From Mesaphorura yosii (lineage: Eukaryota > Arthropoda > Collembola > Poduromorpha > Tullbergiidae), in NCBI GenBank assembly GCA_009869945.1, contig WIXG01000144.1, forward strand, positions 62,001 through 126,000: 64,000 nucleotides of DNA, written 5' to 3'. A program made the translations under genes and the position numbers. Positions 1-64,000 of this stretch are shown here, piece by piece. The stretch's first letter is position 1. Each line of letters starts with the position of its first letter. A model generated the notes under the pieces. That model saw only the letters and a program-made list of their open reading frames with translations, did no database searches and was not told the DNA's origin.

Positions 1-3000
1 ACGGCAAAGCAACAGGTATCCAATATCTTTAAAAGCTAAAAAAAAAATCTAAACTCATAGCCAGCACAGCACAGCACACACAATGTAATGGGTTTCTCTT
101 TTCGGGCTCTGCACTCTACACTGCACGCCTACACGCCTTGCTTTTGCCGTGCTCTAATGTGAATGCGGGCTCTAGACTCTAGAACAGAACTCGAGACACT
201 CGAGAGCTCTGCTGGGAATTTTATATTAGAAAGCTCGCAGTGTATGAAAAACGAATTCAGAAAGATTTATGGAGCCCAAACCACCAGCAACAGATTAGGC
301 GCACAATACAACAATAGAATTCGCCATTCGCGGCTCGCGTTCACTTCTCACAGTCTCATGATGTCAATCACAATGCAATGCTCTGCTGTGTATTTGCCTG
401 TTCGCCGTGTATTCGAATTCGAGCCCACCATGACTCTGACCGGCTCTGGCACTGGCTTGGTTTTGAGTCGTCCATGAAATGAAAATGAAATCTTGACCGA
501 CGACTTGCCACAATGAAAAAATCTGGCAGTTGCAATGGCAAGTCTTCCAAAAAAACTTGTTTCTGGATTCAAATTCCCAGAAACGGCAGAGTGCCGACCG
601 ACTCTCAAGTGCCATGTACATTGTACATGCACGAAAGAGGTGAAATGTGAAATGTACTGGCTGCCTGTGCAAAAAAACACATTTTTCTTAAATAGGAACT
701 GCAAAAAACGAACCTCAGCATCATCATCATCATTACCACAGCGCAGCGCAGTGCGGTGTGGCTGCCTCAGGTTTCTCACAAGATTTGAAACTAGTTTCAA
801 GTTTCTTGTTCACAGATTCATTTTCCGAGATTCCTAATGTAGATTTTTTCAATCGCTTACACTTCCGTCGACAAAATCTTGCAAGCTCCAAATGAATATG
901 AAAAGCGTGGCATCCACAACCTGGCCATTGCATTCTTAAGACCGGTGCTCACAAGAAATGAGATGCGGCGCAGAATGAAAAGATGATGTGAAGATGATGG
1001 AGCCAGCCACCAGGCAAGGGAAGAAAATTTTAAAATGCAACCTGCAACCGGCGCAGCGTGGCGGGTGATTGCGATTGTTGATGATTTGGGAAAATGATAA
1101 AGATTTCCTCTTTCTTTTACCTGTCCGACAGGCCGCAGCCGCATTATTATTATTATTGTATTGTTGCATGGGTGCATATAATCATCATAATAAAGCAATG
1201 CAGCTAGCAAAAAACGTGTATGCGTACAAGCAAACTGGATTCGCTGCGCACGAAGACTGAGACTGAGACGGAGACGGAGAACCCGAATGGAGATTAGCGA
1301 GCTCTTTTGTTGTGTGTACTATCATTTTCATCATCATCATTAACAACAACAGAAGAACAATAAAGCAACAATAGAACTTGGAACTTGGTTCGGACGGAGA
1401 AGATGCGCTGGCGCTTGTTAAAATTGCACTCATCCGTGTTAATGCGCCGTGTTTGAGGAACTTCAGTCTAGCTCGCGTGTAAAATTAGTACATGCAAATT
1501 TAACGATTACAATGCCTTCGACGAGTATGATGAAAATCCAGTCTTTTATGCATTGTGCATTCTCCTGAGACAAAGCCAAACCAAGCAAAAGCACGTAAAT
1601 GTGTACCACAAAGCCATAAAGTACTCTTACGCACGCATAAAGAATGTGCATGAAGCCTGTGCCCAGTTTATGACTGATTCGAGTCTAATCCGTTTCTACG
1701 GTCTTTTATCCAGTGCTTTGCCTTTTATGTCATGTCACTCGCTCTCATAGGCTCTCGAAAGTCGAAATGCTTAATGCATGCAGTAACAGTAACTCAAGTA
1801 CCGTGCTTTGACATTTTCTTTTGTCTCTGCTGCCTGCCTTCCTCCTTGCCGATTTCGTATCTGGTTTTGATGCCTGCCTGCCTGCCTGCCTGCCAGCCAG
1901 CCCCTCTTGCTCTTTGATTTGATTCGATTTGACGTGAATTGAGTTGACATCGCATAACGCGGTGTGGCAAGAAGGAAGGCGACTGTGAAATGAACCTCTC
2001 GCTTTGCTTTTCCCTTTACGCCAGTTTTCCTCCTTGCTTTCGTTCTACTTTCACCGCACCGCTACCAGCACAAGAGACAAACACCAGCACTCTCACGGTA
2101 AAATGTTCATTAAAGCCCCACTAACGCGAACGTTCGCGCAAAAGGAGCCTAGCCAGCAAGAGCAAAAGGAAGTAATGCAAGTAATTTTCCCAGTGCTGTG
2201 CTGTGCCTCGAATTGCTGTCACCGTCCATGAGAGTATTAAGCCGAATGGAACTTGAGATGGGCTCAGACTCATGAAACTCGTCTGGAGACAGACAAAATA
2301 GAAATCCACATTCGCCAAGCCAAACAAACTCCAGACTAGTCGTAGTTCTCATCCGCATACAGAACGTCTTTGTTTCAATTTCATGATACACTTCATGCCA
2401 TGCCATGCAAAAAGGGTACGCGTACGCGGGTATTAGGTAGACACCCCGCCGAGACCAATATACGGGCACAAGAACTCATTTCATTACTCTGCGCTGGAAA
2501 CTTTCGCCGTACTCACGCCAGGAAAGCGACCAGCCTTGAATCAAACACGAGTCATGGCTGTGGCACGCCTGAGCCTCCTCTCGTCGTCAACATCAGCGAA
2601 CGACGAACGGATGTGAGTCGTGGAAATTGACGGCAGACAGTGGATGCGAATGCGAATGCAGATTCGAATTTCCTCACTTTCTCTTCAACCGCGCCCGTGC
2701 CAGTGCCGTTCTGGTGTGTTGCCTAAAGCTTTAAACCGTACTTACCATTCCATGCCGTGCCAGTCCACCCTCACTTTCTCTCTAGTCTGAACTAGATTCC
2801 CTTTTTCTTCTGCCAAAGTAAGTCGAAATTTCGTATCACCTATCGCGCAGCAGCATATGGAGCGTTTCCAAAGCGTAAGGACTCCGTCGAAGACGAGGCA
2901 GACAAGGCGGAGAAAGTGCAAATGATGAATATCATTACGACCGACCGACCGGGGAGCACGACACAAAACTCGACGAACGTGTTTATGGCATTTGGACACG

Positions 3001-4014
3001 GCTCGCGTTTGGAGAAAGCAAAGCAAGAGAGGAGAAGGGTGAAATCTTTCCTCGTCTCGTCAGGCCATATTTACATAAGCATGAGGCACGTGTGCGTGTA
3101 CATTTGGCCAAGAAAGTGTTCAGATTCAGAAAGACTACGGGATCGGGCACACAATTTATGCTGCTACGCTCATGCCCGTTTGTTTCTGGTCGGGTCGGTC
3201 AAGAAGTGCCTCGCCTTGACTCGACTAGCCGTTCGTTCGCCGCATTGTAATATGTTTTGTTTATGGTCGGTCAGGCGGCCGGGCAAGCCATTACATTACA
3301 TCTGCAGGGAGCAGTAGCGGCAGGCACGACCTCGTGTTTGGAAAGTGCTTCCATTACCCATGCAAGCCATGCCCATGGAGAATGCATGTCAAGATAAATT
3401 GGCTCACTGTACTGGCAGGCATGTTCAGGAACTCGTGGTCTTGGGTTTAAAGGTATTACATTTCGTACATGTATTTTAATGATAAGAACTTGCCAGACCC
3501 ACACTCGTATTATTAAGCAGTGCCGGCAATGCAGGCAGAAGGAGCACAACACCAGAAAGCGTGCACGATAAATCAATCCGGCGCAGGGCACCGCTGAGAC
3601 TGGAGCGACGGATACAAATTGTGCGTAGAATTTGCAATGCAATTCTGTAGCATGCTGCACGCACCCACGCACGGCCTGTGCTTCTGTTTCGTACCCGTAT
3701 TTTGTTCCCCTCGCCTCTTCTCTCCTGCTCTTCTCCGCTTCTTTGCTTCTCTTCTCTGCTCTACGACGTGTTTAGCAGTTCAGGACTTCTTCCTTAATTA
3801 TTTTCCTTTTAGAGAGCATCGCAGCTCTCTCGAAATCCTCTCACAGAAAGCACACGTACGTAGAAGACGAGAACAAAATGAACAATAAAGCCGTGCCGTC
3901 GAAGAGGGTGCGTGTGTTCATCCGCATCTGGACTGCACTGATTAAGATGTGATGATGATTCTGACTGACGACTCGACTCCGTCATTTGCCATGCTTCTTA
4001 GTGCTTTAGATTAC
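1..4014 (-). other. Gene-poor stretch, downstream intron of the NOL4-like gene
   Basis: No exon is recognisable on either strand. On the minus strand this follows the donor GTAATC at 4014-4009, and the expected next NOL4 block (the C-terminal region rich in charged and aromatic residues) is not found, so it is read as intron running off the window. It contains a (TGCC)n run near 1871, many TGCA/GGCA words, GGAGAAAG at 2909 and 3011, and short chance reading frames without family resemblance. Confidence 0.6.
1871..1895. repeat. Simple (TGCC)n repeat
   Basis: About six uninterrupted TGCC units are followed by CAGCCAGCC. It lies in the gene-poor left part, where isolated CTGCCTGC pairs and triplets recur many times. 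Confidence 0.9.
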
Positions 4015-7000
4015 CTTTTCATGTTCTTCCTCATCCTCAAATTCATCTTCTTCGTCGGACGACGAGGAATTCGCCTCCGCTCGAACGCTGCTGCTCACGC
4101 TGGCGCTGACGCTTTCCTCCCCCGACGAAGACGACGATGACACATCGTCTTGGTCTTTGTGATTGCGATTGTGATTATACTCGTACTCGTACTGGTCGAC
4201 GACGGGAATCAAAATGCCGTTGACTGCTTTCTCGCCTTTCTTCTCCGTATTCGTCTCAATTTCTGTTGCTGTTTCTGTCGCATTTTCTATTTCTTTCTCC
4301 GACGCTGACGCTCCTTCTTGACGCTGATGTTTAGTGCTCTCGTCACCATTCTCGTGCTTGCCTTCTTTCTTCCGCTTTTCGTCGTCTTGTTCGTCTCGCT
4401 CCTGTTGTTTTTCAGTTTTGAGCGTCTGTGTCCCTTGATCTTGATTCTGCCTTTGTTGGCGTAAATAAGTTGTTGTGAAGGGAAGGCAGTATTTCATGTC
4501 CACAGCAGGCGCAGGCGCAGTGAACCCGGCGCCCGCCTTACGAGGGCGTCCGTTCCCGTGTTCTGGCGGCTCTGGTCCTAGTTTAGGTTTGAGTCTCAAC
4601 GGATCACGATGATAATGATGCTGCTGCTGCTGTTGTTGCTGATGTCCGTCAGAAGCCACCGCGGTGGTCTCCACCACGTTGCCATTCGCAATCTTCTTCT
4701 GCTGCGTCAACGCGTGTGCGTGCTGTCGTTTGAGTGCTGCGATCGAAATGGGTAGAATGCGATGCTGCTGCTGTTGCTGTTTTGACTTTCTCACGATTGT
4801 GTTGACAGCTTTCTTTATAAGCGCCGGTTTCAGACGGCATTCACGAAGGCGTCTCGTTGGAGTGGGCACGGGCCGTGCGGCTGCGTTCGGCTCGCGGAGT
4901 AATCCACGTCCAGGGCCATCCTTCCGGGCGGCCGAAAGGTGGCGCGGGCCGGGGCTCATGGCCGTGGTCGCGCTTTTGGTCTTCGAGTTCCAGTGTCCCG
5001 AGCCGCCGAGGTTCATTCGCTTCTGGCAGTCGGCGCATTGGAGCAGGAACCTCGTGACTGCTTCACGTGGGAGAAAAGCGTACTTTTCCGTAATCTGCAA
5101 ATTCGGACACAAAAATGCTTGCATTCGCAATTCGCATTGATTTGCTCCATTTTGACTTACAGCTCGATACGTCCTCTTCTGACCCGCATGCTTCCCGTTT
5201 CTGGCTTCGATTCTCGTATGCACGGTGTGGATGATGTCGAAGAATTGCTCGACGATCGCCACGCGTTTGTAGACCTGCTTCTCGACTGGTTGTCCGGACC
5301 CGCTCACACGTTCGTCCTGTGAACCAAAAGAAGAAAATGACGACCTCATTTAGTATTATGGCCATGGCATGGAATACAATACAAAACAGTCACGCAGCAG
5401 CGAAACTGCGTGCGATTGGAATCCCACTGCGCGTATTAGCATAAAACTATACGACACTCAGAAACTGGGACAAACTTTTGAGTAAAGCAGGGCAGAAGAG
5501 AAGGGAAACAGAAACACGAGACTATGAGAAACGGCGATGGGTTGAAATGAAAAATTATTGTCATCAGCGCAGCGCAGCGAAAACAAATTGAGCGTGGCTG
5601 TTGCATGGAAGCTGAAGCCACGCCAAGCCAAGCACAATCGCACAATGCAGAAACACGTACCACGTACGGTGCAAAGAGGCGGAAGAGCATTATGAACAAG
5701 AACACGAAATACGAAATAGAAAACAGCGTGCAATGTGCAAGCTTGTTGCTTGTAAAAGTTTTGTGAATTGTGAATCGCCGTTCAACTGGAAAACTTCAAA
5801 CTTTCATTTCACTTTCTCTCGCTCTCGTTTTACAAAAACCGGTATGGCAATATAAAAAATACAATGGAAAGCAACAGGAGAAAGCTGGCTGCGGTATCGG
5901 CTTTGGCTTTCACTTCAGGAGAAAGTCGGAGTCGTGTTGTAGTTGCAGGCTGGTGGCTGCTTTCACCCTCATTTCACCCACATTTTGCGTGCAGCGCAGG
6001 CGAGAGCCGAACACGCCATCGTGTGCCGAAGATTCTCAACTCTGCAGCAACTTTTCTGCGGAAGGGGAAAGTTTTGCGAGCTTTTCACTTTTCACCCTCT
6101 CACGCTCGTGTAGAGGGAGACCTTTCCCCGTCCCGTGTGCGTCTCAACCCTTCCTGCACACTTAAAAATATGAGCCATGGCACGCCGTTGCGGCCCTCAC
6201 GCGCGCCGTCGCTTATGCAGGCAATTACACGCAATAAAGGTCGTTAAGTACGCAATACGCGATACGCACGCAAAAGCAAATGCAAATATGAAGATGAATC
6301 TCAGCGTCACCGTACCGCACATCATAAAACGGTACTTTTACGCATTAAAAAGAAAGACACTCCAGGGAGCCAGCTTTGCAGCCCCGTGCTGTACGGAGTC
6401 CGCGTACGAGACGCGTCCCGGGCCCCGGCCCGGGACGGCGGCGGCAGTTTACAGCATGAAAGGAATAAATTAGCCAAGATTATTATGTCATGTCGGGCCC
6501 GGGCGCGAGACTCAAAGCCATAATTCGTCTGTCTGCATAGCGCGACGCGGCATGCCTTAGTCAAGCCAGGAGAAAGTTCAACTTTCTTCAAGAGCGAGCT
6601 TAATTCGCAAGGCAGGCAGAGAAATGCGTGTTGTGTCACACGCATTGCTTGCTGTCGCTGTTACCATTTCTTGACTACAAAAAATGAACTCACGTCCGGA
6701 GAAAGTTGGACGGAACGGAGAAAGTCAGTTGTCTTCGTTCGCAGTCGCAGTCGCGAATGTAATAAAAGTCATATTAGCCCATAGCGCACGGCATCAAAGG
6801 ATATAAGCTCATATTTGCCAGGCGCCTTTTGCTGCTGCTGCTTGCGAATGCGAATTCAACAGGTTGGTACATATTTATATTTATGCGTCGCCGCCTACGC
6901 CTACGCATTCGTACTGAACCACAAAACTAAACACGGCACGGTAATTCGCCGTACTGCACTGCAAAGATCGCGATTCGTGGTGCATAAAATCTCAGCAGGC

Positions 7001-10000
7001 TGGCTAGACCGCAACGCAACGCAACGCACTGCACTGCAGTAGAAAGTAATTATAAACTTTTACTTTTCCCCAGCCACAGACGCAGAGGAGACACAAGTAA
7101 GAATTCCGGTGCAACTGCGATGAACGATGAAGAAGCAATTAAAAGTTGGATTGGAGAAAAGCCTGCCTTTACTTGTAAATGGCTATGTAAATGGCAAATG
7201 CAGCAACGCTGCGTACTGCGCGTTCTGCGTTTCGTTGTGGTGGGGCAGAATGTATTAATTATGAAATTCCACGGGGAGATGAGTCGCAGCAGCAGAAAAC
7301 TTGTAAAAATTATTACGAGCCGAGCTCCCCTTCGCCGCTACGCCAATAAAACTGGCGCCGGCACGCTCTTGGGTTCGCGCAGCGTCGAGGCATTGAAACA
7401 TTTCAGAATTTTATATTTATTACGGTGTAAATTGCGCGACGAAAATAAAAGCGGAGAAAGTCGCTCAGATGACATGAAACTATTAACTTTGATGAGACAA
7501 GTCATTTACGGCGATGAGTTTTTCACTTTTTATAGAACCTGGGCGTAATTGTGCAAGGTAGTAAAAGCTGTAAAACGGGGAAGTAAAGAAGAGACGAAGG
7601 GGAAATGCAAACTGCAACTGCAAATTGCATTTTCCCGTGTCGTGCCGTGCTTTCGCTGCCTAAACTTTTTCAAGCATTCAAGTATGAAAAGTTGCAATAT
7701 TTCTGCTGCTGCTTCTGGCTGGGCACACCAAATAATAAATGGGAATGTAAAAAAATACAAATTTGGCCTGGCCTGCACGGCCCGGCCGTGGCTCAGTCTT
7801 TTACCCGACGACAAAGAGAAAGTGCACGGCACAGAAAAAGTTTCGTGATGAGTCCCAACCTTCCAATTAAAATTCTCCCTTCCTGCCAACTGCCTGCACG
7901 CACCGTCGAGAATTGTGAATTGTGCTCAGTCCCAGTCGCAGCCCAACTACGCTACGGGAAACTTGGCAGGCAGGGACTGCGAACAGCGAACGGATAAAGC
8001 ACTGACTGCACTTGTATTCATACTCACGTACGTACATAATCCATAAAACCTTATTTATGCTGCCAACACCTTTGCATACTCATGCTTCTATTTGCATAAT
8101 TGCGACGTGTGAGTGTGACTGCCACTGCCACGTCCTGAGACCGAGACCGAGACTGTGTTTGCTGATAACCAGAAAAAGCAAAAGCCTGCCAGACGCTTTA
8201 ATAATTACACGTTCGCCTTTTCACCCACGCCACGCCGTACCAATTTCGTGTCCAAGCCCGAGCCGAAGCTCCGGCCAAATTCAAGACAATTCACAACTCG
8301 CAATCAGAGTCGGGCCTGAATAGAAATTACGGCCCATTTAGAGATTAAAACGAGAAAGCGGTAAGCAGTGAGCAGGATGAAGATATGATCTGAATAAATG
8401 GATTCATTGTGTCACCTGCTGCTGCTGCTTTTGGCGAGCTTTGCATGGCACGGCACGACACGACGAGAGATGCAATGCAATTAGCTTAATTACCAGGAAA
8501 TTCGAATTACCAGCGGAACAACTCGCGCGTGCTGTAGACAGCAATGGCAATGGTAATGGAGAAAGCAGAGCAGAGAAGAGAAAGCAGGCCTGCTTTGCAA
8601 TAAACTATAGGTAGGAGGAGACAAACTCACGGCGACTGCCTGACTAGTCACCTGAAGAGATTAGTTAATAGAGTAAAGTATTATTTTATAGCCTCCATTA
8701 GTTGCCTGCTTTTGCCTGGCCTGGCCTGGTTCCTCTTCATTGAATGATGCTCGTACTCGTTTCCTATTGATTCAGAACAGAAGCTCTGCTCTGATTGCTA
8801 AGCATTTGGCAGCGGCCCCGCGTGAGTCCGAGCCTGCGGTCCATAAATGTAAATCCCCACTCCACGACGGGATGCGATGCGATGCCTGGACGACCTGGCG
8901 CTGGCACTTTGTTCGACGGTACTTAACACAACAGAATGAGAATGGACGATGGCAATGGGCGATGGCCCAATTGGTGTCATTAAACTGTCGTCCTGGCTTT
9001 TACGACTACGACCAAGTGGTCCACTACCACAGGCCACACGTGGAGATGGCGATGGCGAGCTGAGGAAAGTAAAGTGGGGCCAAGGGAAATTGAATCCAGG
9101 CTCGCCGTCTCCATCAGGGAGGCATCTATTGCATTACGTGAATTAGAATTAGTTCATCAGCCACCAAGCCAAATAGCAAAGTAGAAATACGAAGAGCATT
9201 GGAAGAGGCGTGCAATTTCATTAGAAAGGCGGCGGATTCATTTCACATGAATTATAGGCGAGCCTAGCCGAGCACGAGAACGCCACCGCCACACATGCGT
9301 TGGACCGTAACACGTGCGGGCAGGCCAGCGGCCTTTTAGTCGGACGCAGCCATATGTCGACTTGATTCGCTACGCTAGTGAACCTATCTTATCTCCTGTA
9401 GAATACTGCGGCAATGGCATTAGCAGAATTAGCACACTGACAGTGACAACGACAGTCGGCCGCGTCAGGCAAGCCAAGCCAGGACAAGCCAAGTCCAATT
9501 ACTAGATATCATTGTCTTCGTCGTTCTGTCCCGCGTCTCGAGCTGATGACGACAGCACAGTAAAATTTAGAAATTGGCAGGCAATCGCAAGCGCAATGCA
9601 ACGGGCAACGGGAGCGAGAATTAAAACGAGAACTTGTCGCATGGTAAATTAATAGCTCGCACGCACTCGTGGCTCGTACGATTTGGATCCTGGTGTGAAT
9701 TCAATGAACGATAAACGAATTAGTTTTACTTTTACTGCTCGCTGCGAATGCGGGTCCGTTCGCTTTCTCTGTGCTGTATTTTCTGTCGCCTAGCCTAGTC
9801 GACGCTGCTCTCATGTCTCGTATCTTGTTATCTCCAAACAGGTCCACATTCACATGCTGAAAATGCTGATCCTATTACTTGCGCACACATACGAAGCGGA
9901 AAGGAAACAAGTGCGTGCGTGGATGCAAGCCGGGCAGGCCTTAGCCAAGTTTACACAAGACAAGCCTCGTCCTCGTCTCATCCGTGAGTCACCTTTGTGT

Positions 10001-13000
10001 AGAGAATCATCGCTGAAGCACAGCACAAGCATTTCCCCTGCGCTTGCTGTTTGAATTAATGTTAGCAAGAGAAAGCTAATTTATTTGGAAATTCGACTCT
10101 CAACGCAGAACTCGAACGCTCCGCTGCGATGCGCTGCACGGCAACGGCGAAGCAACTCATCGCATCGCATCGCAAAGAAGAAATGCAAATAATAGAGAAT
10201 CGTGGCCGCGTATCGAAGGGGAAGTCAGGCTGAGACTGCCTTACCGCTGAAAGCTGAAGAATTGAATTTCATCTTGCCATCATCACCACAGCACGCGAAA
10301 GCAAGCTGAGTGCCTGCCTTGCATTTGCCATTTGCCAAGATGCAAATGATGAGTAAAGTAGTCGCAGCCAGTCATCGGCTGCTGCACGCTGGAGAGATGA
10401 TGATGATAAAGTAGATGACAAAGCAATCCGGTGCAAAATTCAAGATTTTCCCTGCCGTGCCATGCGGTGTTGGCTTGATAGATGAGGAGAAAGCATGTTT
10501 ACCTATTCGCAGTACGCTCCGTTGGCCAACAGCCAATACGGTACTCGCCGGTGTGCCCGGTGTTGACTAGTCCCAGTTCGAATTAATTTTAAAATAACAA
10601 TTTTTGTTTACGAATCTCTTTTGATCAACACCATAACATAATTAAGGCAAGGATGCACCAGACACGATGCTCGGAGTAATCAGAATATAATGCAATCAAC
10701 GAACGCGTGTCGTATCTTCTTGACATCTGACGAGTCGGGCAACTCGAGTCGCTCTTGACGCAGAAAGCAGAAACCCTTCACGGATCATAAAACGTATTGT
10801 CTTTCGAATCAGACGCTGGGCTGATGACATTTATGCAAATAATGGCAAGGCAATGCATTGGCTCTGGCATCGCGTCGCTTTTATTGCGTCGCGTCGTGTC
10901 GCCCGGCCGTGTAAAACACAATCTGTACATGATCTTGGGGCCTTTAAATATTTCAATGGTAAATTGTTTTGTAATGCATTCGCTGCTCGAGAGTCTGGCT
11001 CCGTCTGAGAGACTGGAGAGCTGAGAGATTTCTATTCTCATTGAATTAGCGAGTCGCGAGTGCAGATGAGTAATAGGATTTTGAGAGGAACGCAGCGCAG
11101 TGTGCGTTGCCTTGCAACTCAACTCAACACCGCGTCGAGCCGCGCCGAGCTGGGCGAGATAATAAATCTTCCCTTTACCTATTGTGTGATTGAAATGTAA
11201 ACCCTTGCCTGCCTGTTCACGAGCGTTGCATCACTAAATAAAGTATCATAAATAATAAATACAGGCACGCACGGTAAAAGTAAAAGCAGGGGAGAAATTC
11301 ATTCAACCCAACCCAAGCCAGGTCCAATTCCAAGTCTATTCATTCATTGCGTAATGTCTAATATGTAAATCATGCAGTGAGGCAGGCAAGCAAGTGCTTA
11401 ATGCCAAAGCTTGGAATGCCTCCGAGTAAACTAAATTCAAATCATGTGTGTATCCGCCTGCTTGCATCCAGCATTCTTGCATCGGTGCATTGAATTCATC
11501 TGAGCCGGGACCGCGTTCGTGTCCCGGATGAGTGCGAAAGTAAAAGAGTGTCTAATCTCCGCTGTGCGAGGCGTTTTGGGTTTGCGGGGAGATCCAAATC
11601 ATAAGAATTCGAATAATTCAAATAAACTTGCACTGCACTGCACTGCGTATCGCGTATGCGTGAGATACAAACATGGCCACGGTGGAAGATAGCCCATGGG
11701 CCCATCCATGCAATTCAAGTGCAGTGCGATGTGCGATGCGCGATGCGATTGCGATGTGCGATGTTTAATGAAAATTTGATCTGACAGATATATTTGATGT
11801 GTAGAGCGTAGAACACACGCTGGAGGCAGGATCAATGGTAATTGCATCTTGGTCTGGCTTGGACCGTACACCGTCGGTGCGCGGTGCTCGCTTCGGCTCA
11901 TCAAAGCAAATAAAGCAGCAGGCAGGGAGAAAGCAAAGCGCCTCAACCACCGCCACTCCATCATGCCCGGGTCTACTTTAATAGATCCAGAATTCGAATT
12001 CTGAAGTGCGTCGTGGTCGTGGTCGAGTTTCTCGCAGAACTCGTGAAACTCCCAGTCTTGCGGTATTTTCAATGTCAAGGGCTTTCAATCTGCGTCCATC
12101 TGGCCCTCGACTCTCATATTTTCTGCATCAATCAATTCGTGAGTCCGGTTCCAAGTCTGACGGGAGTTTAAGCCCCATTTCATGTCCAATTACCATTAGC
12201 CAAGGCAGGCGCAGAGAGCGCGGCGACTCGTCGAGAACGGAGTTCCTTTCTGATTCCTGTGCCTGTGCCTGTGCCGTGCCACTTTCACCGCACGAAGAGA
12301 GTGGGCGTGGGCGTGCTGCTTGCCCGGTGCAGTGCAAGCTCAAGTCTCAGGCGCGGGCATGCATGGCCCAGGCACTCGTGGCTCGTTAAACTTAATGAGA
12401 ATTCTCTTCGGACATCAACGAGCTCATCGTTCCCCGCCTCGCATCCGCACGCTTACACTTAAGTACACACATGCGAATGCAAAAATCCATAACTCGTCAC
12501 ACGCAAACATACTCGGCCCGACTCAGAAAAGAAAGGGTTGTGGGTTCGTTATGAATTTTCCGAGTTTTACCCCACGAAACCGGATGAAAACGAACTCGGG
12601 CAAGGGCAAGGCGGGCAAGCCGACCGGCTTATTGGGAAATTTAGTTCAGTTCATTTCGTGTCCAGATTCTTCATCATACGAATACGAATGGCATTTCACG
12701 CGAAGCGTGCGACGCGAAGATGCGATGGTCAGTCAGCCAGCCCCTCGCTGGCTTCGCCAATGCTGCAAAAACATCACGTTCGTCCGTCCACACCATGCAC
12801 GCCACGAACTCCACGGTAATGCAATGTTATTGTTATCTCCGGGCGCGGGCAGGCAGGCCAGTTGTGAGCAGATGAAGAAACTCGAGCGCAGCGAACATGT
12901 AGCACGAGGCGAGAATCTTAAGCAAGATCTCGTTGCTTTCGCTGCCTTGCCCTTGCCTGGTTCTTCTTAGCAGATGCAGTGCAATACAAGAAGGGCCGGC

Positions 13001-16000
13001 CAGCCGGCCGACCCTCTTCCGTCTTTCTACATTTCCATTTCCAATTCTAATTCTTAATGCAATGTAGTGCAATATGGCATGGCACGCGGACGCGCAGCTT
13101 GAATAGAAATTTCCACAAGAAAAGAAAAAAAATCGTGAAGAAAAGAATCTACAGTCATTACCGCCCAGAGCCGAAGGAACGAAGGAAGGAATCAACCCCA
13201 AAGGAGAAATCCATTACGAAACAATACGCGTGTGAGTCTCAAAACTCAAAGCCTGCTGCTGGCCGCCGTGTCTGTCTGCCTGCCTGCTTGACAGATCGAA
13301 AGTCAATTCCAGACGCCACGCCAAACGCTTCTAGATTCCAGAAGCAAAGTGCGGGTGAGCAATTAACTCACCACCGGGCAGCGTCTCAGGTTACCTCGTG
13401 CCAAGTTCCAAGTAACGGGACACGAGACCAGCAGCAGCCGAAGCCTCTTTTCTGAATTCACCCCACGACGAGCCGACAGCCGAAAGACTCTTCTCTCCTG
13501 CACTGCACACGTGGCGTACGCACACGCGAATTGACAAAAGAAATTCGAATCGAATCGAATGCAATTACGCAACGCAGTGCAGTGCAGGGCATTCAAGGCG
13601 GGCAGGGGGAATCGCTTTTAAGCTGCGCTTGACGAGCATGTCGAGCGTTCGTCCGTCCGTCCGACATAATGAACTCTTCACTTTTATTATGAGCAAAATG
13701 AAAAATATGAACCTCATAATTCGATTCGCTTCTCCACCGTCGTGCCGTGTTCCGTGCTCTGCTCTGCTCGGGCTGTGCTCGTTCATCACATTATTAGAGA
13801 AGGCAATCATTCGGAAGAAATGCGTTCAAAGGAAGTCAACACGGCATTACTGCCGCTGCAAGACTGTCGTCGGATGGACGGGACAATGAAAGCAGCCAGG
13901 CAGCAGCGCAGGGCAGCGATTCGACTGCGAATGCAAGTCTTTGATTTTACTGCTGGCTGGCTCTTGTCCATGGCAACTGACACAACAACGCCGTCCGCCC
14001 GTCGGAGATTCCGGCTTGGCCACGGCATGGCAAGGCTTCCTCGAAATCGAATCTTCTGCCTGCTCGCACGTCCGTCCGCCTGAACAGCAAGCAGGCAAGC
14101 AAAGGGGATTCTATGACTCATACGACTTGGCATGGCTCGGCCATGGCCTGGCGTGCTGACTTGTTCGCTGGCGTGTTCGGTCGGTTGGTCGTCCGTCTCA
14201 TCTCACTTTCACTTACTTTTATTATCTCATTAAAATCATTGCCAATTCTCCAGGACATAAAACAAACCGAATCAAGCTGCGAACTCCGTCGTCAAACTTG
14301 CTTTCTGCGTCGTCGGAACTCACGGTCCCTTTCGCAGTCGCAGTTCACTTGGCATTGGAGACCAAATCAAAAATACATCATTGGACGGCGGGCCGCTCAC
14401 TGAACGGTCGGACGAGCAGTGCAGAGCAGTGCAGAGCAGCGTGGAAGAAATTCCTACAATCCAAATCAGAGCGGAACTGGAAAACTTTGGACACTGCCAA
14501 CTGTCAACAACGAACAACCAGCCAGGAAGAAGCCAGCCAATATTTGCAGTCGTGCAGAATAAACTGTCAAAGATTGGAAATCTGAGCCGGCCGACTCGAA
14601 ACCAATTCAAGAACTTCAAAACACGCACACGACCGACAAGAAAGTTTTTGATCTTTTGGGGACTCTTTTTATGCCGCGTCGTCGTCATTGCGGCTTGTAA
14701 CATGAACGCAACGCGGACGCGCGCGAGAACGAGGATTCCGGAGATTCTGACTCTCATCTCTCAAGATCACACTTTTAAAACTGCACTGCACGGATGCATT
14801 TCCTTTTCAGATCCTCTCCACTTCCACTTCGATGCTACCCTCTCGCATGTCGAATCTTGTAACTCATTCATCTTTGCCATCTCCGTTTCAGTCAAGCTTG
14901 TATTTTGTATCATTTAGAAAAGCGTGCATCAGCAGGCTTAAGACGGTAATTAAAGCCGCATCTCGCATCTCGCGCGCGGGACAGATTAGAGATTGCATTT
15001 TTCACGCCGGTGAAGATCATTTTGCCGACACGACGCGACAATACGATGAGATGCTGATGCCATGAATACGTAATGACAAGGCGGAAAACACAGTCATTAG
15101 CACCAAGACTGGCACCCTTCAGTCTCGGAGCCCACTTGCCACTTCTTCAGAGGCTGAGCGCACAAGAAGCTTAATCCCATTTAGAAACTCATTTTTTATT
15201 CCGGCGTTGCCTGCCGTAGACTGCCAGCAGACGCGCAGACTGCAGACTACTTTTAGTCGTAATCCTTTCAAGAAATCAGAAAATCTTTGCGCCACGCTGC
15301 ACTGCGCTGCATTCCGGTGCGTTCAGCGCTTGGTTCTTTACATTATATCGTATTGATTAGGAAAATGTCCCCACCATAGCAGCCCGTCAAAAGCCGTCAA
15401 CGTCAACTCAATACAAAATACAATCTCATCACGGATCACAGCTCGGGTCGTCTCGGCATTTTATGTGTCCGGGATCCGCTTTTATGAATTCACCTTTTAC
15501 GACGGGAGAATTATGGCCGGGCCAGCCCAGCCCAAGTCAGGCTAGTTTCATATTCTAGTACAGAACGACTGCGACCACGCCAGGACCAAAATGCAAAAAG
15601 CTTTTGCCTATTAACATAAAATTGGTTTTGGTTTTGGGGTTGTCACTGCGAAACCATGCCGGGTTTCTATTTTCTCTTTCTCCTTGCCCGCGCGGTGCCG
15701 AGCGCAATTTATGACCTCGCCTGACATAAAAATGAAAACCACAACCAGAGCACACATGTACTTAATATTATGTTAATATCGCGTCGCGTTGCAGTCTGCT
15801 CGCGCCCTGCACATAAAAATTATATGGACTTTTCTTTTAGATTGAATAAATGTAAATATTGCTTTGGTGCTTCATTTCAGAATGGTGATCTCCGCCATGG
15901 ATAACTCACCACACACGTGCTACGTGCAGTGCAATGCAGTTATGCAGTGAGAGATAGGACAAGAAAAGGAATTCCGCCTGGAAGACCCGGATAAGTGATG

Positions 16001-19000
16001 AACGAGATCGTCTGGACCCGTGCGTACAAAAAAAGTGTGCAGCACACTAAAGATAGAGATTGAGTTTCCCCTGCCTTGCCTGGCCATTGTGTTTCGTATC
16101 TCGCACTGCACTGCATGCAATCTTATTTCCTGTTCTCAACCAGATGGAAAGAAACTCAGCGCTGACTAAACAAGCAAATAGCAAATACAGCAAAGCAACG
16201 CATCATTTTAAGCTTGAACGTGAAGAAAGCGTCGGTCTTTTGTTATTGCCCGGCACAGGTTGAAACACTGAAAGCCCGCGCCCGATCGGAGCTGGAAACT
16301 CGAGGGTGAGTCGTGGCTTGTGTCTCGTCTCTCATGGGCTCATCCAGTTTCCCGAAACGGCAATAAGCAATAAATATCAATGCATTGCGGCACACAACAA
16401 AGCGTGTCCGTTTGCTCCTTATCCTGCCGCTGCCGTTACCTTTATTAATGCTTATTGCCTATTGCTCAGGGTAGCTTAGCTCGAGTGATTAAGGGCCTGG
16501 CCGTTAATGGCCATGAATGTGATTAAGTGCGCCACAACAGTGCTCAATTATCCAATTCAATGTTTCCTGCTGGCGGCGGCACGTAACGAATCAATAAACC
16601 TCCACGCAATGAGGCAATGCAATACAAAATGCGACACCACACGAGGATTTTATTTATCCCACCATTAACAACAGATCAATTACGATTACTCTCCCGAGGA
16701 TGACGTGCTGTACTGCACGATTTTGACAAATGTGAGCCGGTCGTATGTGAGGAGCAAGCGAATTCTCATTCTAATTGTAATCTTAACCCAATTGCCTAAT
16801 TTGTTCCAATTTAGCACTGAATTGCCCGATTTATTCTGAGTCGGATTCTACTGCAGCTACTCGCTAACCATCAGAAGCAAATCAATTACTTTTATGAGTA
16901 TGACATTCTGCATAACTTTGACAAAGGTCAGCCGGTCGTACGTTAAGAGGTACCTAATTTCCATGCGTGGCGGGACACAAGGTCAGAGCGCGTGGCTGTT
17001 CTCTTCCGATATGCCCATGACCGCAGAGGCTGTTTCAAGTCAAAGCTACTTAATATTGCGAGAATGTGAGGTACCAGTGTTTCTTGTAATTGTGGACTTA
17101 ATGGGGCAACGACCCGCTCCGACTTCTACATGATTACCTCAGATATCTGTTTAAAGATCTTGTTCGTTTCTGAAATATGTCGCATTGGGCTACGGTTTTA
17201 CATGATTGCCTTGGACATGCATTTTAAAATCATCGATATCCACCCGTTTGATAATTGGCCACGATAGGTACCCAATGATACATGCTTCATTCACCGTTCA
17301 CCAGTTCACCGCACACTTAGCCTGTAACACGTATTCTGTGTGATCTTACAATATTAAGTACTACTGTTGCGCGATCTCCGTTCTTTTGCTTCAAGGGTAT
17401 TCAAAACATTCTGCCTTACGGTGAACATATTTATAACTGAATCGTGGAGCGGTTTCCACGAAAACTTATTTCCATCCCGTCCACACACAGACAAGAACGC
17501 CACTGGTTCGCTTAAGGTGCACTGAAGATGTGCTAATAAATAGATCGACCAAATTATGATGATTTCGATGAACCTGACTCATTTAGTTGCAATCCAAAAA
17601 ATAAATTGTGTCATAACGTGAGCTTCATAGCTAAAGAGGTATTTATTTTAAACTATTCTTATGCTTATGTGATTGCCAGGGTCTCTTAGATAAAAATGAA
17701 CGAAGAAGGAATATTTACTAAATTGTTTTTCTCATTGTTCTTAGGTTTTATCTAGAAGGAGGTCAATTTGTGGTTAAATTCCATTAGAATTAGCGCAGAA
17801 GTTGAAATGAGCTACTTCTCTCTGTTTAAAAATATACTTATCCCGTCTTAAGTAAGTAATGTAAGACCAAAAGAGGTCATACGGTACGACTCTGGTACCG
17901 TAAGATAACAGTTTCATTCCAGCTTTATCTTAAAATTGCTTCTTGTAAACTCTCTGGGAGTATAAATACTGGGCCAAAAGATAAAATAAACAATCAGTTT
18001 AACAAATTTGGTTCAAACTTCACATTTACCACACAGTTTCAGGCTTAAAAATTCAGTGTGTGTGGTCAAAACAAGAGGTATCAAGGGATTGAGCTGCTGC
18101 GAGAAATTAAGAATTCAGTAATAATTAGGTTCAAATCGGTGGAGACAATACAATCAAAAGCCTTTTCATTTAATTACCTTAAAATTAGATACCTTCCACA
18201 GCCAACAGGAGATCAATAACATTGGCTAAAATGACGTCCTGCATGATTTTGATAAAGGTCAACTTGTTGTACGACAGTAAGAACCGGATTTTCATTTTGA
18301 GTGGAGCAACCGCCTGCAGGCATCGCTTATTCTCCGCCGACATATTCGGCATTTTCTTGTATGACAGTAGAAACTTTTCGGATGCGTCTATGTAGTGAGC
18401 GATTGCATAGCTCAGACGCTCAAAGCAGAGGGTGAAGAATATGAAAGAAAGTATCATTTGTGCAATCATACTGAAATACTGGGTGTCAAGATAGATAGCA
18501 TTGAAGAGGAATAGGATGGCCATGCCCGCACAACAGACGTGGACAGCGGGGAGAAGGTAGCCCGCGAAATCGTCAATGAGCAGATACGAAAGTTCGAAGA
18601 GGCGATACATTTGAACATAGGCGGACAGTTGAGCGTTGGTGCGGCCTGGCGTCCACGACATCAGTCCCAGGAACTGGACTGTCGATTGTAAGTGACTGTA
18701 GAGTGCACAGCCCCAGTAGCTGATATTCCAGAGATCGCCTATTAGGGCAAATGCCGCGACACCGCCCTGAATGAAGTTCGGTGCCAGCGTCTCGAATCGA
18801 ATGTGGTAGAACAAATCCTTCATACGATGGAGCGGCACTGCCGTTGACGGAACGGAACCAAATACGAGAAAAATCGCCAGAATGTGACATGTCGACAAGA
18901 ATTTCTCATTCCCGTCGCGAGCCTCAGGCGAGATATTGAAGTGTCGCCCTAATTAATTTTTAGTTTTCAGTCTTGAGTTCAGTTAAGGACAAACGAATTA

Positions 19001-22000
19001 CGAATCTTTTACAATTCAACTCACCCAAATCTTTATGGATTCTCAGTATTTTGTTGATGAGCTGTAATGAAGAATTGTAGTGAACCAGACAATTGATTCC
19101 GAACGTAGCCGAGATTAAGAAGAGTGGAAACAAGAAAGAGATGATTATGATATCGGTGACACGGCGAGCATGGCCGGCCCAAATGCTCTCGATGAGTATG
19201 CCAATCAGAATGAACCTCGCGATGATGTTGCCAATGAAGTACATCCAGTAGTTGATGAGTGGTGGGATCCACTTTGACCGTACCAGAGTGTCACTGACCG
19301 GGTCGTATTTGGCCGGCGTAATGAGGTACTTGAAAAGTGGGAAGGTTAATGGCCGATAGATTAGCATCTCGGTTCGCCTGGAAATCATTGTTGAAGTGTT
19401 TGTCTCGTCTTGGCGTTGATGTCGATTCTAAGAATGAGACCCGGTCGGATTAAGTGACTGGTCACTTAACCCGACCAATTTTTGAGACAGACTGCGGGAG
19501 TCGACAAAAGAGCAAGGCGTGCTCGCGTATTTGCGATTTGCTTATGTCGGAGGTTTTTGGCAATCAAGCTGTACATATTATTATGCGGCAAAAGTTACCT
19601 GAATAATTAAAATTTTCAAAATTTAGAGCTGTGGCATGACGCAGTAAAGTATGTATGTAAATGCCTTGGCCAAGAAGAAGCAGGTTGAAAGACGCTTTCG
19701 ATGATTAATTGACCACTTTTATGCCAAGAGCTTGCTTGGCCTTGCCTTTCTGGGCTCAATTGCGTTTATGTATTGATCGATATCTGATTTAGTATGCTGG
19801 GAGTTGTACCACGCTTCGAGCTTGGATTCTCCATTGCCATTGACAAACTGGTCTAAGTCGTAGCCGTCTGCCGCCAAACCCTAAGGTAAGCCGAGGTCCA
19901 AACGTTTTTGACCTTATAAAAGGAAATTGCACTTCCCCAAAAGCTACGCAAACCTTAAAAGGTCAAGCGAAACGGTTTCAGAAGTACTTCAGTCATTCGA
20001 GGTATTGAAGTGTAGCCTTAATGGTGTAGTTTTCAACTTGAGAAAAACAAATGACTCATTCATAATACAACTCACCCAAATCTTTATGGATTCTCAGTAT
20101 TTTGTTGACTAGTTGGAGCGAGGAATCGTGGTGGACAAGACGATAATTGTCGACTTGGCAGCCTCCTGTGTATTCTGCAAAACCATGTGTCCGGTGTCAG
20201 GTGCTCCGCCAGATCGCGACTTCACTTCACAGTTCACAGTTATAAGTCATAGATTGGTGGCGGATGAAGACGACGATTTTTATGCAATCATGGGTGATCC
20301 CTAAGTTTGTCAGTGTTGTGTTGTAGTTTAGTACATATTCTTAATTTTAGTCGATTTTGTTCCTACTCTTTCTGTTACGTGATTCTGTTATGTTCTTGCT
20401 AAACGCATTCAATAAATTCTCCACTTGTTCATGTTCTAAATGAACGGTGTCATCAATTATCACATTCACTTGACGACCTGCAAAATATTTGGATTATTCA
20501 AAATTTCCATTTTCGGGTTTGCAACTAAACCCTTCAATTGATTGCAAATGAAGCAGAGACTAGGTAGATCGGGAACAGGAAAGGCGTGACTATGATATCG
20601 GTGGCACGGCGAGCATGGTCGATCCAAATGCTTTCGATGAGCTTGACTTGACTATTAGTATGAACCTCCCAATGATATTGCCAGTGAAGTATAGCCGGTA
20701 GATTAGCAGCGGTGGGTTCGTTGATCGTACAAGCTGGTCACTGACCGGGCCGTAATTGGCCGGCGTCATGAGGTACTTGAAGAATGAAGATGTTAGAGGC
20801 CTGAGAAATAACTGCTACGTTCGTTTGGAAATTATTGTTGCTGCTGTGCAGGCGGTGGAGTCAAAAATAAGGCCTTGGAGGCAGACTTTATCGACAACGC
20901 GAATTTGCAAGTGGGTTACGTGGCAGGAGCTGCCCCTGCCCTCAACTTCCTGTTCAACTAAATTATTCTACATGACGTAACGCAGAAAACATGTTCAAGG
21001 AAGAACATTTATTGAAACTTTCATGATTAATTGAGAATGGTTTCTCATACGTGCTCTGCAATTATATTATGATACTAGCCTTATTGGCCTTGCTAGCCAT
21101 ATGCTAAATTGCCCTTATGCATTTCCGATTGGTGACCTTTATGGCACTGGCCACTCGCTTGAATTATGCATTGCGCCCGATTTGATCTATAAATAAAAAT
21201 TTAACGAACACGTGGACCAAAGCCCGAATTGTATTTGTGTTGAAATGCGAAATCGCGTGAAATATTCTTTCGACACAGTCGGTGACGACAACGATGACGC
21301 CTGCGGGTCAAGCACATTAAAAGCTGGTCCCAGTCTCAGTCGCCTGAGCCCTGAGTCATTAAATTCAAGCTGGAATTGACGCCTTGCCTTGTCATGTCTT
21401 TCCATGCTTATTGCTTTCATTAGGGAGAGTGATCTTGATAATGAAATGGACTGAATCATGAAATCATCATAAGAATGGCACGACGGGCCCGTCGGCCCGG
21501 CACGGTTTGGCTCGAGGAAGAATGCTCTGTACTTCACTCGAGCCACTCCAATGCATTAATGATGGCGCGGCACAGCGTGGACTTAATGAACAAAAGCTTT
21601 TTCGGGTTTTTCCACTGCGAGATGAATCTTTTATTTTCTTAGTCCATCACTACGCTGTGGTTTGAAGCATGAAGCAGTGCAGTGCAGTGGTCAATGGTCA
21701 ACGTCAGGCTAATCTCAAGCGACGTAGCTTTTACTCCTTGGCAGTGGCAGTAATAGAATAGTCATGCAGGATGGATGATGACCGTCATAAACATGACGGG
21801 ATTTAATTCTGCCGCCGAGGGGCGAGTTGAGAGCTGAGGCTCGACATGAGATCAAGAGCAGACAGCATCCAAGATCTCTTCAAGATCTCATCTTTGTCAA
21901 CTCAGTCAGTCCAACGTACTGAAATGCGGTACTGCCGTATTGCCAACTCGAAAGACAAGATTTGAAATTAGAAAAACAAAATTGCACCGCGCACTGAACC

Positions 22001-25000
22001 GAATCGCCTGGCCCTGGCCCGTGCAGCACAGTGCAGGAGGGCAAGCAGGGGAAGAAAAATTCGGAAGGAAATGAAAGGAAGTTACGTAATTATAAAAGTT
22101 GTGTGCACTGCAGTCGAGTCGGAGAAGAAGCAGTAAGCAGGCAGGCAGCAGGAGAAAAAAATTGTCCCAAGTTTTTATTATTCTTAGCCTGCAACTGGAT
22201 TGCACTCTCCAAAGCAAGGCAAGAAAGTGTCTCTGCAATGCCGTACAGCACTGCGCAATAACAATAAGTCTTGAATCTGTCTAAATGCCAATGATGATGA
22301 TGAGGAAGGGGAAAGCAAAATCAAGTAAAGTAAAGTAAAAAAAGCAGAGAAAATTGGGTTCTAAAAGTTGCAGCAAGGACACCTTGGCAGGCTGGAAGCT
22401 TCATAAAAGTGTTTGAGTGTCTGGCTGACTCATAAATGCATGCAAGAATTATTCGGAAAGGGTTGTGGAGCAGTGAACAGGCAGGCAGTGTGAGAGCTGA
22501 TTATTGTATTTTTTGGATTCACCCCAAGAAAGACGCTATGATAACGCTTCACAAGAGAGGATGAAAAGAGAGAAAAAATCCCAAAAATGGGAAAGTAAAG
22601 TTTCTGATCATTTACTGACTGAAGCCGCGCGCTGCTGCTGTTGCTTGGAGAGAGTTGTCTCTCATCATTACTGCAAAGATCTATTCAATAGCACGGGAGC
22701 TCAGCTCAGCTCCCGTCCGCCCCTTCCAGAAAAAATTGTGCACGAACTTCGTGATGTATTAACCGTCTTTAAGAGCCTAGTCTCAGTTCGTCTCAGTCTC
22801 ATCATCGAATGTGGACAGATTCTGCTTGCCCTGCCCTACCTTGCATTTTGCATAAATCGAATGTGAATGGTGAACGATGTCGATGCAATTGCAATGATCC
22901 CTTCTTCTCTGCCTCTAGTCTACTCAAAAAATCCTGCCGCATTTTTTTCATTATCACTGCTGATCCCGTGCCCGTGCCAGTGATCGCGACAGCTTCTGGC
23001 CCGGCCTGCCCCCGCCTGGCACTCATTTCCAATTCAGATTTGGGATTTCGTGGACGAGCCCAAACGCAAAATAGCCTCATCCCGACTTTTCTGCCGATTT
23101 TGCATAACCTTTGGCTTTGCCACTGCACATCGCAGCTTGGCTCGCCTTCATTTTAATGGATCTGCTGCCAGAAATAAATTTACCATCACCGTTTAAAGTG
23201 TCCGAAACAGACGCCAGACGCGGAAGCACGATGGCCTGGCAGGCAGGATTTCGGCCCGGCTGGGGCTGGGATCATAATGCAATCATGCCTGCCTGTCTTT
23301 CTGCTGGCCTCCAGCTGCACTGCAATAGGAAAAGCAAGGTAACAAAGCCCCCAAAGGCCCAAAACTCAGTCCAAGTCAAAGTTTTATCCTCAAGTTGCAG
23401 ACGCGGACGCGCTGCACTGCACTATGTTGAGCTGAAACAAAAAGGAAACTTTCTCCTTTGGAATTTGGAGATTGAGTTTTTAGTTTCACTTGTTTCTTCT
23501 TCCTGCTCAGAGCCCGCCATCCGCTTTCCGCCGTGTTGCATCCTTCCTCTTTTGTGTGCGCGCTCTGTGCGACGTGCGAGCATCTTTCAAGCAAGCCAAC
23601 GTTTCCTTCCTTCCTCTCACCCGCGCGTGGTGGTGGAGGAAAGTGCATCAAGTGGAATAATGACACTTCTGTGCAAGAGCAAGAATTTCTCTCCTGTTCG
23701 CCACGTAGCAACAGAGCCAAGCCAGCCAAGCGCACCGGGAAAACACCGGCCAGGCAGGGCTGAAGCCCAGGGAAACCTGCACACGGGGATGCACTTGCAG
23801 ATGCACTTGACGGATGCACAATACGCGATTTGTGTACACAACGTGCATACTGCACTGCAGAATGTAGAATTGAATGCGATGCAATGCAAGTCGTCCGTTC
23901 ACTGCGAGTGCGTTGCGTCTAAAATTCCTCCGCAAATAGAAATTCATGTCCATGCTCACAACCTGCCGCCGTACTGCGCTGCACCGGCAGTTCGTTGTTC
24001 TCTCCTGTTAGCCTGTTAGCATGTACACCCTAATTGTACTTGCAGCTGAGCTTTGCTTATGCGGCTGAGACGCAGACGAGCAAGAACAACAGAGAAAATG
24101 CAGTACATCGCTGCGTTGAAACGTGCAAGAATGAATCTGGACCTAAAATTCAAAAGCAGCCCGAAACTTTCCAAAACGGAAAAGCGCGCATGATACTCGC
24201 GCTCGCGGTTGATAACAAGATTTGATGGATTCGAGCGTCAGTGTCACTTGCGTTATGAGCATGAGTGGAGGTTACTGAAATCTGTCACGGGCTTCCTGTC
24301 CCTATCCGTTCAGTCCAGCTCATCGGGCAAAACCAAAATCCTGCCCTGCCGGCCGCTATCGCATCTTGTTTGTTTGAAGAAGATTCACGACCGTCCATGA
24401 GACATGACACGAGGCGACTCACCCGTAAAGTAAAGAACACATTCTATGCACGGTAAATCGACAGGAAATGGATTGGACATGCACTGCATCGAGTGAGCGA
24501 GCCGAACCGCTGAGAAGATGCATTGCTCGTCCGTCCCCGCCTGCACAGGCCCGCACCGCTGCACGACACTGCACTGCACTCGGAAACAAAAGATGAAAAA
24601 TGTGCCTCAAGATCTTCCCGCTTGTAATCCCCGAGATTAGTAAACTAAGTTCTCTAAAAGGTTTTCATATTTCATTTTCAGAAGAAGAGGAGGCTCGCCG
24701 CTCCAACGCTCGAAAGGAGAAAGTCAAAGTCAACCCCAGCCGAGCCGGGCCAAGCCACGGCCACGGCCACGGCTTGTAAAGCAGTCAACGAAGTCATTTG
24801 TAAAGATTTATAAATGAGTGGCTACAAAATGCTCGAATGCAGGCAAAGAACAAGAACGGGCAAAGTATCGTCCTTTCTCAAAGCTGCCCTGAAATGGGAT
24901 TTATGAAATTGACATTCTTTCTCCATTTGTTTCAATGTATAGGGCTGATAACGAAATCCCCGCCAGCCTGCCTGCCCGGCCAGCCAAAAATCTTGAGACG

Positions 25001-26351
25001 CCGCGCCGCATCTCTGAATGCAGATAAACCCTTTCTATCAATTCCAGGCAGGCAATTTTGAGGGTCCGGCGACGGCGACTCAAAGAAGGTCGGTCCGCCG
25101 CTTTCACTCAATATCGCTCTCGCCTCTCGCTCTTGTTATTAAGCGTCATCCGTACGACTCACGACAGAATGGAAATAAAGTAGGCGTACGCGCACAGCTC
25201 GAGCCTGGCATGGCAGCACCCAATTTGGCGTAATCCGTTTATCCTTCAAACGACCGAATAATGTACCCGGCCACGAACCACGGAGAGAAAAGAAAAAAGG
25301 CAGAAAGGCACACTCACTCAAAAAGCGGACGCGCGGCGAATGGAGTCTATCGAGAGTTCATAAAAAGGAGTACGTGGCATGGCACGATGGAGTAAATCAG
25401 ATCAAATATGCGAGCGCGAGCGACGAAATCAAGCGTAGCAAGGCAAGCCAGAGATGAGATGCGATGCGGATGCGGGAAACAAGATTTTAGATTTTGTTTG
25501 CCTACCTTGACCAGAGACGGTACGAAGAGATCTGGTTTGAGCTGTAAGTATTCTTGAACCTTGTTATCTTCTCTCGCAACGGCCAGCAGCAGCTCCTCGT
25601 CCACGTGTGCCAAATTATTATTCGTCCGCGGCCGCCCGAACCGCGTCTGGAATCCTTTTGTCTTCACCCAAAATCTGAATTTGGAGTTTTCCACGCTGCT
25701 GCCGCCACCACCACCACCACCGCCGCTGCTGCTCGTCGACTCTTCCCCATTCAACGTCTTAATTATGCGAGTGCACTTCTTGAGCGTGATTGTTTTCGTT
25801 TTCGCTGAGTCACCGTACGTTCGCAGGACCCACGGCTGGAAGGCGGCGAACATGGACTTTTTGGCTATGCTCAGGCCGCTGAGGACTTTGCACGCAGCGG
25901 TTGGCGTGGTCATTGCTGTCGCAGAGGCTGCACACGTGGCCTGGTCCATCTTGAGACTCGTGAATTCTGATTCAGAGCCATCAGCGTCGCCGTTTCCCGA
26001 ACCGCAGTCGCTTCCGCTTCCACCGCCAACGTCAATGTCGACGTCGCTGCCGAGATTAGACAGAGACGAATCCTCTTCTCGTCCTAGCACAGTTCCGGGT
26101 ATCGGCACGGGCACGGAATCCGGCTCTTCATCATTATAATTGGTGGGCGGATCCAGGCCCTGGTCCTGGTCGTGCGCTTGGATTTGTTGTGGTCGTGATG
26201 GATCGTGTCGGTGCTTTTTGCTGATCTTTGACATATTTCTACGGTGTCCTTTCAGAACTCCGAGTTTCATTTTGCCTGCCTGCATGCGGGTTGCGGGCCC
26301 GCGCTTGTACTTCTCGTCTGTGCGTGAATTGTTCCAGACCTGCCTGCCTGC
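4015..26351 (-). CDS. NOL4-family nuclear protein (3'-partial; exons 26351-25506, 5316-5161, 5094-4015)
   Basis: The gene is recognised by three conserved blocks of the nucleolar protein 4 / NOL4L family. The exon 26351-25506 carries WVLRTYGDSAKTKTITLKK and KFRFWVKTKGF. The exon 5316-5161 carries RVAIVEQFFDIIHTVH and KHAGQKRTYRA. The exon 5094-4015 begins with YAFLPREAVTRFL and a CxxCQKRM element. Joins are phase 0 (AAG at 25506 to GAC at 5316; GCT at 5161 to ATT at 5094). The 66-bp intron 5095-5160 has a GTAAGT donor, a length divisible by three and no stop, so it mimics coding sequence. Exon 3 then encodes low-complexity tracts (two poly-Q runs, Ser-rich and acidic tail). It stops at a GT donor right after GluLys, just where the family continues, so the remaining C-terminus lies beyond the left edge. 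The first ATG in the 5' exon is at 26285, but the exon is open back to a good acceptor at 26352. Nuclear role in the family is poorly defined. Confidence 0.82.
6415..6436. repeat. GC-only inverted repeat
   Basis: Two perfect 10-base arms (gtcccgggcc and ggcccgggac) flank a 2-base spacer in the NOL4-like intron. A related GGGCCCGGGC occurs about 60 bp downstream. No function is evident. Confidence 0.7.
11725..11763. repeat. GTGCGAT-type short tandem repeat
   Basis: Degenerate tandem GCGATG/GTGCGAT units occur about five times in succession in the NOL4-like intron. Confidence 0.8.
16654..16769 (-). pseudogene. Chemoreceptor C-terminal relic 1 (frameshifted)
   Basis: Reading the minus strand from an ATG at 16769 gives MRIRLLLTYDRLTFVKIVQ, clearly matching MKIRFLLSYNKLTFIKIMQ near the C-terminus of the intact receptor at 18185-19388. 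The frame then breaks. Shifting by one base restores VILGRVIVIDLLLMVG and a stop at 16656-16654, matching the intact VILANVIDLLLAVEGI end. It is therefore a decayed copy of the last part of a receptor; no upstream portion is recognisable. Confidence 0.75.
16857..17030 (-). pseudogene. Chemoreceptor C-terminal relic 2
   Basis: Minus strand from 16964 reads MEIRYLLTYDRLTFVKVMQ, then NVILIKVIDLLLMVSE and a stop at 16859-16857, in frame and very like the intact neighbour's C-terminus. Just upstream, homology to the MSAENK segment is seen (MGISEENSHAL), but in a different frame and ending in TGA. The copy is therefore broken by a frameshift, and the rest is lost. It lies about 90 bp from relic 1, suggesting old tandem duplication. 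Confidence 0.72.
18185..19388 (-). CDS. 7TM chemoreceptor (gustatory/odorant-receptor-like), nested in the NOL4-like intron
   Basis: Two exons, 19388-19025 and 18948-18185, give 375 residues, a usual length for arthropod gustatory-type receptors. The 76-bp intron has donor GTGAGT and acceptor TTAG. The split Gly codon joins HKDLG to RHFNISPEARDGNEKFL. Several hydrophobic segments are visible, including WMYFIGNIIARFILIGIL, DIIIISFLFPLFLISATFGI, LLPAVHVCCAGMAILFLFNA and MIAQMILSFIFFTLCF. The C-terminus KLTFIKIMQDVIL...IDLLL occupies the place of the conserved Thr-Tyr/Phe motif at the end of the last helix in this superfamily. Three damaged relatives flank it. Expected role is a ligand-gated cation channel in sensory neuron membranes; the ligand cannot be inferred. 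Confidence 0.7.
19985..20835 (-). pseudogene. Chemoreceptor 5' relic with lost start codon and an insertion
   Basis: About 20560-20835 is a close copy of exon 1 of the receptor at 18185-19388: the same region around ITPAKYDPVSDTL, the Trp-Ala-Gly-His-Ala-Arg loop and others, but with indels. The start ATG has become ATA (20835-20833). The end of exon 1 with its donor (about 20070-20160) and the start of exon 2 (about 19985-20040) also match, but are separated from the first part by about 385 bp of unrelated DNA. Nothing of the remaining receptor follows. A clear pseudogene from local duplication. Confidence 0.78.
20165..20550. other. Unrelated insertion inside the chemoreceptor relic
   Basis: Homology to receptor exon 1 stops near 20160 and resumes near 20550. 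The 385 bp between has no counterpart in the intact gene. It is AT-rich, with no obvious terminal repeats or coding potential, so its origin (transposon remnant or filler) is unknown. Boundaries are accurate to about 15 bp. Confidence 0.5.
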
Positions 26352-27564
26352 CTGTAAAGAGAGAAAGAATTATGAGATCCGGTTCCAGTGAAAGAGTTCC
26401 AACGCCGCGTCCGCCGCGTCGTGCCGAGTCGCGTCGCGTATCGTGCCAAGCCGGGCCAGACCAAGCCAATTCTACCATAAAACCCGAGTCGAGCTATTAT
26501 TAGCACTGCATCGTGCACTGCCCCGTGCAAGAACAAAAACAAACTCCAGCCATAGCCGCAGTATCCAGGCCAGGCCAGGACAGGAAGTGCCGTGGCAATT
26601 GAATGGTGTGAACGTGAAGCCGAGTCCCGTGGACGTGGAACGTCGCGCACGTTCGCACATTATACGCACATATTTTACCACCGACTCATCCTCCAGTTCC
26701 AATCGCAGTCGAAACTTCACACTTTACACTTTACTTTACACGTTCCAGCAATTCCAGGCTGGGAAAACGATGGCGATGAGAGCCAAGATTATTCTGGCTT
26801 GTCCCTGTGCTATGTTCTCTCCCGCCTGTACTGCTCTCGATTGCATTGCGTTGCGGTCGTGTATCAATTTCAGTGGACCGAGACGAAATTCGACACTTCG
26901 CGTCGCCAACGCAGCAAAGTACAGAATAGCAACTGGACGTATTGAACCGTGACAATGGCAAGAAGTCTCAGTTCCAATATCTTACCGTGCGTGCGAGAAG
27001 CGAGACGAAAATGTGCGAACTAATCACAAACGTACAACTTTGTTCTGTTCCAAAACTTAGCCGCCCGCACTTTGTAACTTTTTGCTCCAGATTCCAGATT
27101 TTTGTGTCTCAACTTCACAACAGCGCACAGATCAGAGCAGAAGCAGAAGCTGGGGAACAGAAAGGCAAAGGGCCGGTGCGCCGCCTGAATGCACGGGTCG
27201 TCGTCGTCGGCAGGTGTTGCATGAATAATGCATTCAATTCACAGAGCACAGGAACTGCGATCTGAGCTGCGTTGCGAGTTGGGCGCGAACGCCAATGCGG
27301 ACGCGTCACTCTCACTTGTGTCCCACGCTAATCAGTTATTCACTTATTCACTTATTCTTCCATTAAGTTGAACGCGTCCCGAGCTGCGAGTCGCGAGTTC
27401 TTTCGAATCTTCTCTTTTCGGATGCGAGCAGGCTGGCTGCACGCTGCTGAAATGAAACCTGGCTCTGGCTCGAATGATTAAGCACAATTCGAAAGTTCTT
27501 TTGATTCTTGACTTGTCGACAAAGACAGAGATGGAGACGAATTCCTTTCGCATACTTTCTTAAT

Positions 27565-27616
27565 ATGGCATGGCATGGCACGGCACGGCGTGGACTTGAC
27601 TTTGACTTTGACTTGA
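27565..27616. repeat. Adjacent CATGG-type and (ACTTTG)n short tandem repeats
   Basis: Repeated GGCATGGCATGGCACGG units are directly followed by three or more ACTTTG units. The location is in the gene-poor region upstream of the NOL4-like exon. Confidence 0.8.
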
Positions 27617-27690
27617 AGTAATCGTTTATTAATGAATGGAGGAATCAAAAGAAGTACTGTAAAAGTAAAAGATTTTAATTTCTTGCTTAC

Positions 27691-27841
27691 CTTGTCTGCT
27701 TTTCTGCGTTCGCGTTCGTGTTCGCGTTCTCGACTCTTCACTCTCCCGATTTCGATCTTGCACTCGTGCAGCAGAGGCAGCAGCAGCAGGAGACGACGGT
27801 GAGATAATGTTGTGTGACAATGGGGAACATCAGGACACTGC
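27691..27841 (-). CDS. Candidate upstream exon of the NOL4-like gene (start uncertain)
   Basis: On the minus strand an open frame ends in KSREREHERERRKADK followed immediately by GTAAGC (donor at 27690). That is phase 0, matching the phase 0 acceptor of the next exon at 26351 (AGRQVWNNSRTDEKYKRG). Both sides encode the same sort of basic, charged sequence. A possible acceptor (GGTCGCAG) would start the exon at 27841 in phase 0; other starts are possible. No family motif is present, so only the splice-phase fit supports it. Confidence 0.35.
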
Positions 27842-30800
27842 GACCACAACAATGAAGATGATTAGAGCACTGTAAAATCCGTGCAGCTCGCGCAATCACG
27901 AATGACGAATCGACCAGCAAGCAACTAGCAACTAGCAACTCACCAGCTCGGTGGACGACAGACAGACTCCAACAATGCGAGCAAAATGAGAGAGCACGAA
28001 GAATTTCGACAATGTCAACAATGCGATGTGACAATTGTCCCAATCATGGAAAGAATCACTGGACTACGGGTAGTGGTCCCTGGAAGGCTGAACCGGACGA
28101 TTTCTGTGAATCTAAGTCTCTTACGCACGATAAAACGCAAGCCGGCTACCGTTTTCTTAGATGATGAGCCTCCTCAGGACGGCTGACCGGAGACAAATTG
28201 GTGACACGAAAGCAGGGATTACGATTTAACGCACAATGGCACAATAAACGCAAACAGTGGCCTAAACACAAACGTGAGATGGGACGTCCGCTTGATTAAG
28301 CACTAAAAACCCTGCCTGCGTGGGCTCGACGTGGTGTTCGTGAGTCGCATCTTGTCAAGTGTCTGTGTTTTGGTGTTCTCGTGTTTTACTGGAACCGAAA
28401 CTAATAATCCGTGTAGTGTACACTCATAAATTATAACTTATGGGCCACCACACAATGGCAGGGGCAGTGGCAAAAGTACACTTTTGTGGTTTGTATTATT
28501 GTCCTAATCTTGCTTCTGAGAATTGCATCTTCACTGTGTTGTGTTGCACTGGAGAACAAAACAACGTGGTCGTCCGTGGTGCGTGCGGGTTTTGGTCGTG
28601 CTCCAGCTTCTACAGTGCGTTTCTGCTCGCTGGCTGCTTCTGCTGCGGCCGGTCGTCTGGTCTGGCTCTGGTTCAGATTGAGATTGAATTTGATCTCACG
28701 TCGACCGACCGAGTCGTCGAGCTGCTGCTGCTGTGGGACACTCCGGCAGGCAATCCAAGTAACGAAGAAGGAAACGCACGTTGTGTTACCCGTAACAGCG
28801 TTAACTTAGCGTAGTCACTGCTCACTCCACTCCACTCCACTGCTCAGTTACTGGATACTACTACACTGGAAGAGCAGCCAGGCAGCAGGCAGGGAAACAA
28901 CGGGGAGAAAAGGTAGCACAAGCAAGCCCAAGCACTGAAAACTCCAGTCCAACTGATCTGCACTCCAACTCTCCCTGGAACTGGTTACTGGCCTGGGCGG
29001 CTCAGTCGGTAAAAAGTAAAAACTTTCATTTTTTCATTTCAGGGCGATGGTGATGAGAGACTGGGCGAGCAAGACAACTTTGTTTTACTCCATGTGACAT
29101 GCCTGTTACGTGGTGGTCGGCTGGCTGGTTGGACGGACATCGGTTTGGTCTGTTCCTGGCATCGCGGATCCTATGGAATGAAAGTGAGAGGAGCAGCACA
29201 GAAGCAGGAGCATGACACTTTAGCATTAGATAATTGCCTCAAGCCGACAAAACACTAACATCAATAATAACAACACGAGACAAGAATACAGCATGGGACG
29301 CAAAGTAGCGCAATGTGCACGGGTGCTATAATGAAACCTGCTTTTGGATTTTCTGAACACGGGCACGTTGCACGTTACACGTATTTCACATGAGACTGAG
29401 ACAAGTGTGTGGATAATAAGGAAGACTGGCTGGAGGAATTCATGACACTGCCACTGTCACCGCCAGGCAGGACCATGCCAGGACAGGAGACAGTACAATA
29501 AATGATTTGTGATCCCGGATCCAAAATGCAGACCCCAGCAGCATTGTAGGCAATGACGTAATGTATCGTATCTCAAGAGTTAATGAATCTCTCGTCTATC
29601 GTTTGTATATCGTGAAATGAGTACCGTCGTCTTGGCTGGCTCAAGTCCCCGGCAGCGAGAGGCGAGATCACAATCTGCCGACCGGAGAATGCAACGCAAC
29701 GATGTGGCATGCACTGAATACAACGCCAAGCCGAGATCAGAAACACCAGATTACAAGTACGGTGCAACAACAAGAGCGATAGCCGTGGCAAGGCAAGGCA
29801 AAGCCAAGCCATGTCATGTAGGAAGAAAGAGACTTTGTCATTGTCATTAATAAATTGAACCTTGCGACTGCAATGCGACTTGGACTCCAATTCCAAATCC
29901 AATATGAAAATACCTCATGAGATTATAATTCTCACTCTCCCGTGGCCGTGGCCGTGTCCGTGCCTGCGTTCCTGCTCGTGGAAATCGAAATACCGCCTGG
30001 CCTGGCTGGTCTGATACAAATACATTGCAATTGGCACGAAGTAGGAACTGAGCTGGCATGACACGGCATTCATTCTTCTGGTACGGGAAACTAAGGAGAC
30101 ATGTTCCTGGCTCCTCGTCGTCGTTCCATGCATGCGTGCGTGCCAGGTTGAGCAACTCAATGAGTGTGTTTATTTTACCTTTTATAGCCGCGGCCGCGAA
30201 CGGATCGACCGAACGACTCACACCCGCACCGACTTGGCTGGTGGCTTGGCTCGTTATTCATCCGGACCAGGCAAATTGCATTTGGACGCGACATTCGACA
30301 TTCGACTTTGTGTCAAGCAGGCAGGCACGCAGGCAATCAAAGGCATTATTCATTTCAGCATTCCCGCCTGGCGTATTTACAATGTATTCCCAATGTATTT
30401 ACGAAACCAGAGTTAATCCGAATTTACTTCTATCACATCTAATACGTAAATATTATTATCATCAAAGGAAGGCATATTCGTGCTTTTTACAGTAAAAATT
30501 GGAAAATATTTAAATAATTAAACATTGATATTCGTGAAGAACACTATTATTGCCCATTTCATTAATATTATCGCATGTTTTTAGTATTCAAAATTCCGCT
30601 AATTAACTATGGCGAAACACAGTTAGAAAAAGGTTCAATTTGTGCATTTGTTTAAGATAAGCTCTAAGGGTTTACGACAATTCGCAGAAAAATGCATAAC
30701 GGCCGTTGTGTAATTTCTGCGTGAAAATCTTTCGCTTCTTGAAATATTTATGCACTGACACAATTTCCCGTTTTTCGGCCAATTTACTGATATGAGAAGT

Positions 30801-32740
30801 CATTTCGAGTATTCAAACGTTAATGTTGAGGTGTTTTCTAGCGAAAATGTGAAGACAAGTTACGGGCACAAAGCCGGAGTACGAAAACTTGCATTGATAT
30901 CCGTCGGGTGGAAGAAAAGTTATATGACGGGACTTCAAATCTCGTAGAACATTTTTTCAATGCCCATAAATTCCTTAATTACCCTGAACAAATGTACCTA
31001 TTTCACTAAGGAAATTGTTTGTTTGGTCACGATACAATTTCAAAAAAATGCGACAAAATTAATGAAATGGACAATAGTCACCAGAGGAATTCTTTTCCAT
31101 GTTGGATAAAATTTGCAAGTAGCGTTACTAGAGTAAGATTTCTATGGATATTATGACGATATTTATGAATTCTTGTAGGAATGGGCAGACCAGCCATCCA
31201 AACCAGTTGTTTGTGTCCGTCGTGTCTCGTGTCTTCCACGGTACGACGCGCGATGCACGGGCCGTGTTTTGTGTAGTGTTTTGTTTGCAGTTGCCTCTGG
31301 CCCACCTCGGATCCAATTTCTCACATGCCAGTTATTCTCATTCTTCATTTCATGCATACGGCGCGGCATACGTGGCGTAGTTTTTATGTCTGGTCGGTTG
31401 ACAGCTGAATTTTTGTCCCGTGCCACGGTCCGAAGGGAGAAACACGGTCGCCGTCGTCAGTCGTCGAGTCCCTTCCGCTGCTGCACTGCGCTGTGAGTTT
31501 GTGAGTTGAAGCCGCCAAGGATCTGGAACCGGATGCCAAAGTTGTACTAAGCCGAGCCGTGTGAGCAATTTCACGTCATCTCACAGCCGCATTCACAGAC
31601 ACATAGACAGTAGGCCGACGAAGAAGATTTATAGCCCGGGTACAGCGCTGCGCTGCGCTACACTAGCAATTAAATTTAATGAGTGGATCGACCAACAGGC
31701 AGGCAGGCCCAGACCCACACCGGCCCTGCCGCGCGGGCATGGCATGATAGGGTAATAAAGAATTTTAGATTACATGTTCATCATCAAATCATCATGATTC
31801 ACTTCACGCACGGCCTTTAGCCTTGCCGTCTAGTTTGAATCCTGAATCGTGAGACTTGACTCTGACTCCAGGAAGACTGGCCGTCGTCGCCAATCCAGAT
31901 GCCATCGTTTTCTTCGTTTCTGGTTCATGTACAATGCACGCCAATACATTGCAATGCAAAGGCACGTCTGCCGTTCATGCCGCGCCGCGTGAGAAGAAGC
32001 ACAGAGAAGTCAGGGCTTTGATGTGATGACTGATGAGATGCCCGACTCGATAAAATACCTCCACAGCCACAGCCACGGCACGGCCTTTATACGGACAACG
32101 AATAAACGAAGAAGACTGACTTTTTCTTGTTTGCGCCTTGCCTTGCCTAGCCTGCGTAGTGTTTGTATTGCCTGGCCATAATTGGTGGGCACTTATACAA
32201 AATTGCTTTGAGTTTCTTTGCTTGTTATTATTCGAATGCAGGCTCGCATGCACTCACGTCCTGAATTAACAAACGTGATTTCGAACGTGGACGTGAACTG
32301 CGTAAATTCTCGACTCGAATTCCGTCCAATTTTGGGATTCTGGCACCAAATTCCAATGCAGGACGGCTGATACACAAACATTGCAGATGCGTGTTAAAAA
32401 AATATTGGTTCCATGCCGCCGTGCTTTCGCCAACCAAATTCGTGCGTTTTTGGCAGGCAGGCATTCATTGCCATCTCACAGCACGATGTAGGATCAACAG
32501 CAAGCAATCAGTCCGGAGATCCAGAGCTCAGTTTGTTGGTCCCGGTTGCGAGTTCTGCTTGATTCCAGTTTCCGGGCAGATGCTTTGGTTAGGGAGAAAG
32601 AAGTCTAGTCTCACGCTACCCCGTCTGAGAACTGTTAGTGAAAACCGATGAACTAGAAGATGAGCCCAGATGAGCATTGATCATTGTACTTCTGTTCTGC
32701 TTTGTAAAAGCCACAACAATGCAAATGCAATGCCATGCGT

Positions 32741-33322
32741 AAACTAAAACGAGTTTTTATTCACAACAATAACAGGATACATCAAACTAATAATTTGGTA
32801 CGGTATGGTACGAGAATGACTGTAGGATTTTAGGACAACACTGCACGATACGATAAAGGGTTGATCTAATTTATAATTACAATTATTAATCCAACAGAAA
32901 AAGTACTTAAATGAGTTAGACTTTGGTTTGGTTTCTTCTAGCACGCATTCGTTTGATAATTTCGGTTCGATCACAAATTTCCACTTTCCCGGTTGACTAA
33001 AATGAATTGACGAATATCTATCGACGAGACAAGTGACGAATTTTTAAAAAATAATATCAAAACATTTTACCACCGACATTTTCTTTCTAGTAAAATATAA
33101 GAACACGAATTTCGACGAACTGCAATCACGAATTGGCTCTTAAATATCACACTCTAAACAAAATTCTAAAGCTGCGCTATTCTACAGTAAACTACGCTAA
33201 ACATCAAGAATAAAATGCTGCAGTGCAGGATTACAACTAACAATTAAAAGTGTGCCGAACAAAATACGACGACGACTATACACAACGAAGAAGCATACTA
33301 CTGATAAAAGACGTAAAAGAAT
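32741..33322 (-). other. Probable 3' UTR of the PC2 gene
   Basis: AT-rich, no coding signal. On the minus strand an AATAAA hexamer lies near 32762-32757, about 560 bp after the PC2 stop codon, and is a candidate poly(A) signal. Confidence 0.45.
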
Positions 33323-35962
33323 TTAAGCCTTCTTGCGATCTTCGTGGGCCTTCTTGACAACGGCCAGCTTGGAATGGTCGTCACTGACGTGAAGCCCGGC
33401 GTACGGCGGCTCGCGCGTCCCGTGAAGCATCAGACTCCACTCCTTCAGCCAACCCGCCTGCGGAGCCTCACCAGCAAAGCGGACCTCCAGTGTCCATTTT
33501 CCGCGTGGATTCTCGCCCCAGGTGTGTGTGGTCATGAAGGGCCATTTCACGAATCCGTCGTGACGGTCGTCGTCATTCGGGCGAGTGCTCAGAATCATCG
33601 ATCGTGTTCCCATTGGGGAAGACAGGAACATTTGCACGTCACCGCGTCGTGTGCTGTTGAGTGTGATGACGGCCTGCACGTGCTCCAGGTAGTCGACTTG
33701 AGTATCCAGCCCCTCGCAAGCCTTTGTGTCCAGTTTCAAGACCAGCGAGCCTTTGAGTGGAATTGGGCTGAAAGAGCGAATTGCAAGACAATTTAGTCGT
33801 AGGCTCTTAGTAAATTTAAACGGTGCATCAAGCGCTTAATTTACCTCATTTTCGTAATGCTTCCTCCATCACAGTGAAATCGAGCAGGTACAGTTTTCCA
33901 TTCCTTCGCCAGCGCGACCATTGCACCAGCGTCCAGCACACCGAAACCAAATAAGTGATTGAATTCCAGCCCAACTCCATTCATCGTCCAGTGGAACCTT
34001 CCCTTTGCATCAAAGAGCGAGTTGCGCTTCGACGTGAGCACCGTGAGGTGCTGAATATCCCTCCAATTCAGTTGGTTGTTAGCCTCCAGAGCCAGAGCGA
34101 AGACGCCAGCAGCTTCCGGTGCAGCGGCCGATGTGCCCGAGTGGGATTTGGTGCATTTCCCATAGAGATCTGTTGTCGCGACGCCGGTGTTGGGATCTTT
34201 CGCGCCGTTGCTGAATGTTGAAGCCAGAGTGGACGAGCACGACTCGTCGTAATGCGCGTTTTGCCCGTCGTTAATCGCCGAGTTGATTGAAATTGTCCAC
34301 ATTGACGCGGCGTAGCCATCACAGTTGCAGTCGTCGTCGTCTCCTCCGTCGCCACTGGCCCAGACGTAGATGGAGCCAAGTCCGTTGCGGCCTTCGTTCA
34401 CTCCTCGGACGATGGCTCGCATTGTGGCGTTGCGTGGGCCGTCAACCGTCTGTAAATGTTCAAGAATTTATTTACCCGTGAACGTGAACGTTGTAAACTC
34501 TGCTGTTTAAAACCAATATCTTAAAGCTAACCTTTCCATCGTCAGTTGGACCCCAAGATGCGCTGTAGATGTCGATCAGATTTGGTTCGTGGCCCATGGA
34601 GTTAGCTTCGATCAGGTCAGTCTATAATGATACAAATCTATAAAGCCATTGAATATAAAACGAACATTGCAATCAAACGATAATAACAAGTTTTAGTAAA
34701 CGATGAAACGGCGTAAAAAAAAAAGTCTCAAGTTTATCTTGTTTTCACTATGCATTTCTCGTGCGTGTCGAAAACAAAGGAAAAGTTTCTTCTCACATTA
34801 CGGTTCAGTGCAGTACAGACTCCGAACAGAGCTCGTTTAGAATTAGAACTTCAAGTTTCAAGGTAATCAAAATTCAAATAAACTAAAAGCTAGCCATTAC
34901 CAGTTTCAGAAAATACCTGTTTACCTGTTTCTGTTAAACTCTTTCATTGAAATTTCCAAGTGTTACAATTAGAAACTCCAACATTGTTCAATAACATACT
35001 TGTGAAAATAGAACTTGTTCGTTAAAATTAAACCTTTTCTGACTATTTATCGCTTGATTCCAATGTTCCTTTGATATTCGGTATAATGCCGGAAACATAA
35101 TTGCATAGTATAATATAATAAAACATCATATAATGCCGAATACCATGTACGGTTGATCCAGCATCCGGATTCCAGCCACCTGCGAGTCGTACGCGACCCC
35201 AACACCACACACGCCGTTGTCCCGTGCAGCAGAGACTTCGCCAGCGCACCGCGTGCCGTGGCTATTGAACCAGTCGTCAGTGTATCTCGGATACGGGAAC
35301 GGATCGTTGGAGCTGAAGTCAAAGCTCGCCTTCGCATTGTAGTTGAACTTGAGGTCCGGGTGCATGTAGTCTACTCCATCGTCCATGATCGCAGTCGTCA
35401 CATTCTTTCCGGTGATGCCCTGAGCCCAAGCCGCCTCCACGTTCAGGTCGAGTCTCGGCTTCCCTCCATTCTGCCCCGTATTCTTCAAGTACCACTGGAA
35501 TTGGAAGTACGGATCAGTCGGATCTTCCGGTCGCAATGGGACGTCAATCAGATTCTCGACGCGGAGCGGTGCAAACCCACGCTTGACTCGTTTGAACCCT
35601 GATTGCTGCACGGCGGACTCGATTTGCGGGTCCGCCTTCAGCTTCCGAATGTGCGGGACACTTCGCTTGGTTCTTGCGTGCGGAAGTGCTTCATGCTTGA
35701 AGTGATACTCGTCTTCTGATCCGACCAACTTGCCGAGGTTTACGAATCCATTCCGCTTCGCGATATGGTGAATTGTCTTCGGGTCGTGGCCAACTCCGCC
35801 GCTGCCAGCTGGCGAGGGGATCTTCACAAGGAAGGAGTTGGTGAATACTTCATGGCTGCCCTTGCCACCAGTTGAAGAGCGAACGACAGTCAGCTGAAGG
35901 AGCAGAAGAGACCCAAGAATCCACTTAATCGCGACTGCTACGGTTGCAGCATACTTGATCAT
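33323..35962 (-). CDS. amon: Neuroendocrine convertase 2 (PC2; insect amontillado)
   Basis: A kexin-like prohormone convertase that cuts neuropeptide precursors at dibasic sites in regulated secretory granules. Four exons (35962-35144, 34621-34532, 34449-33845, 33767-33323) join in frame to 652 residues, the usual PC2 length. Seen in order: signal peptide (about 1-28); prodomain with an internal ARTKR site (about 96-100) and the main RVKR cleavage site ending at 128; catalytic domain with Asp194 (IMDDG), His235 (NSHGTRC) and Ser410 ([10 protein letters not shown]); P domain with the conserved RRGD motif and FMTTHTWGE. The oxyanion position is Asp (WASGDGG, about Asp337) where furin and PC1/3 have Asn, which is diagnostic for PC2. 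Introns are 522, 82 and 77 bp. Like other PC2 enzymes it should need the chaperone 7B2. Confidence 0.96.
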
Positions 35963-37784
35963 GATTTTCGGATTCCAGTCTTGAAATTCGACGGCACAAG
36001 CACCAGAGTCCAGAAGCGCTAAACACTACTAATTTACTAATAAAATGCTGGCAAGGGCGACGAAGGGAGTCCTACTTAATTCTAATGATTGTAGAAGATC
36101 TTGTTGCGCTAATTGACTACCAAATAACTACAAAATTAACCCACTCTTCATGCTGGGCTGGTGGATTGTAGAGTAGGAGTAATTTGTATTTCGTAATGGC
36201 GTTGCGAACTGTGCAGGACAAAACTTCGCCTTATGTTCGGTTTGGAACCTGCTGCAGAAGCTGTAATCAACGCAGTACGTAATAACACGTATGCCGTGTC
36301 GTGTGGAGTGTGGAGATAACGGGAAAGTCATTCCAAGAACGAATGCACAACGCAAGCCAGACCACAAGCTGGCAACTTTCATTCTTTGCTTTCCAATTGA
36401 CGTCACGAAAATCGATACCTGGAAATACACGGCGCATGCTCCAGCTCCGGCTCGCTTGTAATACGGTGCGGCCTAGGAATGAATGAATGAAGACGGATGA
36501 AGCAGAAGCAGAAGGCTCGACGCTATAAACTCGAACTGGGCATCCAAAACGATAAGCTTTCGTTCCAGCATTTATTTGAGTCTGCTTCGAAACTTTGTTC
36601 CTTCGTGGTGCCTGAAAATGCTATTGAGTTCTTAAGGATATGTTATCATTTTTGGAGTACCTTAATGAAAGATTTTACTTTATTTCAAGATTTGGTTTCT
36701 TAGAATAGCACGAATACGAGTCACAATTCAAATCTAAAGACTAGAGTTAAAGATGAATCTGCAAATTGCGGTTACAGTTGTAAAATTCAAGCATTTTGAT
36801 GTTAATGACCGATGATGATGTCACATCGCTTGTGCCCACTGCCGCTCATTCGTACTTCATGCATGCTTGAGCAGTTTAATAACCTCTTTTAATAAGAATC
36901 GCATAAAATTAGCGATTTTATGATCTTTTACAAGAATTCCAAGACATAAAATGAAAATTAAGACATTTGACGTCTTCAACACTTCTTGCCTGCTTCAAGA
37001 ATGCTAATTGTCAATGTCCAGCCAGCTAATCAACAAGCAACTGGTAACTGAAAACTCTTGCGAACGAAGAAAATTTTTCTTTATTTACTGCCAAATTCAC
37101 GGAGACGATGCCAAAACGTTTGTCCGCCAAACCACTGCCGCGGCCGATGGAGATTGGGTTGCTGCTAACATTTGGACTGGCGCTCGCAGTCGTCTACATC
37201 TACTTTTTCTTCTACATTCTGCTGGACGCGGATCTGGGAGGCGGGACCGTCGTGACTGAAGTAGTCACTTAAGGTACGAGGAACCAACAGAGTACAGCAC
37301 CGGAATGCGGTGCAATGCCAGACTCAAGGTGCTTAGAGATTATCTTTGTAAATAATAGTTCCTCTTCTTATTTGTAGCTGCAGTCCACCCTAAACTGGAG
37401 CCGTAGCAAAGTCTTGCGTATTCGTAATGCGCCTTAGGACTAGGAGGCGAGTAACCCCGAGTAGACTTTTGTTAGTATTTGCTCGGCTCCCGCGTTTTGC
37501 CGTTGTCCGAAATTAACACCTTTGCGAAGGAGAAATAAAATATTTGCCGTATCGGTCACAGATACTAAATCATTGATCAAGGCGAGGCCGATAGTTGACA
37601 GTGGACTTGAAATCATGATATTCGTTTTTTGGTCTTTTGGTAATTCGGCTCCGGATCCGGCTCCCGAAAGTAAGGAACCGTGCATTCGGATCCTGCTCTC
37701 GGCTCGGCTCCCATCGAAGAGCCGAACCTTCGGAGCACTGTTTTTATGAGAAGTTTTTTGGACTTGAAATATTTACTTCGCCAT
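35963..37784. other. Intergenic: PC2 upstream region and MRP downstream region
   Basis: No coding sequence is supported on either strand. It should hold the PC2 promoter (35.96 kb upwards, minus-strand gene) and the 3' end of the ABC transporter. I see no clear TATA box or tandem repeat. Confidence 0.5.
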
Positions 37785-40700
37785 TTAGACTAGTTTGGCT
37801 TCGTGTGCCATGCTCCAGAACATAGAGCCAGCATCCGCCAAAAGTGCCGAAGGCGAATCAAATTCTTTGATTCGACCCTTGTCCAGCACCAAGACTCGGG
37901 TGGAGTCCATGATCGTGTTAAGTCTATGAGCAATCGTTATTACTGTCGAATCTGCAAATTCCTTCCGAATGGTGGCCTGAATGAGGTTGTCAGTCTCCAG
38001 GTCAAGGGCAGCGGTTGCCTCATCTAGTACGAGAATTCGCGTTTTGCGAAGGAGAGCACGTGCGAGGCAAATTAGTTGACGCTGTCCGACGCTAAAGTTC
38101 TTGCCTTCTTCATCAACAACGTATTGTAAACCCTCCCCAAGCTGGAAAACCAAAGGCTTTAAGTGAGCAAGTTCCAGACATTTCCAAATTTTCTCGTCTG
38201 AGTGTTGGTTAAAAGGATCCAAGTTTAGACGCATGGTGCCGGAAAGCAGTACTGGATCCTGGGGGATAATGGTAATCTTACTTCGCAGTTCATGGAGTCC
38301 AAGTGATGAAATGTCTCTGCCATCGATGAAAATCTGGCCACCAGCAGCCTCAATAATTCGGAACAAAGCCAGAGTGAATGAACTTTTGCCCGCTCCTGTA
38401 CGTCCGACGATCCCTACCTTCTCTCCAGGATGTACAGTGCAGGTAATCTCCTTGAGGACCAAATCAAGCCCTTCACGGTATCTCGTCGAATAATCGACAA
38501 AGCATACTTCACCTTTGTGTGGCCATTCCGGTGGAAGTTTATTTCCAGACTCTTCCCATGTAGCCTCTTGTGGCAACTCCCGCAACTCCCCGAGCCGCTC
38601 GACCGAAACGATATTGGTTTCCAAGTCAGACATTTTGAGAGCCAAGAAATTGAGAAGGCTTGTAATCTGAAGAGAGTAAGTAATGATGAGGCCCGCGTCT
38701 CCAGAACTCAAAGTGTCACTGGAGAAGAGGGAAAAGAGGCAGGTTGCGAGAATGATGAGCACACCAATGAATTCTAAACGTAGCGAGATCCACAGATTGG
38801 AAGTGACAAAGGGAAAGTAGCATCTATGGTTCATATCCACCCGATGTTCGGACTCGGCCATGAATTTGTCCTGTAGACCAAACGCGCGAATGGTAGTGGC
38901 TCCAGACACGGTTTCTCCGAAATGGGAGTAAATGGGTGAACGTGTAACCGACTCCAGACGTTTAAGCTGGCGACTGGTGGCGGCGTAGAAGCGTTGAAGG
39001 AAAATGTACACTACAGTCATTGGAATGATGAACGCGATGAAGATGGGTGTTTTGAAGGAGATGACAACGATTGCGGCGAAAACGGAAAGAGCGACTGGCA
39101 TGAACAATCGAAGATGGTGCGGTACCACGTTGTCAGTCGTGTCCACGTCCCTGGCAAAGCGATTGATGAGCCGCCCCAGTGGTGTTGTGTCAAAGTAAGA
39201 CATCGGGGCACGCAGAACTCGATTGATGGCGGCGGAATGCAAAGCCTGAGTGGCTATTAAACTGAAAATTGCGAGACTTCCAGTGCCCACCAAAGTGGCG
39301 AGGGCATGCGCGGCAGTGATTGATCCATAGCCTAAGAGGTACTTGTCTGTAGTTGGCCCATGCGTTGCCCCAGTGGTCAATTCATCTTCATCTTGGGTGG
39401 CTTCGCTCGACCAATCAGAGAGCCAAATGGAACTGTATCCGTTCAGCCCCACTGCTGCGATATTGAAGAAGATGGAGAAGAGGAAAAGCGGGAGACCGCC
39501 TGACTGGAAGTATTGGAAGTAAACTTCCATCTTGATCACGCCTTCAGCGACTGCCTCTTCCCGGACCAGTTGATTCTTGTGTTCCTGCGGAAGTGAAGGC
39601 CCGCATATGCCTTTCTCTGCTTCATTGCCCTCTACGATTTCGTGATTCTGATTTTCTGAAGCGGGATTCCCTTTGCTTTCGACTTTGTGGCAGAGGTGCT
39701 GCAGAAGAAAATAAGAAAATTCGCCCTGCATCGTGAGAAGCTCTTTGTATGTGCCGGTTTCTATGATACGACCTTCTTTGAGCACCATTATACGATCGAC
39801 CAATGGAAGAAAATTGACACCATGTGTGACGAGAACCCTTGTACTTCTACGGAGGAGTCCTTCGGGGCCGATGAGATTCTCAAAGATGTGATTGGCCACA
39901 TGTGCATCGACAGCACTCAATGGGTCGTCAAACAGGCAGACAGACGACTTCTTGTAAGCCGCCCGAGCTAGAGCTACACGCTGCTTCTGGCCACCACTCA
40001 AGTTGATTCCCTTCTCCCCGATTTCGGTTGCGTCTCCTGCAGGTAGGAGTTGGAGATCCGGTTTTAGAGCGCAGGCATCCAGTACACGACTGTAGAGATC
40101 AGCATCAAATTTGCTTCCGAAGAGAATGTTTTCCCTGAGCGTGGCGTTCTGGATCCACGCCACTTGTGATACGTACGCGATGCTTCCGATCGTGTTGACT
40201 TCACCTGTATGTTTCTGAAGTTCTCCAAGAAGGGAGCACAGGAGGCTACTTTTGCCAGAGCCAATTGACCCCACTACCGCCACCAGCTCGCTCTTCTTTA
40301 CACATAAGTTGATGTCCCGGAGTGTTATTCCCTCGTCCGTCCAACCAAAGGTGCCTTGCTTCACAAATATTGGATCCTCGAAGTGAGGGTCATGAGTGAC
40401 TGCATTGGGGTCCAGCTCTTCCCTGTTTAGGAAGTCGCCAAGGCGCTTAACGGAGACCAGGGCCTGGGCAATTAGGGATGCTGCAGTCGGAAGAAGGATC
40501 ATGGGGTTTCGCATAATATTGAAAAGACTCAGTGCCACAAATGCCTTCTCAGCATTCAGAATATGTGCCTGCGGGTCGGAGAGAACGTATGCACCGAAGG
40601 AAGCGAGAGACACGAGGACAGGCGCGCATGTAAAAATGGTGAGAGCCAAAGAATACAGTAATGCAGACTTTCGAAGAAGAATCATCTCCTGAGCACGAAT

Positions 40701-42597
40701 CGACTCAATCTGCGCAAGGTAGCTGGGCTCCCATGCATACAGTTTCAGAACTTTGATCCCAGACAACACTTCGGAAGTTAGTTTGATCCGCCGATCTTTC
40801 AGGCTCATTTGTGCTGCCTGGTATCGACGAGCGTAGACAGCTACCAGGGCATTGGTGGGGATGAGCAAGAGGAGTACACCCAGGCCAGCGAGTATTGAGG
40901 CTCCCAATGTGTTGTAGAGAAGCCAGCCGCATATTACAACCTGAAAGGGTGAACCCAAGCTCGAGATTAGCATTGGCATCATGTCTGCCAATTTTTGAGC
41001 GTCCACTGCCATTAGGTTTACAATTTCACCCATTGACTCACGACGACCCGCATTCGAAATGAGCAGAGCCTTGCGGAAGATTGCATTGGAAATTGCAGCG
41101 CGCATTCGCATCCCGATAAGCAGAGCACGCTTGGCGCTGCTTGAGCTGAGGATCGATTGCAGCACGGCTGCGACGACTATAACTGTAGTGTAGAGGTATC
41201 CCCGCCAAGCCGGCTCGGAGTTGCTGCTGGTCACGTGTGAGACAAGGGAACGTACCATTTCCGGTTGCACAAAGACGAGAAGGTCCGAGCTGATTTTGAG
41301 TAGAGCACCAAATGCGAATGTTGACCCGAAACACTTGAAAAGTGGGACCAAGATTCTGGGCTTGGCCCTGCCACCAAATTTGCTGTTGTTGGTGACAGTG
41401 GCCTTCCCCTGCAGCCGTTTCCAATACTTGCAGAATTTGGTCACCTGGACTTCGGATCTATCCAATGGATTGAGATCCCACAGGTCCTCCCGAGTCAGTG
41501 GTCGGCGGTAACCTGCCCATCCCAATGAGTCATACCACAGAAACAACAATTTGGAAATGAATGTCGACGTTTTGTCGGGACTTGGTTTCTGCAAGAAATA
41601 TACACTATCATCAACAAACTGATTCATTAGTTTCATTTGAGATAGTGTCTTACGTCCAGGCGAAATTGAGACTTGTTGTCCTGCAGCACATCATCTCTGA
41701 CGCATTCCAGGACGAATCGTGCACACACGAGAGGAAAGACTATCATGCGGGTCTGATAAATAATCTCCTCTTTATTCTGTAAATCCCACCAGAATAGCTG
41801 TTAGATGATGATGTGAATATTGCCTGATAGCTCATGAAAGCCAAGGCGTAAGCCTTATACACTTACAATGATGCCATTCTGGTACTTTCTAACAGCCGTC
41901 CGGAACAGAACTCCTTGAGACATCAAGCTGAGGAACCAGAAAAAAAATTGAATCCCAGACTGGATCCCAACGCCATGTGTGAGAAGTGTAAGAATTGAGA
42001 TCATAATCTGAAATTATAGCATAATTTCGTGAAGTAAGTACATAAATGTTGATAAAATGTTGGGGTTTTATCATAAAATCGTATCTACTCATGAGCATTG
42101 CACGAATGATGTTGGATGCCGGTCGAAGACAGATGGAATACGCATCAAACCAGGAAAGTGTATAAAGATCATGTTCTGCTCAGTTGAAGAAAATAGACAT
42201 GGAGGACATGGAGGACATGGGACATGCAATAATCGCAATTGTTGCTTACGTATCCTGAGAGCTGCAAGCCCGACGACACCCAATCGACGGAGTAAATTTT
42301 TGTATCACCCGGGAGACCCAGGAGGCGTACCAGTTGAGTGATGTAAACCCCAACGAGCACAGTACTGAGGAACATTTTGGCCAGAAAAATGAGATTGACT
42401 GTTTTCAGAGAGGACCAATTAAGTGATTTTGATTCCGATCTTAAGATGTTGATGATGTCGACCAAGCCAAGAATGAGGAGGAAGGCGAAAGGGGCAGTGG
42501 TGACGACGGATTCCTCGAAGCATTGCGTCAAATATGGATCAGTGGTGTCCCATGACAGAGCAGGGTCCCAAAATTTGGAGCCACAGTAGTTGTCCAT
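37785..42597 (-). CDS. Multidrug-resistance-associated protein, full-length ABCC1-like exporter
   Basis: ATP-driven exporter of organic anions and glutathione, glucuronide or sulfate conjugates across the plasma membrane. Four exons: 42597-42250, 42007-41867, 41776-41654 and 41588-37785, all phase 0, total 1471 residues (human MRP1 has 1531). The three small exons encode a five-helix TMD0. The last 3.8-kb exon encodes everything else. NBD1 has Walker A GSIGSGKSS (about 644), signature LSGGQ (about 734) and Walker B ending in Asp-Asp (VCLFDDPLSAVDAHV), the usual ABCC degenerate site. NBD2 has GRTGAGKSS (about 1266), FSVGQRQ (about 1369) and ILVLDEATAALD (about 1389), with the catalytic Glu. 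TMD1 and TMD2 are complete. The frame is open 48 bases beyond the exon 4 acceptor; that extra Met and 15 residues are intron. Introns are 242, 90 and 65 bp. Confidence 0.95.
42197..42226. repeat. Short GGACATGGA tandem repeat in ABC transporter intron 1
   Basis: Three to four copies of a 9-base ACATGGAGG-like unit occur inside the 242-bp first intron (42008-42249), which may explain why that intron is longer than its neighbours. Confidence 0.75.
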
Positions 42598-42955
42598 GTG
42601 ATTTCGAAAGACTATTGCACTGAATGAATATCGAACTCAGTTAACTGCGCCGTAATGTAATCAGTTCTCCAGCCACGCATTAAACAGCGTGGCAGGTAAA
42701 CATTACCAGGAATCATTTGTCACACTCATTTACGACTAAAAGGCCAACTGAATTTCGCAGGAAAGTCTCTATGAATGAATTCGTATTCCGTACCTGCTAA
42801 ATCCTAATCTGCATTTTGATTGTGATTAAAATTTTCGGGATCAAGGTCGTTTCTGACAGGAATTTAATTCATTCCTCCGTACTTGTTATGGACTCATGAT
42901 TTAAAAAGTCTCGTGTGAGCCAGGGTCGGGAATAAGATACAAATGCGTTCAAGAT

Positions 42956-44103
42956 TTATTTTTTTCTCTTATAAATATTTGTCAACAGATACAGAAATGG
43001 TTTTTGTGGAATCTCATCCGGCAAACATTTGATTGCGTTATGAATATTTTCGAATGTCTCATTCTCATATTTTATGAATTCAGCTTGAATGCCAAGGTCA
43101 ATGTACAGGCTTTTAATGGTGTCGCTTGCACTGGAATCCATGCATCCATAATTCTGCTCCAAGACGGCCTTCTGGATCGTATTCATATTTTGTAAAGCGT
43201 TGACCACCAACCACGTACATTTCCCCTCCTGAATGTCCGTTCCAACCTTGCCTGTTATCTCTGGATCTCCAAAGCAATCCAGCATATCATCCTGTACTTG
43301 GAACAGGTGGCCAAGTTGAAGCAGCACGCCTTCACATGCTTCCACAGCAGCTGCAGTAGTCTTGACTCCAGCCAAGGCCATGGCCAATCGTATTGGCAGG
43401 TAGAATGAATAGTAGGCTGTCTTGTATTTGCAAATTGTAGAGTACAGATCAGCCGTGAAGCTATGGACGCTTCCTGCGACACTGGCACGAGTATCCAGGC
43501 ACTGCCCTAACGTGGTCTTCAGTGTGACGTCGTGGAAAATCATGACGAGCTCCATGAAACATGGCAAGTGGCCAAAATACTTATGGAGAAGCAAGTACAC
43601 GATGTTCTCCAGCATAAATGCATCATTGATGGCCAGTAGTCCGACACCTTTTGAAATCAGATCAGGAATACCTAGTTCTTATATTACAATCTGCCGTAAA
43701 TCATGTTAAACTTACCATCAACTTTGTACCAACAAGCTCGCCCTCTTCTTGTCTCTGACCCATCCATAATGTCATCGGCAATGAGACATGATGCCTGATA
43801 TATTTCGATGCACCAACCAAGAATCATCGCCATCCGTTCTTGATCCGGTGTCAATGCCAATTCGATATCTTCGTTGTTGTTGTTTTGGGCTTCCTTCTTG
43901 ACAAAACACTGATATGCGTACACGACTGCGAGTCCCCGAGCACACTTTCCGTGTGGTACATTTATCTCCATGCACTTTAACAGCCAGGCAATACTGTCAG
44001 AAATATCTGCTTGCTTGCTGGTAGGGCCAAAATGAGATTTGATGTCCAGAAGCAAAGAATGCCATACCTGCCCGAATTTAGATCGTAATTCTTTGTCAAC
44101 CAT
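42956..44103 (-). CDS. Isoprenyl diphosphate synthase, farnesyl-PP synthase family with unusual chain-length site
   Basis: Condenses isopentenyl-PP with allylic diphosphates, feeding dolichol, prenylation, quinone and juvenoid pathways. Exons 44103-43716 and 43671-42956 join through a split Gly codon (WYKVDG to IPDLISKGVG) to 367 residues, the normal farnesyl-PP synthase length. Both metal-binding motifs are intact: DDIMD at 110-114 followed by GSETRRG, and DDMLD at 257-261 in FQVQDDMLD. YKTAYYSFYLP and GKVGTDIQEGKC are also present, and the basic tail is KRKK. Positions -5 and -4 before the first Asp are Ser105 and Cys106, where animal farnesyl-PP synthases have an aromatic pair that stops chain growth at C15. 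The intron (43672-43715) is only 44 bp. AATAAA overlaps the stop codon. A geranylgeranyl-PP or longer product, or a specialised terpene role, is possible. Confidence 0.9.
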
Positions 44104-45353
44104 TTTTAGTGGTCAGTGAAGTGTACTATTCTCGAACAAAATAATGTAATATTCACTTCTGTCTAATGATTTATACTGATCCGAGTTTGGAGTCAAGAAG
44201 CATGGGCTGAGGAAATCTGTCTCCATACCAAACATGCTATAAATGTATGAAAACTCTTTCTCCCTGTAAATAGTAAACAAAGATATTGGCATCGTGTACA
44301 CAAGATTGAAGTGTGACTATCTTGTCATGTCATGCAGAAATGAGTTGTCGTGTGCAAAAAAACGTCAATAATGATTAAAAATACTACATGTCGCATCTTT
44401 GTTGATGAAATGAAAATACACAAATTCTCTGGAAATTATTAAGGTGCTATTTAAAGGTAAATTAGATTAATTAAATTTCCATAATCGATGAGACGTTCCT
44501 GAGTTCCATGAATTGATTACTAATTCAGGGTATTATTTTTAGTTTTTAGTCTATTCATGAGACCATTAGCAATATTTGATCCGAGGTTTCTCACCGCTGA
44601 ACAAACATGTTTTCAGTTTTGTACACGTCGGCTACGGTTATGCGCATGTTTTGATATTCAGATTTGCAGATTAGCTCAAATTCTCAATTCATGAGCAGAT
44701 TGCATCACGACATATTTCCCACTAAATAAAATGTTCGAAAGGCAGTACAGGCGGCCTGGCCTCACTTAATTTATTGGAAGGAACATTTGTAAACTGTGTT
44801 GAGTGTTGTTTGACATGTTATGTTGACATCCGCTGAATCTTGGGCTCAGACTTGAAGCGGTTTCACGGAGTCCAATCGTTGACTCATTGTTCAGTATAAT
44901 AGGCTCAGTTAAATTGCAATTCGTCGTATGACTTCGTCTCGTGTCTGCTCCTTTTCTTGTACACGTTCTGCTGCTCGTACGTGTACTGCTAGTACTACAA
45001 AGTATCGTAGGCTCAACTTGCCCCATTTGTCACTCAACTTTAATCATATTAGTTGACGGACAAAGACAAAACTAGGAAACTCTCAACTTTTAATTGAATT
45101 GATTTGTGAACCGCATCAGTAAACCAGAGAAAAAGGTGAGCGACCAGTGCAGTGTTTATAAATGGATAAGTGTGGTTTCAATTTTTATTTATTTTTAAGG
45201 TGAAGGCCAACACAAGTGAGCAATAGCATTGGTCAACCACACACACGTGTTCCTGAATATGGTAAACAAAAGATCGTTACAGTACTTTTATCTTGCGTAC
45301 TTCTAGATGCATTTTCTGAATTGTAGGCCAGTGGTATCAATGTCCCAAAAATC
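44104..45353. promoter_or_regulatory. Divergent intergenic region between prenyl synthase and glycosyltransferase fusion
   Basis: About 1.25 kb separates the minus-strand prenyl synthase start (44103) from the plus-strand fusion start (45354), so both promoters should lie here. No coding sequence is supported. A GTGAGC donor at 45135 and a TTGTAG acceptor ending at 45326 could define a 5' UTR intron of the fusion gene. No clear TATA box was identified. Confidence 0.4.
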
Positions 45354-48300
45354 ATGCCACCATTTAGTTTGGTTGGTTCATGCATTCTCATTCTCATGTT
45401 GTACTTTGTCAATCACTATTGGACAGTACTTGCCGGGCTGTTCTTTATCTTCGCAGCATCTCTCGTGTTCTACTGGTTACTGACGTGCAGAATTCCTTTC
45501 GGTCGTGACTGCTTTCGAGATGCTGCTCCTTCAGCGCTCATCGTCCTTGGATCAGGCGGGCATACACGTGAGATATTGACCATACTATCGAAAATACCCA
45601 ACTGGAATCAATTTAAGCCCATTTATGTGATGGCCAAATCAGATGCTTACAGTTTGCTGGGTTTGTGGGCATTTGAGACTAGAATTTCACGACACGCAGG
45701 TACGCGTTACGTTGTTGAACGCGTAACTCGGCCAAGAGAATGTTCCGAAACTCGTAGTTCACGTCACCGTTTTAAATATTTAAGTTTGTACTACAATGTA
45801 TGGGTATTTCTCAAGTGCATTCGTTGCTATTTCGAGGGCTTGCGCTTGCTGTTAAAGTACAGACCAAAAATTGTGTTGGTCAACGGCCCAAGTACGGCCG
45901 TTCCAATTGTTCTGGCTTCACGTACACTGAATATGCTCGGATTTACTCAAACTGATTCGGTATTTGTAGAAAGCATTGCGCGAGTACGGACACTTTCGCT
46001 CTCTGGGCGATTAATGTCAGGTTGGCCTGATCATGTGTTTGGATCTTGGCCTGAAATGTGTCTTAAGTATGGGTTTGATCTTCTCGGAGAGTTTAGATGT
46101 CAACCGGCCTTGGGTACAAGTCCAAGCTCCACCGCATACAGTCAAAAAACGGCTTTGGTGACGGTTGGCTCGACCAAATTTCAAAAACTTACTCGCCTCG
46201 CTATGAGTCCAGAATTTTCGAGTGTCCTGGTAGCAGAGGGTTTCACAGATTTAGTGATTCAGATAGGTGGAGATAATAAATGCGGAATTCTTGATGTCAA
46301 TTCCAATGAGAGAACGGATATTCGTGTCCAGATTAGAAAAATGATTCCAGCTAGAGAATTTTCCACGCTTTTGAACAGTGTGCAGCTTTTGATAACGCAC
46401 GCTGGCGCAGGCACGTTACTCCAGGCGCTTTCAACACGGAATCAGAGATGCAGCCGCATAATTGTTGTTCCAAATGAAGGACTTGCTGAAAATCATCAGT
46501 GGGAACTTGCAGAGAAACTTGAGGATCTCGGACAGATTCAATATGCCCCAGTAAATGATTTGCTAGACTGTATTCAGGACCAGAAATCAGAAGTTCCGCA
46601 TTCGAACTTGGAATTAGAGTTAAGTCCAACATTTCAAAATTTATTCCAGACAAAGGCATCTGAACTGCAGATGCAAAATTCAGGGAAAAAAGATGATCAA
46701 TTTACCATCGTGATTCCATGCACAGAGTCAGATCTTCCACTTTTATCCATTCTGATGTCATCACTCCAAAGGTTTCTGCGATGGGAAGATGTGGATACGA
46801 TCTACGTTATCACTCCGCCTAGACATAAATGTGCAATTCAGGAAGAGGTGTCCTCCTTCTCACGTGCAGGGAAAATTCGTGTTATCGATGAAACTGAGGT
46901 GATTCCAAAGGGCTCACTTGCAAACTGTGAAACATTCCCGAAATGGAAAGCAGGATGGTTTAAGCAGCAATTGGTGAAATTAGGAATTGCTTCCGTTGTT
47001 CGTACAACTTTTTATTTGGTACTTGACTCCGATTGCATTCTCATCCGACGCTTGGGTTTCACTGATTTATTCACGGTCACTGTTGAAGATGGCGAGAGGA
47101 AGACAAGAGCTTGGCTTCAGACGGAAGCCGCATTCCGACACTCGAAATGGTGGAAAGGTTCGGCACGAATTCTTGGCCTTTGCGGGGCAGAGTGCGAATC
47201 TTTGCTCACGAGTGGGCCTGCAATGGGAGTCACTCCACAGATGTTCTCAGTTGACATTGTCCAAAGTTTGTGTGAAGCAATCGAGGCTTCGTGCTCGTAT
47301 TCTAAATCGTGGCACAAAGTTCTCAGCTCGAATCGTGTCCATTTCCCCGCTTCAGCGGTAGTAAAAGGATTAGCGAAAGCTGCGTACAAGAGATCGGTGA
47401 AGAATTTGGATATTGAGCACTGCAATTGGACAGAGTATGGATTGTACTACCTTTTCGCTCTTAGATCAGGTTTACTTAACGAATATCACAAGTGTAAGGA
47501 AAATGCACTCGCTAATTATGGTGCCTGTGTTTGGGAACTTGGGCATTTGTATCATTGGAACCCGTATAATCGAGCGGGCCATGATGGTGGCTTCTTCACT
47601 ATATTTCAGAGTAACCTTAATCTCGGATCAGCGATTCCGAGAGCTTTCGAGTCACAATACGAATACAAGGACCATGAGCCCGATGCTAAAATTGCTTGCG
47701 TGATATTGACCCCATGGAATTCCAAGAACACTGATCGTCAATTGCAGTACGCAATTGACAACTTCAGTAAACAAACATGGCCCGCATCACAGCGGCGCCT
47801 AATCATTTGCCATTGGAGTTCAACAGTGTTCGAATCCAATTTTGCTCATTCCAGCGGTTTAGTTAAATTCATGTCACTAGACTCGATTTGTGCTCCATAC
47901 GCTTCTCCTGCAGATACTCTTACCGCAATTGTGCCTCATCTTGGGAAAATTGATTGTGAGTCTGACTATATAGCTTCGTGGCCACCGAACTCGTGGTCCT
48001 CTCCGTTCCGCCTTGCGATTCAGTACGATGCATTCAAGTCTCACGGAGTTAACCATGTTTGCATTGGAACTGGATGGTATGATTCAATATTTTTCTCCAC
48101 CCTGAAGTTGAATCTGCCTTCCGAAATCGGGTTCTGTTTAGAAATGCCGCATCTCGTACTAAAGTTCGCAGAGCTCAATTGTACTATTAATCTCAATTCT
48201 GTCCGATCTGAACCTGCACCGGCAAAACTGGCAGCATTGGCCGCTCCTTTCTATTTCGATGCACCACGAACCGCTCGCAGAATTTATATACTGAGTTCGG

Positions 48301-49706
48301 AACTAGAGTTTATCCCCGTGGTTGGTGGAATTAATACATGGTTGCGCATTGTTATATCTCAACTCCTTCATCACAAGTCTCGCAACTTTGATACGGATAT
48401 GGATATGGACATTGAATTTGTGTTTTGTGGTCTGAAATGTGGAGACAGGGAACTAGAAATTCCTGCCCCCTTGCAGGAGCAGAGTTCAGTCCAGTTTCGG
48501 TGGTTTGATACTCGGGTGTCGAGTAGCACTTCCTCGCTCAAAGAGTATTTCGGTGGGTTCTCTTCATATTCGGGTTTATTCAAAGATTTGCAACTATTCG
48601 GAGGTTTAGCTTTGGAATGGATTCTGCAGGACTGCCAACCGAACGATGTTCTTGTGACTACAATCGCATACGAGTGCCACCCGGCTTCAATTCTTCATTT
48701 GCTGTCCAAAGGAGTAAAATTGGTGCACACTGTCCACAGTCTGGTACCACAGAAATTGATTCAGTCATCTCGAACACTTTCGCGTGACCGGTTGAATTGG
48801 AAAGAAATGCTGGGCCATTTTGTATTTATGATACTGCTTCGCATTGGACCTGAAGACCTGATGAATCTGGGCAAGACTCCCAGGTTCAGGCGATTGCTCC
48901 CCAATTTAATTGCCAGGTCTCTTGAGATTGAATCTTTTCTCATGAAACATGCGACAGACATTTTTGTACCGTCCACACGCCTTACTAACGACACAGCACG
49001 CCTTTACCCGTTTGCGAGTTCGCGAATTCAGTATGTGCCATGGGGCCTTCCTTCGGATACATACGTGATCGGAGATGAAGTCTTGTCGCCACCACAAGAA
49101 CTTGAATGTCGAAATGTGGAGAACACATCAACGATCCATTGTCTCAGTCTCTGTAAACTATCTGCACAAAAGGGCCTCGATTTGCTGCTGGACGCATTTA
49201 AATTTATTGAGACCTTGGATTCAACCCTGGGCAAACGATTGCAGTTAAATATTTGTGGTGACATGTCTTACCATAAGGATTCTTGTTACATGCGTCAAAT
49301 TAACGATAAGGTCGCAAGTTTAAAGTACGTGCACATTAATTTCTGTGGTTGGGTTACCGGTGTCCAGAAACAAACTCAGTTGCGCCAAGCGCACGTGTTC
49401 CTGTCAACCGCACTGACTGAGCCGTTCGGATTTTCACTACTCGAAGCGATGTCTTACGGGGTTCCCATCGTGGCGCTCGCTGCTGAGGGACCGTCTGACA
49501 TTGTGCGGGACGAATTCGGACGACTAGTGCGCATTTCGAATGATTTTGAGGTGACGGTAAAAGAATTTGGCACGGCAGTGCTGAGCGTGTGCTCGGCTAC
49601 CCAAAAAGAGTATGAGAAGATGTGCGATGAAGCCAGATCATGTGCGAAGAGGTGGAACACGGATCCTTTAATTAATGGATTAATAAAGCTAGCTGCTCGC
49701 GATTAA
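45354..49706 (+). CDS. Multi-domain glycosyltransferase fusion: ALG14-ALG13-DUF6492-like-GT-A-like-GT4
   Basis: One uninterrupted 1450-residue frame. Residues 8-45 form a hydrophobic anchor. About 60-245 is ALG14-like: VLGSGGHTREIL, VNGPSTAVPI, FVESIARVRTLSLSG. About 265-405 is ALG13-like: ALVTVGSTKFQKL, LLITHAGAGTLLQAL, AENHQWELAEKL. In eukaryotes ALG13/ALG14 together add the second GlcNAc to dolichol-PP-GlcNAc at the ER. About 450-690 resembles DUF6492 (GT-A fold): KAGWFKQQLVKL, YLVLDSDCIL with a DxD-type Asp558/Asp560. About 778-915 looks like a GT2-type GT-A domain (LTPWNSKNTDRQLQYAID, FSKQTWP) without a clear DxD. About 975-1450 is a GT4-type transferase: VGGINTWLR, VHTVHSL, LCKLSAQKGLDLLLDAF, and EPFGFSLLEAM giving the E-x7-E motif. 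The absence of introns contrasts with most neighbours. A poly(A) signal follows at 49779. Acceptor, sugar and origin are unknown; horizontal acquisition is possible. Confidence 0.85.
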   Translation: MPPFSLVGSCILILMLYFVNHYWTVLAGLFFIFAASLVFYWLLTCRIPFGRDCFRDAAPSALIVLGSGGHTREILTILSKIPNWNQFKPIYVMAKSDAYSLLGLWAFETRISRHAGTRYVVERVTRPRECSETRSSRHRFKYLSLYYNVWVFLKCIRCYFEGLRLLLKYRPKIVLVNGPSTAVPIVLASRTLNMLGFTQTDSVFVESIARVRTLSLSGRLMSGWPDHVFGSWPEMCLKYGFDLLGEFRCQPALGTSPSSTAYSQKTALVTVGSTKFQKLTRLAMSPEFSSVLVAEGFTDLVIQIGGDNKCGILDVNSNERTDIRVQIRKMIPAREFSTLLNSVQLLITHAGAGTLLQALSTRNQRCSRIIVVPNEGLAENHQWELAEKLEDLGQIQYAPVNDLLDCIQDQKSEVPHSNLELELSPTFQNLFQTKASELQMQNSGKKDDQFTIVIPCTESDLPLLSILMSSLQRFLRWEDVDTIYVITPPRHKCAIQEEVSSFSRAGKIRVIDETEVIPKGSLANCETFPKWKAGWFKQQLVKLGIASVVRTTFYLVLDSDCILIRRLGFTDLFTVTVEDGERKTRAWLQTEAAFRHSKWWKGSARILGLCGAECESLLTSGPAMGVTPQMFSVDIVQSLCEAIEASCSYSKSWHKVLSSNRVHFPASAVVKGLAKAAYKRSVKNLDIEHCNWTEYGLYYLFALRSGLLNEYHKCKENALANYGACVWELGHLYHWNPYNRAGHDGGFFTIFQSNLNLGSAIPRAFESQYEYKDHEPDAKIACVILTPWNSKNTDRQLQYAIDNFSKQTWPASQRRLIICHWSSTVFESNFAHSSGLVKFMSLDSICAPYASPADTLTAIVPHLGKIDCESDYIASWPPNSWSSPFRLAIQYDAFKSHGVNHVCIGTGWYDSIFFSTLKLNLPSEIGFCLEMPHLVLKFAELNCTINLNSVRSEPAPAKLAALAAPFYFDAPRTARRIYILSSELEFIPVVGGINTWLRIVISQLLHHKSRNFDTDMDMDIEFVFCGLKCGDRELEIPAPLQEQSSVQFRWFDTRVSSSTSSLKEYFGGFSSYSGLFKDLQLFGGLALEWILQDCQPNDVLVTTIAYECHPASILHLLSKGVKLVHTVHSLVPQKLIQSSRTLSRDRLNWKEMLGHFVFMILLRIGPEDLMNLGKTPRFRRLLPNLIARSLEIESFLMKHATDIFVPSTRLTNDTARLYPFASSRIQYVPWGLPSDTYVIGDEVLSPPQELECRNVENTSTIHCLSLCKLSAQKGLDLLLDAFKFIETLDSTLGKRLQLNICGDMSYHKDSCYMRQINDKVASLKYVHINFCGWVTGVQKQTQLRQAHVFLSTALTEPFGFSLLEAMSYGVPIVALAAEGPSDIVRDEFGRLVRISNDFEVTVKEFGTAVLSVCSATQKEYEKMCDEARSCAKRWNTDPLINGLIKLAARD

Positions 49707-49776
49707 TGCGAATGTGAATCACTTGTGAAAAATCAAATCTTTATAATTTAGTTACTAATTTTATTCGATATTTTAA

Positions 49777-49795
49777 CCAATAAAACATTTATTGG
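49777..49795. terminator. Palindromic poly(A) signal after the glycosyltransferase fusion
   Basis: Perfect 8-base arms (ccaataaa / tttattgg) around 3 bases put an AATAAA on both strands, about 75 bp after the stop codon of the fusion gene. Its use as the plus-strand poly(A) signal is likely; use on the other strand is unknown. Confidence 0.6.
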
Positions 49796-50004
49796 GGGTA
49801 CTTAAACAAATTTAAAGTAAAAGACGTAGAAGCGTAAAGACGTAAAGCTTTACTTGGTTACATGCTTACGGACAGTTTTAATTGAACGCATTTAATTTAA
49901 CCAGTGAATTAAACTGCACGTTCAAACTGAATTCTACTGTACTTCTACTTCAGTTAAGGATCAACTGAACGTACTTGTAACGACTGAAGAATGAGACAAT
50001 GATG

Positions 50005-50170
50005 ATGGAGAAGATACCCCAGAAACTCCTTCATTCTATCCTCACGTACCCCACTCCGAGTCAATTTGGAAGCCTGTACGATATGGAGAAAGAAGCCAAA
50101 TAAATTGACCTTCATCGATTTCATCGTGATGAGCACTATGAATATGCTGCTTGTTCTGTCAAATAAATAG
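50005..50170 (+). pseudogene. Chemoreceptor C-terminal relic 3
   Basis: The sequence from 50005 parallels the last 50 codons of the receptor at 50671-51862: IPQKLL, then GSLYDMEKEAK. It then hits a TAA and continues one frame away with TFIDFIVMSTMNMLLVLSNK and a stop at 50168-50170. The stop, the frameshift and a small deletion before GSLYDMEK make it non-functional. No upstream part is recognisable. Confidence 0.8.
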
Positions 50171-50670
50171 ACGTTTCTTCTAAACAGCAATGATGGCAAT
50201 TAAACTGCAGGTTTTGACGCATAGTTAATGCACTCACAATGTCACAATACCGCAAATATTCACCAAAACGAAAGGGGCTTTGGCAAATCTGTGTGTTGTC
50301 AGACGCTTTCTCAATTACTCGACCCTGAGTCTTGCCATGTACGTTTTGCGGACAGCGTGGAGACCTTTCAGTCAGTGTGAACGTTGATTAAAAAGTCATG
50401 ACTTATGAGACGAAAGGAATAATCAAGCCGCCACCACACCGGAGCTTTTTGTCTGTTGGTGATTATAGACAATGGTGCGTGCGACAATCTACATTTTAAA
50501 GTTGATTAAAATTGCTTTGTTTGTCAAGATGACCTTAGCTTATGAGGAGGTCGTGCCATTTGTCAATTGCGCCGTAGCGTAATGGCATGATTACAATTAG
50601 AAAAGCATTCCTTAGAATAGTTGTATTTTGAGCCACTGCATCAAATCTTTCTAGTCGTTCTCAATCAAAG
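50171..50670. other. Intergenic, upstream of chemoreceptor at 50671
   Basis: I see no coding sequence or repeat here. It presumably holds the promoter of the receptor at 50671. Confidence 0.4.
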
Positions 50671-51862
50671 ATGTTCACTCTGACCGAACTCCAAATCATC
50701 GAGCGCAACGCGGCACTCATGAGTTGGTTAGGAATCGGACTGGTCTGGAATCCCAAAGCAAAAATGCTGGAAATGTCTTCAACGTCGCTGAAATACGTGG
50801 GCGTCTTCCTAGCCGGAAGCTCTCACGTCATCCATATCTACCTAACATCGCGCACAGTTTTGAGTTTCTTCGCCTCAGCAGAACCAATCACATCGCACGG
50901 TTTTCGGCTCATGTCAATATTTCTCCTTCCAGCGTACTGCATGGGTCTCGGGTGGCAGGTTGTGCTGGTGGCTCGTCGGGCTGACGTGGCTCATCTCTTC
51001 AATCAAATGCTGTTCTGGAGTGTTAAAAACGGTAGGAAACTGAATACAGTGCGGTTAAGATCAAAATTTATTGCTTGCAAGTGCGCTTTCAGGAATTTCT
51101 TCTGAGCTGACCGCCAGAGCGAAATACTTCCGTTTCAGCCAAGAACTCTGGTGGCTCCTGGCCTGTGCTGCAGTGGTGATGGTCGCCACGGGCGAGTTTC
51201 TCACCAGGTCCGAAACTACCCGGCCCTGGAACCCTTGCTTATTGCTCTGCTTTGTGCTCTACACGTCGTGCTACAACAGCTTTGGCATGGTTCTGCTTTC
51301 AGTAGCCCAAGTTTACACGTACCATTTCCTGGTCATTGCCTACGACGGACTTCGACTGTGCTTTCCATCAGAAGTGGCGCTGGATCCATTAGTCGCGGTT
51401 GCTGACCGCTATAAAGTACTACTCCTCTTCTGTAAATACTTTAATGAAGTCATGTGCCGAGAAATTCTTCCATCACTGAAGTACATTTTCAGCTTAGTCG
51501 CGATGATACTGTTTAGTATGGCTGTTCATATCGATCCCGCCAACGTCAACTTTGCCACAATCGTCTTCAAACGAATCTGGATGCTGAACTCCGTATACAT
51601 CTGCGTAGCGCTGGTCATCGCTGCAAACGTCATGAGTGTGGTGTGGTTTCACGGACAATTGTACGTGCGGCGATTGAAGGAAGATACGCAATGCATGGAC
51701 AAAGAATCCCAGAAACTCCTCCGTACCTTTACCAGGTCTTTGCTCCCAATCAGAGTCAACGTCGGTGGATTGTACGATATGGAAAAAGAAGCCAAGTTGA
51801 CATTTATCAACTTTATTATTGGTGGTACGATGAATATGCTGCTTATACTCTCAAATAATTAA
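50671..51862 (+). CDS. 7TM chemoreceptor, plus-strand cluster member 1
   Basis: Exons 50671-51031 and 51093-51862 (61-bp intron, GTAGGA...TTTCAG) give 376 residues. The join splits the Gly codon in VKNG|ISSELTARAKYFR, the same site as in the receptor at 60760. It begins MFTLTELQIIERNAALMSW, a start shared by the two distal paralogues (LELDIIE), and ends GLYDMEKEAKLTFINFIIGG and NMLLILSNN, the family C-terminus. Several hydrophobic helices are visible (for example FLAGSSHVIHIYL, WLLACAAVVMVATGEF, MILFSMAVHI). Read as a gustatory/odorant-type receptor channel of sensory neurons; ligand unknown. Confidence 0.72.
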
Positions 51863-52235
51863 GATCTCCGTGAATTATAGATTCCACATGGAACGGTGAA
51901 AACTTTTTTTTATTAATTCGAAAACCGGCTCGCTCCAGCCTGTCATCAATCCACGTCATTCTGCCTTCATCCGATCATGAATTTTGAATATCTGATGCTA
52001 GGATGATAAAAATGCTGTAAATGCTGTAAATTCAAGACGTAAATTCTGATATTATTCGGCATAATGAATTTTTAAACGAAGAAATAGCGACCCTGCCCTA
52101 CCTTAAAATTTCATTGCACTGAAATAGGAATCGTCATTTTCGCCATGTTTTTCCACTCGCTCCCGAAAGGTCAGCTTCGAATATCTCCAGTCGGTCATCC
52201 CAGAACTTGAACTGTAACCTGCGAGTGCGGCGGCC
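51863..52235. other. Intergenic between two chemoreceptors
   Basis: AT-rich with a poly-T run near 51905 and a short duplication (ATGCTGTAAATGCTGTAAAT near 52011). No coding signal. Confidence 0.5.
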
Positions 52236-53426
52236 ATGATCTCGGAAGAATCCTTTCGTCTCTTCTCTTATGTAATCCGTGTCGGGCACCGGACAAAAAT
52301 ATTACCCTACAAATGGAACCCCATCAGCTACAAGGTGGAAGTCGTGCCCAACCTGAATCGATGGCGGTTGACAGCAGTGGCCAATTTCGTGATTCAGTGT
52401 GCACTGATATGGTCCGCCTTTGTTGGGGTCTGTGAGCCAGGAGCGACACTCGAGGAATGGATGTTCTTTACTATACTCGCCCTCGGGCCGGCTTTGGCAA
52501 TCGTGCTTCAATTCTACAATTTCGTGCACCCGTCCGAGTTCGCAGCGCTCCTGTCAAGGAGTCACCTCTTCGCCTGGAGGCTGGCCCTCTACCATCGGCT
52601 TGACACGAGGAAAAAGGACGGGATGGAGCGGTTAGCGAAGTGTTTTCTTGTCTCATTGGCGGCACTGCCAATCATCGCTGGAGTCGTAGATGCTGTCTTG
52701 GTTCACAGGGGAGACGACAGACTCTTCCGGTACTTTAGGACAGAGTATCTGGGTCTGAATATCTTGGTCGGATTTGCACGGGGCTACGTGTGCATATTTC
52801 CGGTTCTTACAAGCTCCTTCTTCGTGATGCTGGCGGTAAGTTACACACACTCGATGGACAACTTCCTTAGAAAGACAGGTAAAAGTAAAAGGTTAGAGTC
52901 TAAGAATCAAAGCAATTCAATCTCCATTCTTTTCCTGACTCACTCTAGATTCAATCCAGACAGGAGTGAGCTTCAGCTGAAAAGGGACCATCTCCTCTTC
53001 CGTGCGCATCAGGTGCTGCACCTCCAAGCCGCGGAATTCACAGGGAATCTAATTATGATGATATTTGGATTCGGCTGCCTGTTCCAAATCACGAGCATTT
53101 GCATCACAATTCAAATGGGAGCTAAAATTCAAGTCGTTAACACGATAGTCGTTGCATACCTGGCCACGGGTGCCACGAAAGCGTGTCTGAAGTTTGCAAT
53201 GAAGTACACAGAGGCTTCGAGAGAGTTTCCAGCTTCGTTCCAGGCTTGGTGCAAGGAAATGAAGAACGGCCAAATTGCTCTGCAGAAGGGCCAACGAGTC
53301 GAGTTTCGGACTTATCGCCCATTCTACTTCAAAATCGGTAGTTTTCTACATATCACCGACACTACTTTCGCGGTAGCGTCATCGGACGTCGTTCTTCAAG
53401 GCGTTTGGACGATTCTTCTAATGTAA
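52236..53426 (+). CDS. 7TM chemoreceptor, divergent member
   Basis: A receptor of the same general type but a different subfamily from its neighbours. Although 52236-53426 is fully open (396 codons), the best model removes an 81-bp in-frame intron (52879-52959, GTAAAA...CCAG). That joins DNFLRKT to DRSELQLKRDHLLFR and gives 369 residues; the removed stretch is Ser/Asn/Lys filler. Hydrophobic segments include WMFFTILALGPALAIVLQF, CFLVSLAALPIIAGVVDAVL, VCIFPVLTSSFFVMLAV and NLIMMIFGFGCLFQI. The C-terminus HITDTTFAVASSDVVLQGVW replaces the CTFxNFxxxGTMNL end of the others. It lacks the MLTQxELDIIE N-terminus. Confidence 0.65.
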   Translation: MISEESFRLFSYVIRVGHRTKILPYKWNPISYKVEVVPNLNRWRLTAVANFVIQCALIWSAFVGVCEPGATLEEWMFFTILALGPALAIVLQFYNFVHPSEFAALLSRSHLFAWRLALYHRLDTRKKDGMERLAKCFLVSLAALPIIAGVVDAVLVHRGDDRLFRYFRTEYLGLNILVGFARGYVCIFPVLTSSFFVMLAVSYTHSMDNFLRKTGKSKRLESKNQSNSISILFLTHSRFNPDRSELQLKRDHLLFRAHQVLHLQAAEFTGNLIMMIFGFGCLFQITSICITIQMGAKIQVVNTIVVAYLATGATKACLKFAMKYTEASREFPASFQAWCKEMKNGQIALQKGQRVEFRTYRPFYFKIGSFLHITDTTFAVASSDVVLQGVWTILLM

Positions 53427-53693
53427 AGCAGTTCAAACCAGCTGGATTGTGGATAAGTAATGAGTATTTATTCATTTGCATTCAAAAAATGTAATATATA
53501 CGAATTAGCAACAAAGAAACCTGTTCGCAAAAACAAAGTGCAAGAGGGAAACTCATCGCTCGCTCAGCTGTCAGCTTGATTCTCACATCTTTTTTTCCAC
53601 GCTTTTCGTGTTGTGGTATTTTGCGTCAGAGACATCGAATACCACGACTTAGACTAGACTGACAACTGAAAGAAGCTTATCTCAATTTTAATT

Positions 53694-54626
53694 ATGGTGA
53701 TGAGTGAGGCCATCCTAATCCTTAAGCAGTCTGTGGAGGTTGCAGTCGAGACATTTCTACGGTCCATCGGAACTTCTGCCAATGGAGTATCATCGCCAAT
53801 AGAAAACGCTAACGCTGTCAAGTTAAGGGAGGAAGCTAATCGATTCATTAATGGGGCCCTGCAGCTGTATGGAGTTTGCATCCATACGGTAGCAATAATT
53901 CAGACTGAAGCAGAGAGTGAGTTCCATGAAGCTTTGACCTCCATTAAGTTGCTAAGTTCGCAGGTGAGGTGCATTCTATCGAAGCACTAATTTTATTTTT
54001 GTGTAGGCAAAATTTTGACCGACAGCATTGGAAGTTCCAGCAATCAGCAACTCAATGAAGCCGAAGCCCCTGACAAGTTTCCGTGTCCGCACTGCGATAA
54101 GACGTACGCATTCGAACGCAATCTGGCCGAACACCTTCGTTATCATTCCAATCCGACAGCTCATATTTGTCCCGTCTGTCGAATGCATATAAAATCCCAG
54201 CGAAATCTCTCTGTTCACATGCAAATTCATGCTGGAGTCAAGCCCTTCACCTGCCCCGAGCCAGGATGTCAGCGATCATACAACCGAGCCTCCTCTCTGA
54301 GGGATCACCTCCGTCGACACCTGCGGCCAGGAACCTTCGACTACGTGTGCGAAGTATGTGGACGTGGTTTCTATACCAAGAACGACTACAAGAAGCATTG
54401 CAAGGTGCACGGAACGGCGGAGGAGCGAAGGCGATTCAAATGTACCTTTGAAGGTTGCAAGGACAGCTTCACAGCCAAAGCCCACCTTGAGACTCACATG
54501 GTGGTCCACACGGGAGAGCGTCCTCACAAATGTAGGCGCTGTGGCATGGATTTTAAGCACCTGAGCACACTACACAAGCACCAGAAGGCGGTCGGCAAAT
54601 GCAAACCGCCACCGTCAAATGAATAA
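53694..54626 (+). CDS. Six-finger C2H2 zinc-finger protein
   Basis: Exons 53694-53916 and 54007-54626 join through a GTGAGT donor and a TGTAG acceptor (phase 1, 90-bp intron) to 280 residues. Residues 1-75 are helical and lack a recognised domain such as ZAD or BTB. From about residue 95 come six tandem C2H2 units: CPHC...HLRYH, CPVC...HMQIH, CPEPGC...HLRRH, CEVC...HCKVH, CTFEGC...HMVVH and CRRC...HKHQKAVGKC (last one C2HC-like). One canonical TGERPHKC linker is seen before the last finger. TFIIIA-like CxxxxC spacing in fingers 3 and 5 suggests nucleic-acid binding. AATAAA overlaps the stop codon. The specific target is unknown. Confidence 0.85.
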
Positions 54627-54798
54627 AATTGGAACTGCCACTTCAGTCATTACGATTCAGTCTTCGATTAGATTACCAAACACCAGTATTTTGTATTTAT
54701 TCGTGTAAAGAAATCAGCACTTATAAAAGAAATATATACCCGGTTATTTGTGTTTTTGATTTGTACGCAGATTTAAGTTTTAGTGTTTAGCTTAAGTC

Positions 54799-55407
54799 TT
54801 AAGTATGTCTGAACTCCACTTGAACAACCAGCGGTGGTCCTTCATCATCATCGTAGTCATGTTCATGTTCCTCGTGCATAAATGGAGGGTACTCCTCATG
54901 CCAATGATCCAGGTCCTCGTACTCGGCGGCAGCATCCTCTTCCCACTCCGAGGTTTCAGCATCAGCAGCATCCACATTCACCTCCAATGATGTGTTGGAA
55001 TCCGCCAAATCAGCTGCTGTGGGTGCAGGCGGTTGCAGAGTTTGCTGAATTGCTCTTTGTCTTGGGGCGGGTGGTGCGCGATCTCGTTCAGGAGTAGGTG
55101 GTCGATCCCAAAACACATTGATCTCGATTTGCAGCCGAACATCGAGGGCCATGAATGCGACTGTGATCAGAAGTGGAAGTTGGTACTTGTTTTCGTATGC
55201 GAGGTTAAAGAGCCTAAGCAGCGATTGCCTGTAGACAAGACAAGACACAGTACAGATTAATTTGGTCACTTTTGGAGTTAATTAATTCAATTGTGCAAAT
55301 TGATCTACTTACTTAAACACTCCATCCACTGAGTACGGAAGGAGTCGTCGAGAGAAAAGAGCTCCTGCAGCAGTTGTCCAGCACAGTCTACCAAATAGAC
55401 TAGCCAT
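54799..55407 (-). CDS. Unrecognised protein with acidic C-terminal tail
   Basis: Exons 55407-55313 and 55228-54799 (84-bp intron, GTAAGT...TACAG, phase 2) give 174 residues starting MASLFGRLCWTTAAGALFSR. The first 25 residues are basic and amphipathic and could be a mitochondrial or membrane signal. About 48-62 is hydrophobic (LPLLITVAFMALDVRL). A proline-rich stretch (DRPPTPERDRAPPAPRQR) follows, and the last 60 residues are dominated by Asp, Glu and His. I do not recognise a family. It converges on the zinc-finger gene with only 170 bp between stop codons; a minus-strand AATAAA lies near 54702. Confidence 0.6.
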
Positions 55408-55783
55408 GGCACGTCCAGGCGAATCCATTTGGATTACGAATCCGTGATATAATTTACTTTACTGATTCCACAGTGCACTCCAAGAATTGATGGAATTAAT
55501 TGTTGCAGCTGCTCTCGCCCTGCAATGATAAAATTCTTGCGTCCACTTCAATTTTGTGTACTTTCAAATCTCGTGCCTCGACTTCATCAAGCTCAAACGC
55601 ACAGATGTGGACCAATTCTCGTCATTGCGTTACTCGAATGCCAGGAATTCTCATTTGTTTCTTTTATAATCTGTAACCAATGTCAATCAGCAACCAGAGC
55701 TCGTCGAGATCTTGGAAGAATAAATACTGTATTACTTTACAGAATGCCTTCCCATATAATTAAAAGGCATTTGTTTATCGTTT
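55408..55783. other. Intergenic/intronic stretch before the truncated QNG1 sequence
   Basis: No exon of the missing QNG1 N-terminus (expected DTLNFSFW-like motif) is seen on the plus strand. It ends in a long pyrimidine/AT tract typical of a splice acceptor. The promoter of the minus-strand gene at 55407 also falls here. Confidence 0.45.
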
Positions 55784-56285
55784 ATGTTTATCGCAGTCAC
55801 GTTCTGGAAGCGAGCGCAGATCCTCATCGGAGACATTTGGGCATGCTTCCGTGGGGAGGGGCTCGGGACATTTCACGACATTGACGTGCTGACCATGTTT
55901 GCTGATTACAGGTTTGGTCGTTTAGAATTCATCTCGAAACTCTCATCAAACGTTCCTGACGAATGATGATTGAATCTCCTACAGAATCCCGCAAGTGCTC
56001 CTCCACTTTGGAGCGCTTCGCTATTCGGCTCCCCTCCAAGCGCTCCTCGAAAGCAATGCCTTCCTCCAGAACGGAGACCGGCTCGAGGTCGAGATCCGTG
56101 GCGGCTCTATACTGGCAGTGGAGATGATTACGGAAAGGGTGCGGGAGAGATGCAAGAAGGAAGGTACAAATCGAATCAACGCCAACGCCGTGCTCGTGGA
56201 CCACTTCCTCTGGGACTACCGGAGACAGCACGTGGAGGAGACGGACAAGCACCCTTTCCATAAGGTGCGGTGTGTTTACTACTGA
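55784..56285 (+). pseudogene. 5'-truncated queuosine 5'-phosphate N-glycosylase (QNG1/DUF2419), C-terminal part only
   Basis: Residues FWKRAQILIGDIWACFRGEG, FHDIDVLTMFADYR, then IPQVLLHFGALRYS, GDRLEVEIRG, LVDHFLWDYRR and PFHKVRCVYY are unmistakably the C-terminal 40-45% of the QNG1 (C9orf64) queuosine-salvage enzyme, which releases queuine from queuosine 5'-phosphate. Two exons (to 55911, and 55985-56285) join through TAC AG|A with a 73-bp intron. A splice acceptor (ATCGCAG ending at 55796) immediately precedes the homology, implying lost or distant upstream exons. The preceding 2 kb holds other genes and no QNG1 N-terminus. The frame is intact, the natural stop is used and AATAAA follows at about 56292. 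An ATG at 55784 would give a protein lacking the N-terminal domain. It could be a pseudogene, a partial duplication or a gene with very distant 5' exons. Confidence 0.75.
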
Positions 56286-57133
56286 GCGAAGGAATAAAGA
56301 ATGAAGATTAATGCACGGAGAAAATGTCCCGTGTTAAAATACAGTGCTGCTGTTTATTTAATTAATTTAAGTCTTTACGTGAAACTCTGTAATAAAAGTT
56401 AACTGCATCTTCTACTTCTGAGCCAGGCCAAGGTCAACTTCTCAGCGCTCGGACACGGGCGAAAGCTCCGCTGATCACCTCATTTCTAATTCAATACTGA
56501 AAGCGCGATGAAGCAGCAAATTGGAAATCCGAAAGACGGCAAAATCAAACAAGAAGCGATATCAAATTGTCGAGGAACGATACTCGTTTCAATTCCCTTC
56601 CGAGCATCCCTTCGCAAAAATCGTGACATCTAAACTTATGTCTAATTCCAAATTGTATCACATTCCACTATCCAGAATTTCCAGAATCTAATCAACGGAG
56701 TTTCGAGACGGACGTTACGTTACGTCAATCCTCCGTTTCGTCGGAAATCTAATTCAGTTTTGTCCAGAAGGAGTTTATTTGATTGATCCTCGGCGCATGC
56801 ACATTAAAAAACAAAGTCGACAGTGAAGACACCGAGAGTGAGTGGCCAAGTCGTGATAAGATGGAACTGATGCGAATTATGCATGCAAGAAAACCAGAGC
56901 AGCTTGCATTGAATTAAAAGCCATGCGTTTATACGAAGCTCCAGTGTTAAGAACGGAGAGACCAACTCGAGGAAGCTGATCTATTTTTAGAAGTTATGAG
57001 CACACACAAGGCATTAGCATGCGACGGCAAAAGAGTCGAGGGTTGGATTAGCCTGCTGCCTTGTTATGCAATATAATTTAGTTATCCAGTCCACAGTCTC
57101 TTGACAGGATTAATTTTTAAGTTAGAGTTCAGA
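56286..57133. other. Intergenic before the SmydA-like gene
   Basis: No coding sequence or repeat is supported in these 850 bases. It should include the SmydA-like promoter. Confidence 0.5.
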
Positions 57134-58833
57134 ATGGGCAGAAGGAGAAACAAAACTCCAAGCAGTTCAAACCCTGCAGCCGTTCTGGGACTGAAGTCTG
57201 ATCTCATCAGCTGTGACGTGTCCCCGGTTTATGGAAGGTAAATGTCCACAATGTTCCAAATCACAACAATCCAACAATCATCGTTTTGTCCAGGTTCCTC
57301 CGCGCCAAAGTGGACATCAAGAAAGGCGCCGTACTCCTCAAAGAAGACTTCCTCGTCGCCGGACCGAAAATCAATTCTGCCGCCTTCTGCGTCGGGTGCC
57401 ACTCGGAACTGTCGGAAGGGAGGAAGTCGTAAGTGGTTGTTGACATTGATAGAATCCACCATCTTTTAATCCGACTGGCCACCGTTCTTAACCCCTCCTT
57501 TTCTCTGGTGATCAGGACCCCCTGCAAATGTAAATGGCCGCTCTGCACCAACCTCTGCGGGAGTGCCTCTCCCTTCCACACGAGCTGGGAGTGCGGCTTC
57601 CTCCTGGAACACCGAATCGAGCCTCCAGCCAACCCTCTCAGCACCACACACGGCTGCCTGACTGTGCTCAGGTGCCTGGCACTCAAATTACAGAAGTCCA
57701 GCACGAGTTGGGAGAAACTCAATCATCTTCAGAGCCACTCCGAGTCGAGGCGCCAGATTCCGTCGGCACGGGAGGAGGTGGAGGGCTGTAAGAGTACGAT
57801 ACGAGGAGAGTGGGGGCTGAGGGAGCTGTTCTCCGATGAGGAGGTCGAGAATGTGAGTTGCTTTATTCACATGGATTTCTCTCGTAATCATTGCAAACCA
57901 CCGTTATAACTGCCGTCTGTCCTGTGGAAGGCCTGCGGGATCTTCGAAGTCAACTCGTTCGAAATGGGCGACTGCTACAGTTTCGGAGGCATATTCCCTT
58001 CATCCTCCATGTGCGCCCACGACTGCGTTCCAAACTGCTCACAGAACGAGTTGGCGGATGAGCGCTCGCTGGAGATCCGGGCCATAGTTGACATCCCAAC
58101 TGGGGAGGCGATCAAACTCTGCTACGACTCTTGTTTAAAAGGAACCCTCCCCCGACAGCTCCAACTTCAAAGCACAAAACACTTCCTTTGCGCCTGCGCC
58201 CGGTGCACCGACCCGACCGAACTCGGAACCCACTTCAGCACGCTCATCTGCGCCTCCTGCAAGAAGGGGTTCGTTACACGGGACAGTGAGTGGAAGTGCG
58301 CCCGCTGCCAGCACGTTTTCGAAGACTCTCAAGTGGACACCGTCGTTAGAAAGTACTCGGCCATGGCCTCCGTCATGGGGGACATCCAGTCAAAAGAGAA
58401 ATTCTTATTGCAATGCAAGCCCGTCTTCCACCCGAACCACTTTGTCCCATTTGGGCTCAAGTACAGTTTATGCATGGCTTACGGACGCGAAGACGGACGG
58501 ATTGAGGAGCTGAGCAACGGGGCGGCTCACCGGAAACTCGAACTTTGTCAGGAGGTCATGAAAGTGCTGAACGTGCTCACTCCTGGATTGAGCATCTCAC
58601 GTGCCAACATTCTTTACGAGCAGCAGGCGGCGGAGGTACTGATTGCGAAGAATTTATACGATGGGGGAAGGTGCTCTAAGAACCTGATTAAGGGCAGGGT
58701 CAAGAACGCGATTGGACTGCTTGAAGAGGCTATTCAGATTTTTGAGATGAACTACGCTACAATAGTGTTGGCGGAGGCGGCGAGAGACACGACTCTGAAA
58801 GAGTTGGAGGGCTGGTTGGGGGCGATGAAGTGA
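57134..58833 (+). CDS. SET/MYND domain protein, arthropod SmydA type
   Basis: Exons 57134-57237, 57294-57428, 57516-57852 and 57931-58833 (introns 56, 87 and 78 bp) give 492 residues, typical for SmydA. Order: start of the split SET domain (GRFLRAKVDIKKGAVLLKED), a MYND-type zinc finger (CVGC...CKCKWPLC...C...H...C, about 62-105), the SET core, then post-SET HFLCACARC (Cys279, 281, 284) and a second Cys-rich element (ICASCKK...CARCQ), and a helical C-terminal domain. The SET core keeps Tyr257 (LCYDSC), but the usual NHSCxPN motif reads AHDCVPN (221-227), losing the Asn that normally helps bind the methyl donor. Family members are lysine-methyltransferase-like proteins; activity here is doubtful. 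AATAAA lies about 25 bp after the stop. Confidence 0.88.
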
Positions 58834-58938
58834 GGTTCTGAACCTTATGGATAATTAATAAAAAGGGATTCTTTATAAAAGTGGTTCTCAATTATTCAAG
58901 GCACTGTCACGCTAATGAATTTCAAGGCCGGATTATTC

Positions 58939-58983
58939 ATCGAAAACCTCAGCTAAAATAACAATTTAGCTGGGGTTTTCGAT
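58939..58983. repeat. Nearly perfect 19-bp hairpin
   Basis: Left arm 58939-58957 and right arm 58965-58983 are complementary at all 19 positions except one T/G pair, which would be a G-U wobble in plus-strand RNA; the loop is 7 bases (ataacaa). It lies about 105 bp after the SmydA-like stop codon. It could be a structured RNA element, the tip of a small inverted-repeat element, or chance. Confidence 0.75.
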
Positions 58984-59271
58984 TTTTGGCGATATTTTTG
59001 TTGAGAATTTTCGGCTTTCATGAGTTTTGGGCGATACAGTCTGTATGGTATTATCACTTCTCTGGTCGAGAATGACCACCGGCATTTATCCCCACAGAGA
59101 TTCCAGCCCCAACCAGCCCATAAATATTACCCTGATATGCAGATCACATGCCGGCGGCGAATTAATCGCCTTTGATCTTAATTCTAATCTTAACGCGTCA
59201 TTTGCTTGGACGATAACTCATGAAAACTCATGCACCATCGCACGTGGTAATACTTAGGCAAAAACAAAAGA

Positions 59272-59427
59272 AATCTCAGAGCGGCGTTAATTAAATCCTT
59301 GTGCGCGATACGAATGAGCATTGGCGGTCTGTATTACATAGAAAAGCCTGCAAAGTGCACGTTTGCCGATTTTATTGTCATTGGCACGATGAACATAATG
59401 CTGATACTACATGCTGGGAGTAAATAA
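59272..59427 (+). pseudogene. Chemoreceptor C-terminal fragment 4 (in frame)
   Basis: This stretch encodes an uninterrupted IKSLCAIRMSIGGLYYIEK, then CTFADFIVIGTMNIMLIL and a stop at 59425-59427. It matches the last about 50 residues of the receptors at 60760 and 62295 (FKSLAPIRLMIGGLYYMEK). Nothing upstream resembles a receptor, so it is an orphan terminal fragment. It ends 11 bp before the stop codon of the minus-strand gene at 59439. Confidence 0.78.
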
Positions 59428-59438
59428 ATAAATACGGA

Positions 59439-60003
59439 TTACGGCTCAGGCCCGCTCAGAGTCCAAACATGTTGCTTCTCGGTTGTTCTCTTTACGAAAC
59501 ACACCAGGCGATACGAATTCGTAGTGTCAAGGACCCTGAGGACCATTGTCACGAATTCTAGGGGCAGCTGCTGCGGATTGCTGAATTTTGCCAGCCGATC
59601 TCTTCCGTACGGGATTTTGCTGGCTTCGTCCGTTTTCCCTTGCTCCAAGATGGAGAAGTAGAGCGGCGAGAATTCGTTGGAACGCGGCCCGACTCGTCGA
59701 GCATCGAAGCGCGAGCAGTTGGCAGTCAGTGGGCAGTAGAGAAGGCTCTCCAGCTCTGTCCAGGTGATCGTGTCCATTACAGACTTAAAATTACACTTTT
59801 CACTGCTGTCCAGTCCGTTGATTTGGAATGTCCATGTCCATTTCTGCTCTGGCGTGCCCGCCGCTCCGGCCGCAGCGTGGTGCAATTTGCAGGGTCCAAA
59901 ATTCGCTCTGAAACAATATAGCCAGAAGTAATTTTAATAGAATCAATTGGCAGAAGGTTGGCGTGGCTGTGTTGTAAACTTACTCAAGTGTAATGATTGG
60001 CAT
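59439..60003 (-). CDS. Unrecognised small protein
   Basis: Exons 60003-59984 and 59907-59439 (76-bp intron, GTAAGT...TTTCAG, phase 2) give 162 residues starting MPIITLEANFGPCKLHHAAAG. It has no signal peptide or membrane segment. It contains alternating hydrophobic/polar stretches (WTWTFQINGL, FVTMVLRVLD, YRLVCFVKRT) suggesting a compact beta-rich fold, and Cys at about 13, 38, 58, 63 and 147. I do not recognise a family. A minus-strand AATAAA lies near 59375, inside the receptor fragment. The first exon supplies only 6-7 codons, so an alternative 5' end is possible. Confidence 0.5.
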
Positions 60004-60759
60004 GTTCAACTTCAATACGAAAAAACGAACGCACGTGAAGAGGAATGAGTGAAATGTGGTAAATTGTAGACAGTACGTAATTGTAATGAGGAAGAGGATT
60101 CTTATCGAGAGTAGCAGCAAGGCTCAGCGAAAAGACAAGATCACGTCGGGTAAATATTTAATCAAGCGAATGCCAAGTTTGATAAGGCAACACAAATAAT
60201 GACTCTTCCGTGAATGCGAATGTTGTGAGCGTCGTTAGTCAGCGCAGCAAACGCTACATTCTTCTCTTACGCGAAAGGCGTGTCAATTGTCGCACGAGTA
60301 TGTGAATGTGAATTTCCGATCATCTAAACTGAGTTCAAGCTGACTAATCTGCGCTTATCGAACCGATCAATCGATGGCATGTGGAATTTAATAGAAATCG
60401 ATTTTGAATTCGGCAAAATTGGCACAATTCCCCTACCACAATGAATAAAGGTTGCACACATTGCTCGAAAGCAATACGGGTAATTAGTTTAATAACAGTT
60501 TTTGCACTTTCAGAACAGATACAGCATGCAAGAACAACCAACTATTAAAATGTTATTCATTTCATGTGAAAGAGGTCCGGGAAATTATTCGAATGCACGT
60601 GTAGAAATCTTATAACTTTAATGGCTTTAGGATTACGATTACGAAAGTAGTCAATTATGAATCTAGGAGACAGTACAGAAAGCTTTCGGCTATTCGGGGG
60701 CTCGATCTCACACTCTCTCCGACCATGACCACACCACCGACCAACACGGATTGTTAAAA
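60004..60759. other. Intergenic upstream of chemoreceptor at 60760
   Basis: No coding sequence is supported. It contains the divergent promoters of the minus-strand small gene and the plus-strand receptor. Confidence 0.45.
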
Positions 60760-61995
60760 ATGTTGACTCAACTGGAGCTGGATATAATCGAAAGGTATGC
60801 GACAGTCATGAGCCGAGTTGGTATATTCCGAGTGGATTGGGATCCGGACACGAAAACCTTCGCCAGCACTTCGTCTTGGAAGAAACATGCAGCTGCTCTG
60901 ATTTTGACGTTAACGGGTCCTCTCCAGCTCGGGTTCGGCATAAAGGCTGGCCTAAATTTGCTCAACTCTGAAGAGCAAATCTCAAAGCTTGGGCTGCGAC
61001 TGACACCGCTTTGTGCAATACCGGGCTACGCGGTGGTTTTGGCATGGAACATCGTGCTCCTAGCTCGTGCGAATGATTTGATGCACCTGTTCAATCAAAT
61101 GATGATCTACGGTACGAAGAAAGGTAAGCCAAACCAAAATATTGTAAGAAAAAGAATTCACATACAGGTAATTCATGTAATTTACTCTAAAGGAATTGCG
61201 CCCAACCCGACTTTGAGGGCTAAGCTCTTCCACCACAGTCAACAAGCTTATTATTCGGTTGGCCTCGGTGTTTGTTTCATGCTGTTGATAGTCGAGTACT
61301 TCAATAAACGTGCGGAGAACTGGAGTCTCTGCTACCTGCTGCTATTAACCGCCCACAACGCCTGCTTCGTAGGGTCTGGTACTTTTATACTCGGAGTCGT
61401 GCAGATGTACGTTTACTTCTTTCTGGTGGTTGCAAACGATGGGTTCCAGCTAGACCTGCGGGCCGCTTCGAGTTCGAAGGAGTCGAATGTAATCTCGAAC
61501 ATGGTCCACAATTACAAGTCATTAAGTCTCCTGTGTGGATTGTTCAACGATGGGATCTGCAGAGAATTTGTTCCTTTGACCAAGTATCTGCTTTGTATGA
61601 CAGCCATGATTGGGTTCAGCGTGGCGACTTCGCTACATACAACCGATTTTGCAACAAGTGCATTCAAGTACACTTGGATTATGGGCCCGCTTTACATACT
61701 GGGCGCCCTTATCCTCGGCGGCAACATGATGAGTTCGATTTGGTATTCGGGGAAGGCTTACATACGAAAAATGAGATACCTTCTCGCCACGACACGTGGT
61801 AAGTCTGGGGTGGCCCCGCCAGGAGGCAGAAACGATGACGAGCAGCGCCTTGTAAGGTCGATATTCAAGTCTCTGGCCCCGATACGACTCATGATTGGCG
61901 GGCTGTATTACATGGAAAAGGAAGCCACGTGTACCTTTGCGAATTTCACCGTGGTCGGTACCATGAATTTGATGCTGGTACTTTCGAGCAAATAA
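60760..61995 (+). CDS. 7TM chemoreceptor, plus-strand cluster member 3
   Basis: The ATG at 60760 (MLTQLELDIIERYATVMSR) is chosen because paralogues start at the same motif. Exons 60760-61123 and 61193-61995 give 388 residues. The 69-bp intron (GTAAGC...CTAAAG) is in frame and stop-free, so the unspliced sequence also reads through. The join TKKG|IAPNPTLRAK uses the same split Gly codon as the receptor at 50671. Hydrophobic segments include HAAALILTLTGPLQLGF, YYSVGLGVCFMLLIVEYF, VVQMYVYFFLVVANDGFQL, YLLCMTAMIGFSVA and IMGPLYILGALILGG. The C-terminus CTFANFTVVGTMNLMLVLS matches the family. Ligand unknown. Confidence 0.74.
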   Translation: MLTQLELDIIERYATVMSRVGIFRVDWDPDTKTFASTSSWKKHAAALILTLTGPLQLGFGIKAGLNLLNSEEQISKLGLRLTPLCAIPGYAVVLAWNIVLLARANDLMHLFNQMMIYGTKKGKPNQNIVRKRIHIQVIHVIYSKGIAPNPTLRAKLFHHSQQAYYSVGLGVCFMLLIVEYFNKRAENWSLCYLLLLTAHNACFVGSGTFILGVVQMYVYFFLVVANDGFQLDLRAASSSKESNVISNMVHNYKSLSLLCGLFNDGICREFVPLTKYLLCMTAMIGFSVATSLHTTDFATSAFKYTWIMGPLYILGALILGGNMMSSIWYSGKAYIRKMRYLLATTRGKSGVAPPGGRNDDEQRLVRSIFKSLAPIRLMIGGLYYMEKEATCTFANFTVVGTMNLMLVLSSK

Positions 61996-62294
61996 AATTG
62001 GATGTATGTCACCCAAAATTACAGAAAATGCTAGTCGATATCTCTGTTACCATCGAATCAGCTCAATTCTGGTATTGTCGTTGTTGAACATAATAATGTA
62101 GATGTTATCAAACTAATAGAACTATCAAATAAATCGATTTAGACTGAATTACATTATTTGCAAAATATTGGTCATGCCGTTCAATACTATCAAAGATCCC
62201 ATTTTGATTGCGAATTTTGCTACGCCACATTCCCGTTTTTCTGTTTTCTAGCTCCGCCGAATAGGTTGTAACTTCTGACTACGACACGGTGAAG

Positions 62295-63485
62295 ATGTTG
62301 ACGCAGGTCGAGCTCGATATCATCGAATTCTACGCGTCCGTCATGAGCAAAGTTGGCTCGTTTGGACTAGATTGGGATCCCGAGCAGAAGATTCTCAGCC
62401 CTACGGCCCGGAAGCTGAAGTACTCCTTCACGTTCTTTTACCTCGTTTCAGCCCCACTTCAACTCTGGTTCATTTCGAGGGCTGTCCTGAAGCTGCTCAC
62501 GTCTGAGGAACAAATTCTGAATCTTGGCCTCCGTCTGATGCCACTGTGTTTACTTCCGGCGTATTTCCTAACCTACCTATTTCACGTCGTTTTCTTCTGT
62601 CGCAGAGACGAACTGGCCCATTTATTCAACCAAATGCTTGCAATCAGTTTAAAGAATGGCATCACCCATCAAGTCAATACGAGAGCAAAATACTTTCGGC
62701 ATGGTCAGCATTTCTTCTACATGCTGGCAATCGGCGTGGTCCCACTGGCGATTGTTGGCGAGTACTTCCAGAAAAGGAACGAGAATTGGAGCAGCTGGGT
62801 CCTGGTCGGTTTTCTGGTCCATAACGCGTATTTTGATTGCATGGGAGTACTTTTGTTCATACTCGTGCAATTGTACGTGTACTTCTTCCTGGTGATTATG
62901 CACGACGGGTTACACGTGGACAAGGGCATGGAATCAATATCGACCGAGGAGCCGAACCCGAGCCCAGATCAAATCTTGACTACGGTTAGGCAAAAATTAC
63001 ACAATTACAGAGCTATGACTCTGCTCTGCAAATTCTTCAATGCAACGGTGAGCCGAGAAATTGTTTTATCGTTCAAGTATTTGTTTTGCCTTGTGGGCAT
63101 GATCGGATTCAGTGTCGGAGTGCACATGCACCCGACGGACGTGCCAAGCACCGTGTTCAAGGCGGCGTGGGTCCTGGCTCCGATTTACGTGTGGGGCGCT
63201 CTGATACTTGGCGGCGACAAGATGAGCTCCGTGTGGTACTCGGGAAAGGCGTACGTGCGGAAGCTAGAACGAGTGTCAGGACAAACAAAAGCCATGTCCG
63301 CGCCCGAGAGTGCCGGAAGCATGCCCCTCGAACGACGGTGGGCACGGATGGCTATCCGTTCACTGATTCCAATCAGCATCAACATTGGGGGCCTGTACCA
63401 AATGGAGAAGAAAGCCAAGTGCACGTTCATAAATTTCGTAATTATTGGGACCATGAACCTCATACTTATATTGTCAAGTCAGTAG
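62295..63485 (+). CDS. 7TM chemoreceptor, plus-strand cluster member 4 (intronless)
   Basis: A single exon of 396 codons from the ATG at 62295 (MLTQVELDIIEFYASVMSK). It is the closest paralogue of the receptor at 60760 along the whole length: SSEEQ/TSEEQ loop, WSSWVLVGFLVHNAYF, LYVYFFLVIMHDGLHV, PIYVWGALILGGDKMSSVWY, GGLYQMEKKAKCTFINFVII. At the Gly where both 50671 and 60760 have an intron (KNG/ITHQVNTRAKYFR) the sequence runs on uninterrupted, an exact intron loss. Seven hydrophobic segments can be counted. Expected to be a sensory receptor channel; ligand unknown. Confidence 0.75.
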   Translation: MLTQVELDIIEFYASVMSKVGSFGLDWDPEQKILSPTARKLKYSFTFFYLVSAPLQLWFISRAVLKLLTSEEQILNLGLRLMPLCLLPAYFLTYLFHVVFFCRRDELAHLFNQMLAISLKNGITHQVNTRAKYFRHGQHFFYMLAIGVVPLAIVGEYFQKRNENWSSWVLVGFLVHNAYFDCMGVLLFILVQLYVYFFLVIMHDGLHVDKGMESISTEEPNPSPDQILTTVRQKLHNYRAMTLLCKFFNATVSREIVLSFKYLFCLVGMIGFSVGVHMHPTDVPSTVFKAAWVLAPIYVWGALILGGDKMSSVWYSGKAYVRKLERVSGQTKAMSAPESAGSMPLERRWARMAIRSLIPISINIGGLYQMEKKAKCTFINFVIIGTMNLILILSSQ

Positions 63486-64000
63486 ATTGGAATTGGAAAA
63501 TAGTCACTTGGCGCTAGGGTTTCATTTGCCCTTCATTTACCCTCAAATGAGACGAGGAAATTGAAATTTGCTGACTGCTTTGCCATCCATTTACTCTCAA
63601 AAATGGGAACGTAATTAATCGGAAATCGAAGATTCTGTGACGGCAGTGCGCTTTACATGACCTCCAATTATCTCAGTCTGGTCAATTAACTGGTCCTTTA
63701 ATTATGACTAAGAACCTGTAATTTATTTTTAACTGTCTACATAATTGTGTTGATCATTTTATCAAGTCAATAGTTTATGTACACGCTGTCTTATCATGCC
63801 TTAATTAGAAACGAAATCGTTGGCCTACCAAATTCCTGTGGAATTTTCCCAACATCGCAAAGCACCGTCGGCATGAGAGGAATGAGGTTTCAGAAATCTG
63901 AAAATTATAGTGCTAAGTAAACTTAGATCACGTAATTAAGTAATTATACTGTCACAAACTGAACTCCATGCTCCTCAATAAAATCTGAAATTCAGTATTT
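63486..64000. other. Intergenic tail of the window
   Basis: AT-rich, no coding signal recognised on either strand. An AATAAA at about 63978 on the plus strand is far from the last stop codon and is not clearly linked to it. Confidence 0.4.

Follow-up and report, generated by a model that had tools for sequence, protein, structure and literature searches.

What would an animal do with a single protein that carries both halves of the ALG13/ALG14 enzyme together with further glycosyltransferase domains, and how did it come by such a gene? This question is raised by a locus of the collembolan Mesaphorura yosii (assembly GCA_009869945.1), located in a stretch of 64,000 nucleotides that was analyzed on the forward strand of contig WIXG01000144.1 (positions 62,001-126,000; hereafter the window). 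We propose, with our confidence evenly divided, that it encodes a membrane-bound assembly line carrying out three steps on a lipid-linked sugar, the gene for which was probably acquired from another organism.

A sequence-only reading of this locus had described one uninterrupted frame of 4.35 kb, and this description holds. The frame begins with an ATG and contains no internal stop over 1450 aa (Table 1), the longest stop-free runs expected by chance being 167-232 aa (20 first-order Markov windows of 64 kb each). All motifs quoted in that reading (GSGGHTREIL, VESIARVRTLSLSG, THAGAGTLLQAL, DSD and E-x7-E) are found in the translation. The candidate intron in the 5' UTR is one choice among two donor-like and several acceptor-like sites.

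Table 1. Features of the fusion gene and its product, in positions of the window
Feature	Position	Strand	Details
Possible 5' UTR intron	45136..45326	+	GTGAGC ... TTGTAG; consensus-like ends only; candidate
Complete coding frame	45354..49706	+	1450 aa and stop codon
Hydrophobic stretch, predicted membrane anchor	45354..45488	+	residues 1-45
ALG14-like half (PF08660)	45537..46070	+	residues 62-239; GSGGH 66-70, E206
ALG13-like half (GT28_C, PF04101)	46149..46571	+	residues 266-406
DUF6492 domain (PF20102)	46707..47627	+	residues 452-758
DSD, possible metal-binding DXD	47025..47033	+	residues 558-560
Unassigned module	47676..48233	+	residues ~775-960; W-x4-W at 876-881, without DXD
GT4-type GT-B transferase	48270..49703	+	residues 973-1450
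E-x7-E motif of GT4	49419..49445	+	E1356, E1364
Possible poly(A) signal AATAAA	49779..49784	+	73 bases 3' of the stop codon

A profile search had been named as the test of the domain order, and Pfam at its curated cut-offs returned Alg14 (E 3.5e-31, 108.9 bits against a cut-off of 27), GT28_C (E 3.6e-11, 43.8 bits against 22), DUF6492 (E 1.2e-43, 149.7 bits against 22.9) and Glycos_transf_1 (residues 1263-1393, E 2.2e-17, above the cut-off) in the claimed succession. The assignment of the last domain to GT4 combines this Pfam score with the E-x7-E motif and a GT-B fold. Residue conservation was read from an alignment of 17 rows (the window protein and its relatives, all 17 of which match DUF6492), counting only the rows that reach each site: GGH is conserved in 15/15, E206 in 16/16, D558 and D560 in 16/16, and E1356 and E1364 in 15/15. 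Across these rows GGH, NHQ, DSD and E-x7-E are kept wherever the alignment reaches the motif.

The proposal of a five-part transferase stood in part. The ALG14/ALG13 halves, DUF6492 and GT4 retain their motifs, but the block proposed as GT-A-like finds no support as a transferase: this part of the window protein has no Pfam match, and W-x4-W stands where a DXD would be expected in 16/16 rows having the module, with W876 and W881 present throughout and no Asp between them (P0014 lacks the module). Placing W-x4-W at the GT-A DXD position is a reading of the alignment, from which the module is probably not catalytic. Since it lacks both a Pfam match and a DXD, "three transferase units and one unassigned module" is the more exact description, where ALG14 and ALG13 count as one unit beside DUF6492 and GT4.

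Predicted structures add some detail. At the N-terminus, the hydrophobic stretch reaches a maximal Kyte-Doolittle 19-residue mean of 2.37 and is modeled as a helix over residues 3-44. The N-terminal half is predicted with a pLDDT of 65.5, and MurG chains superpose on it with an rmsd of 9.6-11.5. Strands and helices alternate in the DUF6492 region; in the structure searches, matches to the GT4 part took up the lists.

The domain order recurs beyond this genome and belongs to a wider protein family. We found 16 fusion-like database proteins with 32-39% identity to the window protein, 13 of which contain all four domains; P0009 and P0010 are missing most of the N-terminal hydrophobic stretch. Judging by source tags and short contigs, our guess is that they come from environmental assemblies. 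In a tree of 15 rows, which left out the partial P0013 and P0016, the window protein lies beside P0014, and its position is unsure because both form long branches. Among the titles and abstracts listed in a literature search, mostly outside subscription journals and bioRxiv, none described this domain order, and no paper on DUF6492 was found.

ALG13/14 transfers GlcNAc from UDP-GlcNAc to Dol-PP-GlcNAc. Separate ALG13 and ALG14 are also present in the M. yosii genome, and the fusion is thus an addition and not a replacement. Family profiles score host ALG14 at 81 bits against 43-57 bits for three bacterial PssD, and host ALG13 at 85 bits against 46-55 bits for three bacterial PssE, a nearness of the fusion's ALG parts to eukaryotic ALG13/14 that is measured on one eukaryote (its ALG14 spliced by eye) and three bacteria. 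On the NCBIfam equivalog models the fusion stays below the cut-offs for PssD (52.2 bits against 110), PssE (50.1 against 120) and the WelK glucuronosyltransferase (54.2 against 400). Host ALG14 and ALG13 reach 91 and 93 bits on the PssD and PssE models, compared to 52 and 50 for the fusion, suggesting that its ALG part is divergent and that its chemistry may have shifted. E206 is likely the counterpart of E114 in Agl24, a residue that the available text of PMC8993221 describes as dispensable for activity.

We propose that the polypeptide works on the cytosolic side of an internal membrane, where it extends a lipid-linked sugar by about three further sugars, one after another. The N-terminal hydrophobic stretch would anchor the chain, while the ALG14 and ALG13 halves might pack into a single GT-B enzyme of the MurG type, which would attach an N-acetylglucosamine-like sugar through a beta linkage. 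The second sugar could then be added by DUF6492 in a metal-dependent GT-A-type reaction via its DSD, and a third, alpha-linked, by GT4. The module at 775-960 may serve as a non-catalytic spacer or acceptor-binding unit. Of the membrane-bound lipid glycan builder suggested earlier, the hydrophobic stretch fits a membrane enzyme, and the lipid-linked function is what we infer. The genome contains no match to PF02397 (bacterial initiating transferase family) or PF01943 (flippase family), which makes a dolichol-linked sugar of the host the probable acceptor.

The missing PF02397 and PF01943 matches would also fit a multi-step transferase whose acceptor is a protein, or a soluble or lipid molecule different from polyprenyl-diphosphate sugars, and which would build, for instance, a secreted or storage glycan. 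So would the matches of the GT4 structure model, which include glycogen and sucrose-phosphate synthases as well as SdgB and TarM, both acceptor-glycosylating enzymes. We consider such an acceptor doubtful: the N-terminal half is related to ALG14/ALG13, PssD/PssE and MurG, all of which use lipid-linked acceptors, and the N-terminus is hydrophobic.

The horizontal gain already suggested from the sequence is likely. In the preferred reading, an arthropod lineage probably acquired the intact gene from another, probably eukaryotic, organism. DUF6492 occurs once in the M. yosii genome, and outside the fusion family it was seen only in bacteria, this genome being the coverage of eukaryotes. It was matched in 3/297 genomes in the phylum of an acidobacterial metagenome-assembled genome and in 3/72,556 plasmid records (E 0.01). 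A viral origin found no support: when viral contigs were scanned with A1, A2 and P0015, none of the 52, 7 and 16 pattern matches, respectively, was confirmed as a relative. Phage records yielded two weak matches to the whole protein, both within the GT4 region, and none to the ALG halves; for a prokaryotic full-length relative, 86 pattern matches led to one confirmed locus, covering residues 1264-1373 only. Each of these viral, phage and prokaryotic scans relied on two to six short peptide patterns, for which reason they are weak negatives.

Vertical inheritance of an old eukaryotic fusion, retained here while most other animals lost it, is a matter of origin and not of chemistry. The higher family-profile scores of host ALG14 and ALG13 and the divergence of the relatives are in keeping with it, yet we regard it as unlikely. 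The single DUF6492, with its other relatives bacterial as far as one searched animal genome allows, speaks against it, as does the coding part without an intron, when host ALG14 lies in pieces in different frames, as if intron-split. Codon usage is likewise off, the usage of four neighbouring gene pieces fitting the fusion slightly worse than a uniform model does.

Contamination or mis-assembly, by which a piece of protist or microbial DNA ended up in the contig, would account for the lower GC3 of the fusion (0.437 versus 0.525-0.658 in the same four pieces) and for relatives from probably environmental assemblies. This is nevertheless quite improbable, as the gene sits within a 178,607-base contig, between upstream animal-type genes and a downstream zinc-finger ORF, the window contains no N, and the FYMINK/GARP ratio of the fusion is 1.11 versus 2.29-5.01 in the relatives. 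Positions 44100-51000 are free of direct repeats of at least 20 bases, though they hold four imperfect inverted pairs. Cuticle domains are matched 66 times in the genome, in keeping with an arthropod. A non-functional remnant, which the module without a DXD might suggest, can be dismissed almost entirely, with 1450 codons open and three transferase units keeping their motif residues at about 35% identity to relatives.

As to the wider meaning, our tentative view, held at less than even confidence, is that an arthropod took up a one-gene lipid-linked glycan line of an undescribed family and uses it beside the N-glycan pathway for a new glycan; the description of that family, as ALG-type halves, a bacterial-type DUF6492 and GT4 in one chain, is part of this view and equally tentative. 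If true, an animal has gained several consecutive glycan-building steps through a single gene. The fusion points to a wider protein family and suggests at which point of a likely reaction order DUF6492 would act. Short, conserved catalytic motifs leave each step open to knock-out, and the glycan could be read by mass spectrometry.

Several known systems resemble parts of this chain. Exostosins and LARGE1 act in the lumen of the secretory pathway and, unlike the fusion, are built from other families. What they share with it is a chain holding at least two transferase domains or modules (available text of PMC9178029 and PMC13411425). Alg14-Alg13 fusions are known from kinetoplastids (Leishmania, Trypanosoma) and, in reversed order, from Entamoeba and Dictyostelium, according to the accessible part of PMC8993221; there, as here, the kinetoplastid chain unites both GlcNAc-transferase halves with Alg14 first. 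The M. yosii chain differs in continuing with DUF6492, the extra module and GT4, and in the separate ALG13 and ALG14 of its genome. Bacterial exopolysaccharide clusters contain comparable two-part or fused MurG-like transferases in PssD/PssE (Cps14F/Cps14G) and WelK, and in one Lactococcus operon a GT4 gene follows such a transferase, recalling the order in the fusion. However, the fusion falls far under the equivalog cut-offs of these enzymes, and family profiles favor host ALG13/14. Finally, bacterial DUF6492 proteins share the domain, one such protein being encoded immediately 3' of a GT4 gene, and by eye a D-x-D in all four sequences examined; unlike the fusion, these four are stand-alone ORFs of 278-328 aa.

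The multi-domain transferase that the sequence-only reading placed at this locus is real: a single frame on the + strand (window 45354-49706) stays open for 1450 codons, against a maximum of 232 stop-free codons in 20 first-order Markov windows, and its product matches four Pfam families above their cut-offs, downstream of a hydrophobic stretch at residues 1-45. Its fifth part, a GT-A-like block, had been over-read, since this unassigned module (about residues 775-960) has no Pfam match and no Asp between W876 and W881 in the 16 aligned rows that contain it. Both Trp residues are present in 16/16 rows, at what we take, on comparing the alignment by eye with GT2 sequences, to be the DXD place of a GT-A enzyme.

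Pfam families matched in the window protein
Feature	Residues	Strand	Support
Alg14	62-239	+	Pfam, over cut-off
GT28_C, the C-terminal domain usual in ALG13	266-406	+	Pfam, over cut-off
DUF6492	452-758	+	Pfam, over cut-off
Glycos_transf_1	1263-1393	+	Pfam, over cut-off

As a query, the window protein recovered one relative among 5854 candidates, P0001 (34% identity over 96% of the query), and P0001 recovered 16 proteins, itself included, in a search that scored the 7992 candidates sharing most words. These proteins (876-1420 aa; longest contigs 2.9-32 kb) carry the source tags jgi (two) and ena or lgn (the rest), and our guess is that they are environmental. By listed Pfam domains, all four families occur in 13 of the 16 (P0001-P0012 and P0014), and these 13 align collinearly with the window protein; a Pfam rescan of all 17 proteins found DUF6492 in 17, Alg14 and GT28_C in 16 each and Glycos_transf_1 in 15. 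Most of the hydrophobic N-terminus is missing from P0009 and P0010, as are the first half of ALG14 from P0011 and most of the unassigned module from P0014; P0016 begins within DUF6492, downstream of its DSD motif, and P0013 and P0015 stop short of the GT4 part or near its start. P0015 ends inside the GT4 N-terminal half, yet its contig is 32 kb, and this break could be an intron. Judging from the domain matches and the alignment of the 17 proteins, the domain order is evidently a family trait, and the unassigned module is dispensable in one member, P0014.

Counted over those of the 17 aligned rows that reach each site, the GGH motif of the ALG14 half and the E1356/E1364 pair of GT4 are kept in 15/15, while E206, NHQ and the DSD residues D558 and D560 are each kept in 16/16; T270, G353 and P1371 are among the few motif positions that differ in one row. 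In the archaeal homologue Agl24, the His of GGH is needed and the conserved Glu is dispensable, according to PMC8993221. With its DSD motif, DUF6492 is likely a metal-dependent GT-A-type enzyme. The window protein's copy also carries an insertion of about 22 residues (670-691, window 47361-47426) just before WTEY, absent from 16/16 aligned relatives.

The genome (93.0 Mb, 1127 contigs), with 66 matches to the cuticle domain Chitin_bind_4, was taken for that of an arthropod. The fusion gene is located in a contig of 178,607 bases, and the window also contains a furin-like protease gene, a C2H2 zinc-finger ORF and a gene resembling farnesyl diphosphate synthase, for which the best match among solved structures is 8a6u, an isoprenyl diphosphate synthase from a leaf beetle. 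Elsewhere in the window are an ABCC/MRP-type ABC transporter (37785-41636, -, 1283 codons open in one frame), a 396-aa ORF (52236-53426, +) with no Pfam match up to E 1, and an open stretch (50671-51070, +) beginning MFTLTELQIIERN, with hydrophobic segments and no Pfam match, which resembles the first part of a multi-helix membrane protein and may belong to a chemoreceptor. Separate ALG14 (C238) and ALG13 (C38) genes and one copy of DUF6492 are present in the genome, which has no match to Bac_transf or Polysacc_synt, families detected in 9/14 and 13/14 control genomes, respectively. Of the 36 PF04101 matches in the genome, two are the fusion and ALG13; the other 34, most of them to the profile's second half, may represent an expanded UGT family.

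GC3 is 0.437 in the fusion gene versus 0.525-0.658 in four neighbouring gene pieces. The FYMINK/GARP ratio is 4.15-5.01 in 14/16 relatives, a composition as in AT-rich genomes, 2.29 in P0014, 2.57 in P0015 and 1.11 in the window protein. The simplest account is that the fusion was gained horizontally in its finished form; vertical descent followed by losses is also conceivable. The family profile of the ALG14 part scored the host ALG14 at 81 bits versus 43-57 for three bacterial PssD proteins, and that of the ALG13 part scored the host ALG13 at 85 versus 46-55 for three bacterial PssE proteins; the window protein as sole query gave the same ranking. These scores, from one eukaryote and three bacteria and not from a tree, hint that the fusion's ALG parts may be nearer to eukaryotic ALG13/14. 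The host proteins also outscore the fusion on the NCBI PssD (ALG14, 91 versus 52 bits) and PssE (ALG13, 93 versus 50 bits) models, so the fusion's halves are divergent, which says nothing of their source. For DUF6492, compared across bacteria and one eukaryote, the host genome, the bacterial relatives were proteins of Paenibacillus (54 bits) and Sphingomonas (35) and, scoring higher at 104 and 74 bits, two from the phylum to which an acidobacterial MAG belongs. In L022 (263-2382), a sequence from that phylum, a DUF6492 ORF lies directly after a GT4-like ORF, and the listed frames overlap.

The architecture is a variant, itself conserved, of transferase families already known; no paper listed by the literature searches describes it, and its host is unexpected. 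The families of the N-terminal half all transfer a sugar onto a lipid-linked acceptor, and GT4 enzymes, with their E-x7-E signature, retain configuration. Having no initiating transferase of its own, the fusion would rely on host dolichol-linked sugars, and all substrate-to-product steps are proposals. Because of these family traits, those of DUF6492, and the order of one Lactococcus exopolysaccharide operon, we read the fusion as a single polypeptide that would work as an operon-like assembly line: that operon holds pssD, pssE and then a GT4 gene, an arrangement from which two further pssD-pssE loci differ.
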